Assembly (NCBI GenBank): GCA_031308135.1
Contig: JAHLJT010009436.1
Span: 162,732,681-162,796,680 of the forward strand
Length of the DNA stretch: 64,000 nucleotides
Reading direction: 5' to 3'
Source of the DNA: Acheta domesticus
Taxonomy: Eukaryota; Arthropoda; Insecta; Orthoptera; Gryllidae
The position numbers and the translations under genes were made by a program. The notes under the pieces are model-generated. The model had not been told where the DNA came from and made no database searches. It worked only from the letters and a program-made list of their open reading frames with translations. Shown one piece after another: positions 1 to 64,000 of this stretch. Each line of letters starts with the position of its first letter. The first letter of the stretch is position 1.

Positions 1-955
1 GTGGCGTTTCTTTCGAGCCAGCCTGCGCTCGCAACTGCTTTCTGGCGAGAAAACTTTTTCTTAATCAGAACATTAGATTGTCAAAATCCATAAAATTTTC
101 TCAAGACAATTTCAAAAGAACGGTTTGTGGCCGCGCCTTGGCCCTCAAGAGAACCAGCGAAAAATTTGTTAAACCATTAGATTTAAGTGTCACTGTAATT
201 GGTATTTTGGGGGACACGAGCTCGTGAGTGAGGTCTCTTCTTGAGAAAATTTACATGATTTTTTGTTAACTTTGAAATTAAATTCTATTTTTTATCAGAC
301 CTCAACAATTTTTTATTTCATTCTTACGCAACGTCACGTCCACCATCCATCAGTTTTATTTCAGCCGAACCATCTGCTGTCTGAGTTAGTCCTGGCAGGT
401 AAGTCCTGCCGCTCCCGGTGTTGCGGAGAGCGACTGGCTTTGCAATATAAAACACAGCAAAACATGAAAACTTGAACTACAGTCCTCATTCCTACAGATT
501 TCAAAGAACGCTGACAATTGTATTTGAATTCTGGTGAGATGTTTACGCGCAAAAACGTATTTTATTTACTTGAAGTCATAATGGATCATCGTTTAAAGCA
601 CTTGTGAGAAGATATTTTTCTGTCCACTTTATTGTACTTGACAAAATAAATATAGTTTATGTTTTTAGTGAAAAAGTATTTATTATTTCAAAGTTAATAT
701 ACTTTCCGCCGTATTGACAAGAAATTAGGTATTGGTGCGTCACTTTCTCACATTCTCCTTATTTTTTTTAAAAAAATGTTTGAATTGTATTATGTTATGA
801 TTCTATTATATTTAAATTCAATTACATTATGTTTGAATTATACGTTATGACTTCTAAATAGAGGGGTTGACTCTTGAATGTTCGTTCTGCTTAGCTGTAG
901 AGTGTAATTCTTGGGAGCAAAGCTTTTTGAGCCCTCTGCACATGAATTTACCGAA
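1..955. other. AT-rich intergenic DNA, no recognised gene
   Basis: The stretch is AT-rich with T- and A-runs. Open frames are under about 70 codons and look like chance. I recognise no protein family, RNA gene or repeat shared with the rest of the window. Confidence 0.5.
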
Positions 956-1300
956 TTTCACCCGCGTGGTGGCAGATTCAGTGCAAGGCAAAGTGCTGGC
1001 GATGGCCGATCGAGAGAGCCGGCGGGCGCCACATATTCCAATCGCGAGCGCCTATGCCCTCCACCCGGGGGGGGGGGGAGGGCGGCGGCGCGTGTTGCGG
1101 CTGCCGGCCGCCGAGCGGCGCTGACCGCAGCGGGCGGCGGGCTGGCAGGCAGCGGTGCGCCGCCCCGCGTCGCGCCGCTCGCTCTTCGGTGACACGAGGT
1201 AATTGCAGGTTTCAATAACGCTGGCGCGGGCCTCATTACGCCTCGCGAAAGTAATTCGCTGGCGCGCCCGACTGGCGCGGGGGGGGGTCGGGGTGATGAC
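956..1300. other. GC-rich CpG island with G-runs
   Basis: The composition switches abruptly from AT-rich to strongly GC-rich with many CpG dinucleotides. It contains a G-run of about 14 near 1067-1078 and another near 1279-1287. Long open frames on both strands are explained by composition; none has a recognisable domain. It could be a CpG-rich regulatory element or simply a GC-rich low-complexity block. The G-runs are also places where assemblies often err. Confidence 0.45.
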
Positions 1301-1980
1301 GAGGGCGGCGGGAGTGTTGGGGTGGCGAGAGCGATGAAAGGGGTGAAAGCAGCGGCGGTGACAAAGGGGATGATGGGAGTGGCGGCGGATGGTGGAAGGG
1401 GGGCGGTGGAGGCAGTGAAAGTGAAGAGACCGCGGTGTGTGGGGCGGACACGCGATTGATTGATTTTTCGAGCTTGCGGGCGCGTCAACTACTCAGGTTA
1501 TTAGTCCCGTAAGTGTAGTGCGCGTTTCCCCCTCACGAGGTAGTGGTGATCTTTCCCCCCTGGATGGCATGATCCGGCGCCGACCTACCGTCGAGTAGCG
1601 GGGTTATCCCCCACGAGGTATCTCGCTGGTCTGGCGTGGGAGGAGGCTCTGGGTGATGACGAAGGTAGCGGGAGTGTTGGGTTGGCGCGAGCGGTGAAAG
1701 AGATGAAAGCGGCGGCGGTGACAACGGGAGTGGTGGGAGTGGGGCGGATGGTGAAAGGGGTCGGCGGAGACAGTGAAAGTGAAGGGACCGCGGAGTGTGA
1801 GGTGGACACGCGATTGATTTATTGTTCGTGATTACGGGCGCGTCAAATACTCAGGTTATTAGTCCCGTAAGTGCAGTGCGTGTATTTTCTCGGTAGGTAG
1901 CGGTGATCTTTTCCTCAGCGGATGTCGTGATCCGGCGCCGACCTACCGTCGACTAGCGGGGCTTTCCCCTCAACCAGCTT
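1261..1980. repeat. Two-copy tandem duplication, 360-bp unit
   Basis: The sequence GGGTGATGAC at 1291 recurs at 1651, and the following 330 bases align throughout with scattered substitutions. Each unit has a G-rich part, then a (GATT)n-like SINE1 tail and the SINE1 3' region (reverse orientation, with GATCCGGCGCCGACCTACCG). Unit 1 spans about 1261-1620 and unit 2 about 1621-1980. The second unit runs on into a nearly complete SINE1, so the duplication captured a SINE1 tail and its flank. Confidence 0.8.
1510..1611 (-). mobile_element. SINE1 3' fragment
   Basis: This is the reverse complement of the 3' third of the SINE1 family seen complete at 20915-21438, including the TCGGCGCCGGATC block and the tail motif. 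It is cut off at the junction of the 360-bp tandem duplication, so the promoter half is missing. Confidence 0.7.
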
Positions 1981-2385
1981 TCCCCTCCTCCCACCCGCGA
2001 GATACCGTCCCAGCCGAGACAAGCTGTAAGCTCCCGACCAGTACCCTGGCATGTGTGGTAGTGTAGTGCATGTTAGTGCAAGTGTGTGTAAGTAAGGGTG
2101 AGGATAGGACAAGGAAGAGAAAAGATAGATCGCCTGCGGTCCGTGGCCCGTTTGATAGGGTGCTGCTCCGGCATTCGCCTGGGATTGATCGGAGCAACCA
2201 CGGAAAACTACCGATCAGAACAGCCCGTCGCTGAAATTCTCCTCCAGACAGCGTCTGAATTCGACCCAGCTGACAAGCTAGTGTCGGAAATCCTGCCCCC
2301 GTCAGTATTCGTACCTAGGACCTCCCCGTGAGAGTGGCAGTGACATCAGTTTATGCACTGAGCCATCTCTCTTGATCCGGCGGAC
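1805..2385 (-). mobile_element. SINE1, nearly full-length tRNA-derived SINE
   Basis: Read on the minus strand, the element starts with a tRNA-like head (box A-like TGGCTCAGTGCAT at about 2350-2375, box B region near 2315) and continues through the family body (GTCGAATTCAG, CGGACCGCAGGC, TGCACTACACTACCACACATGCC). It ends in a tail of AATCAATCG type near 1805. The other window copies share this order. Box A and box B are the internal RNA polymerase III promoter of tRNA-derived SINEs. No coding capacity is expected, and mobility would depend on a LINE partner. Confidence 0.75.
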
Positions 2386-2760
2386 AGGTGAGTGTGTTGG
2401 CGAAACGGATAGCGGTGGAGGCGGCGGTGTGGGAAACGATGTCATGAAAGGAGGCGGTGGTGGTGTGAATGGCGAGGGGTTGGGGGTGGTGGTGCTGTGA
2501 GGGAGTGTTGGGGGCAGCAGATGGCGTGAGGAGCGGAAGGTGGTAGCAGGGACAGAGGCATACGTAATAGCGACGGGGGTGACGGAGGATAACGGAGGGC
2601 GGTGAGGCTGCTGAGGGCGACGGAAGTGCGGGGGCGGAGAGTTGGGCGGATCATTCGGGTCTCGTGAGCCATGGCTCTGCGGTCGGCGACCGCCAACGCC
2701 GCCTCACCCTTCCCGTCATCCCTGCTGCTCACCGCCTACCCATGCCTAATGGAAACCGTG
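2386..2760. repeat. G/T-rich low-complexity block
   Basis: The plus strand is rich in GGCGG, GGTGG and GTG runs, like the G-rich part of the 360-bp unit at 1291. Open frames here (for example 2442-2732 minus) reflect this bias. No protein family is recognised. Confidence 0.45.
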
Positions 2761-2904
2761 AACCATTTTTTCCCCAAAAACAATTGTTAATATAACGCTA
2801 CATTGACATTGATTATTTTCTTTCAGTGCATTGCAATTATCTTTGTCTTATCTAATTGTTAATTAATGACCACCGCAGTGTTATGTGTTTAAATATCAGC
2901 TGTT

Positions 2905-3312
2905 GACGCACATTCGATTGATTGCTTAATAATGTGTGCGTCAACGTCTGCGGTCATTAGTCTTGTAAATTTTATATTTCTGTAAGTGTAGGTTCGTCCT
3001 CTGATGAAACAGGGATATTCGATGCAAACCTACTCCTCAGGTGGGTGTTTCCTCCCAACATATCTCCCCCAGTGGGGCACCACTCCGGCAGGGACAAGTC
3101 GTAGGTTTCCGACCGGCCTCCCAACATGCGTGTTGCTGCTGTGGAAGTAAATGTGTCTGTGCGGTTGTGATTGTAGGGGTGAGAAGGAGAAAAGAACGGG
3201 AAAGGAAACTTTTTTGTGGGCCATTGGTTATGGTATTGGTCTGTCATTCACCTGGTATTGATCAGAGAAGCTAAGGAAAAGTACTGATTAGAGCAACTAT
3301 GATCAACTAACA
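2905..3312 (-). mobile_element. Old, diverged SINE1 copy
   Basis: Landmarks of SINE1 in reverse order are still visible: a GATTGATTG tail at about 2917, a CCCCAGTGGGGCACCACTCCGGC block at about 3068, CCGACCGGCCTCCC at about 3108, and the ATTCACCTGGTATTGATC block at about 3246. Substitutions and small indels are much more frequent than in the 20.9-kb copy, so this insertion is older. Confidence 0.6.
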
Positions 3313-3375
3313 CTAGAATTCTTTTTCAGACTTCTTCTTCTGTGTAGGTTATATACCTGTTTTTCATTACCCTTC

Positions 3376-3620
3376 ATCCGGGGGATTCACTAGATGTTGA
3401 CTGCAGATCTCTCCATCTTTTCTGCGGTCTTTCAGGGTTTCTTCTTCCTAACAATATCATATCCGTGGCTATCTTCACCAGTCTATCACCGCTCATTCGT
3501 GTAATATGGTTATTCCATTCTCTTTTTCCTTCTTTTCACAAATATTATAATATCAGTCATTTTCCACTGTTTTATTACGTCCTGATTTCTCATCGTGTCA
3601 TTACTGGACTTTCCTACTAT
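3376..3620 (-). pseudogene. Non-LTR retrotransposon RT C-terminal relic
   Basis: The minus strand from about 3535 to 3376 translates to a typical tail of non-LTR (LINE) ORF2 proteins. It contains EWNNHITRM, then RLVKIA, then GRRNPERPQKRWRD, matching the family pattern W..H..RM...R..K.....GRR..GRP.KRW.D. A piece upstream (3560-3615) continues in another frame, so there is at least one frameshift. The RT catalytic YADD region and endonuclease are absent. It is a 5'-truncated dead copy; the clade (RTE, CR1 or Jockey group) cannot be decided from this tail. Confidence 0.65.
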
Positions 3621-4190
3621 CGATCGCCTAACATCGATACATCAATGTTTCGATACATCGCTAAAGGGTTTCCGATGTAGATGAAAACATCGACAATAAA
3701 ACTTCGATGTTGAAAACATCCATGTTTTAAATATAGACTTATAAACCTCATATTTTCCTATCCATTTTTAATACGGTGAAAGTCGTGTCGATTTGGAAAG
3801 CAATGGTTGATCACACATTACATGTACCTGTGGGACTTCCCTTGTTTCAGTGGAGTGAGTCTGGTTCTGGTTCACGACTTGTCGAAACGTCTGAGGGCCA
3901 TTTCTAACACTACTGTCAATTCAGGCAACGACACGCCTAACATACTACAATCATAACAGGAGCAACTCCCAAACTTCCTCATACTTCACCGATGACATGT
4001 CAGCGTAATAAAGAGGATGATGCAAAACATCGATGTTGCTGTGGATTGCTCTACGCCGTGCGTTTTTATAAAGATTAAAAAATCATCAATGTTTTGCAAC
4101 AAAATGTCGATATGAAGAAAAGATCGAAAGCAAAAGATCTATGATAATATATCGATGTTTCTGTTGGAAAATATCGATTTTTTTTGCCAT
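3596..4190. repeat. CATCGATG-rich repeat segment
   Basis: Variants of ACATCGATGTTT and its reverse complement recur about ten times between 3610 and 4180, in both orientations, for example near 3636, 3668, 3704, 4028, 4087 and 4153. Clustered inverted copies of this kind are typical of termini or subterminal regions of cut-and-paste DNA elements (hAT-like in many insects), but no transposase is visible. The family assignment is inference. Confidence 0.4.
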
Positions 4191-5144
4191 CCCCACTCCC
4201 GAACCTGTCTCACAGGGGTAAAGTAATGCCGAGCGCTCGTCTAGACAGTGCACGAGCAGGTGATGATGTGGAAACGCTACTCGGTATCTCAATGGCCAGG
4301 ACGGCCGATTGACGCCTCTGTTTTCTCGCCAATGGGTCCGATGTCATGCCCCTTTTACAAGTACGCGTCCGACCATGAAAAAAAATCACTTGCGTAGGTC
4401 ATGACATGCAACATACTCGTCATGTTTGGTCCGATCCTTCTGGGCGCAACAATTTTTACCATTTTTGGAAAGTTTGATTTGATGATTTCCTTCCGTAATG
4501 GTTTCTTCGAAAAATCGTATTCTTCTTTTGAAAAGTAGTGATTAGCCTGTCATTCCTTTGGTCACTATGAAGGGTTTTTGATTTTCAGCCAATAAATTTA
4601 AGTATACACACGCTTTCATGTACAATATATACTATAATACTTGATAACAGCAAGTTATTTTCTTTTTCAATTATATCAAAGTATGTTGACCTTTGTATTC
4701 CATCTACTTTCGAATATAATTTGTGTTCATAAACATTCCAAAAACATATTTTGTTGGACATCTTAATTTCAGGATTATTCCAACCATTTTATTAACAAAC
4801 TAAAGTAAAAGTCTGATACTATTGGGGAATAGTTTGCTTCCTCATTTCAATTAATGAATATTCTCCAAAAAATAGAAAAAATAGAACCTTTATCAGATAA
4901 GTTATGTAGTAATAATACTATGTTGTTTTTCTTACTGTTCCCTGTTATCGTATCAAAAATGTTATCTTACTACACTGAAAAACAATATGTTCAAGTATTT
5001 TTCCTTATCACAAATTCTTTGATTGCATCATGCAACATACGAATGCACCAGGCAGCATGTCACACACTAAATAGATTAGAGATTCCACAAAAAGGCCTGA
5101 ATACTTTAGAGAGCGCAGTGACCTGCACAAGTGCAGCATGACAT
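4190..5144. other. Unassigned intergenic DNA
   Basis: This is mixed then AT-rich sequence. The frame at 4854-5141 (95 codons, plus) begins with ATG but has no recognisable domain, codon bias or neighbouring splice signals. I treat it as chance. Confidence 0.45.
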
Positions 5145-5470
5145 TCTAGGTTACCGCGAACCGCATTGTAACGTGGCCGCCAGCAATAAGGAACTCAGGG
5201 TGCACACTAGGGTATGACGGAGATTTCTGGCGGCGGCTGGTTAACATTCTGAGTGCAACGCCGTAGAATAGACGCAGCGGGGCGCTGCATGACGCAGCGC
5301 AGTGCGCACAATGGCGGCGCTCATCAGACTGTAGCGACGGGCAAAGTAAAAAGGCGGAATTATTGCGGAAAAGGAAGAATTACAGGCGGCTCGACTTGAG
5401 CGGATCGGAGTAAAGAATGCCGCCTCTGAAGCTGAGTAGCGCACGTTTCTCTCTTGAAACATGTAACGCG
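5145..5470. promoter_or_regulatory. GC-rich segment with NRF1-like and ATGGCGGC motifs
   Basis: A local rise in GC and CpG contains GCGCAGTGCGCA (about 5297-5308), close to the palindromic NRF1 consensus, followed directly by CAATGGCGGCG, a YY1/Pho-like core. This pairing is common in TATA-less animal promoters. No transcript or adjoining first exon is evident, so the promoter role is only a suggestion. Confidence 0.25.
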
Positions 5471-6557
5471 GAATGGAGTTTGCCTTTGGTTTTTATCTGT
5501 CTACGAGAAGGAAGGAGAGTTACGGTTTTATTGTGCACTTCACGACTCTCTTCCCGCCTTCGTAACTTTTGAACCAATTAACGATTTTTTATTGTTCGGA
5601 TAGCAAACGATCCATTTGTAGCGTAGGATTACACAGGCCACAGAAAATTACCAAAATCCAAGCTTTTGCAAGAAATCCCAGATCAGTGGAAATACAATTT
5701 TATACGGGCTTTCGTGAATAAAAGTTTTCAAGAGCAGTCGAATTATTGATTTCAATTTTAACTACCATCTTTTGCATATCAGAGTTCCTGAAGAGGGATT
5801 TCTTAGTTACACTTCAATAAAATATAAAAAATACATCGCTAATATTTACATTTTTCGGATTATAATTTACATTAATATACTGTGCCTATAATATACAGTG
5901 CCTAAATCTCAAACAATATTTTCGACAAAATTGACATGCTCTGATTGATATAATTGATGTCATAGCCTCTCCAATTTGAAGCGGATATTTTAATATTTTT
6001 AAAGGGGGGGGCGCAAATTACTTGAACCCTCTTACTACATTTTCAGAACTGTCTAAAAGTCCTTCTAAATGTACGTTTTATTTTCAATATTTGCTCGAAG
6101 AGCAATGCACATTATATAAATGTCATAGCTCTGATTTTCACTTCAACTTTCGAAATTTTGGAAAAGTGCAAAGTAACAACTTCAGCCCGCTCCACCAAAT
6201 GCATTTTTGAAGATAGAATTTTGTCTTCGTGAAATCTCTTTTTTAAAATTAGACCTTTAAATAATATCATGTATTTTCGTTTCAAACTGCGAGTGTTTGT
6301 CACATTAATTTGCCTGAAATAAAGTTTACTTTAAAATATTCGTGCAAAATATTGTCTGAGTGAGGATATTCCCTAGTTTTTCGCGTGTTGATGAAATTTG
6401 AAATGCATTTATTACTATTTTACCAATAACTAAATATCAAACCATAACAGGCCATTAGTTGTCGTACAGTTCTTTTTCAGTATTTGTAAATTCAGTGATG
6501 TATTTATAGACTCTCAGGATATATTCGATAAAATTTTCGCCTCGAATTAATCTTAAC
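5470..6557. other. AT-rich intergenic DNA
   Basis: Low-complexity AT-rich sequence includes a G-run at about 6005-6011. Open frames at 6022-6210 and 6112-6303 overlap on opposite strands and show no protein family features. Confidence 0.5.
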
Positions 6558-6559
6558 TA

Positions 6560-8848
6560 CAGTAATCTCTCAGTATTCGCTAAGGTTAGGTTCCTGAAAA
6601 GCATTGCGAATGTCAAATCCGCGAATGTTGAGTCTATCTTTTAATGAAAAAACTTGGGTTAGGTTCCTGGATATCGAAAAACTGTTTAAAAAAGAAAGAA
6701 AAAATATCTGACAAACAATTGCAGTAGAACTGAGTAGGCACTACTACAAACAGAATTCACAATTAATATTCCAAATAGAAGAAATAAAACAATATTTGAA
6801 ATTTATTTCAAAGTTGAAAGTAATTGGGTACCAGTTGAAGAACCCCGCGTTGCCGGGATATTTATCATAACTTTGTATTAAACAGAAAGAGAGATTCCAT
6901 CTATTCCCGCCCTATGGCAGAGCCTACTTCTATCTATTCTACTGTATATTCTCTCCGCGCTATCCCGCCTCTGCCATGCTTCTGGAAAAACCTGGCCTTC
7001 CGTACACACTAAAACAATCCTGACTAAAAAATATTTAAATTTTAGTCCTATTGGGGTTCCCGCCCCCAAACTCCTTTCTCTACATAACTGAAAATAATAA
7101 ACAAATCTAAACTAAAAATAAAATGCATGTATAATACTTTCGTGTATTCTGTTTGTGGAATTTATGTATTAAACCAGTACTTACTATCAATTGCCACATT
7201 ATAAATCTTATTCTTTTTCATGTTTTTTTTCTACTCGCATATTTATAAAGAAGAGTTTGAAATTGATCTTGCCGTATCAATTGACGTTTAGAAGTAATTA
7301 AAGTAATTTTAATTGAATTTTATTGCATGCTTTAGGATCCTTGATATATTTTGGTTGACCGAAAGGAGCCATTAACCATTTATGCGGTTATAATACGAGT
7401 ATCTCCAAAAATCCGAGATCACAGAGGATCCCGGCTTGACAACACTTTTTCTATTATTTAAAATAACAACTTTCAAAGCCAGTGTTGTCACACATTAAAT
7501 TCATCCAAATACCAATTTACCAATACTGTTTTATTTTAATTGTACTGCTAGTTTTACTAAAAGTTGTATTATTGCCGAACTGTCATCAATTTAACCTTTC
7601 CTTCAACACACAAAAGTACTCTTCTATTCCACTCTCTACTATAGTAAAACACTTCTCTAAAACATGCTTCCCTCCGTCAGTTTCAGAATAACACGTAAAT
7701 CGCAATGTCTCTTGCCCAATCTCCAAATACGTAATAATTATGATTAATTTACTACAACTAAACATATGTGCATTCGTACCTTTTTCCGGCAATGTTAAAC
7801 ACATCCATCCGAAAATGATATTTTCCAAACATTTAGTCTCATGTACACATTATGCACCCACGCCTACACGCAATTAAAATCAATATTTAAGTAAATTTTA
7901 TAAATAAAGCGAAAAATCTCAGAATTATTTCGGGTTAGACAACTGGCTGTGAAAAATAAACAAACAATCCTCTAAAAATGCAATTCTGTACATTGATGAA
8001 ATCAATAGTAGATCTCAGACGTAGTCTTCTGGTGGCGCGCAGCTAAACTATTGACATCGATGCTCTTTTGAATCTGTGATGTAGTGCTAGGCAAAAACAG
8101 TCCAGAAAAGTAATTATTTTGTAAATATATTACGTTTTGTGATTGTAAATCATAGCCTATAGTACTCCAGACCTTTAGAGGAAGCTAGCATAAAAGTTTC
8201 ATCAGTATTGGTTCAGTAGATTCAGAGATTATCGCGCTGTTAGTCAATGCACTTCCGTCTTTATATATTAGTATAGATATAGATATAGAAAGGATTTGGT
8301 TACTTTTTGTTTCATCACCCTCCTCATTCTAATATCCAAATCTGGAAGAGTTGCTGCTTCTATTACTCTCCAGGACGCAGTTTCGCTTCCGTTAATTCAT
8401 CATTATGTTCGACGAGGTTTTCCATGCTGATATTCCCTGAAGCTACTCTTCAGTGAAGTCATTACAATGAGATATGCACAGATCCTGGATGGACCTGTTC
8501 GTGTGGCGAAAGCCTTTACCTCCAACATTTACCTCCAGCCTCCAGCCTTTACCTCCAGAGGCAACGGAAGTCAATTATTTCACAATTTTATCTTTCTATT
8601 AATGTAAATTGACATTCCAAATTTTACAGAACTTGATACTTTGAGCTCCGGTGTCTGTCAAGTTTCAAGTTCGGGTTTCCAATTAACGCTGATAAAGGAA
8701 ATTAAGTGTGCTCACTTAAGAAACATGTAAGACTAAAAGACGCACTCCCGAATGTTGAAGTCGCGAATGTTAAAACGGGTAACATTTCTCTAATCACGAA
8801 TGCTCGGAACTCGCGAATAGCGAATACGGGGATGTCGAGGGATTACTG
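6560..8848 (-). mobile_element. pogo/Tigger-type DNA transposon relic with nested insert
   Basis: The left end begins CAGTAATCTCTCAG right after a TA at 6558-6559. The right end is its inverted counterpart (GAGGGATTACTG) followed by TA at 8849-8850. Subterminal sequence with repeated CGAATGT/CGCGAATG on both sides is typical of pogo/Tigger elements of the Tc1/mariner superfamily. On the minus strand, 8424-8384 reads MENLVEHNDELTEAKL, which matches the C-terminal EELVEEHNEELT motif of pogo/Tigger transposases. The DDD catalytic core is not found, so the element is dead. Its middle is interrupted by other repeat DNA (6835-8290). Confidence 0.65.
6835..8290 (+). mobile_element. RTE-like or composite retro-repeat nested in the pogo element
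   Basis: The left part starts with CCCCGCGTTGCCGGGATATTT at 6842. The right part has a tail-like AAGTTTCATCAGTATTGGTTC, then ATCGCGCTG and ATATATTAGTATAGATATAG with TATAGA repeats at about 8263-8289. These two motifs are frequent in arthropod RTE-like elements and their SINE derivatives. The stretch between them (7080-8030) is AT-rich with no readable reverse transcriptase. The boundaries and the assumption that both ends belong to one insert are uncertain. Confidence 0.35.
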
Positions 8849-8850
8849 TA

Positions 8851-9440
8851 CATTGTTCCGTAAGGCATTTTATGGCAACTTTTTATCAATCCAATTCGTT
8901 TGTAGAAACCGTTAATAAAATTGGAATTCGTACTCAAAAGGAAGTTTGGAGTGCATAACGTTTTTTTTCAGTGAAAAAATCGTACGGCATTTGAAATGTA
9001 TTTTTCCTGTTTAAAGGCCAATAGAACATTCCATTTATGAAAACGAGAGGAAACTACACAAATATCCATATTCGAGAACACGCTCTCGCAGCCAGTAATT
9101 CAATTTATTTGGAACTGCAGCAGAACTAATAACAGCGCTCATATTAATCCTAGAGAAGCATCGAATTACTACCAAATCCCGAACAATATATGAAATATAA
9201 ATTGAATACATTGCAGCGTGCATTTGCATAATCTGCATTGAGATAAAGTGATCCTTATATCTTTCTCAATCGCAGCCTATGATAGTTAATAGCGAATGCA
9301 AATATAAAATTAAAACAAGGAATCTGCAAGGGGGGTCTTTCGTTGCTCCTTCTTCTCTTTTGAGGTCTGCTGTCTCCGATGAATTGTTGGGTGGTTGGAA
9401 TATTTTGTGGGAGGAGAGGGGGTAAGTCGCGATGGGAGTA
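8851..9440. other. AT-rich intergenic DNA
   Basis: No repeat shared with the rest of the window and no plausible coding frame is seen. The 67-codon minus frame at 9035-9238 lacks any recognisable feature. Confidence 0.5.
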
Positions 9441-9445
9441 GAATT

Positions 9446-9590
9446 CAGTTGCGGAGGGAGTTGAGTTGCGGAGGGAGTTGAGTTGCGGAGGGAGTCGAGT
9501 TGCGGAGGGAGTTGAGTTGCGGAGGGAGTTGAGTTGCGGCGATTGTTAAGTTGCGACTGCTGTTGAGTTGTGGAGGGAGTTCTTTGCGGT
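9446..9590 (+). repeat. 17-bp minisatellite (GTTGCGGAGGGAGTTGA)n
   Basis: Eight consecutive 17-bp units are readable; the first five are near identical and the last three have diverged. Because 17 is not a multiple of 3, the three frames share one 17-residue repeat, which produces the long overlapping minus-strand frames at 9266-9748. These are not genes. Confidence 0.85.
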
Positions 9591-9743
9591 GCGTGTTGGG
9601 GTGCATGGATGATACGGGGCATGGCATGGAGAGTTGATGGGATGGCAAGGTGAGAATGCCAAGACGTGGATGTCAAACATGAATGACAGGACATGGTGGC
9701 AGAGCGTGGAAACCAGGGAGGCAATGCAGAACGGCTATGCGAG

Positions 9744-9950
9744 GTCATGGATGGCAGGGAATGGATGGTAGATCGTCGATGGCAGGTAATCGATGACAGG
9801 TCGTGGATGGCAGGGAATCGATGTCAGATAGTGGATGGCAGGAAATCGATGTCAGAACGTAGATGGCTGGGAATGGATGTCAGATCGTGGATGGTAGGAA
9901 ATTAATTTCAGCTCGAGGATAGTATAGAATGGATGTCAGATCCGTGGATC
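9744..9950 (+). repeat. 28-bp minisatellite
   Basis: About seven imperfect units of 28 bp share the pattern GTGGATGGCAGG then AATCGATGTCAGAT. They are followed to about 10200 by looser G-rich GGATGGCAGG-like sequence. The open frames on both strands are by-products of the repeat. Confidence 0.75.
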
Positions 9951-10640
9951 GAAGTGAACGACTACAGAATTGGCATGGCGCGGATGCAGGACGGGTAGGA
10001 CAGGGTGGGATGGTAGGGCGAGGATGGAAGGCCATAGATGGCGGAAGAGGACGCAGAGAGGTTACGGCAATGCGAGGATGACAGGGCTGAGTTTGTGTGT
10101 GGTTGGCGGGCGGGTTTGACAGGGCGAGATTGGTAGTGTGTGAATCTGAAGGCGGGGATGGCAGGCCGAGATGATTGGGCGGAGATGGGTTGGCACAGCA
10201 TTCCGGATAACAGAACAGAAAATTCATTTCGCTACTTAGAAATACATGGAACACCTCCGGTGGTAACGTTTTCTAATCAATTAATCTACATAAAACAAAT
10301 ATTAAACAACTACACAAATACAACAAATACACAGAATGAACATCAAACATCATTAAAATATTTACATGTTACTGATACAATTTTATAAAATTAATATGTT
10401 AACCCTATGCTAAAGCTAACTTTAATACAAAATGAAAAGAATAATACAAAAAAAATTAATTTTAATGTTAACATATTCTAAAAAAACTTACAACTTATTT
10501 AATCTAATTTAAAAAAATGACATTCTGCTGCAGGTAATTCGTTCCAATTTTGTATGGTTCTATTAATAAAATGAGAATTGACCTACATCTGTTCTGTTTT
10601 CTTTGCCTAATCTTTCCGCGCGACGTATGTTGGTTTTGAT
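9951..10640. other. G-rich degenerate repeat passing into AT-rich DNA
   Basis: Up to about 10200 the plus strand continues with decayed GGATGGCAGG-like units. From 10240 to 10620 it becomes A-rich with many AAT/ACA words. No gene is supported. Confidence 0.45.
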
Positions 10641-11060
10641 AGTCAGATAGTGGACGGAGCGGTTGGGTGGCGTGGGGACGGGGCGCGGGAGGGTCGGCGG
10701 GCGGCGGCCGGCGCGCGGGGGCGGGCGAACGCCGCCGTGGTTGGGGTAGGGTCGGGACAGCGCGCCGTCCCTCACCGCCCCCGCCCTCGGGCGCCGCGTG
10801 GGCGCCGCCGGGAGAGGGGCGGCCGCCGCCTTAAATATTCATCCCCCGCCATCGGACGAGGGTAAACGCCCGGCTGACGGCGAGGGCGCGCGCGCCCAGG
10901 CATCAGATAACAGTGTGCAATAAATCCATATCGGGCGGCGGCGGCGGGCGAAGTTTCAGCCGCAGGCGGAGGGGAGCGCTGGAGTCGATGTGGCCAGAGG
11001 GGCCGCAAACAAGAGCCCACGGAGCCTTTATCGCTATGTGGAATGCTGGAGGTGATAAGA
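10640..11060. promoter_or_regulatory. CpG island with conserved-element-like AT motifs
   Basis: A block of very high GC and CpG content (10660-10990) is punctuated by short AT-rich islands: CTTAAATATTCATC at about 10830, GTGCAATAAATCCATATC at about 10915 and CCTTTATCGCTATG at about 11022. These islands contain homeodomain- and GATA-like words. The pattern resembles developmental enhancers or promoters in other animals. No coding frame is convincing, because the overlapping open frames on both strands follow from GC content. Confidence 0.3.
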
Positions 11061-11900
11061 GGTCGTTGGTGGGAGATGACAAATGAAAGGACGTTGGACA
11101 GTAGTAACTTAATATTATTTATTATATACCGTATGTTATCAAAATAAAGATTTACATGGTCGGTGTATTGCTAGGTTTTAAGGCCTTCGAGCCATTACCA
11201 TACCTAAGAAACCGTGACACGAGTTTTTATGAAGATGTGATCACTGTCAGGTAATTGTTATAATTCGTTAATACAGCGAAATTGTCTTCTGTGTATTGAA
11301 AATTATTTATTAGTTATCTATTTTCTATATAATTAATGTACAAAATTACCTTCATTTCTTTTACGTGTCTTGTGGCTTATTTACAAAAGCCATGTTCACT
11401 TGCACTGCTGAAAGTACTGGTAAGGGTTAATTGGTTTATTTCAATGAGCCCCAGGAATAGACGGCGCCGGACTAATTGGGAATGTTAAATTTAAGAATGA
11501 AACTGCAATTGAATAGTGTAACTTAAGATTTAAGAGTTAGAACTAAGAATAGAAGGATGCATATTGCGAAAATGCTATTGAAGACCGCGCGTCGCTAGTA
11601 ATATCGATATGCAGGAGAACGGCAGATGGCTGGATGCACTTATTTCACCTAACATAATTTTCATCCCTGAACATTGGCCTGTTGAGTCGGAAAGTTGAAA
11701 ACTATGAAACATGTATTTATTGTAAGGGGGAGTTTAGAATGTTCAATATACGAGTAGTATGTTTCTTCGAATGTACACATCTGGGGAAGTCTCATAAAAT
11801 CATGAGTCTCAAATGGTAAGTGTCATGTAATTAGGACATATGGGTCTCAGTAGATGACAGACGAAAATTGAATAAACACACATCATAATGAAAATACCGT
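11061..11900. other. Unassigned intergenic DNA
   Basis: Mostly AT-rich sequence with no shared repeat, RNA gene or coding signal that I can recognise. Confidence 0.5.
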
Positions 11901-12420
11901 AGGCACGCCGGTGGAGAGGGCATGGAGCGTACAAGAGATGGCTGGGACCAAGGCAACGCTCATGCTCGGGGGGCGGGGAGTTTGGCGGCAGGCAAAGTGC
12001 CGTAAAAAGGCCGTGTTCTTCCTGGGTCGAAGCCCGTGGTCCAGCACAGAAGCCATGAGAAGAAATCCAGGGCGTCGTCAGGTGCACTAACGTGGTAACT
12101 GTTCCCTAGCCGAAACGAGAAGAACCAAAAACACTGCCAAGCGGTCACCGTATCCGTACCAATTCTAAACGCTCGCACTGTACAACACTTCTCTCGCTAC
12201 ATCTGTTGCCTCGCTTTGTCGGAGTTGTCGAGGCACGGCTGCCAATTGAGGGGCCAACCGGGCGATTTGTTTGTTGGGGCAGTCAGGCGCCGCGTATGTG
12301 CTGCGCTCTGTTGGCGGCTGCCCGAAAATGCTGGCGCGCGCGGTTCAAATGTCTGAGGCGAACAAAACGTTTTGCGCATGCGTGAAATTTGAAAGTAAGG
12401 TCTCCTCAGTCAAAGCCTCG
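11900..12420. promoter_or_regulatory. GC-rich segment with perfect NRF1 motif
   Basis: The segment has elevated GC and ends with TTGCGCATGCGTGA at about 12372-12385, which holds a perfect NRF1 palindrome (GCGCATGCG). Overlapping open frames exist on both strands with no recognisable domain. It may be a TATA-less promoter, but no exon can be proposed. Confidence 0.25.
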
Positions 12421-12429
12421 AGTCCAAAG

Positions 12430-12770
12430 GTCGGTGGCGACGGTGGCGGACGCTGGCGGCGTGGGCGGAATGGGCGGCAAGAGCGGCGAGGGTGGCAAGG
12501 GTGACGTGGGCGGCGAGGGCGGGATAGACGGCGTGGGCGGAATGGGCGACGTGGACAAAATGGACGGCGTGGGCGGCGAGGGCGGGATGGGTGGCGTGGG
12601 CGGAATGGGTGACGTGGACAAAATGGACGGCGTGGAACGACGAGGGCGGTGAGAGGCGGCGTGGGCGGGATGGGCAGTGAGGGTGGCGTGGACAGAATGG
12701 GTGGCGAGGGCAGGATGGGCGAGACGGGCGGCGTGGGTGGCGAGAGCGGAATGGCTGGTTTGGCGGCCGG
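12430..12770 (+). repeat. Glycine-like GGCGTGGGC minisatellite, 9-bp base unit
   Basis: Variants of GGCGTGGGCGGAATGGGC recur, with a higher-order unit of about 63 bp: ATGGGCGACGTGGACAAAAT at about 12541 recurs at about 12605. It yields open frames rich in Gly/Asp/Val on plus and Pro/Ser on minus. Both are composition artefacts rather than real proteins. Confidence 0.8.
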
Positions 12771-14700
12771 AGGACCCGTTAGATATTCCTCCCGATAACG
12801 ACAACTCCTCGAAGAAGAGAGGACAGGTGAAAGCACGAACAACTACGCGTTCTCTCACTCGATACCCACAATCCCACCCACCTATCACAGCCCCGCACCT
12901 CCCAGGCGCACTACTTCTCACGCCCTCGCCATTTCCTCGTCATTATCATGGACATTTCCAGATTATCTCTTCAGTATACTGCCATAAAAATATCGATTCA
13001 GCTCAAAGCATAATTTGGTTCTCTCGTTTTGTTTCCTTAAAAAATAAGAAAAAATACTACCTGCAATTCGAATTTTATATTAAATTATCTCGTTCCGATC
13101 TATGTTTCATTTTCTCACAAAGAATATTCAGTGGAGCCCATTGAATTAGGTGGATTTTTGATTCCATTTATCGGATACATTGTTTATTAATTTAAACTGC
13201 CATTATTCATTTATGTTCATTAATTAAAAATTGAATAAACAGATATTAAATCATTAACGTTTTTGTGAAAATTCTAATAATTCTATTCCTCGAACAGCTA
13301 ATGTGTTCAATAGTTTAAATTCATAAAAATGAAAGCACGTATTGTTCTAACAATATGTATTGTTCTAACAATACGTGTTATTTTAATTTCAATAAAAATA
13401 CGGAACGCATATTTAAAATCATGACAATCATGTAAAGTTAAAACATTAAAAGTTTAAGCTTCATTGCTGATAGGCTGAATGTTTTCTGTCATAACTTAGC
13501 ACTGTAGGAGCTCTGTGACAGAACTTATGTTGTAATTCTTTGTGTATATTCTTCGCAGAAGCATCTTTGATCTATAGTTTACGACAGAATGAAAAGTATT
13601 ATATAAATTTAAGAAAATCAGAGCCAGTAGCATGCAAATGGTAATGAAAAAAACAAAACAGTCAAGTTTAAATTACATTAACCTAAATTGAGTTACACAA
13701 AACCATAGATAAATTTATACGTGAAATTTCAATACAGATCGTGATGTCATAAAAACCCGCGAATTCATACACGTTCATAAGTCAAAAAAGTCATATTACA
13801 GCGCAAATAGTAGTATTTAACTTTTTTGTCCTTTAATAAATTAAAGAACTGTATTAAAAGAATGTCACGATACACTAACATGGCTATATCGAAAGATGTA
13901 AAAAAATCGCTGCTCGTTTAATTGAGAGTTCCGGCTGACCGGAAAAGTATTAATATAGCACGGGATACTCGTGCCGGTACCCTAGACCCTACCCTCTCTT
14001 TTAGCACGCTGAGCAAGCTAGCCATCCCTCTGACATAACCACGATCGAATACTTACGTAAAGTTTAGAAAACGCCCAATAGACCTCGGAATTTTGGAAAA
14101 TTTTATTAAAAAGTTATAGAACTACCTGAGCTATCCAGTGCAGTAAATGAAGGCAATATTCAGGAAACAGTCCGTTGACTCGGTGTTGATTTCTTTGTGC
14201 ATTCGTTAGCTGTTCTTTGTGGGGACACTTTTGAATTTCGTAGAGTGAGAATAAGAGGTCTTGGGACATCTGTACTTTATTTTTTAAACCGCAATATTGT
14301 TATTTAACTAGAATAAATTGTAACTAGAGATTATCAATAAAACAGTGACTAAAATTAGTTTCAACGCTAATATTCGGGTTCTAAGTATTCTTAGTAGTTG
14401 TTTATTCCTGATACAAACGCATTATTTGCATGGGGTGCGTTCCATGCAAGCTACAAATTAAAAGTTTCTTTATCTGGTTTCTTCTTGCCCTTTCTTTCCC
14501 AATTAATAAGTAAATCATTATCGGGAAGAACAGCAAAAGTTAAAATGTGATAATTGTGTGTGACATGGCCTCATACGGATGACATTTGACCTCTTGACCA
14601 TTCCGACACGGAGAAATCATGACACTATTACGATTTGTATTTTATCGGAAAACATTTGTTAAGATTATGTTTGCTCTTCGAAAACTGTTGGCACATGTTG
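12771..14700. other. AT-rich intergenic DNA with a short direct repeat
   Basis: AT-rich sequence with no gene recognised. A 19-bp direct repeat built on GTATTGTTCTAACAATA occurs twice in tandem at about 13339-13377; each copy holds an inverted repeat (TTGTT..AACAA). Nothing else stands out. Confidence 0.5.
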
Positions 14701-14707
14701 GCAATAC

Positions 14708-15219
14708 AGGCTTAGGAGGCACAGGTCATCAACAGCGATGTCCTAGGATTTGAGTCCCAACGATGGCAGGATTTTCGTCACTAGCTAGATAGCTAGTTTG
14801 AATTCAACCGCTGTCTGAAGGAAAACACCATCGGCCGGCTACCCTGATTGGCAGTTTTCTTTAGTTCCTCCGAAAAAAAGGACAGGCGAGTGCTGGAGCA
14901 GTATCCTAACAAACGGGTCACGGACCGCGCGCGATCTTTCCTTTCTCTTCTTTGTCCTATCCTCATCCCTTACTGACACCCTTACGTACTACACTACCAC
15001 ACACGTCGAGAGATTAGAGCTTGTCCCGACTAGAGTGGTTCCCCGCTACGGTAGATGCCTGGATGGGAAAACCGCAAGCCGCCTGGTACGTCGGCGCCGA
15101 ATATCGCCTTAGGGGAAGAACACTGCCACCTTTCCCTAATAAAAGACTGCACTATACTTATGGGACTAACGATAATAGCAGTTGACGCTCCATGAAACAC
15201 ACAAAAATATCAATCAATG
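14708..15219 (+). mobile_element. SINE1, full-length, diverged
   Basis: In forward order it has the head with box B-like GGATTTGAGTCCC (about 14749), the GGCAGGATTTTCG block, TTGAATTCAACCGCTGTCTG, CGGACCGCGCGCGATC, ACTACACTACCACACACG, GTACGTCGGCGCCG and a tail with ATCAATCAATG. The copy is about 510 bp and retains the whole family order with perhaps 15-20 percent substitutions against the 20.9-kb copy. Confidence 0.75.
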
Positions 15220-15379
15220 AACGTTGAGGATGTTAGCAAGATGGCTTTCATATTTTTACTTCATTCATACTCCACATTCTTCGAAGTCTTTCTTAAGGAG
15301 TGGATTAAAATATTTGACGTTTTGAAGTACCTTTTAGTGCATTGGACAGACTTCCCCAGATTTCACTTTCAAAGACTGA

Positions 15380-15850
15380 CCACACCAACGGAGATATTAT
15401 TCTTACTTGCTGAGGCTCGTATATTGAAGCGTAGTTCTTTATTTTCGCCCCGGCAATCGCCCCCATGAGGTCTTTTTCCTGCCCTTCGAAGGGAGGGAAG
15501 AGCGCCTGCTACGCTTGCCTCGAAGGCAAGGTCGATAATCACGCGGCAATACACGGCCCTTAAGGTTCGTTGCGTGCATGCAGCTCCCCCGTCAGGTGTT
15601 TTATTATTGTTTCTCTCTCCGCTCATTACTCTTTTTCCTGCTTATTTTTTCATAAAACGCGGGTGGGCGTTAGGCTCGCCCCCGCCGTCTCGTATCTATA
15701 AACACAAGAACGTTCACGAGCGCACTTCCGCGGACGAAATATTGTCCTGGGGGAGCGATTGCAAAACAAAATATTTTCGTTTAAATAAAATGTCGAGCTT
15801 AATGCTCTCTCAAAAGCAAAAAAAAAGTGTAATGGAGTTTTAATTCTGGG
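15380..15850. promoter_or_regulatory. Conserved-element-like block with hairpins
   Basis: The segment has balanced GC, low repetitiveness and short AT motifs, with Hox/Cad-like words (TTTTTTCATAAAACGCGG, CTTTATTTTCGCC, ATCTATAAACAC) embedded in CpG-rich sequence. Small inverted repeats (CCTTCGAAGG at 15483; TTGCCTCGAAGGCAA at 15515) are present. The two opposite frames at 15369-15626 and 15574-15843 lack domain features. A regulatory role is inference. Confidence 0.25.
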
Positions 15851-16912
15851 TTTCTGCACGAACCTCGCGTGAAGCTTTTGTTGGGAATATCCGAACGCGA
15901 AAAATTCGGGATTTAAGTCCCGTTCTGGACATCATTCATTTGTAGAGCTGATGGTAGAAAGAGTGTTAAGCAATGAAGTGTCGTATTTTGTCTCTTGCAA
16001 AACAACACAACAGCATGAGGGACGAATGAAATGCTTTTTTTTTCGTGAAAGATCCCATAAGCTATGTTGCAAATTCATTTATTTTTTGTGATTATAAATA
16101 GTCGGCTGATGTTTTGCTATTAATAATGTTAGACATTAATCGTTTCGCTTTGAAAAGTTCTCGTATAATTGTTTTTGTTTTTATTTCTGTTATGGGTGTT
16201 ATTATTGTAAATTATTTAAGATTGTTCAAAGAATCATCATTTATAACAATTACTTCTGCTAAGTAGCTATGAAGTTACAAAAGTGGTTGGCAGTTCCGAA
16301 ACGGGAATCTACGGTACTGTAGAACAAAACTAAGCATTCACATCAAAAGCAACCTGCAACACATTCGGCAGCATTTTGAATCTATTATAATCCTAAACGA
16401 GCCATTCTACGGCCTTAAAAACAAACGTTTCTCACACCGTTATCTACAAAATGAACTCTTCCTGAACATTCTATTACTTTTTGCTGGTCCGGTGCTTCCC
16501 GATATAACCTCGCCTGCTCCGAGATGTGCAGAATCTCCAAGTAAATGTGAATGAGAGGGACTAAAGAGTGGCAGAGACAGACACACAGAGACAGACAGGG
16601 ACAGGGTGAGGGAGGGAGAGACAGTGAGAAACGGAGATGGGAGGGGAAAGAGGGAGATGAACGGCAGAACAACGTCTGCCAGGTTTTCATAGTAACTTAT
16701 GTAACACACTATCTTCTTTTTTGTACAATTGAAACAATTACTTTCTAACAACGTCGTGCCACCCGTTAATTCATTTGTTAATGCGAGTGTAATTCCATAT
16801 AAATAAAATAAGCGTGCACTTCGCGGTGTGTGCAGCGTGTAGTTTGACCAGGGAATGCAAGTGTGACGGACTGGAGTGAATGACACAGACACTGCGTTGA
16901 AGATAACAATAG
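15851..16912. other. Intergenic DNA with a purine-rich tract
   Basis: This is AT-rich DNA apart from a strongly purine-biased tract at about 16548-16665 (GAGACAGACAGGGACAGGG and similar). The minus-strand open frames at 16415-16892 follow from that tract. No gene is supported. Confidence 0.5.
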
Positions 16913-16932
16913 TTACATTTATTTACAAGAAC

Positions 16933-17397
16933 TTAACAATTAAAGAAATTTTTACAAATACTAATTAAACCCCGGCAACCTTTTTCTTCCCCATAGCCAC
17001 GAAAACCCCGCAACCTGTCCCTAGGCCCTACAGCCCAGTGCCACTGCTCGAAAGCAGGTACAACGCATGATGCAATGCAATCGGACGTTAAGTCCCCGGT
17101 ATTCACGTACCTACATGGCGTGGCGCCAAAACCGGTCTCCGCCCGGAAACCAAATATTGGAGTGTACTGGAGATCCCACTCAGCCCGACAGCTATCAACA
17201 AGCTCTATGAATCTATCTGCATCTCCGCGAGCGCAGAAAACGCCCGCCTTATGTACACCCCCTTCTTGCCCACCCGGCGCCATGCTGTCGGCGTCCCCAG
17301 GCTCGATGGCTAGCCAATTCCAGCGGTCTTGCACAATCGTTCCAGGCTCGACACTAACCTTTCTCAACACTTTGTTTGCGTGTGATGTTTCCTGGAG
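16933..17397 (-). CDS. Unrecognised minus-strand reading frame, possible 3' terminal exon
   Basis: The frame is open for about 155 codons from just after a TGA at 17398-17400 to a TAA at 16933-16935. It has no ATG near its start, so if real it would be an internal-to-terminal exon. The translation is compositionally normal, with several Trp and Cys and segments such as GFRAETGFGATPCRYVNTGD and FEQWHWAVG; it is not low complexity. An AATAAA signal lies about 10 bases past the stop (16918-16923, reversed). I do not recognise the family. It could be a transposon or endogenous viral piece, a host terminal exon, or chance: the plus strand is also open here (17075-17575). Confidence 0.3.
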   Translation of the reverse strand, partial: LQETSHANKVLRKVSVEPGTIVQDRWNWLAIEPGDADSMAPGGQEGGVHKAGVFCARGDADRFIELVDSCRAEWDLQYTPIFGFRAETGFGATPCRYVNTGDLTSDCIASCVVPAFEQWHWAVGPRDRLRGFRGYGEEKGCRGLISICKNFFNC

Positions 17398-17990
17398 TCA
17401 TATCTTGTTTGTCGCCCCTTTATTTTTAGCTCAGGTGCGCCCTTTCATTACAGCTTCCGGTTCAGGCATGTCGCTCGCTTGGAAACGTTACCACGGTCCC
17501 ACACAAGCTACGAGAAGACCCTGGCGATGGGCGAAGTGGATGGTCGCGAAGGGTGAAGCGGTGGAAAATATTTAACTCTCGACAGTGTGGTCTGGTGGCA
17601 TCGTGTCGGCGGTGACGCGCGCGTCGCCGATGGGAGGGCGGCGATGTGGAGATCTCTCTGAAAGCGCGTTCTCCGCCGCTGGCCGCGCGGCGAGGGGGGC
17701 GGCGCCTTTGTTTCCCGTTCGATGTTCGACCGGCGCGCCGCGGCGCCCAGAGCCGTAAGCTGGAGTGCTGACATGGGCGCGAGCACGAGTGGGGAAAATT
17801 GCACGGGAGAGAGCGAGCTGATGAAATGGGAGCGTACTACACACAACATCTCTCACATTTAGAATGAACTTGTCGTTAGTGTGAAGTGGAAAGACTTGGC
17901 GTAAAGTGTAGCAGTAGTGGTTAAATGTAAGTGTACAGTAGTGGTCAAGTATAATTTTCAGTAATTTCTGCAAGAAAACTTTTTAGTTGT
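17398..17990. promoter_or_regulatory. GC-rich block, possible promoter region
   Basis: A CpG-rich core at 17600-17770 (GCGGCGATGTGG, CCGGCGCGCCGCGGCGCC) is followed by less GC-rich DNA with repeated GTAGTGG and AGTGTAAAGTG-like words up to 17960. Open frames on both strands follow composition. A transcription start is possible but unproven. Confidence 0.25.
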
Positions 17991-18389
17991 AAATGAACAA
18001 TATCAGTACTTTTATTTTTATTCAAAGTAAAAGAGCAAAATTCCGTGTGATCGGCACTCATAAAATCATCAGGCCCATTTTGTCGCCTGCGTTTCAATTT
18101 CGATATTCAACTCAAAGCACTGTAGGGAACGCGATTTTAGGAATCCGCGGAAGATATGTAACGTTCACTGAAAAGACGTTACCTCTCTCTCAGCCGCAGT
18201 CGTGAGATTTGTGCTCTCCCACTCACTCATTTCTCCTCACACTCACAGACTGTCCTTTACGCCGACCATTCTCTCTGCTCTTCACACCCGCTCCAAATGC
18301 ATCGTCCTTGTTCTCCGTCCTTCGTGGTCCCACATTTCACATGTGCCGATTCTCACCTAGCGCGTTTGCGAGTATTTTTTGACAGCTAA
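17991..18389. other. Unassigned intergenic DNA
   Basis: No repeat or gene recognised. The 70-codon plus frame at 17993-18205 begins with ATG but has no family features. Confidence 0.45.
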
Positions 18390-18520
18390 AGTATGTGGAT
18401 AAAAGGTGACAAGCTAGTGTCGAAAATCCTGCCGCCATCGGGTCGAACTTAGGACCTCCCAGACAGAGGCACTGCAGTGATGTCAGTTGATGCACTGAGC
18501 TACATCTCCCGCTGGCATGC
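18390..18520 (-). mobile_element. SINE1 5' head fragment
   Basis: On the minus strand this reads the tRNA-like head of SINE1: box A-like region around 18500, box B-like region around 18450 and the GGCAGGATTTTCGACACTAG block ending near 18410. The body and tail are missing, so this is the 5' quarter only. Confidence 0.7.
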
Positions 18521-19520
18521 GCATGTTAATCAGTGAAAATTCTTTAGTAGGAGTTAGGTGGGGATGTTATCCGAGTTGAGAATTATGTGTGTATTTTGAT
18601 GCAACGGGAGTTGGCATTTTTGCTTTCACTGGACTGGAGCCGAAGTTGTCTGAAGCCGAAGACCGAAACCTCGCCGTCGACTGGAAGCGAAGCGAGCCAA
18701 ATCACCCGTACCAATTAGGTTATTTCTTCTAAGTTAACGTAATATAATTACCTACACAACTTTTTGAATCACTTTCCTTTATGCATTGTGCATTCAACTC
18801 GTGTCACAATTATTCATTTTATTTTGCCTATTTATCAAAACTATTTGTGCGCAGTTGCTCATTCACTCTCTTCCTCACTGACTTCTTCTAATCCTCACCG
18901 TGCAAACCACTAGTCCCGCATGGCCCCCTCATACATCACGCCTGAACGAACCCTTTCAAACGCATCGCTTGCTTTCAAGCAGGCGTAATCAAAGAAACGT
19001 CCGTGCACCACATACGCAAAGACCTAGCTGGAGTAAAAATTCGGCTTTATTGCGGTGAGCTGACGGTAAACATGCTCCGTTTGTCGCCAGAGAACTCTCG
19101 GCTGAGGGGAGTGAGGGAGCGAGCTGACGGAGAATTCATTAACGTAGAGACGACGATTCTACACGATGGACTAGGGTTTCTCGGCAAAGGAATTGGTCAC
19201 TGTAGAGGCGTCTAACTAATTTTGGTACACGAATTTCGCATTTTTATCTGTGTGAAGAGTTTTAGTAATTAAAATGTACCCTGGCCGCGTTACAGGCACC
19301 GTGTAGGGTAATCCCTGTTGTGGGGCTGCCACTCCATTGCTTCTGAGACAGCAGGATTTAATACCAGAGTTTTCTCCCTTAGGAAAGTCGGTTTCACCTC
19401 CTGAGTCTCCCCTACCTTTTGAGGAGCCTTCTTCCGCCAGTTTAGTCTTCATGGAGTCTTCTTCGACGAAGTCACCGTTGAGGCCCTCTTCTGGAGTACT
19501 TCTTAGTCTGACTCCTATAC
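18521..19520. other. Unassigned intergenic DNA
   Basis: Mixed composition. Frames at 19003-19215 plus, 19216-19452 minus and 19337-19525 plus have no recognisable domains. A short inverted repeat TCTTCTTCGACGAAG occurs at about 19457. No RNA gene is seen. Confidence 0.45.
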
Positions 19521-19574
19521 TTTGACCTGTCCGCCAAGGGAAACCCTACCAATAGTCCTATATAGGAGTGTAAA

Positions 19575-19850
19575 TTGGATTCTCTCTCAGAAAGAAAAAT
19601 TAAATATTCAAGCTACAGAGATGAAATTTTTAAGGAGATCAAAAAGTTGTACTTTGTTAGATAAAGAGAGAAAAGAAGATATAAGAATAAAATTAAATAT
19701 ATTTAGCTTAAACGATTCTATACAACTATTTAAACAAGACTGAAAAACATTTAGAAAAAATGGAGCAAAATAGGCTACCAAAACAAGTGTTATAACCCAA
19801 AAGGAAGAAAGAGTGTAGGGAGGCCACGTAGAAGATGGTTTGACGTGTGA
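19575..19850 (+). pseudogene. Non-LTR retrotransposon RT C-terminal relic
   Basis: The plus strand reads IQATEMKFLRRSKSCTLLDK, then ERKEDIRIKLNI. After frameshifts it reads MEQNRLPKQVL and finally GRKSVGRPRRRWFD. This is the standard order at the end of LINE ORF2: LQ..EMKFLRR......D..R...IR.EL......NRLPK.......GRR.RGRPR.RW.D. At least two frame changes and internal stops show it is dead. The catalytic RT and endonuclease parts are absent. Confidence 0.75.
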
Positions 19851-20221
19851 AGACGAAACAAACAGCCAAATACATGAAGTGCAGAAGCAGAAAAAGAAGA
19901 ATTTTGCACTCTCGTTTACATCTGCTCGTTTCATTGGTTACATTTCTTTCATTCATCTATTGAACTCATTTAATTAATATTTTGCATTCTTTCATTTGTA
20001 TGTTAAAATTATGTTCTAGATTGTAGTACAAAATGATCGAAGTAGTCACAAGTGTCATGTAGTGATGAATAAGAATGACAGAGAGACAGGTTAGGTTGAG
20101 GCGAAGGCAACTTGAATGGTCTTGAAAAATTCTTAATGGAGCACCTGGAACGTCCTGACGTGCTTAGGGGCATTTAAGGTCCACATCAGCAGCAGCACCA
20201 TCACCACCACCACCACCACCA
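19851..20221. other. Intergenic DNA with (CAC)n microsatellite
   Basis: No gene. A CAG/CAC run at about 20186-20223 (GCAGCAGCACCATCACCACC and on) ends directly at the SINE1 fragment that follows. Confidence 0.6.
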
Positions 20222-20318
20222 CCATCTCTCCCCCGAGAAAAAAACATGCACTACACATATGGGACTGACGACTTTACCAGTTGACGTGCCTGGAATCAGT
20301 AGTAATCAATCAAGAAAG
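20222..20318 (+). mobile_element. SINE1 3' tail fragment
   Basis: The sequence TCTCCCCCGAGAAAAAAACA then GCACTACACATATGGGACTG and AGTTGACGTGCC ending in AATCAATCAAG is the last 100 bases of SINE1 in forward orientation. The 5' part is missing. Confidence 0.7.
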
Positions 20319-20389
20319 CAAGCATGCGGGTCGTGATGGTAATGTGTAGAACGGAATGAATACGAGGTGGAGAATGGAGAGTAGGGAGT

Positions 20390-20910
20390 GGGGAAGGAAG
20401 AGAGCAAGGGCTTCCCCACCGCCTCCACCTGGCGCTGTTGGGCGGCGCAGGGGCGACGTGGTCTCCTGCCCCCGGGGCGGCCGCGGGAGGCTTGCGTCAG
20501 CGGGGCGCGGGCGGCGGCGGCGGCGCCGGCGGGGCGCGTGAGAAACGAGTGCGGGCCGCGCGCTGGCCGCCCGGTGCAATATTCAGGCGCGCGCTGGCTT
20601 ATTCACGAGGGGGCGGCGCGCGAGGAAGCGACTCTGCGGAGCCGCCTCTCCCCCCGCCCCCCCGCCGGCGCCACACGCCCCCTGGGACGTCGCCGCCCGC
20701 CCCCACCCCTCCCGCTCCGCCGCCGGCGGCGCGCTTAATCTTTCACGCCCATTGATTGAAGCTGCGTAGCCCGAGATCGGCGCGCGGCGGCGCGGCCTCA
20801 TCGCGTGGCACGTTGCGGCCCCGCCGCTGCCCTCGACTCCCTCCCCCCACCACCTTCTGCTCCCTATCCCTTCCCCGTTTCGTCCCTGCCCCAGCGGATA
20901 TTCTCCATGC
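20390..20910. promoter_or_regulatory. CpG island with AT-rich homeodomain-like motifs
   Basis: About 500 bp of very GC-rich, CpG-dense DNA is interrupted by GTGCAATATTCAGGCGCGCG (20574), GGCTTATTCACGAGG (20597) and CTTAATCTTTCACGCCCATTG (20733). The word AATATTCAGGCG recurs in another island at about 63306. Six or more overlapping open frames on both strands carry only Ala/Arg/Pro/Gly-rich sequence and are artefacts. A shared regulatory function is inference. Confidence 0.35.
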
Positions 20911-20914
20911 TTTC

Positions 20915-21438
20915 TCACTGCAGTCCATGTGACCGGGAGGTCCTAGGTTCGAGTCCCGACGGCGGCAGGATTTTCGACACTAGCTTGTCAACTAGGTCGA
21001 ATTCAGTCGCTGTCTGGAGGAGAATTCTTGCGGCCGGCTGCTCTGATAGGTAGTTTTTCGTGGTTTCTCCGATCAACAATAGGCGAATACCGGAGCATTA
21101 TCCTAAAAAACGGGCCACGGACCGCGCGCGATCTTTCCTTCCTCTTCCTTGTCCTATCCTTTCCTATTATACACACACACTAACATGCACTACTCTACCA
21201 CACATGCCAGGAGACCGGTCGGGAGCTTACAGCTTGTCCCGCCTGGGGCGGTGCCCCGCTGGTGGGAGATACCTGGTTGAAGGGAAAACCCCGCTAGTCA
21301 ACGGTAGGTCGGCGCCAGATCTTGCCATCCAGCGGGGAAAAGATCATTGCCACCTCCCGAGAAAAAATACGCACTGCACTGACGGGACTAATGACCTAAG
21401 TAGTTACGCGCCCGGAAACACGAATCAATCAATCGTAA
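20915..21438 (+). mobile_element. SINE1, best-preserved copy
   Basis: This is the reference copy for the family in this window. The tRNA-like head is partly degenerate but has a clear box B region (GGTTCGAGTCCC at 20946-20957). Then follow GGCAGGATTTTCGACACTAG, AGGTCGAATTCAG, GGCCGGCTGCTCTGATAGG, CGGACCGCGCGCGATC, the TCCTTGTCCTATCC pyrimidine block, ACATGCACTACTCTACCAC, CAACGGTAGGTCGGCGCC and the tail AATCAATCAATCG. Length is about 520 bp, long for a SINE. It abuts the mariner relic on its 3' side. Confidence 0.85.
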
Positions 21439-21830
21439 CGATGAGCCATTGTCGTAGTAGTCCACCGCCAACACCCGGAGCCACGAAGTCACTTCAGTCT
21501 GCACCTCAGCCTCGTTGTGGAAACGTTTTCCTGCCAGAAATCGCTTTATGAGACGGAAGAGATGTAAGTCATTTGGTGCGAGGTCGGGGACGTTGGGACG
21601 ATGGTCGAACACCTCCCATTGATTCAACACATAATGTGTGACGTTGGATGTGCGGGTCCTGCATTGTTATTCACATGCGTAGTACCACTTCTCAACATCG
21701 TGTCGTGTCCACACACGTGACACAATTGGCGATGGCTATCTGCTGAATATTTCTGATATTTCTGATCGTTTAAAATTCGGATGGCTGCACGAACCTTGCG
21801 GTAGGCGGGAGACAATTTCCGAGCAGCTAT
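21439..21830 (-). pseudogene. mariner-family transposase relic
   Basis: On the minus strand, 21627-21450 reads QWEVFDHRPNVPDLAPNDLH, then LIKRFLAGKRFHNEAEVQTE and VTSWL. This is the C-terminal third of mariner (DD34D) transposases and includes the third catalytic Asp in APND. Just upstream, in another frame, MLRSGTTHVNNNAGPAHPT corresponds to the family block around LLHDNARPHTA. Here the second catalytic Asp position reads Asn. A frameshift near 21635 separates the two parts. The N-terminal DNA-binding region and first Asp are absent. The relic ends abruptly at the SINE1 tail. Confidence 0.8.
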
Positions 21831-22535
21831 TTTATACTAAGCACTGTGCATTTTATCATAGCACTGTCATTACAGCACTAAAACTGCACTGCATTAATCC
21901 CACACCTCCTTTCTATTCTTACACATGCGCATTCCCATTCCACTACTCATGCCATCTCGGGACGCGTTTGGATCTTACTTTCTGGATGCAACTCGTATAC
22001 TGGCAAAAAGAAGAGTCTAAGACTTACGAAACATTCCTTAAGTGCATTGATCACCTTAACCAGCTTAAATTTGGTCGGCGCTAGATAACATATGCGTAAG
22101 GTCAATTGTGAGCCAAATGCCAAGCGCACAATTAGGCGAAAGAAATTACGACGGTATTTGTCTTCTGTGGTTACCATGTTCATGAACTGTATTTCATTTG
22201 ATGTTCCAAATAAACACATTGTTTATTCAAAATTATCATCAATAATTTAGATTTTCTAAAAGGTTGAAAAATGTTTAATTCTTGCATTTTTTGAATATTC
22301 AGAGATCACGGTGGAAATCGGACCTAAGTCATTTTTAGTTTATTCTTACAAGAAATTTGAAGAAAAAACTTGGAGCTATTATTGAAAATGTCCCAGGGAC
22401 TTCATGATTAATACCCCGAAATTTAAGAATTGTCTTCAGTAATTCGATTGGGCCAGGTCGATCCGGGAATATTCATTTTGGCAGAAATTCTATAAGTAGT
22501 TCAGGCGCAAGTGTTGTTTACAGGCGGACGGACAA
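21831..22535. other. AT-rich intergenic DNA
   Basis: No gene. The minus frame 21947-22219 shows no family features. The part at 22440-22535 (ATAAGTAGTTCAGGCGCAAG then GGCGGACGGACAAACGG) resembles the 3' end of RTE-like repeats, but it is too short to call. Confidence 0.4.
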
Positions 22536-22785
22536 ACGGATGAATGAGACAGACTGCAGTCAGAGAGACGGCAGACGGAGAGACGGCTGACGGAGAGACG
22601 GCTGACGGAGAGACGGCTGACGGAGAGACGGCAGACGGACAGACGAGCTGACGAACTGGCAGGCAAGCTGACATCCAGGGAGACAGCCAGAGAGGCAGGC
22701 AGATAAGCAGGCGAACAGACAGGCAGTGACAGACTGGTAGAGTGACAGACAGGAAGCCAGGATGACAGACAGACGGAGAGACGAT
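22536..22785 (+). repeat. 15-bp minisatellite and GACAGAC-type repeat
   Basis: Units of CGGAGAGACGGCTGA occur about five times from 22575 to 22635. They are flanked by looser GACAGACAGGCAG-like sequence up to 22782. This is a simple tandem repeat with no gene. Confidence 0.8.
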
Positions 22786-22932
22786 TAAAAAAAAGGATCT
22801 GTGTTTTTTTTCAATGTTAAGGAACAGTCAAAATGTGGATTTTGCCTACCCTACGCATTAGAGAAAATAATTTACTGCCAATGGGAGCAAGAAGAATCAA
22901 ACTATGTATTAGGGAGTAACAACACGAGATTT
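22786..22932. other. Short unassigned spacer
   Basis: Spacer between the tandem repeat and a family A fragment; nothing recognised. Confidence 0.4.
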
Positions 22933-23028
22933 TCTATCGAAAAAACGGCGCTTTTCGCGCAGCATTACATAACTTTCCGTATACAACGTATATTACTTCG
23001 TATATACGTACATGTACGGGAAAGTAAA
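22933..23028 (-). repeat. Repeat family A, 5' terminal fragment
   Basis: On the minus strand it reads TTTACTTTCCCGTACATGTA, then AAAGTTATGTAATGCTGCGC and GAAAA. This is the start of family A as seen at 32713 and 41503. The imperfect inverted repeat between ACTTTCC and GGAAAGT is retained. It stops after about 95 bp. Confidence 0.7.
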
Positions 23029-24434
23029 GTGTCCGCCATGTTGGAGTCATCATTAGAGACCGGATTTTTATGTAATTACATATTTTTTTGTCTTTCTACT
23101 TACCGTTCTCAAAATCGTAATCTTGGCAAATCATCGCCCTCCTAACACAATATCGAATTTGTTCGTTACATATTTTTATATTGTAATAATCCGTTTTTTT
23201 CCTATCAAATTTCACGCCCCCACATTAGCCTTACCACTGTAATACCCCCGTCTTCTTTTTTTTAATTTTAAGAACCCTTAATTAGAAACGTGAACGTGGT
23301 ACATGTGGGTGGCTAGCTCAACACCGCGTCCACTGGATGCTCCTGAAAAATAAGAATACTTACTCTCTGCATTTGTCGTGGGCTGAAAATACCGCTCTAC
23401 GAGGACTCGGTCGATGGATCTTATACTTACGCTTTGGTTACCAATAATACAAAGGGAATAATTTTGAAATACCTAATTTCTATTGAATGAAACGAGAATT
23501 TATATATGTACGTAACGACATGAAGTGTCGTACGTCTCTTTTTTATTCTTAGAAATTTTTCATCAATCTCTTACATGCATTATCATATTATTTACTTGAC
23601 AATTAATTTTCCCTATTGATGGCCATCTACTAATTATTACAATTTTAAATTTTAATTATTGCTTTAACCAAATTTGTAATTACTCTTAGGGCTTGAACAT
23701 CAAAATTTAACTGTTTTATGTCTTTCTCAAATTCGGGCTTCGCGGAAATACTTCCTTGTCCTTTCGGCGTCAGCACACTTGGCAGTTGAATACCAGTTCT
23801 GCTTCACAGCACCCTATCTTCTCCTGGATTCCGGTGTCCGCTTCAATCCACACTCGGTTAATTAATTATTCTAAGAAAACTTCCTCCGATCCCGATACTC
23901 CTGAATTTTAACTATGTAGTTCTTGCACCGAGTTCTAATCTCAAAATTAAATCTTAAAGATGACGATTACTGTTCGTATATCTTGATCCTATCACGCGCC
24001 AATCTCGAGAAACTATAACTTCCAAGTACACAGTCCGACATGCGATCGCTACAAGATCCTGACTCGAAGTGTTGTAAAAATTCCAAAAATGTTATATCTC
24101 CGTTCTTCTTTTCAAAAGCCTCTTGTTTCTATTCTTATCCCATAGTCATTCTCGTGTTTATAATCCCTATGTTATTGCTAATCCATTAATAAATGACTTA
24201 TCTCTTCTTGTCAACAATGTTCCTATTTCTTTATGCTATATTTCGTGATAAGTTATTAATAAAACAATTTTCCCCATTCTCCAATTAAATATATATTATT
24301 TTCTCATATTTATACGTATTATTTCTCACGCCAAATTACGTACTGAAGTGCACGAAAATTGAGGGCTTTTCCGATGCACTTCAATATATTTAGTAATAAT
24401 TTTTCAGAATCCTTCAACTTAGTTGTCTTTTCTT
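23029..24434. other. AT-rich intergenic DNA
   Basis: A long stretch with no gene, RNA gene or repeat that I can link to another part of the window. The frame 22801-23145 overlaps the family A fragment and has no domain. Confidence 0.5.
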
Positions 24435-24737
24435 AGTATCATTTTTTGGTTAAAATGCTTCATCATTTTGATTATAGACAACACATTAGAAACATTAGTC
24501 TCATTAAAAAATGAAACACATTTATTCTTCAATCTTCTTTTCACATTTTTAATTTTAAACACAAAACAAAACTAAACTAAACACAAAAAATTAAACACAT
24601 TTATTCTTCAATCTTCTTTTTACATGTAAAAAGAAGATTGAAGAATATATGTGTTTAATTTTTTAATGAGACTAATGTGTCTAATGTGTTGCCTACAATC
24701 AAAATGATGAAGCATTTTAACAAAAAAAATTAGTACT
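24435..24737. mobile_element. Foldback (hairpin) element, about 300 bp
   Basis: The left arm, from TTAAAATGCTTCATCATTTT at 24450, has its reverse complement at the right end (24684-24720). The arms continue through CACATTAGTCTCATTAAAAA to a perfect centre at about 24615-24642 (AAGAAGATTG and complement). A 35-bp stretch (AAACACATTTATTCTTCAAT and on) occurs twice in the left arm, so about 80 bp loops out. No coding capacity. It could be a MITE-like foldback element or two inverted copies of one repeat. Confidence 0.7.
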
Positions 24738-25785
24738 GTATTACATATTTTACATATTTTGCTATTTTTACAATAAATTTGCTTATTTTATCAATTTTCA
24801 TCAATTTAATTCCATATTTTTTATGAAAAGATTTTTTTAAATCAGCATTTTTCCTACGTTTTTGGGGGAAATGTAGGTGTCCAAAATAATCATTGACACT
24901 GCGTTTTGTGATTTATAACCTTAATTTCCGAGAAAAATTTGCGATCGCCGACATGTAACACTTCGACGAAGATGCCACAGTGTATGTTTCCTGTCGTAGA
25001 TCTCTCCAGTTTGTGCGATGGCTTCTATTGCGATTAGTCCGGCTGCTAAACTACGGTCCTGGATTACAATAGATTAAGCTTTTACTACTGACGAGAAAGT
25101 TATATGATGTAAAGTGAGCAGTTTTTATAAATCTAATTTCGTATTACGTAAATGTATTTTATTATTAGTGTAATTTAATATTACATATTATATCCGATTT
25201 TACGTATTTATTACATATTCTTACTGTTATCATTACATATTTATGTACATTTTTGACGTTTAATACTACATTTTTTTCCGCGTCCATTGCGCGCCCGCGT
25301 CCACTGCGCTCCCCTCTAGCGACCCACATGACCATGTCAGATGGTGCGTTATTCACGCCTTGCTCTCCCGCTCATCCATTGATGGTCCACGACACCTAGG
25401 AGTGATTTCCGCTTCTATGTCAAGCTGTCATTAGTTCCCTTCTAGCATGTTCCTCCTTACCTCTCACATCCATTATTCGATTTGTCATCTGTCGTTCTCT
25501 TGCTGTAATCTTCCATTTACCATTCAGTCACTAATATCGTGTCGAGCTTGCATAGTTTGATGTCACGAGTTGTTTGTCAAGTTCATTTCCCATCTGTCGC
25601 ACGCGAATTGCACCGTGTTGCAGCGAGTTATCTGTGAAATAGTGGAGGTAACCTAGTTTAACGGTGAAACGATTTTGTAAAAACACAATAGATTTTTATT
25701 AATTTTTTTAATTACCTTGTTTTCGTGACCAGGTGAAGGCAAAATCTAAAAACGTCTAATAAGCTTTGACTCGGTTTCTGCGTGC

Positions 25786-25786
<1 letters not shown>
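24738..25786. other. Intergenic DNA
   Basis: AT-rich at first and mixed after 25260. No gene. Minus frame 25165-25356 is short and without features. Confidence 0.5.

Positions 25787-25840
<54 letters not shown>
25787..25840 (+). repeat. (ATT)n microsatellite
   Basis: Eighteen uninterrupted trinucleotide units. The apparent Tyr run in the frame at 25766-25996 is caused by it. Confidence 0.95.
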
Positions 25841-25841
<1 letters not shown>

Positions 25842-25892
25842 GCGTGAGTTATGGAGTGTATTTTATGTGCTGGACAGCGATTCTAAATGTTT

Positions 25893-25996
25893 TTGAACTT
25901 TTTTGCACACTTTATTGTTTTTGCACACTTTATTTGCACACTTTATTGCAACTGTTTTTGCACACTGTTTGCAACTGTTTTTGCACACTTTATTGA
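25893..25996 (+). repeat. TTGCACACTTTATTG tandem repeat
   Basis: TTTTTGCACACTTTATTG-like units recur five times at 25900-25995 with variable spacing (13 to 26 bp). They are non-coding. Confidence 0.75.
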
Positions 25997-26187
25997 TGAA
26001 AATGATCGAGTGACTAATGCGACATTTTGAATTAAAATTTTTGTTTGAGTTTATTCTTGTGGTATGGAAATTTTGTGAAATAAAGACTTTTATTTCACGG
26101 ATTACGGAACTTTCAGACCATAGACTAATTGTTAACATCCACAATCGAAAACACAATGATGTGTTCTCATATCAACATGTATTTGTG

Positions 26188-26550
26188 TTATGGCGGCAAT
26201 GGTGTAATGGTTAGCGTATCGGACTGTTATACCCAAGTTCGCGGGTTCAGACCCCATCGAAGCCATGTATTTTTAGGGGTGAAAAAATCCTTCGTACACC
26301 TTCCTTCGGAGGGGAAGTAAAGCCGGATGTCCCATGATAGTAGATTTACTGCATGTAAAAGATCCTCGAGCCTAAATGACGCCTCTGAACTAAATTCAAA
26401 ATCGCCTGTTTCGTCGCCCAAGGAATACCTTCTTTCTCCGCTAGTTGGTGAAAGGAACGTAGCGAAATTTGCGTGGTCAGACGGAAGAGCAGACCTCATG
26501 GCCAGAGTCTCACCACCTAAAATAAGGCAATTCAATTTAATTTATTGCGA
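26188..26550 (+). mobile_element. SINE2, tRNA-derived SINE
   Basis: The head (26190-26263) looks like a tRNA: box A region TGGTGTAATGGTTAGCG, a CTGTTATA loop resembling an Asn(GTT) tRNA, and box B region GGGTTCAGACCCC. A body follows (GATCCTCGAGCCTAAATGA, GTCGCCCAAGGAATACC, GTTGGTGAAAGGAACG, GAGTCTCACCACC) and then an AATTCAATTT-type tail. A second copy is at 53558-53901 on the minus strand. The tRNA itself is not functional: the acceptor ends do not pair well. Confidence 0.8.
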
Positions 26551-27760
26551 CATTGGCACAATTACACATATAACAAAAACCATAATAAATAATAGTAAAA
26601 ATAATAACAATAATAATAAATAATAGTAATGCCCCCAGGGCTAACAACCCTGGGAGACAAAAATGGGATCCACCAAAAAGTTGATTCACTCCTAATGATG
26701 TTTCATGCCCCGTCACCGAGATATTGTTTCTGAACCCCGGTAAAGTGAGTAGGCATGTACATGTGATCAGAGCCGGCCTATATGCGAGCAAATAAAAGAT
26801 AATAATAGTAATGATTGACACCTTTGAATTTCAATTATTCTTGTAAAATGAGCCGCAAAAATAAATTCTACTTCTTATTAATAACTAGATGTTCCCAATC
26901 GCTACAGATTGTAGTTGTAAGAGAGTGATGCAACTGTCTTTACGTTAAAATTTTAGGATCAGCTTTGCTACTCCAACTCCTCTCAGTAATTGTTCTTCTA
27001 CTTTCCCTGCTTTTCGTTTAACTCTAACGCCAAATAATGTGGAGACTGCGGAAAAGGAGGATCTATCCCACAACTACTGATTTGAAGTCGGTGGCATGTA
27101 GATCGTGTATATAATATACATAGCTAATCCGTATACAAAATAAGCATTCCAACAATAATGCAGTGTGATTAGTAGAATGAATAAGCATATATAATCGAAA
27201 CTAATGGAAATTATGCAAATATTCCTTCATAATTGTTTTAAAAGTAAAAATACTGAAACTGCTCTATCGTTCTTTACAACCTGAGCAATGATGAGGAGGT
27301 AATACCCTCCAAAATGTAATAGAACGATTAAAATCTCTTTTTGTACTACATTACAAACAAGAAACACTTCACGTCCCGTTTTTTAAGGACCTAAGACATC
27401 ATTTTGAAGTTGCAAACTGTGGTAGCGTGAGTCGCAGAGCCATGTTTGTGTCAGTTTGTACGTGTGTCTGCTACTTCCCTTCTGTCATTTTCTGAACAAT
27501 TTGATTGTTTCGCCTCAAATACATTTGATGTACCCCTGTGGGAGAGGTAGTGTTCAACAGTAGTACACTTCGCGACCATTGTTATGAATACGATGTTATT
27601 CAAGAATGAGAACTTTCAAAGTTATTTTCTCAGATCGGCAATTTCGTGTATACACTGTTTTGTTTTTCATTGACAGTATCATTTGAACAGGAAGTTTGTC
27701 AACCCGTCGTTACCAATAAACGAATAGAAGGACACTGCACCTTTGAGACCCACCACACGT
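26551..27760. other. Intergenic DNA
   Basis: An AAT/AAC-rich run (26580-26626) follows SINE2. The segment 26627-26790 starts with a short hairpin (CCCCCAGGG..CCCTGGGAG), which is probably repeat DNA of unknown type. The rest is AT-rich with no gene. Confidence 0.45.
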
Positions 27761-28495
27761 GATTGATTGATTGATTGTTAGTGAATCCGAGCGCGTCAAC
27801 TGCTCTCATTAGTCCAATGTAATGTAATTAGTGTAATGCATGTTTCTCCTTTGGAGGTGGCGGTGATCTTCCCCCTCTCGCTGGTGAGATCCGGCGCCGA
27901 CCTACCCTAGCGGGGGTTTTCCCAACCAGTATCTTCCACCAGCCGAGCACCACCCCAGCCGGGACAAGCTCCAATCTCCCGACCGGTCTCCCGGCATGTA
28001 TGGTAGTGTAATGCATGTTAACTTGTGTGTAAGGGGAGAGGATGGGACAAGGAATAGGAAGGAAAGATCGCACGCTGTCGGTGGCCCGTTTGTTACGGTA
28101 CTACTCCGTCATTCACCTGGTGTTGATCGGAGATACTACGGAAAAATACCGAACAGAACAGCCAACCGCTAGAATTCCGCCGCTCCAAACAGCGACTGAA
28201 TTCGACCTAGCTGACAAGCTATACTTGGATTTATTCCTAGTGCCCTTTAGCAGGTCATCAGCTGACATGGTTTCATCCAATCGGGATCTTAATTGCCACC
28301 ATAGTGATGCTCAAGTTCTCGATTGGATGACACCGTAACAGATGATTTACGTCAGAGGACTCTGTGTTTAAATCAACGTATAATGTCTAAAAACCTGCCG
28401 CCGTCGGTACTCGACCATAGGAACTCCCAGTCAGAGGCAGTGGTGTGGTATCAGTTGATGCCCTGAGCCACCTCTTCAGGTGGCATGTTGTAAAT
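27761..28495 (-). mobile_element. SINE1 interrupted by a 160-bp insertion
   Basis: On the minus strand the head with box A (TGGCTCAGGGCATC, about 28470) and box B region lies at 28384-28495. The body and the (AATC)n tail lie at 27761-28222. At 28222 the expected GACAAGCTAGTGTCGAAAAT junction is broken by about 160 bp of unrelated DNA. Outside the insert, similarity to the 20.9-kb copy is high throughout. Confidence 0.8.
28223..28383. mobile_element. Small insertion inside SINE1
   Basis: The insert has no counterpart in any other SINE1 copy here. It contains CATCCAATCG (28269) and the complementary CGATTGGATG (28320), a 10-bp inverted repeat with about 40 bp between, but the arms are internal rather than terminal. 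I see no clear target duplication. It may be a tiny non-autonomous element or captured DNA. Confidence 0.45.
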
Positions 28496-28845
28496 TTGCA
28501 TGGGACGGCGGAGGACACATCTCTCTGAAGCACTTACACTTTGAAGATAGAGACAGGACATCTCTCATTTACGTCACACCTCCCAGTTGAGCTGGGAGCC
28601 CCAAACTCTTTTTTACACCGCCCCAGCCGTTTTCAGCCAACTTTCATAAACTTAATGTTCTCACAAGCGCCCTGCCACTACTTTTTTTCGAATGCACCAG
28701 CTATCCACAGCTTTTTGTCTGTCTCTTCAAAGACTATGTGTCTCAGAGAAATGTCTCGTTTGCGTTTCGTACGCCGCCTCAATGTCCAATCAGGGAGCTC
28801 TAAAGTAAGTTCCATGCAAAAGTCTAGTGCAAATTCAAAGCATGC
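28496..28845 (-). other. Unassigned DNA with a short charged minus-strand frame
   Basis: The minus strand from about 28860 to 28697 is open for about 53 codons and reads ELTLELPDWTLRRRTKRKRD, then ISLRHIVFEETDKKLWIAGA. The composition is protein-like, but there is no recognisable family. I see no partner exon. It may be a transposon fragment or chance. Confidence 0.2.
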
Positions 28846-29005
28846 CTCTCGGTGCTCCCCCTCCCGCCTCGCAGCGTTGCCGCTCCTCCTCTGCCGTCGC
28901 GTCGCCTGGATTTGCGTGCGCGGGTTCCCTCGGCCGCCGCGCCGCCCGCAGCGCCCGTCGATCGGAGCGCGTCGCTACTATTTTTTTCCGTGTGTTTCCT
29001 AAATT
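28846..29005. other. GC-rich CpG block
   Basis: A short GC-rich block (CCTCGGCCGCCGCGCCGCCC near 28930) gives open frames on both strands by composition. It lies directly upstream of the conserved-element-like stretch at 29230-29560. Confidence 0.4.
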
Positions 29006-29229
29006 TGTGGGGAGATTTAAAAACGGTGCACAATTTCACGCTCCATTGGAGCCTGTAAATCGAGGCGTGCAGACCGTGCGCCGGGAAATAATGAGCAGAA
29101 AGAATTGTTAACACTGTTGGGGACGCGCATTTCTGTAGGAACGGTTGTCGAGTGTCGCTGCGCTTTGCGCCATTCTTTTTCCTGTACACGGCCTCCCCCT
29201 ATTCGTTTTTTCCCCTTCGCCTACTTCGT

Positions 29230-29565
29230 CTGCCACCGGTGGGCAGGATTGTTTTTAATTCCGTGAATTTCAATTGAGCGAGAACAATAAGGAGACCATG
29301 ATCAGTGTAATTAGCATGTGTCGCCTGATGTGTCGCGTTGACAAATTAACCGTTTTTAACCCGTCTTTTTGCTGGTTTTATTGCGCCCGCTGAAGTATTA
29401 TTGACAATGAATTTGATATTTTTTCAGTAACATGCAGTCGATGCGGATCAAATTGCGTTTCATAAATGAAACTTGATTAAAAATTTGTGTTAATTTGAAC
29501 GGAAATGACTGTGGCGTTGATGCGTCTTAATTAACTTCACGCGCGTGGACGAAGTGAATGAACGG
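29230..29565. promoter_or_regulatory. Candidate conserved non-coding element
   Basis: Unlike its surroundings this stretch is neither simple nor repetitive. It is dense in homeodomain- and Sox-like words: GAACAATAAGG (29281), GTGTAATTAGCATG (29305), TCTTAATTAAC (29524), TGATGTGTCGCG and TTGCGTTTCATAAATG. No coding frame. The call rests on motif density and position next to a CpG block, without alignment, so confidence is low. Confidence 0.2.
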
Positions 29566-30047
29566 TGTCCTTTTTTTGCTGTCGTAAGTAGCAGAAGTAA
29601 ATCAATACATACTGTTTCATTGTGTTACCGTTGAAGAGGTGCAAAGAGAAATGTAATAGAATACGTAATATATAGTAAAATTACGTCATTTTATTTAATA
29701 CACATAGCTTGACGTGTTTTATAAACACAATTGTTTTTATATTTCATTTATTAATAAATTTTATTTACACAATGTAGAGACACAACATTTCACACAAAAT
29801 TTATTAATAAAGTTTACTATATGAATGTAATGCACTTGTTCCTATATGAGGTCAAGTTTTAATCGACTAAAATTCTTAAAGAACGAAAAGAATTAGCAAA
29901 ATTAAACGTGTTTGTGTTCAGAAAGATTAATGTATTTACTCGGAGGAACATTATTGTAAATTCGATCAGTTTCGTTAGGTCGTAAAATGGAAACTTATTA
30001 AAATGACAACATTAACATCTTATTATACCTTTTTTAACATAGTACAT
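29566..30047. other. AT-rich intergenic DNA
   Basis: AT-rich DNA with repeated TTTATTAATAAA-like words (29748, 29801). No gene. Confidence 0.5.
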
Positions 30048-30051
30048 TATA

Positions 30052-30624
30052 CAGAATGTCCGGGGAGGAAACGTGGAAACTTCGAAAATACGTTCTTAAG
30101 ACAATTCTAACCATAATTTGTCTAATAAACTACTATTAGACTAATAAACTGGATATTTCGAATGGTTGAGCCTCAATAAGCACTCAAATTTGGTTTGAAA
30201 AATTGATTTCTAGGCACACATTTGCATTATAGAAGCATAGAAACACTCCAGAAACATATTAGTTTTTTTATTATTTACAAAAGAATTGAATATATTTGTT
30301 CAGAAAGAAAAATTAAGCGAGAAATAAAAAAAACACCCAATATACACAATTCGACTGCTTTTATATTTCTCGCTTAATTTTTCTGTCTGAGCAAATATAT
30401 TTCAATTCTTTTGTAAATAATAAACAATTTACATGTTTCTGGAGGGTTTGTATGCCTCCAGAATGCAAATGTTTGCCCAGAAATCATTTTTTCAAACCAA
30501 ATTTTGAGTGCTCATTGCGGCCCAAACATTCGGAATATCCACGTAGCTTATTAGACAAAATATGCTTAGAATTGTCTTAAAAGCTTATTTGCGAAGTTTA
30601 GACGTTTCCTCCCCGGACATCCGG
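30052..30624. mobile_element. Long foldback element flanked by TATA
   Basis: Arms of about 270-280 bp (30052-30333 and 30356-30624) are reverse complements with modest divergence, around a spacer of about 25 bp. Termini are CAGAATGTCCGGGGAGGAAA on the left and the complement TCCCCGGACATCCGG on the right. TATA sits on both sides (30048-30051 and 30625-30628), consistent with a 4-bp target duplication. No protein is encoded. It may be a foldback/MITE element or a head-to-head pair of one element. Confidence 0.75.
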
Positions 30625-30628
30625 TATA

Positions 30629-31180
30629 TGTTTTTAACAAATACATTCCGACGTTTCTTTTAAAATTGTACCTTTTTTATATTTTATTATTTATTATAAT
30701 CTTATTTTAAAATAAGATGTGCTTCTCCTCATACGTCACATACACGTTCGACAAAATAAATCATCAAAAATTCTATCAGTAGTTCTGAATTATAAGGCAT
30801 ACCTTCTTTACTAAGGGAAATATGAATCCCTGTTTACGCATCTCCCTGGTCTACCTTTATGTCCGTTAAATATGTTCAATAATCACATCAGCCACATAAT
30901 GTATCTAAAAGATCGTTCTAAAGATTGATATAATCATTAAAATACTGTTTTCTTTTTTGTGAAAATTGCAACTGATAAAAAGTATGTATTTTGGGCTCTA
31001 AAGTGTGCTCTAAAGCCTAACATAAACATCCGTGGACGCAACATTTCAAGCTAAGTGCGATGGGAACGAGTGAAATGCATTAAGTATGAGCCTGCAGTTT
31101 GGCTATATTATAATCTTGGACTTTTTCGTCTCAAGGCTGTCTCGATTGGACGCGGTGAAGGGTTGTCCGAAAGTAGAAGT
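30629..31180. other. AT-rich intergenic DNA
   Basis: No gene or shared repeat. The ATG-containing frame starting about 31055 leads into the hexamer repeat and is an artefact. Confidence 0.5.
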
Positions 31181-31194
31181 CAGTGCGGGGGTAG

Positions 31195-31790
31195 CGCGGG
31201 CGTGAGCGGGGGCGAGGGCGGGGGCGAGGGCGAGGGCGAGGGTGCGCCAAGGGCGAGGGTGCGGGCGAGGGCGCTGGCGAGGCCGAGGGCGAGGGAGAGG
31301 GCGCGGGCGAGGGCGAGGGTGAGGGTGAGAGTGTGGGCGAGGGCGGGTGTGCGGGCGAGAGCGAGGGCGAGGGTGTGGGCGAGGGCGAGGGCGCTGGCGA
31401 GGCCGAGGGAGAAAGCGAGGGCGAGAGTGAGGGTGGGGACGAGGGCGGGGACAAGGCGGGGACAGGGCGAGAGCGAGGGCGGAGGCGGGGGAGATGGCGA
31501 GGGCAGGGCGAGGACGAGGGTGGGAGCGAGAGCGAGGGCGAGGGCGAGGCCAAGGGCAATGGAGAGGGCGCAGGCGAGGGCGGGGGCGAAGGCGAGGGCG
31601 CGGGCGAGGGCGAAGGCAATGGCGATGGCGAGGCCAAAGACAATGAAGAGGGCGCGGGCAAGGGCGCGGGGGAGGGCAAAGGCGAGGGCGAGGGCGAGGG
31701 CGGGGGCGAGGGCGAGGGCGAGGGCGACGGCGAGGGAGAGGGCGAGGGCGGGGGCGAGGGCGAGGGCATATGCGTAGGTGTAGGAGCGGG
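31195..31790 (+). repeat. GGGCGA hexamer tandem repeat, about 600 bp
   Basis: The plus strand consists of GGGCGA/GGGCGC/GGGAGA hexamers in long uninterrupted arrays. Because 6 is a multiple of 3, every frame stays open: up to 240 codons (Arg/Ala- or Gly/Glu-rich) on plus and 323 codons (Pro/Arg/Ser-rich) on minus. None is likely to be a gene. The plus strand is almost lacking in T, an extreme G/C skew. Confidence 0.9.
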
Positions 31791-32080
31791 CTTGGCGGAG
31801 CGTGAATTGGGCGGTCAGCGCTTGCGTGGTTGCTGGCGTGGGCAGGGTCAGTGACAGAGGAGTGAGGGGAAACGATGGCACAGCTGCGGTCGTGGCGCTC
31901 GTCCGCCTGCCTACCAGGGTGCACCTGCCCGTGTCCGCGCCCGCCTGCGCGCTTGGCCGGGGGGGAAGGGGGCCTGATCATTTGAGGGGCCGTCGCGTGG
32001 GTGCCGGAAGGTGTGCACACACTTGGGAGATTGGGAAGCGCCGGAAATATCTGCGATAGAGATGGCGATTTCATTGGTCA
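31791..32080. other. GC-rich block after the hexamer array
   Basis: GC-rich unique DNA (31800-32050) with no recognised domain in any frame. It may be the functional part of a CpG island that the hexamer array has invaded. Confidence 0.4.
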
Positions 32081-32712
32081 CTTAGGGGGAACACGTACTT
32101 TCCGACTAGATGAAATCCGCAGCAGGAATGTTTCGTGCGTGGTAGAGTGAGGGTGGGGACTCGTATTACGCGAAGCCCCGGGTTAGTTGGTTGTTGTCTA
32201 TGTGATGCAAATTCTGCAGAAGGAAGAATTGGTTGTGAAGTTTTGTTATGTTGAATCAGAAAACTGAGCTTTTTCCTAGGAGCCCCTTTCGCTCCAAGGA
32301 TTTCGGACGGTGCGTTCTGAAGGACTTAATGTCGTGCTTCTTTCACCTGATTGGGTACTTTTTATGAGGTATTATTCTCGAATTGCTTGAATGAATGCCG
32401 TAACATTCTTAAATTTTCTTAGTTTGTATCAAATAAATAATAAAGACACAGTTTATAATCGAGTTAATTTTTTGAACCTCACTACACGCGGTTGGTTTTC
32501 TGCTATTTAAATAACTTTGTTCTTTCTACCTCTTACCGCCAACGTCTCATAATATAACACCATGATATGTATAAGTTTACTTTTCCTGTCGAATCTCGTA
32601 TCCTCTTCTACTACACATAGCTTGTTTATAATCCTCCAACGAGCTTAGTTTGCAGCTAGAAAGTTTCACTCGCACTTAATCAGAAAGTATTTGCATCGGC
32701 AATCCAACTACA
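32081..32712. other. AT-rich intergenic DNA
   Basis: No gene and no repeat linked to other copies in the window. Confidence 0.5.
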
Positions 32713-33541
32713 TTTTTACTTTCCCGTATACGTACGTATATACGAAGTGATATACGTAGTATAGGGGAAGTTATGTAATGCTGCGCGAAAAAATGGCCAA
32801 TTTTTTGATAAAAGTGAATTTGTTTACTTGTCTCTCACGCCGTTAATATTTACACTATCGGAGAATTGTTCATATTATTATATTTATGAGTACATGTGCT
32901 TTAAATAATGTCAAGTAAAGTTTATCGAAAACAACCATTTTCTGTGAAAAGTAGCTCAAAATTCCGCATTTTCAGAAACGCTCAAACGCCATTTTCTCAT
33001 TTACGGCTACAATTTTTTCGTGAAACTTTTGTAACGGATAGTGCTAATTACACTCTTTAATATGACGTAAAGTTTGAGTTAATTTTTGTTTTTTCAAAAA
33101 TTATATAAATGTAATTTTTTTTAAAGATATCTCACATCTTTAATATGCACATTACCAGCAATTTGTGAAGATTATTATATTTGTGAGTGTAAGTGCTTTA
33201 AATGACTTTAAATAAAGTACTTTGAAAACTCAAAAATTTTCTGTAAAAATGAGCTTCAAATTTCGCATTTTTAGTGGCGTTGAAACGCCATTTTCTCTTA
33301 AACGGCACACAATTTTTAAAAGAAAATTGCAATTTATGACTACGTTTTTGTGTTCTTTAATATTCTAAAATTAATATTTCCGTTCTACCAATAAGAAAAT
33401 GACAAAAAAATGTACTTTTGGCGGTGATCGATGACGGCTGGCAAGAAAGAGTTTGTGGCAATTCCAAATAGCTAGCGAAGACCCAAGAAAATAAAAAAAT
33501 AATAAGGAAAAGTCTGTGCCCTTCTGTAGCACCACTAGTTA
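32713..33541 (+). mobile_element. Repeat family A, short copy (empty of Crypton)
   Basis: Starts TTTTTACTTTCCCGTATACG, with the inverted-repeat 5' end up to GGGGAAG, then TTATGTAATGCTGCGCGAAA. It lacks the middle 750 bp of the long copy at 41503 (internal deletion). It then has two diverged tandem units of about 300 bp (each ending in CAAACGCCATTTTCTC or GAAACGCCATTTTCTC) and the 3' part with GTACTTTTGGCGGTGAT. It ends in an imperfect hairpin GTGCC..AGCAC followed by CACTAG. At 33400 the site GACAAAAAAATGTAC is intact, whereas the long copy carries a 1.8-kb insert at this point. Confidence 0.75.
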
Positions 33542-34256
33542 ATTTCATAATATTGCGGAATAAGCTATAACTCTTCTCTTCCCATGGAAGAGAGTGATAC
33601 ATATATCTTCAAATTTTGAGTATGATTTCAAACAATGGCCCAAATAAGAGTTTTGCTAAAATAATTCGTGCAATGTTCAAGAAAATATCACACGCACTAT
33701 TTAAAATGAAATTCATTCATGAATTTACTTTCTTACTTTGGAGTAAAACAATTACTCATGTATAAATTATTAAGCATATATAAATGAACTTGTCATTAAT
33801 GACAGTATACCAACAGTGATGAAACATTGCATTCAAGGTAGCCCTGGCAGATGGACACCTTGATAATGGATGCGGTACCAGGTGTCTAACAATGAAGACC
33901 AGTTCCTATCTCTCACTGTTAAGATGACAGGTTCGTACATTGTTCCACAAGCAAATGGGTATAAATGGAGAAAACTTTGGAAGATAATGACAACGAGCAA
34001 GTACTCCTAGCTGTGGCAACAGAGATGGTAAAATATTGCTTCCAATTTAAATGCCAATTTAGCACCAGCTGAGGCCGATGGTAATGCCATCGATGACAGC
34101 CGTCAGCAACGCCGGCAACTTGAGAGCACAGTTGGCACCGGGGGCTGTTGTGAGGTCCCAGGTCAGGTTTCGCAGGTTGGAGGTTCGGCCGAGCGGCGAC
34201 GAGGCGAGGAGCGGAAGGCCAGCGGGGGTAACCGCCTCCATTAATCCGCGCCTCGC
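33542..34256. other. Unassigned intergenic DNA
   Basis: AT-rich to 34060, then rising GC. The opposing frames at 33919-34412 and 34078-34278 show no family features. A short inverted repeat GGCCGATGGTAATGCCATCG lies at about 34074. Confidence 0.45.
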
Positions 34257-34678
34257 GTGTCTGCACCCCACCCCCTGACCCCTCCTGCCTCCCAGCGCCA
34301 CTTTCCATCCTGGGCCCCCCTCCCGCTCCCCCTGCTGCCGCGCCGCGCCGGTGCAAATACGCGTGCGACCCGGCCCACGTGCTTCCCCCTCCCCTTCAAC
34401 CTCCCTTACCATCTCATCCCCTCCTCACCGCCCCTCACCACCTCCACCTTCCCCTCTCTCCTCTACCCCTCCCCCACCCTCTCTCCCCTTCCCCTTCCAC
34501 CCTACCCCACCACCCCTCTCCCCCCTCCACCATCCCCTCTCTCCACCCCCTCACTCCCCCTTTCACCACCCTCTCTCCCCTCCCCCTCTCTCCACCTCTC
34601 TACCCCCTCTCTTCCTCCTACCTCCCCCACTCTCCTCTCCTCCTTTCCTCTCACCACCCAACTCCCTCGGGTCCTTTA
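34257..34678 (+). repeat. Polypyrimidine (C/T) tract, about 300 bp
   Basis: From about 34382 to 34670 the plus strand is nearly all C and T with scattered A, built on CCCCTCTC-like words. The Pro/Ser/Leu-rich open frames in three registers follow from this. Such tracts can form triplex structures in supercoiled DNA. Confidence 0.85.
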
Positions 34679-34830
34679 ATACGAAAAATTAATTTCGCCG
34701 CTCGCTCTTAATATTCTCGGTCGTCCTATGAATATATTATATTGATGTATCGGATTGGAAATCCATTATTCCTCAATGGCAGCGCGGTAATACCGAGATG
34801 GTATGTCTCGGCCGGATTTTTTTTTCACTT
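34679..34830. promoter_or_regulatory. Candidate conserved non-coding element
   Basis: A short non-repetitive stretch has AATTAATTTCGCCGCTCGC, CTTAATATTCTCGG and CCATTATTCCTCAATGG. It directly follows the pyrimidine tract and has the same mixture of CpG and homeodomain-like words as the islands elsewhere. Function is inferred only. Confidence 0.2.
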
Positions 34831-35800
34831 TTTTTTGTGATTTAAATGAAAGGGTGTGAGCACTTACGCAACGAGGTATTTGATAGAGGGAGACAGAGGC
34901 AACGCGCATATTTACTTAATTGGAATCCATGGATAGCTCTTCATTGCGTGCGTGGAATTATGCTTCATGGCAAGGACAGGTCTGATGGCAAGCTGAAGAA
35001 TAATTTACGTTAGAGGACCTGTTCCTGTACAAAATAGTAATGTTGAGACAAACTACCTTTATGCAATGTCTTCAATTAATGTAGTGATTTAATATAAGGC
35101 AAATTAATGTCCATTTAGCTTTCTGTAAATATATTCTCGTACGTAGAGTTATGGATTACTATTGTTTTATGAATGTGATATGAAAACGAAAACTAAACGG
35201 CCCATCACTTCCGGTAGTGGTGATTTTCCACTTTCGGTGTTGATATTTATATTAATGTTAACGACTGAATTATGGAATTCTTATATTATTTTGATATTGA
35301 TTTAATACGCAGATTATGTAACATTGAAATTATATTTTTTAAAGTTAAACGAAGTTTGTCCATGAATAACAAATGACAGACATTCATTATAATTGAAAAT
35401 TGATATAACTGCTAGAGGCTCAGTAAACTTAATTTTGAAAATAACTAATCTAGAAAATATATTTACATATCATACACACAAATATATATTGAATTCAAAT
35501 ATATAGCAAAAGCTTTACCAATATTACCTTGTGCTAAAAATGCCATTTTTTTTTCAAAACAATGCGCGACAGTATCAAATATTCGGAAACTTTCAGCATC
35601 CTTATGAAGTATCAAAAAACTATTACCACACCTGCCAAGCACGTGTTAGCAAGAATGAAAATTGATGATGATTAATTCCAATAGATGTGGGAAACGCGCT
35701 CGGTTTTATATTCCAATTATCTGAACTACGAACGAAAGTTGATTCTCGACAACCTCACATGTGCTTAAACTTTGCGCAGATGTTTCGTATTTCCACAGTG
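34831..35800. other. AT-rich intergenic DNA
   Basis: No gene, RNA gene or shared repeat recognised. Confidence 0.5.
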
Positions 35801-36430
35801 AACCGTTAAGTGCTATTTAGTATAAGGTTACGCGCGCTCTCGCATATTGCGTTGTTTCGCCGTTCATCAAGTGCATTTCCTTCGCTCTCGCTCTTTAGCT
35901 TCTGTTTTTTCAGCTGACCCGGCACCAATACGTCACTCACGTATCCGGCTAACGAAGGACTATGTGTATTTACGTTTTTGTGAAAAACCAATTAATTTAG
36001 GGCGCTCCCGCCCATGTATCTCTCACCTGACAGGGGAGGAAATATTAATTCATTTCACTCTTTTGAAGGTCTTTCATTCTCCTGCGCAGAATCCGCTGAC
36101 GCGGGCCGTTGCGGTATCAGATCGGCATGGACACGGAATCTATTTCATTTCACGGTCGTAGATACACATTTTTCTTTCCCAGCGGGATATATTGTTGTTT
36201 TTGTGGAATCGGCACAGTAAAAATTTATGGCAATAGATGTATTTAATTCCATGCACTGGGATGATTTACGAAACAGGGCATCAGCCGCGATGTCCCTGGA
36301 AGGCCGCAGAGAGGCGGAGCTTTGGGCGCGGGCGATGGGGCCGGCGCGACGGGCGGGGCGAAGGGGCGGGCGAGGGAAGCCCCAACAAAGGGACATGGTG
36401 AGTGGTGTGGTGAGGCAAAACAGTTCGTGA
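35801..36430. promoter_or_regulatory. Candidate regulatory block with GC-rich end
   Basis: Non-repetitive DNA of balanced composition has many motif-like words: AACCAATTAATTTAGGGCGC (35987), AAATATTAATTCATTTC (36038) and AAATTTATGGCAATAGATG (36222), a TTTATGG Hox/Cad-type site. It then becomes GC-rich (36300-36390) with CCCCAACAAAGGGACATGG. Opposing short frames have no domains. It could be an enhancer or promoter; evidence is circumstantial. Confidence 0.25.
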
Positions 36431-36534
36431 GAGTCCGATCAACGACTGGTGCATGCAATATAGAGAACGTTTCATTGGGAGAAGGTTGAGCTACGGGGAG
36501 CGAAGGAGAGATTTTTGGAATGTGTGTGAAGAGA

Positions 36535-36541
36535 GCGAGCG

Positions 36542-36577
<36 letters not shown>
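36535..36577 (+). repeat. (GA)n microsatellite
   Basis: GCGAGCGAGC grades into an uninterrupted GA run of about 17 units. Confidence 0.9.
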
Positions 36578-36579
<2 letters not shown>

Positions 36580-37619
36580 GGACTTAGAGGTTGGAGGTAA
36601 AGAAAGCGTTAGTGTAAAGGGGCATGGGGAAGGGAGATTGATGAATGTGAAGAGAGAGATGAAACGGAGTGTAGCGATGGAGCTAACAACTGCTACTGCT
36701 CAGCGGATAGAGTGAAGCAGCAGAGGCAACAGTGATAGAGGGGCGAGGGTGGTAGATCCCAGTCAGTGAGTTCTCGGTATCGATCAGGTAGACGAGGTGG
36801 GTTAAAGTCAGTGGTGCAGTTGGTGGTGAGATGGACCAGGAGGAGACGTTGGTCGCAACAGCAAAGGTATTGGGATGTGAAAGGGGACGAGGAGAGACGC
36901 ACCATCTGAGTGAGTAGTGGTGGGTGATGACGATGAAAACGGGTAAACAGGGAAGCAATGGGTGATTGAGCGGTGAGGGCGGCAGTGAATGATGTTAGAG
37001 GTGTCGTAAATGGTGATGGAGCCGTAATGGGGGCCGAGGGCTCACAAGGGAATGGAGGAAGTGGGTCGGGTCGTGCTGCAGGATGATAATATAAATCTCG
37101 GGGAGTGGAACACTGGGAATGGGACTAGGGTGAAGGCGAATGAGGACGTCGGGGACGAAGTTAGGCTTGAACGGTGTCGTGGCAGGGAAATGTCGGGGAT
37201 TGGTCGAACGGGGAATGGGACAGCAGGTGCCATGAGCCCTGACCTTTTGGAACATTAAGGAAAATAAGGACAGCGAGGACGGAAGGGGATGAGGATTTGG
37301 GAAGTGGAGGCGGAGAAGGCATCAGACGCGCGAAACAGGTCGAGAACGCGGAGGATGTGGCTTGGTGGGGTCGCGGTCGGGGCGGCGAGAGTGATGTGGC
37401 GGTGAGGGGTCGATGACGACGAGGATGAAGACTTCAGAGGCAGAAGCGGGGAGTGGACAAGTGATGGGAGTGGTGACGAAGATAACTGGGTGGGAGGTGA
37501 TGAGCGGAGGTGGTGACTCGGACGGGATGGCCGGAGCGGCGGGGCGGAGGGGGCGTATCCAGCGCGCAGGAAAGAGCGGATTATTTGGGCGGGTGGATGG
37601 GCAGGCGTGTGCCGGTCTG
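36578..37619. other. Purine-biased, G-rich intergenic DNA
   Basis: The plus strand is G/A-rich with words such as GGTGGTGAG and GATGACGAGGATGAAGA. It resembles decayed minisatellite. Overlapping frames on both strands (36683-36958, 36995-37255, 37255-37647, 37322-37864) lack any domain. Confidence 0.45.
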
Positions 37620-37725
37620 CCCTGCGGCCGCTCGATAGTCTCCCCATTTATTACAATACTTAAGCCCCATATCGCCGGACGCCATGATATATGGCGCGTG
37701 TTTTGTGGGTGTCCGGCGCCGAGCG
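37620..37725. promoter_or_regulatory. Candidate conserved element with CATATCGCCGGAC and CATGATATATGG
   Basis: Within otherwise G-biased low-complexity DNA this short segment has balanced composition (CCCCATTTATTACAATACTT, CCATGATATATGGCGCG). Its AT-rich core sits in CpG-rich surroundings, as in the islands at 10.9 and 20.6 kb. The inverted pair CCATGATATATGG is a near-perfect palindrome. Function is unknown. Confidence 0.2.
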
Positions 37726-38060
37726 GCTCGTGAGGGCGGGACACGGAGGGGCGGGGATCGGGGGTCTGAGGAGGGGGTGAGGCGCAGAGGTGGGGGGACG
37801 CGGAGGCGACGGGGCACGGAGAGGGCGGGGCGCGGAGGGGCGGGGCACGGAAGATGCCTGCCATGGAGGTTGGGGCACGGAGGGGGCAGGGCGCGGAGGG
37901 GGCGGAGCGCAGAAGGGTGGGGCGCGGAGGGAGCGGGGCGCGGAGGGGGCGGGGCGCGGAGGGGAGGGGCGCGGAGGGGAGGGGCGCGGAGGGGGCGGGG
38001 CGCGGAAGAATGGAGGCAGGACGTGGGAGGGACGGTACGTGGTGCAGGGGTGCGTAGGCC
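37726..38060 (+). repeat. GCGGAGGGGCGGGGC minisatellite
   Basis: Arrays of GCGCGGAGGGGGCGGG-like units (about 13-18 bp) run from about 37740 to 38010. Long Gly/Arg frames on plus and Pro/Ala/Arg frames on minus are artefacts. Confidence 0.8.
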
Positions 38061-38143
38061 TAAGGTGAGGGCACAAGAGGGACCTTTGCAACGAGTGCGC
38101 GGATGTTAGGGGTGAGGGCGCACAGGAAGTGGCGCAGTGTGCG

Positions 38144-38166
38144 TATGTGTGTGTGTGTGTGTGTGC
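38144..38166 (+). repeat. (GT)n microsatellite
   Basis: About ten GT units. Confidence 0.9.
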
Positions 38167-38499
38167 AGGGGACCCACGCAGAGTTGATGTGCTGATGGGA
38201 GGAGGGGGCGAACGAACACCTGTTACGTAATGTGTAAGGGGACGCCAGGAGAGCAAATGAAAGGATGAAACGAATAATGAAAATGGGAAGGTCAACTATA
38301 AATATTAGAATATCCGGCAATAAAGAACCTTACAAAATAAATGGACAAAATAGAAGGTAATGATAATTTTATAGACAACGGTAACGTGAAAATGGAGGTG
38401 ACTGAAAAGGTTGTAAAGGATTTTATAATATTAAATGTTAAGAAACAGACGCAACTGACGGACAACTGTGTATAATCTGTATGTTTCAGAGAGGAACTG

Positions 38500-39110
38500 G
38501 ATACCTCTACCCGGAACAATGGTACAAGCACTGAGAGAGGTAAATGGGATATTCGGGGACCGCGAGAGGTATACGGAATATTTTTCTCAGTTAGTATCTT
38601 AGACTGGTTAATTTATATTGTTAGGAGAATGGTCCAGAATTAATTTCTACACAGTTTATGACATTTATTACCAACTTTTCGAAACCCTTTTCAAGTTCCT
38701 TTTTCAAGGTTTTCTGTAATTATGCACGTTCTATAACATGATAGGTCAGTTCAGTTATACAAATTGATACAAATTATAATTTTATAGTTAAATTGTTAAT
38801 TATGATTCTTTACAACATTAATTGCATTGTTATTATTGGTTGATATTCTGTAAGTACATTAGAAGTTGCGTTTATATTTTTTTTAAACAAATAAACACGT
38901 TGCACTAACAACTTTCCCTCTTAATGGCAAAGAAAGACAGATGGATAGGGAAAGGATGGGGTTTAACATGCGAGAGTTCTCGCATGGGTACGCTAGTAAA
39001 TAATATATTCGGCACCGAGAGAGGTATATGGGATATTCGGGGACCGAGAGAGATTCATGGGACATTCGGGGTGTGCGAATGTATTCAGCACCTCCAAGAG
39101 GAGCTGTATG
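38500..39110. repeat. Dispersed direct repeat with GGGATATTCGGGGACCG
   Basis: The word GAGAGAGGTAAATGGGATATTCGGGGACCG at about 38532 recurs as a near copy at about 39018 and again, decayed, at about 39048. A perfect 20-bp hairpin (CATGCGAGAGTTCTCGCATG) lies at about 38968. The intervening DNA is AT-rich with no gene. Confidence 0.5.
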
Positions 39111-39200
39111 CACGCGCATGGTCCTGTTAGTCTTTGAGATGTCCAAGATAAGAGAAAGTCAACCAGCACGAAAAAGCTAGGCACACTAGCGCAACACGAG

Positions 39201-40000
39201 GTACTTTCCCGAATACGTACATAGTTTATATGGAGATCTATATTTATAGAGAAAGTTATGTAATTCTGCGGAAAATTGATTTCCAGGGGTTTCAACGAAA
39301 AGCCGTTTAATGATTCCCAGATTCCTCAACAAACATTTCTTTTTACACATTCGTTCGTATGTCCTTCTGTCTGTGTACAACACTAGTCTACATAGTCCTA
39401 GTATTTTTTCCCAGAATTAATATTCCCCTTAAATATGGCTTGAAGCCGCGCAATTTTGAAAAATATTTTTTAATAATGTTCCATACACGTATAAGTAAAA
39501 GAAAAAAGGAGAAAATCTGATCCATTTTGCGCAGATCAATTTTGATCAAAGAAGAAAACTTACGAAAATGAAATGCATTACGCTGGGCTACCGACCCGTT
39601 AAAGAAATGTTCAGGGGGAAATAAAACTCATTTCGCATGGCTTTGGGGACCCTTTCAAATTTTTCATTTCAATAAAACAAAATTTGAAAGGACACTGCGG
39701 CAATTTTTGATTTCTTTCTTGAGTACGTAATAAAGTAGAAGTTACGTGATTCTACAATAAAATTTGTTGAAATTTTAAGTGAAATGTACGTTTTGGAGTC
39801 ACTCAAAGAAATGATTTTTCAAAAAGTCCCTCCATCCGTCTCTGGAAAACGCTATGCAACAATATTGTCGCAACAAATTATATTCTCTGATCAATCCAGC
39901 TGATGTCGTTGTCTCGAATTTGAAACGCATATATTGATGTACGTGGTGGCAGATACTACTTAACAGTAAGTTCCCGAGGCATTTCCAATCTTTTCTCGCA
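39201..40000 (+). repeat. Diverged family A-like DNA
   Basis: GTACTTTCCCGAATACGTAC at about 39200 and AGAAAGTTATGTAATTCTGCG at about 39251 match the family A 5' end. From 39720 a second similar start (GTAGAAGTTACGTGATTCT) is followed by pieces that recall the region downstream of the (GTCC)n in other copies. It is old and rearranged, and the boundaries are approximate. Confidence 0.4.
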
Positions 40001-41502
40001 ATGGACCCCAAATGTTTACTCTATTTGTTGGTACAGTAGAGTAAAATGCGCAAATAAAATGGCGTACATCCGATTTTCAGAAAACCTAGGAAATTTTGAA
40101 AATTTCAAAATATAATTTTTTAGACTCCCTCCTAAAACTACATTACTTAAGGGAGATATTTTTTGATAATGACATCTGTTATTCAAAATTAGATCAAAAG
40201 AGATTGTTCTTCAAGTATAGATAGAAATATTGACTGCTACATAGATTTTTCTTCTTCAAAATATGAGTCACCTTCATGTATTCTTCAATGAAAAGGTAAC
40301 AATTATTTTTTTTTAAATGTGTTAACAAGATTTATCCAATAAGCCTTCAAATATGTTCCATTAAAACACCAATGTTCGCTTATTAAAGAAGAATAGTTCT
40401 AATTTTAACATCTTTGGAATTTGAAATGTTCATTTTTTTCAAATCTGCCCTACACATATAGTATTGAAGCTAGATAAATTTTATTTATTGTAAACTGTTC
40501 CTGAATATTGGATCTTTAAACTATTTCGTTTATACTTCTTTCACTCAGTTAGGACAGACAAGTCACTTTCCCCCTAAAAAAAATTCGATATTTACTGACG
40601 TACGAGTATTATTATCTATTCTATGAAAGTGTATTTTCATTGAATTTCAAATCAGATATCCACCTAGAAACTGCGTATTTATTTCCAAGGGATATGCTGA
40701 TACATTTTTGTTCTCATCAAGTTCATCATTTTTATCAGTCACCCCATTGATTTATTTTTGTAACTATTTATATCTATATGTGAACTCTATTATCTATTCT
40801 ACCACTCTTCATTGCAGTTACAACTTACATCGTTTTGCTTTCTTGCTGATGGTTAAATATTTTCTTTTGGCTATCTAAATCTTTAGTTTAAATTAATTTT
40901 ATTTTTAGGAAAATTAGTAAAGTTGCCTTATTTACAGACAGTACAACGAAATCATCTGCACATCACATAACTTTCATTTTATTCCAATTCTATAACTTAG
41001 AAATGTTTTTCTCTACAACTACTCCAGAATGTATGCATTTCTTCACGTTATCGGATCAAGTAATGATGGCGATTCCACAAGCCGTGAGAGAATATTATTC
41101 ATCAATCATCACATTATATTCCAATCAAGTTCGTCTTAGTACATTATGCATGTCGGAGGGTTCTCGCAGTCGCCAACAGAGGGCAAGAGCTCTGCTGCGG
41201 CAGGTCGCATCTGTCGTAAGAAATGTAAACCACAAAACAGTATGCGAGTTGGTGATTGTTAGGTTATGTGGATGATTCTATATCAAACAAAATGTCTACT
41301 GCAAACACTACCGCAATCTGTAAATCAGTATATAGATATCATTCAAAATACTCGTACACACTAGTAATTTTATTTTAAATGAAATCTGCTCAAATAAAAA
41401 GGCAACTCCCTCGATAAAAAATATTACCAATTGCCCTAATTTCACAACTCATTTTTGCAAAAAAAATCTAGATTATTTATGTTAGTAATACTTGTTGGCT
41501 TG
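40001..41502. other. AT-rich intergenic DNA
   Basis: No gene. A CTCF-like word (CCAACAGAGGGCAAG) occurs at about 41172 within a short GC-richer patch (41150-41220); single motifs of this length are weak evidence. The plus frame at 41003-41275 is without features. Confidence 0.45.
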
Positions 41503-41744
41503 TTTTTACTTTCCCATATACGTACGTATACACGGAGTGATATACGTAGTTTAGGGAAAGTTATGTAATGCTGCGCGAAAAAATGGCCAATTTTCGGCGG
41601 AAAAAAATTAATTGCCGGGCCGTGAAAACAAAGAAGTGGATAAAACCAGTTGCTAAATTAAGAAAAAAATCCCCTAACACGTGGTGTAGCCAGAAACCCT
41701 GTTTTCTAGGTTCTTGATACCGAAAACCCAATTGAAAACAAAAC

Positions 41745-41821
41745 GTCCGTCTGTCCGTCCGTCTGCCCGTCTGTCCGTCCGTCTGCCCGTCTGTCCGTCC
41801 GTCTCTGTCTGTCCGTCTGTG
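41745..41821 (+). repeat. (CCGTCTGTCCGT)n minisatellite inside family A
   Basis: CCGTCTGTCCGT/CCGTCTGCCCGT units lie at the same place where the copies at 53948 and 63775 have CCGTCCGT or TCTGTCCGTC runs. The array is therefore an intrinsic, length-variable part of the repeat family. Confidence 0.85.
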
Positions 41822-43018
41822 ATCACTGTTAGCACCTAAACCATACGTACGATTTCTTCCAAAATGGACATTCCCCGATCGATCTGATTCTAGTCAAAGC
41901 TTTGAGATTTTGAAAAAGATTCTTCGAAATTTGGGGGTACTTTATATGAAGCCCCCCGGACATTTTCAAAATTTTCTCAAAAACAGCTCCAAATTTTTTC
42001 TTTAAATTTCTTGTATGAATAGAGTACAATACGCGTATTAACACGGCATAGGACCGATTTCCACGGATAACTCTGAATTTTCGAAAATTGTGGAAGTTTG
42101 AATTTTTTTCGCGTCTTTCTCCAACTACAAAATTGAAAATAGAGATTTTTCCTTCAAATATTTTTTTCTTCATAGTGAGTTCTTTCTTTAAGGTCATCTA
42201 CATTTTTTTGAAAATGTTAGTGTTTTTCGCGCAATATTGCGTGCAATATGTGCAATTTTTTAAAAAATTACTAAAACAAGATTTTCTCAAAAATGGCTCC
42301 AAATTTTTTCTTTAAACTTTTGGTAGGGATTGTGGTAAATGTACTCTATCAAATGACATAAAAGCCATATTGGTCTATAGGTTGGTTTTTTCAAAAATTA
42401 CAAAAATGTAATTTTTTTCACATGTTTCTCACGTCGCTAATATTTAGATTATCGGCGATTTTTTTACATTATTATATTTACAAGTATATATTCTTTAAAT
42501 AATGTCAGGTAAAGATTCTTGAAAACACTACCATTTTCTGTGAAAAGTAGCTCAAATTTCCGCATTTTCAGAAATGCTCAAACGCCATTTTCTCATATAT
42601 GGCTGCAAATGTTTTCTTGAAACTTTTGTAACAGATGGTGATAATTACACTCTTTAATATGACATAAAGTTAATTTTAATTTTTTTTGTTTTTTTCAAAA
42701 ATTATATAAATGTAAATTTTTTGAATGATCTCTCACATCTTTAATAAGCACATTATCCGCAATTTGTAAAGATTATTATATTTGTGAATGTAAGTTCTTC
42801 AAATAACTTCAAATAAAGTATTTTGAAAACTCAAAAATTGTCTGTGAAAATGAGCTTCAAATTTCGCATTTTTAGTTGTGCTAAAACGCCATTTTCTCTT
42901 AAACGGCACATAATTTTTAAAAGAAAATTGCCATTTACGGCTAGGTTTTTGTGTTCTTTAATATTCTTAAATTAATATTTCCGTTCTACCAATAGGAAAC
43001 CGAAATATTAAGAAAATG

Positions 43019-44840
43019 ACAATAGCATATTATGCAATTAGTTTAAAACGTTATCCTTTTTTTGCACAAATAAGATATTACCGAACGAACGACGTTAGAT
43101 GAGAGTTCTGTAATTTCTTCGTATGAGTGCAAAACAGTAACATTATAAACGAGTTTCATACACTATTTTTTTGTATAACAGTATTATAAGGATTTAAGGA
43201 AGCGAAATTAATTGTGTTAAGTTGTAATTCGTAGTTGTAGAAGATTTCAAATTCATGTTTTGGCGTCATGAATGCTACCTAAGCGAGAAATTTGTTTACA
43301 AATGGCAATTAGTTTGATAATCGCGATTCAAGCATAATGGATTTGTCTAGAGAAATAGTGGAAGAAGCTGCAAAAACAGAAAATGCGATGATACCGAAAA
43401 AGCCTTGCAAACTTTATGAGAAAGAGTACTTAAAGTTAAGGAAATTTATGGATAAAAAATATGGAAATTTATTATGCAAAGCTGCTGTTCTTTCGTATCT
43501 ATCGGAGCAGTTTGGTTAAGTAAGTATAATGCACATGCTAGAATAAAGACGTTTGTTAATTTAATGCATGCTTCTTTAAACATTAAGTCCACAGCGTCGT
43601 AAAGCGTCGACACTATGGTGCACTTATTCCAAATTAAAGGAAATGCTAATGATCAAAGAGAATATTGATATTGGAACTTTTCATAAAGTAAGTTTACTTA
43701 TGAAACACGTAAATGTGGGATATCAACCTATAAAGGCAATGGTATTTTCCCAACAAGATGTAAACACACTTCTTACAAAAGCTGATGATGAAACTTTTCT
43801 TTAATGAAGGTTTAATAATGACAGTGGCAATAATAGTTAAGTTTTATTTATTAAGTGGTATTGTATTAATAACTGGTATGATTTTCAGGTTGTTGCTATT
43901 TTTGGCATATTTGATGCTTGTAGACGTGTCGAATTGTATAATTTGTGCATCAACGATGTGAAAGAAGAAGGTTCTGTTTTGATAGTGAACAAAAAATGAC
44001 AAGCCCAGAATATTTACTAACGTATCCAGTGAAGAATTTAATAATGTTGAGGTCTGTAAAAAGTACATTTCCTTAAGACCCTTACATGTTAAACACAAAA
44101 AACTTGTTTGTTTTACAATCATGGCAAATGCAGCTGCAATCCAATTGGTATCAATACATTTGCGAAAATACCAAAACATATTGCAAATTTTTTAAAATTA
44201 CCAAATGCATAAAAGTACTCTGGTCATTCGTTTAGGAGAGCATCCGCGACGTTTCTCACAGATAATGGTGGTGATACCACTACACTTAAACGTCATGGAG
44301 GATGGCGGACTGCAAGTGTAGCGGAGTCATACATCGAAGAATCGGTGAATAACAAGATTCAAATAGCTAACAAGATATTGCTTAGCGCAGAAAGCAAAGA
44401 AAAAACAAGCATTTTAGATATAAATGCATGTTCTGGAGTGTCACTGATCAATTTATCAAATTGTACACTTAATGTACATGTTCAGAAGAATTAATTTGAT
44501 GTTTTTTGTTGTTCTTATTATGTTGTTCTTGTTATATTACCAAATAAAAACCAAATATAATTTTAAAGGAGTAATAAATTAATAAATCTATTTTTAAAAG
44601 TAAGTTTTTTCATAACGTATTTGATTTTACTGCGAACACTGCAATCTGTTTATATGGTACCACTGCCTTCTTTAAACTCCATAACTGAAAATATATAGGG
44701 GCCGTGACTATTACGTCAGTGATGGCTCATATATCGTGCAGAAATAGCGATGACTTAATGATTCGTTCAATAATATTCCTTACTATGAACAATATTGTTA
44801 ATGTAAAAGGGTTGTTTATAATACTGTTATACAAAAAAAT
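43019..44840 (+). mobile_element. Crypton-like element inserted into family A
   Basis: The empty family A copy has GAAAATGACAAAAAAATGTAC at 33396-33416. Here GAAAATGACAA (to about 43022) is separated by about 1.8 kb from ACAAAAAAATGTAC (44831). ACAA occurs at both junctions (43019-43022 and 44831-44834) and could be the short direct repeat left by integration. The insert encodes a decayed tyrosine recombinase (43337-44494) with about 315 bp before it and 340 bp after it. Insert length without other genes and the single recombinase gene fit Cryptons. A perfect 25-bp inverted repeat (43165-43189 and 44816-44840) is unusual for Cryptons. Confidence 0.7.
43337..44494 (+). pseudogene. Crypton-type tyrosine recombinase, broken, with two short introns
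   Basis: The ATG at 43337 opens an N-terminal SAM-like core-binding region (to 43516). A likely intron with GTAAGT donor at 43520 and CAG end at 43594 follows, then the frame with STLWCTYSKLKEML (43604-43804). A second likely intron (43810-43888, ends TTTTCAG) leads to GIFDACRRVEL, with the first catalytic Arg at 43922-43927. The last part has IPKHIANFLKLPNA, then GHSFRR (HxxR at 44225-44236), KRHGGW (44291-44305) and VAESYIEES with the nucleophilic Tyr at 44330-44332; stop at 44492. Breaks: TAA at 43517 beside the donor, a frame change at about 43800, a TGA with a shift at about 43997, another shift at about 44100, and TAA at 44210. Similar recombinases occur in insect Cryptons and related domesticated host genes. 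It is not functional as written. Confidence 0.8.
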
Positions 44841-45109
44841 GTACTTTTGGCGGTGATAGATGGCAGCTGGCAAGAAAGGGTATGTGGCAATTCCATATAG
44901 CTACCGAAAACCCAAGGAAATAGAAAACTAATACGGGAAAGTCTGTGCCATTCTGTGGCACCACTAGTTAGTTAATGTTATAAAGTATTTCATTAATGTA
45001 CAGAAAAGTACAGTGAATGAAACATTATTTCAAAAAATTAAAACTTTTCAAATGTTTTCATGTACTATTTAAAAAAAATCAATTTCAAAGTCGTAGAGAA
45101 AGTATAGTC

Positions 45110-45210
45110 TTTTACTCGCGTAGAATGCCTATTATTCACTCGTTTTGATGTCGGTCGTGTCGTCAACAACTCGTGAATAATAGCTATCATTCTACGCTCG
45201 TTTAAGAATA
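45110..45210. repeat. Imperfect palindrome, about 90 bp
   Basis: GCGTAGAATG and CTATTATTCACTCGTTTTGA on the left (45119-45155) face their complement CAACAACTCGTGAATAATAG and CATTCTACGC on the right (45167-45203). The loop is about 12 bp. It may be a tiny MITE or a structured site just right of family A. Confidence 0.6.
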
Positions 45211-45269
45211 TACTATTACATGATTTATAATAGCATTTATCGCATTTGTCACATTACAACTCGAGTCAA

Positions 45270-45650
45270 GATATTGGAGCTAATTCCACGACGTCACTTT
45301 CACCCAGAAAGTTGCGTTGGTGTGTGTCCCTATAAAATCCAGGGGATTGGAGAGAGGATGAAGTGTAGGGGAGGTGCTAAGTCGTAGACTCGATGCTTGG
45401 CTAGAACAACTGAGAGTGGGGGAAAAGGTTACGTCACAAGCACCCCTCTTTGCATCAATCCGGGGAAAGCATTCCGGTTTTGTTAACCGAAAGATGCGGG
45501 TTTAGCAGGCATGCAGTGCGTTCAGTGAAACCACGGAAGAGTTGTCACTGTGTTTAGTGTTTGGAACAAAAGAGAAAAGCCAGATAGTGTAGTGTCAAAG
45601 AAGACTATTTAGGAGAATTCATTCTCTGCGTGTTGTAGCAAATACTGAGA
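45270..45650 (+). promoter_or_regulatory. Possible promoter and 5' untranslated region
   Basis: Mixed, non-repetitive DNA contains GACGTCAC (CRE-like, 45290) and GGTTACGTCACAAG (45428). A TCAGT initiator-like word follows at about 45519 (GCGTTCAGTGAAACCACGG), and downstream sequence such as GTTTAGTGTTTGGAACAAAAG resembles insect 5' leaders. No ATG-led frame of note follows. It is speculative; it could equally be a retro-element leader. Confidence 0.2.
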
Positions 45651-48600
45651 CAGCTGCGATTAACAAGTTCACGCTAGCGCAGAAGCGAGACTGCAAATGC
45701 CCATGTCTGTGCCTGTCTTGTTGCAGGAACAGTCGAAGATGGCCGCGCGAAACTACGAAGCCGTGATAACAATACGTCTTCGTACCTCTATTAATGGATG
45801 TGAAAACGATGACGCATGGTAACGTATTCAAACTCAACATTCTTATGTATTAATTAAAATGTATTTTACAATATCTTCTATTCGTATGTAAATATCTGCA
45901 TTGTTGAAGAATTGGCGCGTTGCAGTATATGTATAGAAGAACTTGTGTAAACCACAAATTAGGTGAATGAAGAGTGGCCTTTCTTTCGGGTGTATGAGTG
46001 CGAATATTTCAGTTCTTTGATTCTAGTTTAAAATAAATATTTTGAGGCCATTGGGCATTTTGACAGTAAATTATGTTTATGAACATTTCATTACACAAGT
46101 CGTGATCATTAAAATTGTTATTTCTGTCAATAAAACAAACTGACTTGCTAATGCTCATGCAGATTTCATTTTGGTAAATCAATTGTCGCCGATGGTGGCT
46201 ACAATTCTGGCCAATCAATAAGCCGATGGTGAATGTTTTAATATCAAGAAGCGTTGTACAGCTGTGTCTGGGGGTGTTGTTACGGTTTGAGATACAGACG
46301 TGCGACGTATTCGTCGTTGCAGTACCGCAGCGCACATGAAAGTGAAATGAGGAAATAAGTGGCCTCGCCTTTGCTCGAAGGCCACGGGAGCGGATAGTTA
46401 TCGTTGAGGCGGTCAAGCGGGGAATGGGAAAACGGAAATCAATGGCAATCCATGGAGACAGCAGTGCAAGTGTACGTAAAATGAGGTAAACTTCTCGTTC
46501 CTACACGATCGATGTTTCTGTTTTTCAAATGGAAATATTCAGATAAGTAGCTGAAATTCAAATGCGCGTAAGACGAGGATACATTATTTTTTAGGATGAA
46601 CGTTTTCACATAATATGGCGGAAAAATACCTCTTGATAGAAGTTTAAATTCATAATATATTTTTTAAATCAGTATCTCCTACACTTGTTCAACGTAATAT
46701 TTAAAATATGCATTATTCAAGAACAAGGGACTTATTTACAAAAGTTCTTGAAAACATAATCTGGGGAATCTTTTCGAATGTTAAGGTAGTCACCACTGTT
46801 TCAAATATACTTTTTAATATTCATACTTACTTACGATTTGTATTGACCCTTTAAAATAGTTTCGTTTTATAAAACAGGCAATGTAATTTTCGATTGACTT
46901 AGAAGAAACGTATTAGTAGACTACTTGTTATCTTTACAAATAACCGTATGAATTATTTCAAGAACTGTTTTAAAAATAACATCAGAGCAAAAATAAATTT
47001 CGCTGGTTTACGAAGTTAGTATTTCCATTCCTTGGAACACACCTGAAATTCAAATGAACCTGACAGAAAGTAAAATCAAGTACAAGTATAAATGGTCTTA
47101 TTACTCTATTAACATTTCTTCAGTGTAAGGCTTAATAGTTTGGACACTATAGAACGGGAAAAAATTAAAATATCAATTTACTAGGGAAATATTATTCATC
47201 TGGAATGTATTTGAATTATAATTTATATGTAAAATTCAATTTCGTATCCCAAAACAAGCAACGCGTGTAACATATCATAGTGGGACAGACGCCCTGCAGC
47301 TTCTCTTTAGTTATGAGTAGGTTCCGGATTGCACTTTTTAGGTAATGCTGCCTGAAAATTGCACATTACTGGACGAATTTGCAAGAGTCATAATTTCATT
47401 GCATAAAATATGTTTATATTATAAAAAAGTTTTAATTTCTCTTTTTTAAAGATTCATTTAATAAAAATGTTTGTATGACATAATCCAGATGTGCACTCGG
47501 GTGATCTGTGAAATTCGAGTGCTGTTTAATATGTATCAATTTGTTGCCCTAAGACCTGAGTGTCTATTCCTTTCATGATGCCTATTGTCTAATTAAAATT
47601 ATGGGGATATGCGATGTTACCATGTATTCGGTCCGCGGCCCACATTTGCGGCCGCCTAGCCAACGCAATGTTCGGGGTCTATCTTCCCAATCAGATCATA
47701 TATACGATTTGTCAATCTTCGCTAAACTTAGCAATCGATCATGCACGAGTCACACCTGACCCTATATCCGGGGGCAAAGCTTAGTGTCAAAGATGTACTG
47801 GGTTTCAAATTTATTGAATTCCTCTGAACAGATATTGCCGTGCGAAATCGAGAAAGAATAAACACAGATTTTGACCGCTTTTAGCTGCGTGCACAACACA
47901 CCTACTTCAGAGTGAAGCTTTGTACACAAACATGTGTAAATGTGGTATTTCCTGTCTCAAACGTTTATTAGTTGATAGAAGGTAGAATAATTTCTCAGAA
48001 AATAATTTGAAAATATAGATACTAATTGCAAATTATAATGAAAACAATTAAGAACATTTCTTCTTTAACATATTTTTTTTATTTCTGAAGATAATTTGTA
48101 TTTTTAAATAGTTGTACTTTGATGATAATTTAATTTTTTGTGTGAAATGTATTTGAAATGTCAAATATGGGTTGTTTAAACAATATGTAAAAACTTAATT
48201 GTAATAAAATCACTAAAATTATTTTATTCACCATAAATATCGCTTTAAAATATAAAATAAGTTGTTAAATGGATTAACTGAGATTTTTAAACTATATAAC
48301 ACCGTTTTACAAAGTTTTGATATTATTTTTGCATGTTTTTGCAAGTTTTGGTGATTTCACTGCACGTTTTAGAGAGTTTTACTGCACGAAAATCCGGTCT
48401 TCAGTTATGAGTAATAGAGGGTTGTTGCCGAGATATTTCATAATTCTTGCACAACACTTGAAGGAAACGAATTATTCTTATTTCACAACATTTAGTAGTG
48501 TATTGTCTTTTAAAGTTTTCAAAAATAAATTTCAAGCAAGAAGCTTCATCAAAAGCCGAGAAAGAACGTAAAAAAGCGTGTTTCAAGTCCAGATATTCTT

Positions 48601-49040
48601 CTTTCTGCATGTGTTTTTCTGTGTCAGGAAACAATTGCGCCTTTCACACGACAGTCTGTACTTTTTAACTGAGAGAGATGATTGGAATCACGAAACATGT
48701 GAAGTGGGTAAACATTTTTTCAAAACCTTGCATGTGTTATAAGCGATGTGTATGTAACCACTTTCTCAACTTTTCTTTTCCAAATAATATTCACTGACAA
48801 CACATCCTCTATTTTATGTGTGTTTTTAATTTTCTTGACAAACATTTAAAATGGTGCGGAATGTCAAATACAATGTGTTGAATTACAATGGCACATTCCT
48901 GATAATTCATTTTTATTGCGATAAATGCCGGAAGAAAACGAACGAATAAGTAGTCATTAGTAAAAGATCTATCACATTGAATAATCAAGATGTGAATAAG
49001 AAAACTGACAAATACCAAGTAAGAGTAATAGACCGCAGGA
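45651..49040. other. Mostly AT-rich intergenic DNA
   Basis: A long stretch with no supported gene. The minus frame at 46009-46416 (135 codons) has no recognisable domain and overlaps AT-rich DNA. A short GC-richer patch at 47630-47790 (GGTCCGCGGCCCACATTTGCG) is unique in the window and of unknown nature. I saw no shared repeat or RNA gene. Confidence 0.45.
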
Positions 49041-49049
49041 GCAAACAAG

Positions 49050-50710
49050 AATGGAGAAGAACCTAAGAGAAGGGTAGGCTTCAGTGGAAGTGTCACCCGC
49101 ACCGAATGACAGAAGGGATATGATGGTCGCAAGTGTAGAAAGGGCGCTAATGAAAGGCTCTGGCAATAGATATCAGAATGGTGGCAAGAAATAGCTGGCA
49201 GAGGGAGTTTGGTCGAGATTATTAGAGTCGGGTTTCTGTGAGAACAAGAGGGGCAGAAAACTAGTGGCCGATGAATTGGGATCGGGGAACTGTGAGGGCA
49301 GTCCTCGAAAATCGGGGCATAAGAGAGATTGAAGTGCAGGAGGTGATTGAGAAAGTGGGAAGCTCAGGGAACTGGAGAGATTGGGAAAATGGAGAGATCG
49401 ATGAATAGGAGAGAGCAAGTAAACGGAGAGATCGGGCAAACAGTAGCGAAGCTAAGAAGAATAACCAAGGTCAGGAGTGCGCAGTAAACGAATACTGTAT
49501 CAAGGGCGGGAGAGCTACGGAAGCAATATGATAAAGGATAAAATGGAAAAGTAGAAGCTCCATTCATTGTCGAAACCGCGAGTGACGAGGCAGAGGCGGC
49601 GGAGGCAGCGGGAGCCCGTGAGAGGCGACGGGGTCTGCGCAGAGCGAGGGGTAACAAACACAAAGAAGTGTTTACAAGTGTAAAATGGCTGCTAATGGAA
49701 GAGAGGCTCTAGCAATAGACATCATATCGGTGGCGAGAAACTGCTGGATTTGGCTCGAAATTAATAAGGTCGAGTTTTTTCAGAACAGCAGAGCCAGAAA
49801 ACAAGTGGTGGGTGAATTGGGATCGCAGAACTGTGGGGGCCGAAATCTCAAAAATCTGGGAAATATACTATTTAAATATAGCTGCACTTCAATGTCACTA
49901 GCTGGAAGAAGAGGGGGACATTGTTATCCAATCGGGAGCTGCAATGCCAAAATTTGAAGTCTTAACGAAGCTCCAGATTGGATTGAGAGTCAGGAGAGAT
50001 TGGAGAACCGGAGAGGTCGGAGAACTGGAGAGATCGGGGAACTGGAGAGATCGGGGTAGCGGAAAGATCGGGGAAGCGGAGAGATCGGGGAAGCAGAGTG
50101 ATCGGATAAGCGGAGAGATCGGGGAAGCGGAGACATCGGGGAACCGGAGAGATCGGGGAACCGGAGAGATCGGGGAACCGGAGAGATCGGGGAACCGGAG
50201 AGATCGGGGAACCGGAGAGATCGGGGAACCGGAGAGATCGGGGAACCGGAGAGATCGGGGAACCGAAGAGATCGGGGAACCGGTGAGATCAGGGAACCGG
50301 AAAGATCGGGGAACCGGAGAGATCGGGGAAACGGAAAGATCGGAGAGATCGGAGGACTGTAGAAATCGAGGATCCGGAGAGATCGGGGAGCCGGAGAGGT
50401 CGGGGAATCTGAGAGATCGGGGAACCGGAGAGATCGCCGAGTTGGAGAGATGGGCACACGAAGAGATCGCAGAGCTGGAGAGATCGGGCAAACGGAGAAG
50501 CAAAGCCAAGAAGAGTAGCCAAGGTCAGTTGCGCAGAGTAAACGAACAGGGGACAGAAAGGGAGAGCGACGGGAGCACTATGACAAAGGACAAATGGGGG
50601 GAAAGTAGGGTGCTCCATCTATTGACGGCACTGCGAGTGACGAGGCAGAGGCGGCGGAAGCAGCGGGAGCCCGTGAGAGGAGACGGGGTCTGCACAGAGA
50701 GAGTGGCGAG
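49050..50710 (+). repeat. Duplicated locus, two units with a 17-bp minisatellite
   Basis: Unit A (about 49140-49655) and unit B (about 49682-50705) share, in order: GGCTCT(G/A)GCAATAGA..ATCA..GGTGGC, then GTCGAG..TT..AGAACA, then GGTGAATTGGGATCG or its variant. Both then have GGAGAGAT-type repeats, CGGGCAAACGGAGA-like sequence, and CGAGTGACGAGGCAGAGGCG with AGCGGGAGCCCGTGAGAGG. Unit B has a much longer minisatellite. The open frames at 49173-49663 (minus) and 49685-50912 (plus) result from the repeats. No known protein is seen. Confidence 0.75.
50015..50465 (+). repeat. 17-bp minisatellite CGGGGAACCGGAGAGAT
   Basis: About 25 units run from 50015 to 50465. Nine central units (50143-50290) are almost identical and the outer ones are diverged. 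Since 17 is not divisible by 3, all frames show the same 17-residue periodicity (for example RRDRGTGEIGEPERSGN on plus), and both strands are open. Confidence 0.9.
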
Positions 50711-50900
50711 GACGCGGGCGAGGACGCGGGCGAGGACGCGGGCGAGGACGCGGGCGAGGACGCGGGCGAGGACGCGGGCGAGGACGCGGGCGAGGACGCG
50801 GGCGAGGGCGCGGGCGAGGACGCGGGCGAGGGCGCGGGCGCGAGCGCGGGCGAAGACGCGGGCGAGGGCGCGGGCGAGGGCGCGGACGCGGGGGAGGGCA
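50700..50900 (+). repeat. 12-bp minisatellite GAGGACGCGGGC
   Basis: About 15 units of GAGGACGCGGGC or GAGGGCGCGGGC, in register with codons, give RTRA-type (plus) or ASSP-type (minus) frames. It joins directly to unit B of the duplicated locus. Confidence 0.9.
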
Positions 50901-51245
50901 CGGCGAGGGTGAGGGCGAGGGTGGGAGGAGGCGGGGCGCGTGGGAGCGCGTGCGAGTGTCGCGTGGCGGAGTCCTCGACAGCTGCTCACCCGCCAGCCGC
51001 CCTCATATGTCTTCGTTCGCCGTCCGCCCCCAGCGACCGCTTAAACGGCCCCGCCAAGTCGGCACGCGCCCCCGCCCCCGCCGCGCTGCACCGCGCAAGT
51101 ATAGAATTTAAATGATTTATAGGTTTTTAACCTACTAATGCCCCGGGATCGCCCGATCCCTATATCACCTGCCCCGAATATTACGCAAATAAAGGATGAT
51201 TTATTATTCGGAAACTTTGAAATACGAGATGCGTAGGAGAGGAAA
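50901..51245. promoter_or_regulatory. CpG-rich block with conserved-element-like AT core
   Basis: CpG-rich DNA (50930-51100) passes into AATTTAAATGATTTATAGG, TTTTAACCTACTAATGCC and GGATCGCCCGATCC (a 14-bp palindrome at 51147). AATATTACGCAAATAAAGG and GATGATTTATTATTCGG follow. The TTTAT/ATAAA words are Hox/Cad-like. Regulatory function is inferred from composition and motifs only. Confidence 0.25.
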
Positions 51246-52130
51246 CCTGATCACCATCGGCTAGCACTACTTCAGCCGCTAAATAAACATTTGGAAACGC
51301 CGGATGAGGGTTCCTAGTTGCTCTTCTGTGTGACAGGTTTCAGAATTTGAAAGGGCACTTTCAGGGCAGTTTCTGTATCATTTAATGATTCGTAATTGAT
51401 TTGTCGCTCATCATCAATAAACTTTGCTTAAACTTTAGTCAGTAGCTATCTTCTATTTGTTAACCTTTTATGAAATTGATTTTTCATATTAGAATTATTC
51501 CCTTACATTTTTGAATGTGCATTGTCAGAATGAAAAGAAAATTCATTTGCACTTTATTTTCAGTGGTTTGTTTTAGTTAATTATTTCATCTATATAATGG
51601 AGATGGTCTAAGCAGTAAACAGGAGAATAAAATTAATGCGCGGTACTTGAGTAAAAAAATAATTTGAATATTTATGTATATAAATAAATATGGGTAATTG
51701 TATTGCAATTGCATTGAATTGAATGATGCATTGGTGGCTGAAAGAAGCATGCTCTAGCATAGAGCTTATTTTGAAAATGATCTGGCTTACCAAAAATTGT
51801 AGATATCAAGAAGGTTTACTGTTCGTTTCCGTACGATCAAGCACTCACACAATTTCTTATTACGGAAATTTTTCTACCACCCTGTAACTCAATATTCTAG
51901 ATTACAATGTTTTATACTATAATATTATGTATTTCTACGATTTTAATAATAAAGATTTAAATTCCCAGTATCCACATTTTTAACCACCCAAATGGATCAA
52001 TTTCGATTCAATATCACTACAGAATTTAATGGCTGCAATGTTCATAAAACGTTCATCTCGTTTCGCTTCGGCGTTTCAATAACTCTTCTCTCTTGGGCTA
52101 TGAGCTTCTGTCTTCTGCCAAATGATGCAC
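51246..52130. other. AT-rich intergenic DNA
   Basis: No gene or shared repeat. Confidence 0.5.
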
Positions 52131-52460
52131 TTCAGTAATCAGGCACGTTGCGTCCCCGGGCAACTAACGCCAGGGCTGCAGAACGAGTCCTCAAACAAGA
52201 AATCAATTAAATGAAATGCCCTCCGGCCAATCACCTGAAGGGGCTCCACCCCAAAGCACTTACCCCGTGCCCCATCTCAACGAGCGCTCTTTGCCAGAGC
52301 AAACCGGCGCAGGAGATAGCTTTGCGATCGACCCCGCACCGCTGCGCGGCGCTCTCAAAACGAACAAAGCAATCTCCGGCGTCGCCCTCGTTAGCAGCGC
52401 TGGTCCTCGTACACAGCGCTGAGCGCAGTTACATAGAGGAGTGTGTGCCTTTTCATTTGC
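52131..52460. other. GC-richer unique block
   Basis: GC rises to about half with scattered CpG. GTTGCGTCCCCGGGCAAC at 52148 is an inverted repeat (GTTGC..GCAAC, resembling a stretched RFX site). Overlapping frames at 52211-52561 and 52260-52523 lie on opposite strands and have no domain. It may be regulatory or an unrecognised repeat. Confidence 0.3.
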
Positions 52461-53370
52461 AGCGTGTTGAGACAAACACGTCGTGCTGTGAACATTACGG
52501 GGTGGGGAGTGGAAAGTCTTCAATCTGCTTCACGCGTGAGATGATTGGCAATACTGTTTGAACGACGCATCAATACTTGTTGCCAATGAGTATTTTTCTA
52601 CTGACTGTTGTAATATCCACTTTCTCTCAACATTGCTCGAAATATCATTAGTTCAGCTGCACAAAAGTTTGCGGATGGTATTTCCATTCATTGCAGTATT
52701 ACTAGGGGGAGGGCATGGCTTACTTATGATTTTGTTTAATGTTTTTAGGAAGCTGAAAATTGTAGTTATTGTTTATGATAAACTTTTTGATCAAAATATG
52801 ATGCAATTTATTAGAAATATTGGTTATAGTTTATTTCAGCGTCTTTGGCAGTGAATAAAGAAGTTAAGGGCTATTTACTTGAAAACTGAACATTCAGAAA
52901 CATTTATTGTATTATAAGTTCTAGTATAATATACTTTAATACATTACCGTGTTGTGAAGACACATCCACCTTTATTTGACATAAAAACGTAACAGGTTTT
53001 GTCATTAAATACAAATATTCATGTAAAAATCTATTTTATATAGAAAGTGACAAATTGGATTATGTTTTTGTTTAAATGAATGCACACGAACATTATTAGT
53101 TAAGTAATTTTATGAATTTATCAAGGTCACCAAAACACAAATAATTTCAAAATTTAATCCATGGATCTCGGAGCTCCCCCTCGTAATGCCCTGGTCCTTG
53201 GTAACGCTAGGGTTAATGAATGAAATCACGTGGAAATTACCTATAGTTACAATAGCTTTAACATATTTAATTTTTCTTGACTTGTTGGAATTATACGTAT
53301 GTTGTATGGTTCTTGAGTTTAGTTCAATGAAAACACCTAGTTTACAATACCAACGTCGGCAACGTAAAGT
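52461..53370. other. AT-rich intergenic DNA
   Basis: The 98-codon plus frame at 52558-52854 is hydrophobic and AT-driven, with no family match. No gene is supported. Confidence 0.45.
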
Positions 53371-53371
53371 A

Positions 53372-54410
53372 TCTGTTTCTACTTCCTTGCTACCGCTTAC
53401 GCATTAGCGAGAAAGTTACGTAAAGCTGCGCGAAAAAACGGCGAATTTTCGGCAGAAAAACTCTTACAACAGGTCCCTGGTAACGAAAAAGTAGATAAGT
53501 CAGTTGGTTAATTTAGGAAAAAACCTCTAACACATGGTGTAGCCAGAATCCATGTTTCAATTGAATTGAATTGTTCTCTTATTTTACGTGGCGAGACTCA
53601 GGCCATGAGACCTGCTCTTCCGTCTGACCATACACATTTCGCTACTCTCATCAACTAGCGGAGAAAGAAGGTATTTCTTGAGCGACGAAACAGGCTATTT
53701 GAATTCAGCTCAGAGACTTCATTTAGGCCTGATGATCTTTTACACGCAGGAAATCTACTAACATGGGACATCGGGTTTTCTGCCCCTCCGTAGGAAGACG
53801 TACGAAGGATTTTTCGCCCTGAAAAATCCACGGCTTCGATTGGGTTTGAACCAGGAAACTTGGGTAAAACAATCCATTACGCTAACATCATCGACGCCTC
53901 TATGTTTTGTAGGTTGTTGATTCCTAAAAATCGAATGACGGCAAAACGACTGTCCGTCCGTGCGTGAACAACGATAGCGGCTAAACCGTTCAGCCAATTT
54001 TCTCCAAAATTGATATTCCCCAATCTATCTGGCTGATGTTGTGGCTCCTGACTTTGAAACCCCTGTTTGAATTTTGAAGGATACTTTACATGAGGCCCCT
54101 GGTACATTTTCAAACTTTTCAAACAATGGTTCCATCACTTTTGATTAAATTTTGTTGTTGGATTGTTGAACATTTAAGAGAATAGTGCAGGTCGCATTTT
54201 CGTTCGAAAATTGCAAAACTTTAAATTTTTTCGGCGTCTTCCTACAACTACAAATAGGAAGATATAGATTTTCCTCTTAATGAAATCTGTTCCTTAAAGA
54301 TAGGTTTTGAAATAAGGTCAAGTAAAATTTTTCGAAACTTTCTGTAATTTTCGCGTAATTTCGCGTGCAATGCGGGCGAGAAAGAACGTACAGTTTTAGC
54401 ACCATTTGTT
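53372..54410 (+). mobile_element. Repeat family A, copy split by SINE2
   Basis: The 5' block GAGAAAGTTACGTAAAGCTG (53410), then CACATGGTGTAGCCAGAATC (53530), is interrupted by SINE2. It resumes with TTTGTAGGTTGTTGATTCC (53905), CAAAACGACTGTCCGTCCGT, AACCGTTCAGCCAATTTTC and TATTCCCCAATCTATCTGG, and on to about 54400. The body matches the 41.8-42.2 kb region of the long copy. The tandem 300-bp units and 3' end are missing, so it is 3'-truncated. Confidence 0.75.
53558..53901 (-). mobile_element. SINE2 inserted in family A, with target duplication
   Basis: On the minus strand the tRNA-like head (TGATGTTAGCGTAATGGATTG, box B GGTTCAAACCC) lies at about 53825-53895. The body matches the copy at 26188. 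ATGTTT is present on both sides (53552-53557 and 53902-53907) and is the target duplication. The uninterrupted family A copy at 63.7 kb confirms that the site normally reads continuously. Confidence 0.8.
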
Positions 54411-56100
54411 ATTGACCTAATCCCAAGAACCACACGTAAAAAATAGCTTTAACATTGAATCATTACCTACCCACCTGAACTGTGTAAATTCTAAACATTT
54501 GTTTAATATTCATCATTATATCTTTCCATCCTCCTTTCAAGCAATTTTATACTAATACCTTCAAAAAGAATGAAATAAAAATTTTATTTTTTTATCTGTT
54601 GGCGTGTTTCTTAACGTGGCACAAAATATTTCTTAGCCGCAAGTGTATTTAATGTTTGCTGATACTTGTTTGCAAGTGTATTTAATGTTTGCTGATACTG
54701 ATGGCTTATTATTCATTGTAATGGAAACTTGTCCATGTTTGATGAGGCTTTTGAGGATGGCATTAAATGAGTTAATTACTTTTTCTTGAAAGAACTTCAA
54801 AGAATAAAACTTCAAATACGACTACTTAAATATACCAAATACTCTTGAAGTAATTTACGAATATTGTTGGTATTTGTAACTTTTTTCCAGCAGAAATATT
54901 AGAAAATTTTTTAGATTTTCCCTTAATGCAATACAATTTTATTTACTCTTTTGCGATGAAGTTCAATTTGGGTTTGACCAGTAGGAAAGAGCAACGTCAT
55001 CGTTTCCACCATTCTCGTTTTAATTTCTCCATTTATTACATGTATTTGTCAACTCAACGTGAACAGTCTGATAAAAAGAACGTGTGTTTGTAAACATATA
55101 AAACAAGCCTGAACAGCATTTTGCACTTTCAACCAACTCGAGTTCAAATACAGACTAAGCGGATATGTGGGGAAGAGACTCATTCTATGAGTGGAAACCG
55201 CCAATGAGAATGAGTAGTTCCAACCGTAGCGCGTACATTGAAAGAGCTATTGAGAGAACATGACGGACTGTTACATACAGTTCAAGTGCCATTGCCTCTT
55301 ATTTTGGAAATGTTTGCTGCCGATATATGAAAATGAGAAGTGTGAACCAAAAACTAATTAGGTATAAATATATTTTTATTAGACACCAATCATTATAATA
55401 GCTTGTAGGGCTGATAATTTGCTTTGCTCCAATGTAATCACGAATTTAGTGTGACGCCGAAGACAACATTGTATTATTAAATCATTTTTGTTTGAAGATG
55501 TCAGTAATAATATATTTTTTCATTAACGATCTTTAATTGAGTAAAGTTCTATCAAAGCTAAAAATCTTATGCTTAAAAAATCATGATTACTTTTCGTTCC
55601 AATTTCTAACAAGAATATATTTTATATTTCTAATACCAAATCATTGAACACTATTCAAAATTGTTTACATCATATAAATAAGATTAAGCCCTGTGCGTTC
55701 TACTTAACAGTATTCATAATAATCTCATTATTGCCTTTACATATCGTACGAGAGATTTGCTCGTTAGTACCTCAAATTCACAATCGTAATAAGAGAAATG
55801 GTCACAAATATATGTGTTGCCAATCATCCTATTGGAATTGCATATTTTTCGTTTTTATATCAACCTTCGTGTGAGATACTGCTCTCATAATTTTCTACAT
55901 TCTGTAATAATTTGGAGATTAGAACATTCATAGTGGAATATCCATTATTTAAATGTAATTTTTTCTTAAAATTAAATAATGAATTTTTAAAAGAGGCCGT
56001 TGCTTTAAAGTATTGGAGTCACAATATTGCTTACTGTGTGAGTAATAAAGTAAAGGAATAAAAAGTATATATAGCGATGCGTACCAGCAACATAAACAGT
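54411..56100. other. AT-rich intergenic DNA with one short tandem repeat
   Basis: A 31-bp unit (GCAAGTGTATTTAATGTTTG then CTGATACT) occurs twice in tandem at about 54640-54700. The rest is AT-rich without gene or shared repeat. Confidence 0.5.
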
Positions 56101-56460
56101 GAAACATGACCCTTGTAGTTACAAATACAGGACGTTACCCGTTTAAACAAGTGAGCAAATCACTGCACAGCATGGATCATTGCATTAGACGCCCAGGCAT
56201 TCAATTTACGAGCCGTGACGATGACGACCCCTCTGTGCAATATCAGGCCGCTCCCCTCCCCGCAAACCTGCCTACTCCCCACTACTTGCACTTCAGGCAC
56301 TTTGTACCGGAGCCCCCGGTGCCGTGCGACACTGAATAAGGCCGGCCTGCAATGCACGGCATCCTCCGCGATCGCTAGCGCACGGACCACCGCCGTAAAA
56401 TTCACTCGGTAGCCAGGATTCCGTCGGCACATGCTGACACGGGGTATGCGAACCTTAAAT
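56101..56460. other. Mixed-composition block with opposing frames
   Basis: GC rises at 56220-56420. A 90-codon minus frame (56160-56432) and two plus frames overlap. None shows a recognisable domain. It could be a decayed exon or repeat. Confidence 0.3.
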
Positions 56461-56529
56461 TATGTGACAGAAAGTTACGATGGAGTAAGGGGTCAGCCAC
56501 CAGACCGCGTCAGGGGCAATGCGTGAGTT

Positions 56530-56602
56530 CACGCGGCCGTGGCGGCCGGATCCAATGGGGGTGCATGGGGGCCATGGCCCCCCCAAGGGCCGAGAGCTTT
56601 CG
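56530..56602. repeat. Transposon-terminus-like palindrome
   Basis: GTGGCGGCCGGATCCAATGG leads into a near-perfect palindrome GGGGGCCATGGCCCCC (56566-56581). GTGGCGGATCC-type starts followed by G-runs are seen at ends of some invertebrate DNA transposons. The partner end is not found nearby, so this is tentative. Confidence 0.35.
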
Positions 56603-57512
56603 TTTACCTTTCTTTATTTGGTAAAATTGATTTAAGTATTTATTTATATTTGAATTATGTATTTATTTAAGCAATATATAGTATCATATCTATAGTACAT
56701 AAATAATATACAATATAATAACAAACATCTAATTATTTAACAAAAATCGACGATGCCCCTATTCCCAAAAACGTTCGGCTGGGTCCGCCCTGGCCGTGAG
56801 CGATATGAATTTCCTTCGCCCAAGACCGCGTTTCCGAGCGCACCTCGAGTGAACGTGGATGAACTCCGACCGGCCGAGGGCAACGCGTGTGCGTGGACCA
56901 AAGACGCGATGCACAGCCGCCGCCGCGCGCCCTCCGCCGAGCCGGGCCGCCCGAAGGCCTCAGAGCGGGAATTCAGCCGACTCTACCTGCCGCCAGGATC
57001 GCTCAGCACCAAGCTTCCCACCCAACTTCGGAGGGCTTTCGCCTGGATGCCTTCCGGACGCAGCCGAGAAGTTCACATTTTACTGTGAGACGGACTGACA
57101 GCGCAGATGGGTGTCAACCTTCTAATAGAGTGTTATTTCCTTTTCTTTTGTTTTATTAATTTTGTCACAATTCAGAAAAAGAAATTTCAATTTCCCATTG
57201 TTGGTTGCGTCCGGTTGGTCCGTCTAATTTCCCCTTATGGTCATTTAATTTATTTTTAAATTAAATTATTTTTCTGTTTGTAATGTAATATAAACGTTGT
57301 CCTTCATCCTTCGGCAGCTCCGTAGGTTTAAGCTTAGAACAAAACAGCATTGAATCTGAAACAAGGATGTGTCCAGGTATACCTGACAAATTGTGAACTT
57401 GTGTAATACATTTTATTGTACATGATTCTGGTTTATTTCTGGTTGAGCTATAAGTTTTAAATTCCTCGATTGACTAAGAGAAATAATGGTCATTTAGTAT
57501 ATATGAACTTTT
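56603..57512. other. Intergenic DNA with one GC-rich block
   Basis: 56610-56745 is AT-rich. 56750-57075 is GC-rich with three overlapping plus frames (the longest 111 codons, starting with a real ATG at 56753) but no domain I recognise. The rest is AT-rich. Confidence 0.35.
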
Positions 57513-57538
57513 AAACTTGCAAGATATCTTGCAAGTTT
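57513..57538. repeat. Perfect 26-bp palindrome
   Basis: AAACTTGCAAGAT is followed without spacer by its reverse complement. It could extrude as a cruciform or be a symmetric protein site. Confidence 0.85.
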
Positions 57539-58735
57539 CTTGCATTGCTAATGTAAACATTTTATGCTATATTTTTTTTCACTTATACCCTAGAATATAG
57601 CTTCGGCCCTGTGTATTAGCCGCTGTTAACGCTGTTAAAATGTATTCTGATGACTCAAAGCTACAGCCTTCACTCTCGCTTTCCGAGTACAAAGGTTCAT
57701 CCATCCCTTGAGGGCAATAATCCATGAAGCAATGCGTTCCTTCTCTACAAGCTATGAATTCCAACCCTGTTTCCAGACGACATTAACAACGCCCCTCTCA
57801 CACTTAAAGTTGAAGATGCTCTCTCATCATACTCTAACGCCAAGAGGAGATGACTAAACATAATGTACCTGTACAACATGAAGAATAATGTGCATACAGG
57901 GTGATGCTGGAATATCTTGATAAAGAGCAAAAGATTCGAAAGGTTGCCATGTAACTTGATTTCCTAGAGAATCTAATACAGGCTAAGCTATAAAAAGATA
58001 TGAACTAAATGTTACAATTGTTAGATAAATGATAGAGAATTGAATGTCTGGTATTTACCAGACTCTAGAGGTCTGTGTCTTGAGGTTGACAATATGACTA
58101 CTATGTCTAGAGGTTGACAATATATTGCAACAATGAAGTTACTAGTTCCACGAGAAATTTGTGTCCGCAATTTTCACCTCGAGAACGGACATTGTCGGAC
58201 ATCGGGCAACGTCGGAACGAACACCGGACAACGTCGAAATTCTTGCCTCCGCAGATCTCCTAACCCACAAGTTTTCGGATCGTGTCATCTCACACAGATC
58301 GTAAATCCTCATGATTACCAGAATAATCATTGGCGCCCTCCATCTCTTGCAATGAGATGTTATTTTAAACACTTCAAATAGCAACAGCGCGCATTTTAAA
58401 TGATAGAGATGTCTTCAATCCTTAATCTCATCATTATATGAGTTTACAGTTTTATTGCCAAAAGTGTCATTTCTATCGCATATTCGTCATTTCTCAGATC
58501 GCGAACATCTTCATAAACTTGAAGTAAAGGTGATCAATCATATGTCCGCTGATAATCATGCCGTGTTGTGTACAAATATTTCAGTAAAAATCTGAGTTCG
58601 ATTAGTGTCGTGAACATTACACCATTTCACACCGAGCACTTCTTTTAGTCACGCGTGACCCCTCAGCTTGTTCATCTTCAGGCCGCTGCGCCGTTGCCTG
58701 GACTCGCAGCGAAGCGATCAGTGGTGGGGTGTTCC
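57539..58735. other. Intergenic DNA
   Basis: No gene is supported. Short frames on both strands (57579-57764, 57745-57930, 58133-58384) overlap and lack features. A duplicated word TAGAGGT..GTGAGGTTGACAATAT appears at about 58065-58120. Confidence 0.45.
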
Positions 58736-58739
58736 ATGG

Positions 58740-59260
58740 AATGCCGGCTCACGACCTAGCAGCTCGTAACGTCTCTCCTAGCAAAATTTTGTGACGTTAT
58801 TTTGTAATTCACATTCTGTTTGGGAAATATTCAGTGCGGGCGACGACGCACACATAGGCTATTTGTGCTCTTAATCAAGTATCATGCATCAATCTAACAC
58901 GTATGGACGAAAGTGTTTCATCGACAGGTGTCAAAAACCACACTTCAACCGCTCGTATCCCTTACAGGTCATTTGATGGTCACATACGTACGTATTATGT
59001 TCTCAATACACCTCTGTCAAGCATCACGCCTCAATCAAATACGTATACGACGAAAGCATTTCATCGGGAAGTGTCAAAACTCACTCCGCAGCCGCTCGTA
59101 ACTCTCGAAGATCACTTTATAATTCCCAAAACTTTTGCACCAAAAATTGTCTCAACTCCTTTGCTACCGAGATGACTTTGTCAGTGTCACGCGATTAATC
59201 CAGTCCGGTAGGGCGCGCTGCGTCGCATGCCTCTAATGTACGCGATATCCCTCAAGATAT
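58740..59260 (+). repeat. Tandem duplication, unit about 145-185 bp
   Basis: Blocks containing CATGCATCAATC..ACGTATGGACGAAAGTGTTT (58883) and CATCACGCCTCAATCAAATA then CGACGAAAGCATTTCATCGG (59021) are diverged copies. Each ends with an AGCTCGTAA- or CGCTCGTAA-type word (58761, 58946, 59093), suggesting a third, older unit. The 90-codon plus frame at 58903-59175 spans the copies by chance. Confidence 0.6.
59145..59255 (+). repeat. Direct repeat, left copy (partner at 59775-59907)
   Basis: CAACTCCTTTGCTACCGAG, then GATTAATCCAGTCCGGTAGG, and CTCTAATGTACGCGATATCC match in order CAACTCCCTTGCCTCCGAG, GATTAATCCAGCGCTCGCAG and CTCTAATGTACGCGATATCC of the right copy. The SINE1 at 59290-59755 lies between the two copies. 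Confidence 0.7.
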
Positions 59261-59289
59261 GCAATTCATATCCTGTATGCAAATAATTC

Positions 59290-59755
59290 AGATTGTAGTG
59301 ATGCCGTGCTTGTCAACTACTAGGGGCATTGGTCCGTCAGTGTAGTGCGTATTTGGTCGCAAGGTGGCGGTGGTCTTCCCCCATTGGATGGCGAGATCCG
59401 GCGCCGACCTGCCATCGGCTAGCGGTGTTTTCCCCTAGCACGTGTCCCCCACCAGCGGGGTACCGTCCCAGCCGGGGCAAGCTCTAAACCCCTGTATGGT
59501 CACCCGACACTTGTGGTAGTGTAGTGCATGTTAGTGTAAGTGTGTATAAGGGGAGAGGATAGAATATGGAGGTAGAGAAGATCGCTCGCGGTCTGTGGCC
59601 CATTTGTTAGGGTAGTGCTTTGGCACTCACCTGGTCTTGATCGGAGAAATCTGGGAAAACTACCGATCAGGGCAGCCGGCCGCTAGAATTCTCCTCCAGA
59701 CAGCAACTGAACTCGACCTAGCTGACAAGTTAGTGTCGAAAATCATAGCCAATGA
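59290..59755 (-). mobile_element. SINE1, missing the 5' head
   Basis: On the minus strand it runs from the GATTTTCGACACTAACTTGTC block (59752) through CGGCCGGCTGCCCTGATCGG and ACCAGGTGAGTGCC. It continues with CACTACACTACCACAAGTG and the GGTCGGCGCCGGATC block to the tail near 59295. The tRNA-like head with box A and B is absent, so it is 5'-truncated. It is among the less diverged copies. Confidence 0.75.
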
Positions 59756-59774
59756 ACGGACCCCGTTGATTTGA

Positions 59775-60060
59775 ACCAAAAACCAAGTCTCAACTCCCTT
59801 GCCTCCGAGCTCATTTCAACTGACTTCGGAGACACCCTGTAGTGATTAATCCAGCGCTCGCAGTCCGGTCCGGCGCGCCGCGTCTCTAATGTACGCGATA
59901 TCCGCGCGCGCGCTCTCCGCGGGCGCGGGATCGGGCTTAAGCTACGTAATGCACGTAAATTTACTGCATAATTATCTAGGGGGCGTAAAGGCCGGAGGGT
60001 TGATACCGTTCATTAACACGCATTTTAACCCCCCACATGAACAATTTAGGACTCATTCGG
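59775..60060. promoter_or_regulatory. Right copy of direct repeat and candidate conserved element
   Basis: The repeat ends at about 59907 and passes into non-repetitive DNA: GGCTTAAGCTACGTAATGCA, AAATTTACTGCATAATTATC, CCGTTCATTAACACGCATTTT and CCCACATGAACAATTTAGG. CpG-rich surroundings plus clustered AT-rich homeodomain-like words match the pattern of the other islands. No coding sign. Confidence 0.25.
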
Positions 60061-60124
60061 GCGCAAGGGCGGGGCGGTGGCGGTTGCGCCCGCGGTTCGA
60101 CCATGCCCCCCCCCTTCCACTGAA

Positions 60125-60173
<49 letters not shown>

Positions 60174-60185
60174 TCCTGGCCTCGC
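60061..60185 (+). repeat. (GCC)n trinucleotide run in GC-rich DNA
   Basis: About 16 GCC units at 60126-60173 are preceded by GGGCGGGGCGGTGGCGG. The Arg-rich plus frame at 59889-60329 is an artefact of the run. Confidence 0.9.
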
Positions 60186-62025
60186 AATGAAAGTGCACTT
60201 AATAGGAGACGGGGCGCTCGTTCAGGTGCCTTCGCTAATGAAGTGACTGATGCAGTTCCCGAGGAGAATCGTGCACAATTCACAGTCCTGGAATACGGCT
60301 GCGGTGATGAGATGTGGGCGGGCAGTTAATGCTATGCGAGGCGGTTAGCGCTGAATAAGTTCGTAGTAAACTGCTTGTTAGCGGGAACGTAATATACGGA
60401 GTGAACGCATGCACAGTGAGGGGTGGAGTGAACAATCGTGTTTCGTGTTCTTGTAAATCTCGTGTCTGCTGTTGAATTAGGTATGGGGTTGAAGTCGTTA
60501 CTTAACTAAAGTTAGCTGTTTCTTTGATTTTGAAAAAAAACAAACAAAACAACTGTGAGTTTGGAAAACAGTATTATCGCTATTGTAAATATTTTTAGCG
60601 GTGAAACTTGCGCGAGGAACATAGATGTAACGACATCATCGAGAACGCATCTAGAAATGGCATTTCATTTCGGTAATGTAGTTATTTAGTAATGTGATAC
60701 CATTAAAAATGTGGAATATTTGGGGATCCTTAATCTTGTAATAAAGCTATGATTTTTCCTCAGAGTGAATAGTTGACCTTCATACACATGTTCCACTCTG
60801 TTTTTGCTTCAATTGTGCTTGTGTGGTAATCTTTTCAAAACGTTCAAAATGTATTTCCTTAATCATACCCCTCACATTTTGTTGCTAGTCCTGTCATTTT
60901 AGTCTACAATTTACTTATCTGAAAATACCAAATGCTTCGCGTATAACATGATTTCAATTTTTTGATAATATTATTGAAAATGTATCTACATGAATGGTAA
61001 TTTAACAATTATTTTATCATTATTTTAACTGATAAAGATAACATATGTTCATATAAATAGATATTTGTGTAAGAACAAGATTCAGTAAATTTTTTGCATG
61101 GCGTTCTCAACGAATTAAAACAATTTTATTTACGTACTTTTATGTATACATAGATGTAATAACGTATTGTAATATATTTTGCCTGTTAACGCACATTTCG
61201 TACATTTAGCATATTTATCCTTCGAAATGGAATATTTCAGATACTAAATTGCAAATAAATGTTCCGGTAATCGTCTTTCTGTGAAATAAAGTAAAATAAT
61301 ACTGCACTTTTATGAAATTTCTATGAACCATCGCCAAGAATTGTCATTCTTAACCCCTGCTTCTAGGAAATTGCGTAGTCAGAATCAAGGGTTGTATATT
61401 TGCAAATGAGAAGTAATTGCAACTATCTGCTTGTCATGTTTCATAGATCCCGTTGATGAGAATCAGAAAGACATTTCTTACAGGGCATTGTGTTATTGCA
61501 CTTCCTGTTCTCCGACGAGAAATATACAGCCCTATATCAGGGACGCAAAATTAGTAACCAACTAATGAAATACCGCCATTTAATGCTTAATGGAAACCCT
61601 CTTTTGGAATGTGACGCAATCAATTAATCTAGTCACTTTCTCAATAGTTCAAGCCAGGAAAAAAATCCCGAAGAGTTCTTTCAATTTTTGTAGTGTACAA
61701 AAATCGAATTTAATGTTTAACACCTTGAAAAATGTCGACTTCACACAGAAGATTGCAGAAAATAAACTAAACATTTAGCATTTTTTTAGTTTATCTCTCC
61801 CAAACTATACCTTTTATTAGACTTGTGTTAGACCCATTTCCGGGGAAGTCTGCAGTTTTGAAAATTGGAAAATGTTAACATGTCAAAAACTACAAAATTG
61901 AAGATACACTTATCTGAAACAATATCTATTCTCAAAAATTAGCTCTTTAAAAATGTCAGGAACTATTTTTTTTAATTAGTGGTGTTTACGTAATTTATGT
62001 CTTAATTCAGTCTAAAAAACAATTT
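60186..62025. other. AT-rich intergenic DNA
   Basis: No gene or clear shared repeat. Near 61800-62025 the DNA becomes T-rich and probably belongs to an old family A copy. Confidence 0.45.
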
Positions 62026-62340
62026 TTCAATAACAATTTCAGATTTTTTTCTTTAAATTTTTTTGACTGAGAAAACAAGGGGTTTTTATTGGAATGGTGT
62101 AGGTCTCGTATTCCGTAAACTTTCGAGAATTGCAAAAGTTCAAAGTTTTTTGGTGTCTTTCTACAACTACAATATTGAGGATAGAAATTATTTCCTTAAT
62201 GAAATGATCGAAAATAGATCTTTAAATATGGTCACGTTTAATTTTTTGAGAATATTAGTGTTTTGGGGGTAATTTTGGGTACAACATACGCAACTTTTAA
62301 ACAAATTATACACAACGGCTCCAATTTTTCCTTTAATGTT
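62026..62340 (+). repeat. Repeat family A, internal fragment
   Basis: TTTCGAGAATTGCAAAAGTT, then GGTGTCTTTCTACAACTAC, ATTGAGGATAGAAATT, TTAGTGTTTT and CGGCTCCAATTTTTCC match 42070-42310 of the long copy and 54210-54400 of the split copy in the same order. The 5' and 3' ends are not recognisable. Confidence 0.65.
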
Positions 62341-63229
62341 CTTCCCCACATGTAGCAGAGAACGGTTAGGAAAATGCTGCTCGTCCCATTTTCAATGAAC
62401 TCTTTGTATTTAAAAAAATTGCAAACAACAAGAAAATGTAACATTGCAAGGGCACAATGTTGATGAAACATTATTTCTTCGTCAAATGAATTTTTTTTCA
62501 AATATTGTTATTTAAATAGATCGTGCACAATTTACGCAAACTGAATAGTTAGTACAATATAACATTTGTACGTTGAAATTGCAAATTCGAAATTCCCGCG
62601 TTCCGTTTGCTAGTATCTCGCGAGGTATCAGATTTCAAAAAGACAATGGCAAAGTCGCAGCGCGACATAGCACTTCTTTTTAATTGTTGGTAATTGTTAT
62701 AGCTGAAACGCAATTTTAATTGTGGAATTTATGTTGATACATTAGCTTTAAAAGAATTAGTTTTCGCATCTAATGTTCTACGATTTATAATGAGTTTTAC
62801 ACGTGATGACTGAGATGTCCTAATATAGATAGCAATTGAAGTATTATAATATTACGTTACTGTTGCTAAGTGCGAGAAAGTACGAGCTGTGTTAACACTA
62901 TTACAACTACTGTCAGACTCACAAAACGGGGATTCACACATTTGTTAAAGGAAGTAATTTAATATAAGCAGAACCAAGAATTATTCACTTGTTTGCTATC
63001 TAGGATCTACGATACAAATATTTGCAGCCAAAAATCGCCTTGTTTAGCTGCCACGTTACATAACTTTTTTCACTAGTTTCTACTTTCTATTACGTAAAAA
63101 TAATGCGTAAAAGTAAATATGTATATTTACTTTATAGTGTTCTACTACATACTTTGGTTTATGTAATATTTTGAAATGTCAGAGGCATGATTTTGATTTC
63201 TGTGATTACGAGATCGCTTCTTTTGACGC
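62341..63229. other. AT-rich intergenic DNA with a weak family A end
   Basis: At 63045-63115, CACGTTACATAACTTTTTTC and ACTTTCTATTACGTAAAAAT on the plus strand resemble a reversed family A 5' end. Otherwise nothing is recognised. Confidence 0.4.
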
Positions 63230-63560
63230 AGCTGTCCGTCATGCAGGCGACCCCTCGCCCGCCGCCCCAGTGCCCGCGCCCCACTGCCCGTGCAGCGACC
63301 TCGTGAATATTCAGGCGACGCGCCCAGCGGAACGCGCCTTACATGCCCCTCCCCCTCCCCCTTCCCCCCTCCTCCTCCTCCCCCCACCACGCGATTGATA
63401 ACGCCGGCAGCGCGCCCTGCGTCGCACCTGGCCGCTTCCGCCCCTTCCCCCACACCGTTCCCTGCGCCCCACCCTCGCACTCGCCCTCCCGCTCGACGCC
63501 GTGCTCTCTCTTGCCGTCTCTCCGTCCCTCTCCACCCCCGCTTTCCATCACCGCATTCTA
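63230..63560. promoter_or_regulatory. CpG/C-rich island with AATATTCAGGCG motif
   Basis: C-rich DNA contains CTCGTGAATATTCAGGCGAC at 63299-63318, sharing AATATTCAGGCG with the island at 20577. It then runs into a C/T-rich stretch (63344-63385) and more CpG-rich DNA. Frames on both strands are compositional. A regulatory role is inference; the shared 12-base word could be chance. Confidence 0.3.
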
Positions 63561-64000
63561 CGCCATTTTTTTTACTTTCTCGCCAAGGAGTAAAGAGAAA
63601 ATTATGTAATCGTAAACGAATTTTTAAGAGAAAAATTCCTATTACAAGGTCATGATACCAAAAAAGTGGATAAATCCAGTTGCTAAATTTAGAAAAAATC
63701 TCTATCATATGGTGTGGCCAGAATCCATATTTTGTGGGTCCTTGATACCGAAAAATCGAACGACAGCAAAACGACCGTCTCTGTCCGTCTCTGTCCGTCT
63801 CTGTCCGTCTCTGTCCGTCTCTGTCCCGTCTCTGTCCGTCCGTGTCCGTCCGTGTCCGTCCGTGTCCGTCCGTGTCCGTCCGTGTCCGTCCGTGACCGTC
63901 CGTGTCCGTCCGTGTCCGTCCGTGTCCGTCCGTGTCCGTCCGTGTCCGTCCGTGTCCGTCCGTGTCCGGTGATATGTCCGTCCGTGTCCGGTGATATGTC
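63561..64000 (+). mobile_element. Repeat family A copy running off the right edge
   Basis: TTACTTTCTCGCCAAGGAG, then AGAAAATTATGTAATCG, GTGGATAAATCCAGTTGCTA, ATATGGTGTGGCCAGAATCC, GGTCCTTGATACCGAAAAAT and CAAAACGACCGTCTCTGTCC reproduce the 5' half of the family in order. The body beyond the minisatellite is outside the window. Confidence 0.8.
63770..64000 (+). repeat. 10-bp minisatellite (TCTCTGTCCG)n then (CGTGTCCGTC)n
   Basis: Five units of the first type (63773-63833) switch to about thirteen of the second, ending in a GTCCGGTGATATGTCCGTCC variant at the edge. It occupies the same slot as the (GTCC)-type arrays in the other family A copies, but it is much longer. Confidence 0.9.

Follow-up and report, generated by a model that had tools for sequence, protein, structure and literature searches.

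A decayed Crypton-type element with a DIRS-like internal complementary region inside a HINE/DINE-1-like repeat of Acheta domesticus

The Cryptons of animals possess no terminal repeats, either direct or inverted, according to the accessible part of PMC3212892, and a short direct repeat is named as their only distinguishing feature in the accessible text of the 2022 curation guide (PMC8969392), while little is known of how they locate their ends and targets. In DIRS1, as treated in the available sections of PMC3266345, the internal complementary region (ICR) sums to 85-130 bp, and in the model proposed there the joining uses a short identical sequence and leaves no target duplication; a descent of DIRS elements from Crypton-like recombinases has been proposed. 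The third closely related system, the DINE-1/HINE elements, is composed, by the accessible description in PMC4067079, of subterminal inverted repeats, a 5' inverted repeat, a microsatellite, central tandem repeats, a 3' palindrome and T flanks. A literature search on Cryptons together with Helentrons gave nothing beyond a paper on an oomycete, and no paper with a title reporting an ICR in Cryptons was found in a search of open-access journal papers.

The window analysed here, a stretch of 64,000 nucleotides of Acheta domesticus (contig JAHLJT010009436.1), combines traits of these systems in one repeating unit (Table 1). The reading that is best supported by the comparisons below, with a probability of about 0.8, is that a Crypton inserted once in the A-run of a HINE/DINE-1-like element, that HINE-type copying then multiplied the composite, and that the ICR of the Crypton inverts the joint of its ends.

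Table 1. Features of the composite unit and of its copy without the insert (window positions; a slash marks a unit border)
Feature	Position	Strand	Basis or remark
Composite repeating unit, HINE/DINE-1-like element and Crypton segment	41503..44969	+	ends TT/ACTTTCCC...CTAG/TT
5' subterminal inverted repeat, ACTTTCCC here, ACTTTCCCGTAT in most copies	41508..41515	+	pairs with 41554-41561
GGGAAAGT, 3' arm of the 5' inverted repeat	41554..41561	+	as in the DINE-1 drawing of PMC4067079 (accessible part)
(GTCY)n microsatellite	41745..41820	+	tandem-repeat search
Central tandem repeats, ~306 bp per unit	41967..42907	+	self-comparison
ACAA, left short direct repeat at the insertion	43019..43022	+	filled/empty alignment
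Crypton-type element (1808 bp), decayed	43023..44830	+	filled versus empty alignment; relatives outside the repeat with identical left start
Left Crypton terminus AATAGCATATTATGC... (counting two ACAA bases)	43023..43095	+	folds back on 43105-43174
Internal complementary region	43105..43189	-	reverse complement of right end, core and left end; same layout in L071, L072, L073
YR gene, exon 1	43340..43519	+	in-frame stop at exon end in window copy
Intron 1, 75 bp, GT..AG	43520..43594	+	splice-site alignment; many relatives break here too
YR gene, exon 2	43595..43809	+	frame broken
Intron 2, 79 bp, GT..AG	43810..43888	+	splice-site alignment; breaks in relatives
YR gene, exon 3 (all four catalytic signatures: R, HxxR, HGGW, Y)	43889..44494	+	frame broken
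Right terminus arm TTATAATACTGTTAT	44816..44830	+	inverted match of 43175-43189
ACAA, right short direct repeat	44831..44834	+	A-run goes on into host repeat
3' subterminal inverted repeat ATACGGGAAAGT	44931..44942	+	copy alignment
3' hairpin GTGCC...GGCAC, then CACTAG and TT	44945..44961	+	folding
Short HINE copy without Crypton	32713..33540	+	empty site 33402-33405

The decayed tyrosine recombinase (YR) recognised in the initial annotation is confirmed by the alignment of its R, HxxR, HGGW and Y signatures with those of relatives, which gives the R-H-R-Y set of a Crypton, and by a protein search in which 38 of 688 candidates matched at E <= 1e-3, the best at 1e-78. The best of them, with 76% over 61% of the query, is an annotated protein of Gryllus longicercus, and five further named relatives belong to Tribolium, Exocentrus, Tenebrio, Pyrocoelia and Trichogramma; all six matches bearing an organism name are from insects, the other 32 of the 38 being without such a name. 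The Pfam profile PF00589 scored above the cut-off in the relatives L071, P0003 and P0007, below it in the decayed window copy, and was not found in P0001, which is without the C-terminus. The two intron-like gaps proposed at the same time also hold, their GT, AG, GT and AG being kept in 38, 38, 36 and 37, respectively, of the 39 aligned copies, window included, and many, not all, of the matches in a genome-wide YR protein search start or stop at query residues ~59-62 and 136-143, window-family copies included; judged from these alignments, the introns are conserved and the gene is apparently of the spliced type. The same genome yielded at least 162 YR matches (116 of 4998 candidates scored), so that Cryptons, presented as rare at first, are not so here. 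Units of ~980 bp, in which a related recombinase is represented by its C-terminal half alone, were also seen at L069 1771-2750 and L070 1735-2718, 97% alike in unrelated flanks, and many of the genome-wide YR matches have the same range and one TAG.

The copies of the host repeat, family A, at 33.4 kb and at 42.4-45.0 kb align in the window self-alignment to the left and right of the insert, with ACAA twice in the filled and once in the empty copy; this short direct repeat at the ends of the window insertion is as in a Crypton. The insertion with ACAA at both junctions is thereby borne out, with bounds narrower than the 43019-44840 given originally, since the latter end takes in ACAA and six flank bases. 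The empty copy at 33396-33416, thought to define the insertion point, does carry ACAA once, and it is without ~16 bp just left of the site; the point is better fixed by the other empty copies, because most of them keep these bases. In the genome query with 43200-44500, 40 of the 1204 candidates were scored, and at least 41 matches (91-100%) were obtained, for 36 of which the loci with flanks were examined, the remaining five being the window, one match inside L037 and three left out. The left junction is identical in 33 of the 36 loci and in the window, the place of the junction being truncated or interrupted in the others (L029, L040, L041), and two extra copies, L065 and L066, have the identical right junction, L066 going on into the repeat at the left and L065 not. 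What stands of the claim of a Crypton-like element is thus its Crypton-type recombinase, the ACAA insertion and the spliced gene; a separate, independent insertion at this spot is ruled out, since the homology between copies spans 41503-44969, past both insert edges and with a common junction, as expected for a passenger in the host repeat.

The rolling-circle-type nature of this host repeat, with its subterminal repeats, hairpin, microsatellite and CTAG/TT end, had been overlooked in the initial annotation. In the 38 units with both ends (examined loci and window, the sequence stopping at the head in L010 and L014), the left border is ...TT/ACTTTCCCGTAT and the right one CTAG/TT, with the CTAG end in 37 of the 38; target duplications were not seen around them by eye, and their flanks differ. 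The subterminal inverted repeats ACTTTCCCGTAT and ATACGGGAAAGT agree with the 12-15 bp characteristic of HINE/DINE-1, as do the T flanks without target duplication (38 units, flanks by eye). The 5' hairpin folds at z -4.52 and the 3' hairpin at z -2.45 in the window unit and at -0.63, which is not significant, in the 33.5-kb copy, and in L044 and L056 a tail is directly followed by another head, with the joint CTAGTT/ACTTTCCC. The Helitron_like_N profile gave at least 150 matches over the cut-off (150 of 674 candidates scored), some of them in frames of up to 1477 aa. By this anatomy, family A is classified as a HINE/DINE-1-like element of the rolling-circle type. An inverted 137-bp HINE head was seen directly or closely after the tail in L011, L018 and L027 (also L019 and L022), which gives long terminal inverted repeats to a subset of the HINE units. 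Elsewhere in the window, self-comparison gave long self-complementary stretches at 24442-24728 and 30048-30628, and tandem repeats with purine- or GC-rich units lie at 31194-31767, 37775-38008, 49993-50498 and 50705-50921.

The variation among 39 copies of the segment is that of a passenger. The minor-base fractions at codon positions 1, 2 and 3 of the C-terminal frame are.037,.037 and.028, those of the other exon stretches are.011-.051 with no third-position excess, and those of intron 2 and the untranslated parts.018-.052; the codon-position drift in these copies gave no sign of purifying selection on the YR gene. Moreover, all 15 matches ending at query position 947 (L030-L044) share the exact loss of 44147-44590, which takes out the HxxR and Y region, and because this class without the recombinase C-terminus was amplified too, the amplification has no need of the protein in cis. 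The common unit ends, the one common junction and the drift of the gene without a sign of purifying selection show passenger copying as a HINE, and on the alignments the YR segment is taken to have entered family A once and then to have been amplified as a passenger.

Relatives of the Crypton outside the repeat define its own ends. Family X (L067, L068 and L071, 95-97% alike) has ~65% DNA identity to the window element, and a third family (L072 and L073) is 92% alike. L067 aligns from window position 43021 onward, and both L067 and L071 start at the same left end as the window element; L071 gave no match to window 41503-43018, and its local alignments with the element, which overrun the left junction by 15 bases and the right one by 14, are taken as an AT-rich overrun. 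The only ORF of at least 100 aa between the ends of L071 (~1.8 kb) is the recombinase, and its ORF list, as in a Crypton, holds no other transposition protein. The left ends are AATAGCATATTATGC in the window, AATAGTAGTTTATGC in family X and AATAGTTATTTATGT in the third family, and the right ends are ..ATACAAAAAA in the window and family X, and AAACCATAAA or AAATCATAAA in the third family. A terminal inverted repeat transposon at 43165-44840 was considered and rejected, as the 142 bp to its left belong to the element in L067 and L071. An ORF at L071 2904-3236, which adjoins the family-X Crypton, is presumably an IS630/mariner-type transposase by its motif, and to the right in the third-family element L073 there is a 0.8-kb inverted duplication (2410-3200).

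The right-end pattern of family X was found at 1153 places with at most one mismatch and at none for the reversed control, these being unchecked pattern matches. The 20 right ends read, out of roughly 100 places listed, all have flanks unrelated to one another (no similar pair among 190) and all run into 5 to 9 As, four of which the search pattern itself demands, and TATT or TTAT occurs in the first 18 flank bases of 14 of them versus 19 of 80 windows farther out. This flank pattern is compatible with recombination at A-runs followed by sequence like that of the Crypton left end, and the HINE target ACAAAAAAATG contains an A-run. Searches for joined right and left ends with the window and X arms gave two matches with three mismatches around a first, wrongly placed core and, in an exact search, none around the A-run core, so that circle-joint patterns were dropped as having no support from them; 40 pattern matches in viral contigs gave none that was confirmed. 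In L072 a right-arm sequence stands directly before the left end, which could be a circle joint or the end of a neighbour.

These ends and targets bear on the possibility that the HINE captured the Crypton by template switching in replication or repair, with the recombinase taking no part in the insertion. Helitrons and Helentrons do capture genes, as the accessible part of PMC4067079 reports, and all the copies read stem from one event, as a capture would have it; however, the captured piece would be one whole element, end to end, at an A-run position like that of the 20 family-X right ends read, and this route is considered improbable beside insertion by the recombinase.

A perfect 25-bp inverted repeat (43165-43189 and 44816-44840), absent from the initial annotation, joins the inner region to the right end of the Crypton, the longest inverted repeat in 300 order-1 Markov simulations being 16 bp, and directly beyond it the left end has its reverse complement, at 43105-43174. 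The joined ends give a raw score of 85 against 43105-43189; the left end alone scores 55 against the inner region in the window and 105 in L067, the maxima in 1000 letter shuffles being 42 and 46, respectively. The foldback of family X in L067 reaches z -13.66. In L071, L072 and L073, a foldback of 141, 190 and 141 bp stands beside the gene, and an inverted partner of 24-35 bp follows the gene downstream (E 1.9e-5, 2e-4 and 1e-7); both ICR halves exceed 500 of 500 shuffles in these three loci and the window. The stretches tested here, like those in the 1000 shuffles of the window and L067, were chosen after being seen. A rule written after the three loci were known, namely a foldback of at least 100 bp adjoining one of the arms of a distant inverted repeat, describes all three full-length loci (two further families) and none of 33 control windows, which were half-overlapping stretches of the window, the window element being left out of this run; L067, the right end of which is missing, does not fall under the rule. 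Imperfect arms around a joined ACAA core, tried as another arrangement with a left end misplaced by one base, gave weak values (p between about.005 and.11) and are superseded by the ICR. The reported Crypton property of having no inverted repeats does not apply here, ICR and foldback being present, and the sequence comparisons show the ICR layout in three Crypton families.

Such a layout raises the question of whether the YR elements descend from DIRS1 retrotransposons and, after loss of the reverse transcriptase, kept the recombinase and the ICR. The layout and the ~85 bp length do resemble DIRS1 (85-130 bp in the accessible part of PMC3266345), and the ICR is a trait of DIRS1; neither inverted terminal repeats nor a reverse transcriptase appear in the ORF and repeat lists. 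In particular, the YR is the sole ORF of at least 100 aa within the L071 ends, with no reverse transcriptase in that ORF list, and the repeat lists of L071-L073 contain no inverted repeat that would connect the outer left end with the outer right one. The two introns are kept in many copies, although copying through spliced RNA would remove them, and among the 38 relatives of the protein search the nearest with an organism name are beetle, wasp and cricket proteins. A retrotransposon ancestry of this kind is thus doubtful, about as much so as the capture by template switching, and a DNA element with its own ICR is preferred.

The direction of the event, insertion or loss, is read from the empty copies. 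An empty-site probe gave 3595 candidate places, of which the best 40, which were scored, all span the site, and the set analysed comprised 30 empties, 10 in the window or beside filled copies and 20 out of these best 40. At all 30, chosen as single matches spanning the site, the repeat runs across without the 1.8-kb segment, so the concern, stated beforehand, that every family A copy might contain it did not materialise. ACAA is legible in 25 of these places, whereas L051 and the four old copies differ there; the old empties have a mean distance of 19-22% from the filled copies, which differ among themselves by 6.7% on average, and the one in L010 is gapped at the site itself. In a maximum-likelihood tree of 31 filled and 30 empty copies, a single branch separates the filled ones from the empties (1 change, support 79/89) and recurs in 80% of 200 bootstrap trees, the bootstrap being not settled, and by the program's own criterion the grouping is neither established nor refuted; the monophyly of the filled copies thus has moderate support from the alignment. 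A first FastTree (30 filled and 10 empty rows) had placed four empties among the filled copies. These four share two left-flank states with 12 of the 30 filled copies, which may be due to recombination between copies. Precise excision as the source of young empties inside the filled clade was rejected, as at one column on the left and two on the right the four are without the states derived in the filled copies, from which they are also set apart in the larger tree.

That the empties are deletion derivatives, the YR segment being original and lost by end-joining at ACAA microhomology, would agree with ACAA at both edges, and the family does yield an exact, amplified internal deletion (44147-44590). 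Nevertheless, old diverged copies cross the site without the segment (one of the four, L010, gapped there), the filled copies have derived states near the junction and lie on one side of a branch, and the Crypton relatives outside the repeat begin at the identical left end, all of which makes such a loss very unlikely. One insertion into a pre-existing repeat is favoured by the old contiguous empties, the derived states in the filled copies and the one change on the tree, and is the best supported explanation of empties and tree as far as they have been aligned. Finally, the inverted repeats could hardly be foldback noise of AT-rich DNA, even with the window's own foldback as weak as z -2.15, as the step from the window family to family X replaces AC by GA in both arms at once, and the third family keeps the identical layout with unrelated arm letters, with 0 of 33 controls showing it.

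The preferred course of events would then begin with a Crypton-type DNA element of 1.8 kb, with one spliced YR gene, that entered the A-run ACAAAAAAATG of a HINE once, between the HINE central repeats and its 3' end. The recombinase would join the right end (arm and ACAAAAAA) to the left end (AATAG..TTATG), giving a circle, and the circle would recombine with genomic A-run sites without target duplication. The ICR beside the left end is an inverted copy of this end-to-end joint and would most likely serve, by analogy with the proposal for DIRS1, as a splint holding both ends together, or else as an internal recombinase-binding site. The composite was subsequently copied as a HINE, probably by rolling circle with Helitron/Helentron proteins, as the HINE anatomy and the many Helitron genes in the genome suggest.

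The ICR in YR-only elements constitutes a structural link for the proposed descent of DIRS. With the ICR, a single copy is also enough to define the ends of a Crypton, these being what the inner region mirrors, and the idea of a splinted circle becomes testable. The composite illustrates how one class of DNA transposon can multiply a dying element of another class. Only tentatively, and with rather more doubt than confidence, this may be extended to insect Cryptons generally, which would possess a DIRS-type ICR, the end-joining device then being older than the DIRS reverse transcriptase and belonging to a DNA transposon that circularises via an internal inverted copy of its joint, and which could reach four-digit copy numbers alone (by the family X ends) or riding on rolling-circle elements.

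Among the described systems, the insect CryptonI of Kojima and Jurka 2011 (PMC3212892, accessible part) is similar in that it occurs in insects, encodes no protein other than the YR, lacks an extra domain at the C-terminus and has abundant non-autonomous relatives, and the elements considered here differ from it by the subterminal foldback and the inverted right-end copy in three families. They are also far more numerous than the few dozen Crypton copies per species mentioned in the available text of PMC4157794. The host repeat resembles the HINE/DINE-1-like elements of Thomas et al. 2014 (PMC4067079, accessible part) in the subterminal and 5' inverted repeats, the microsatellite, the central tandem repeats, a candidate 3' palindrome and the T flanks with no target duplication seen; in contrast to these, the unit carries a whole Crypton, and its 3' subterminal repeat is nearer to the end than the 38-60 bp given there for mite HINEs. 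With the DIRS1-like retrotransposons, as portrayed in the accessible part of PMC3266345, the Cryptons share an ICR over the right-left joint, of ~85 bp here, which is located beside the left end, whereas that of DIRS1 is at the 3' end, and they keep introns and are without inverted terminal repeats.
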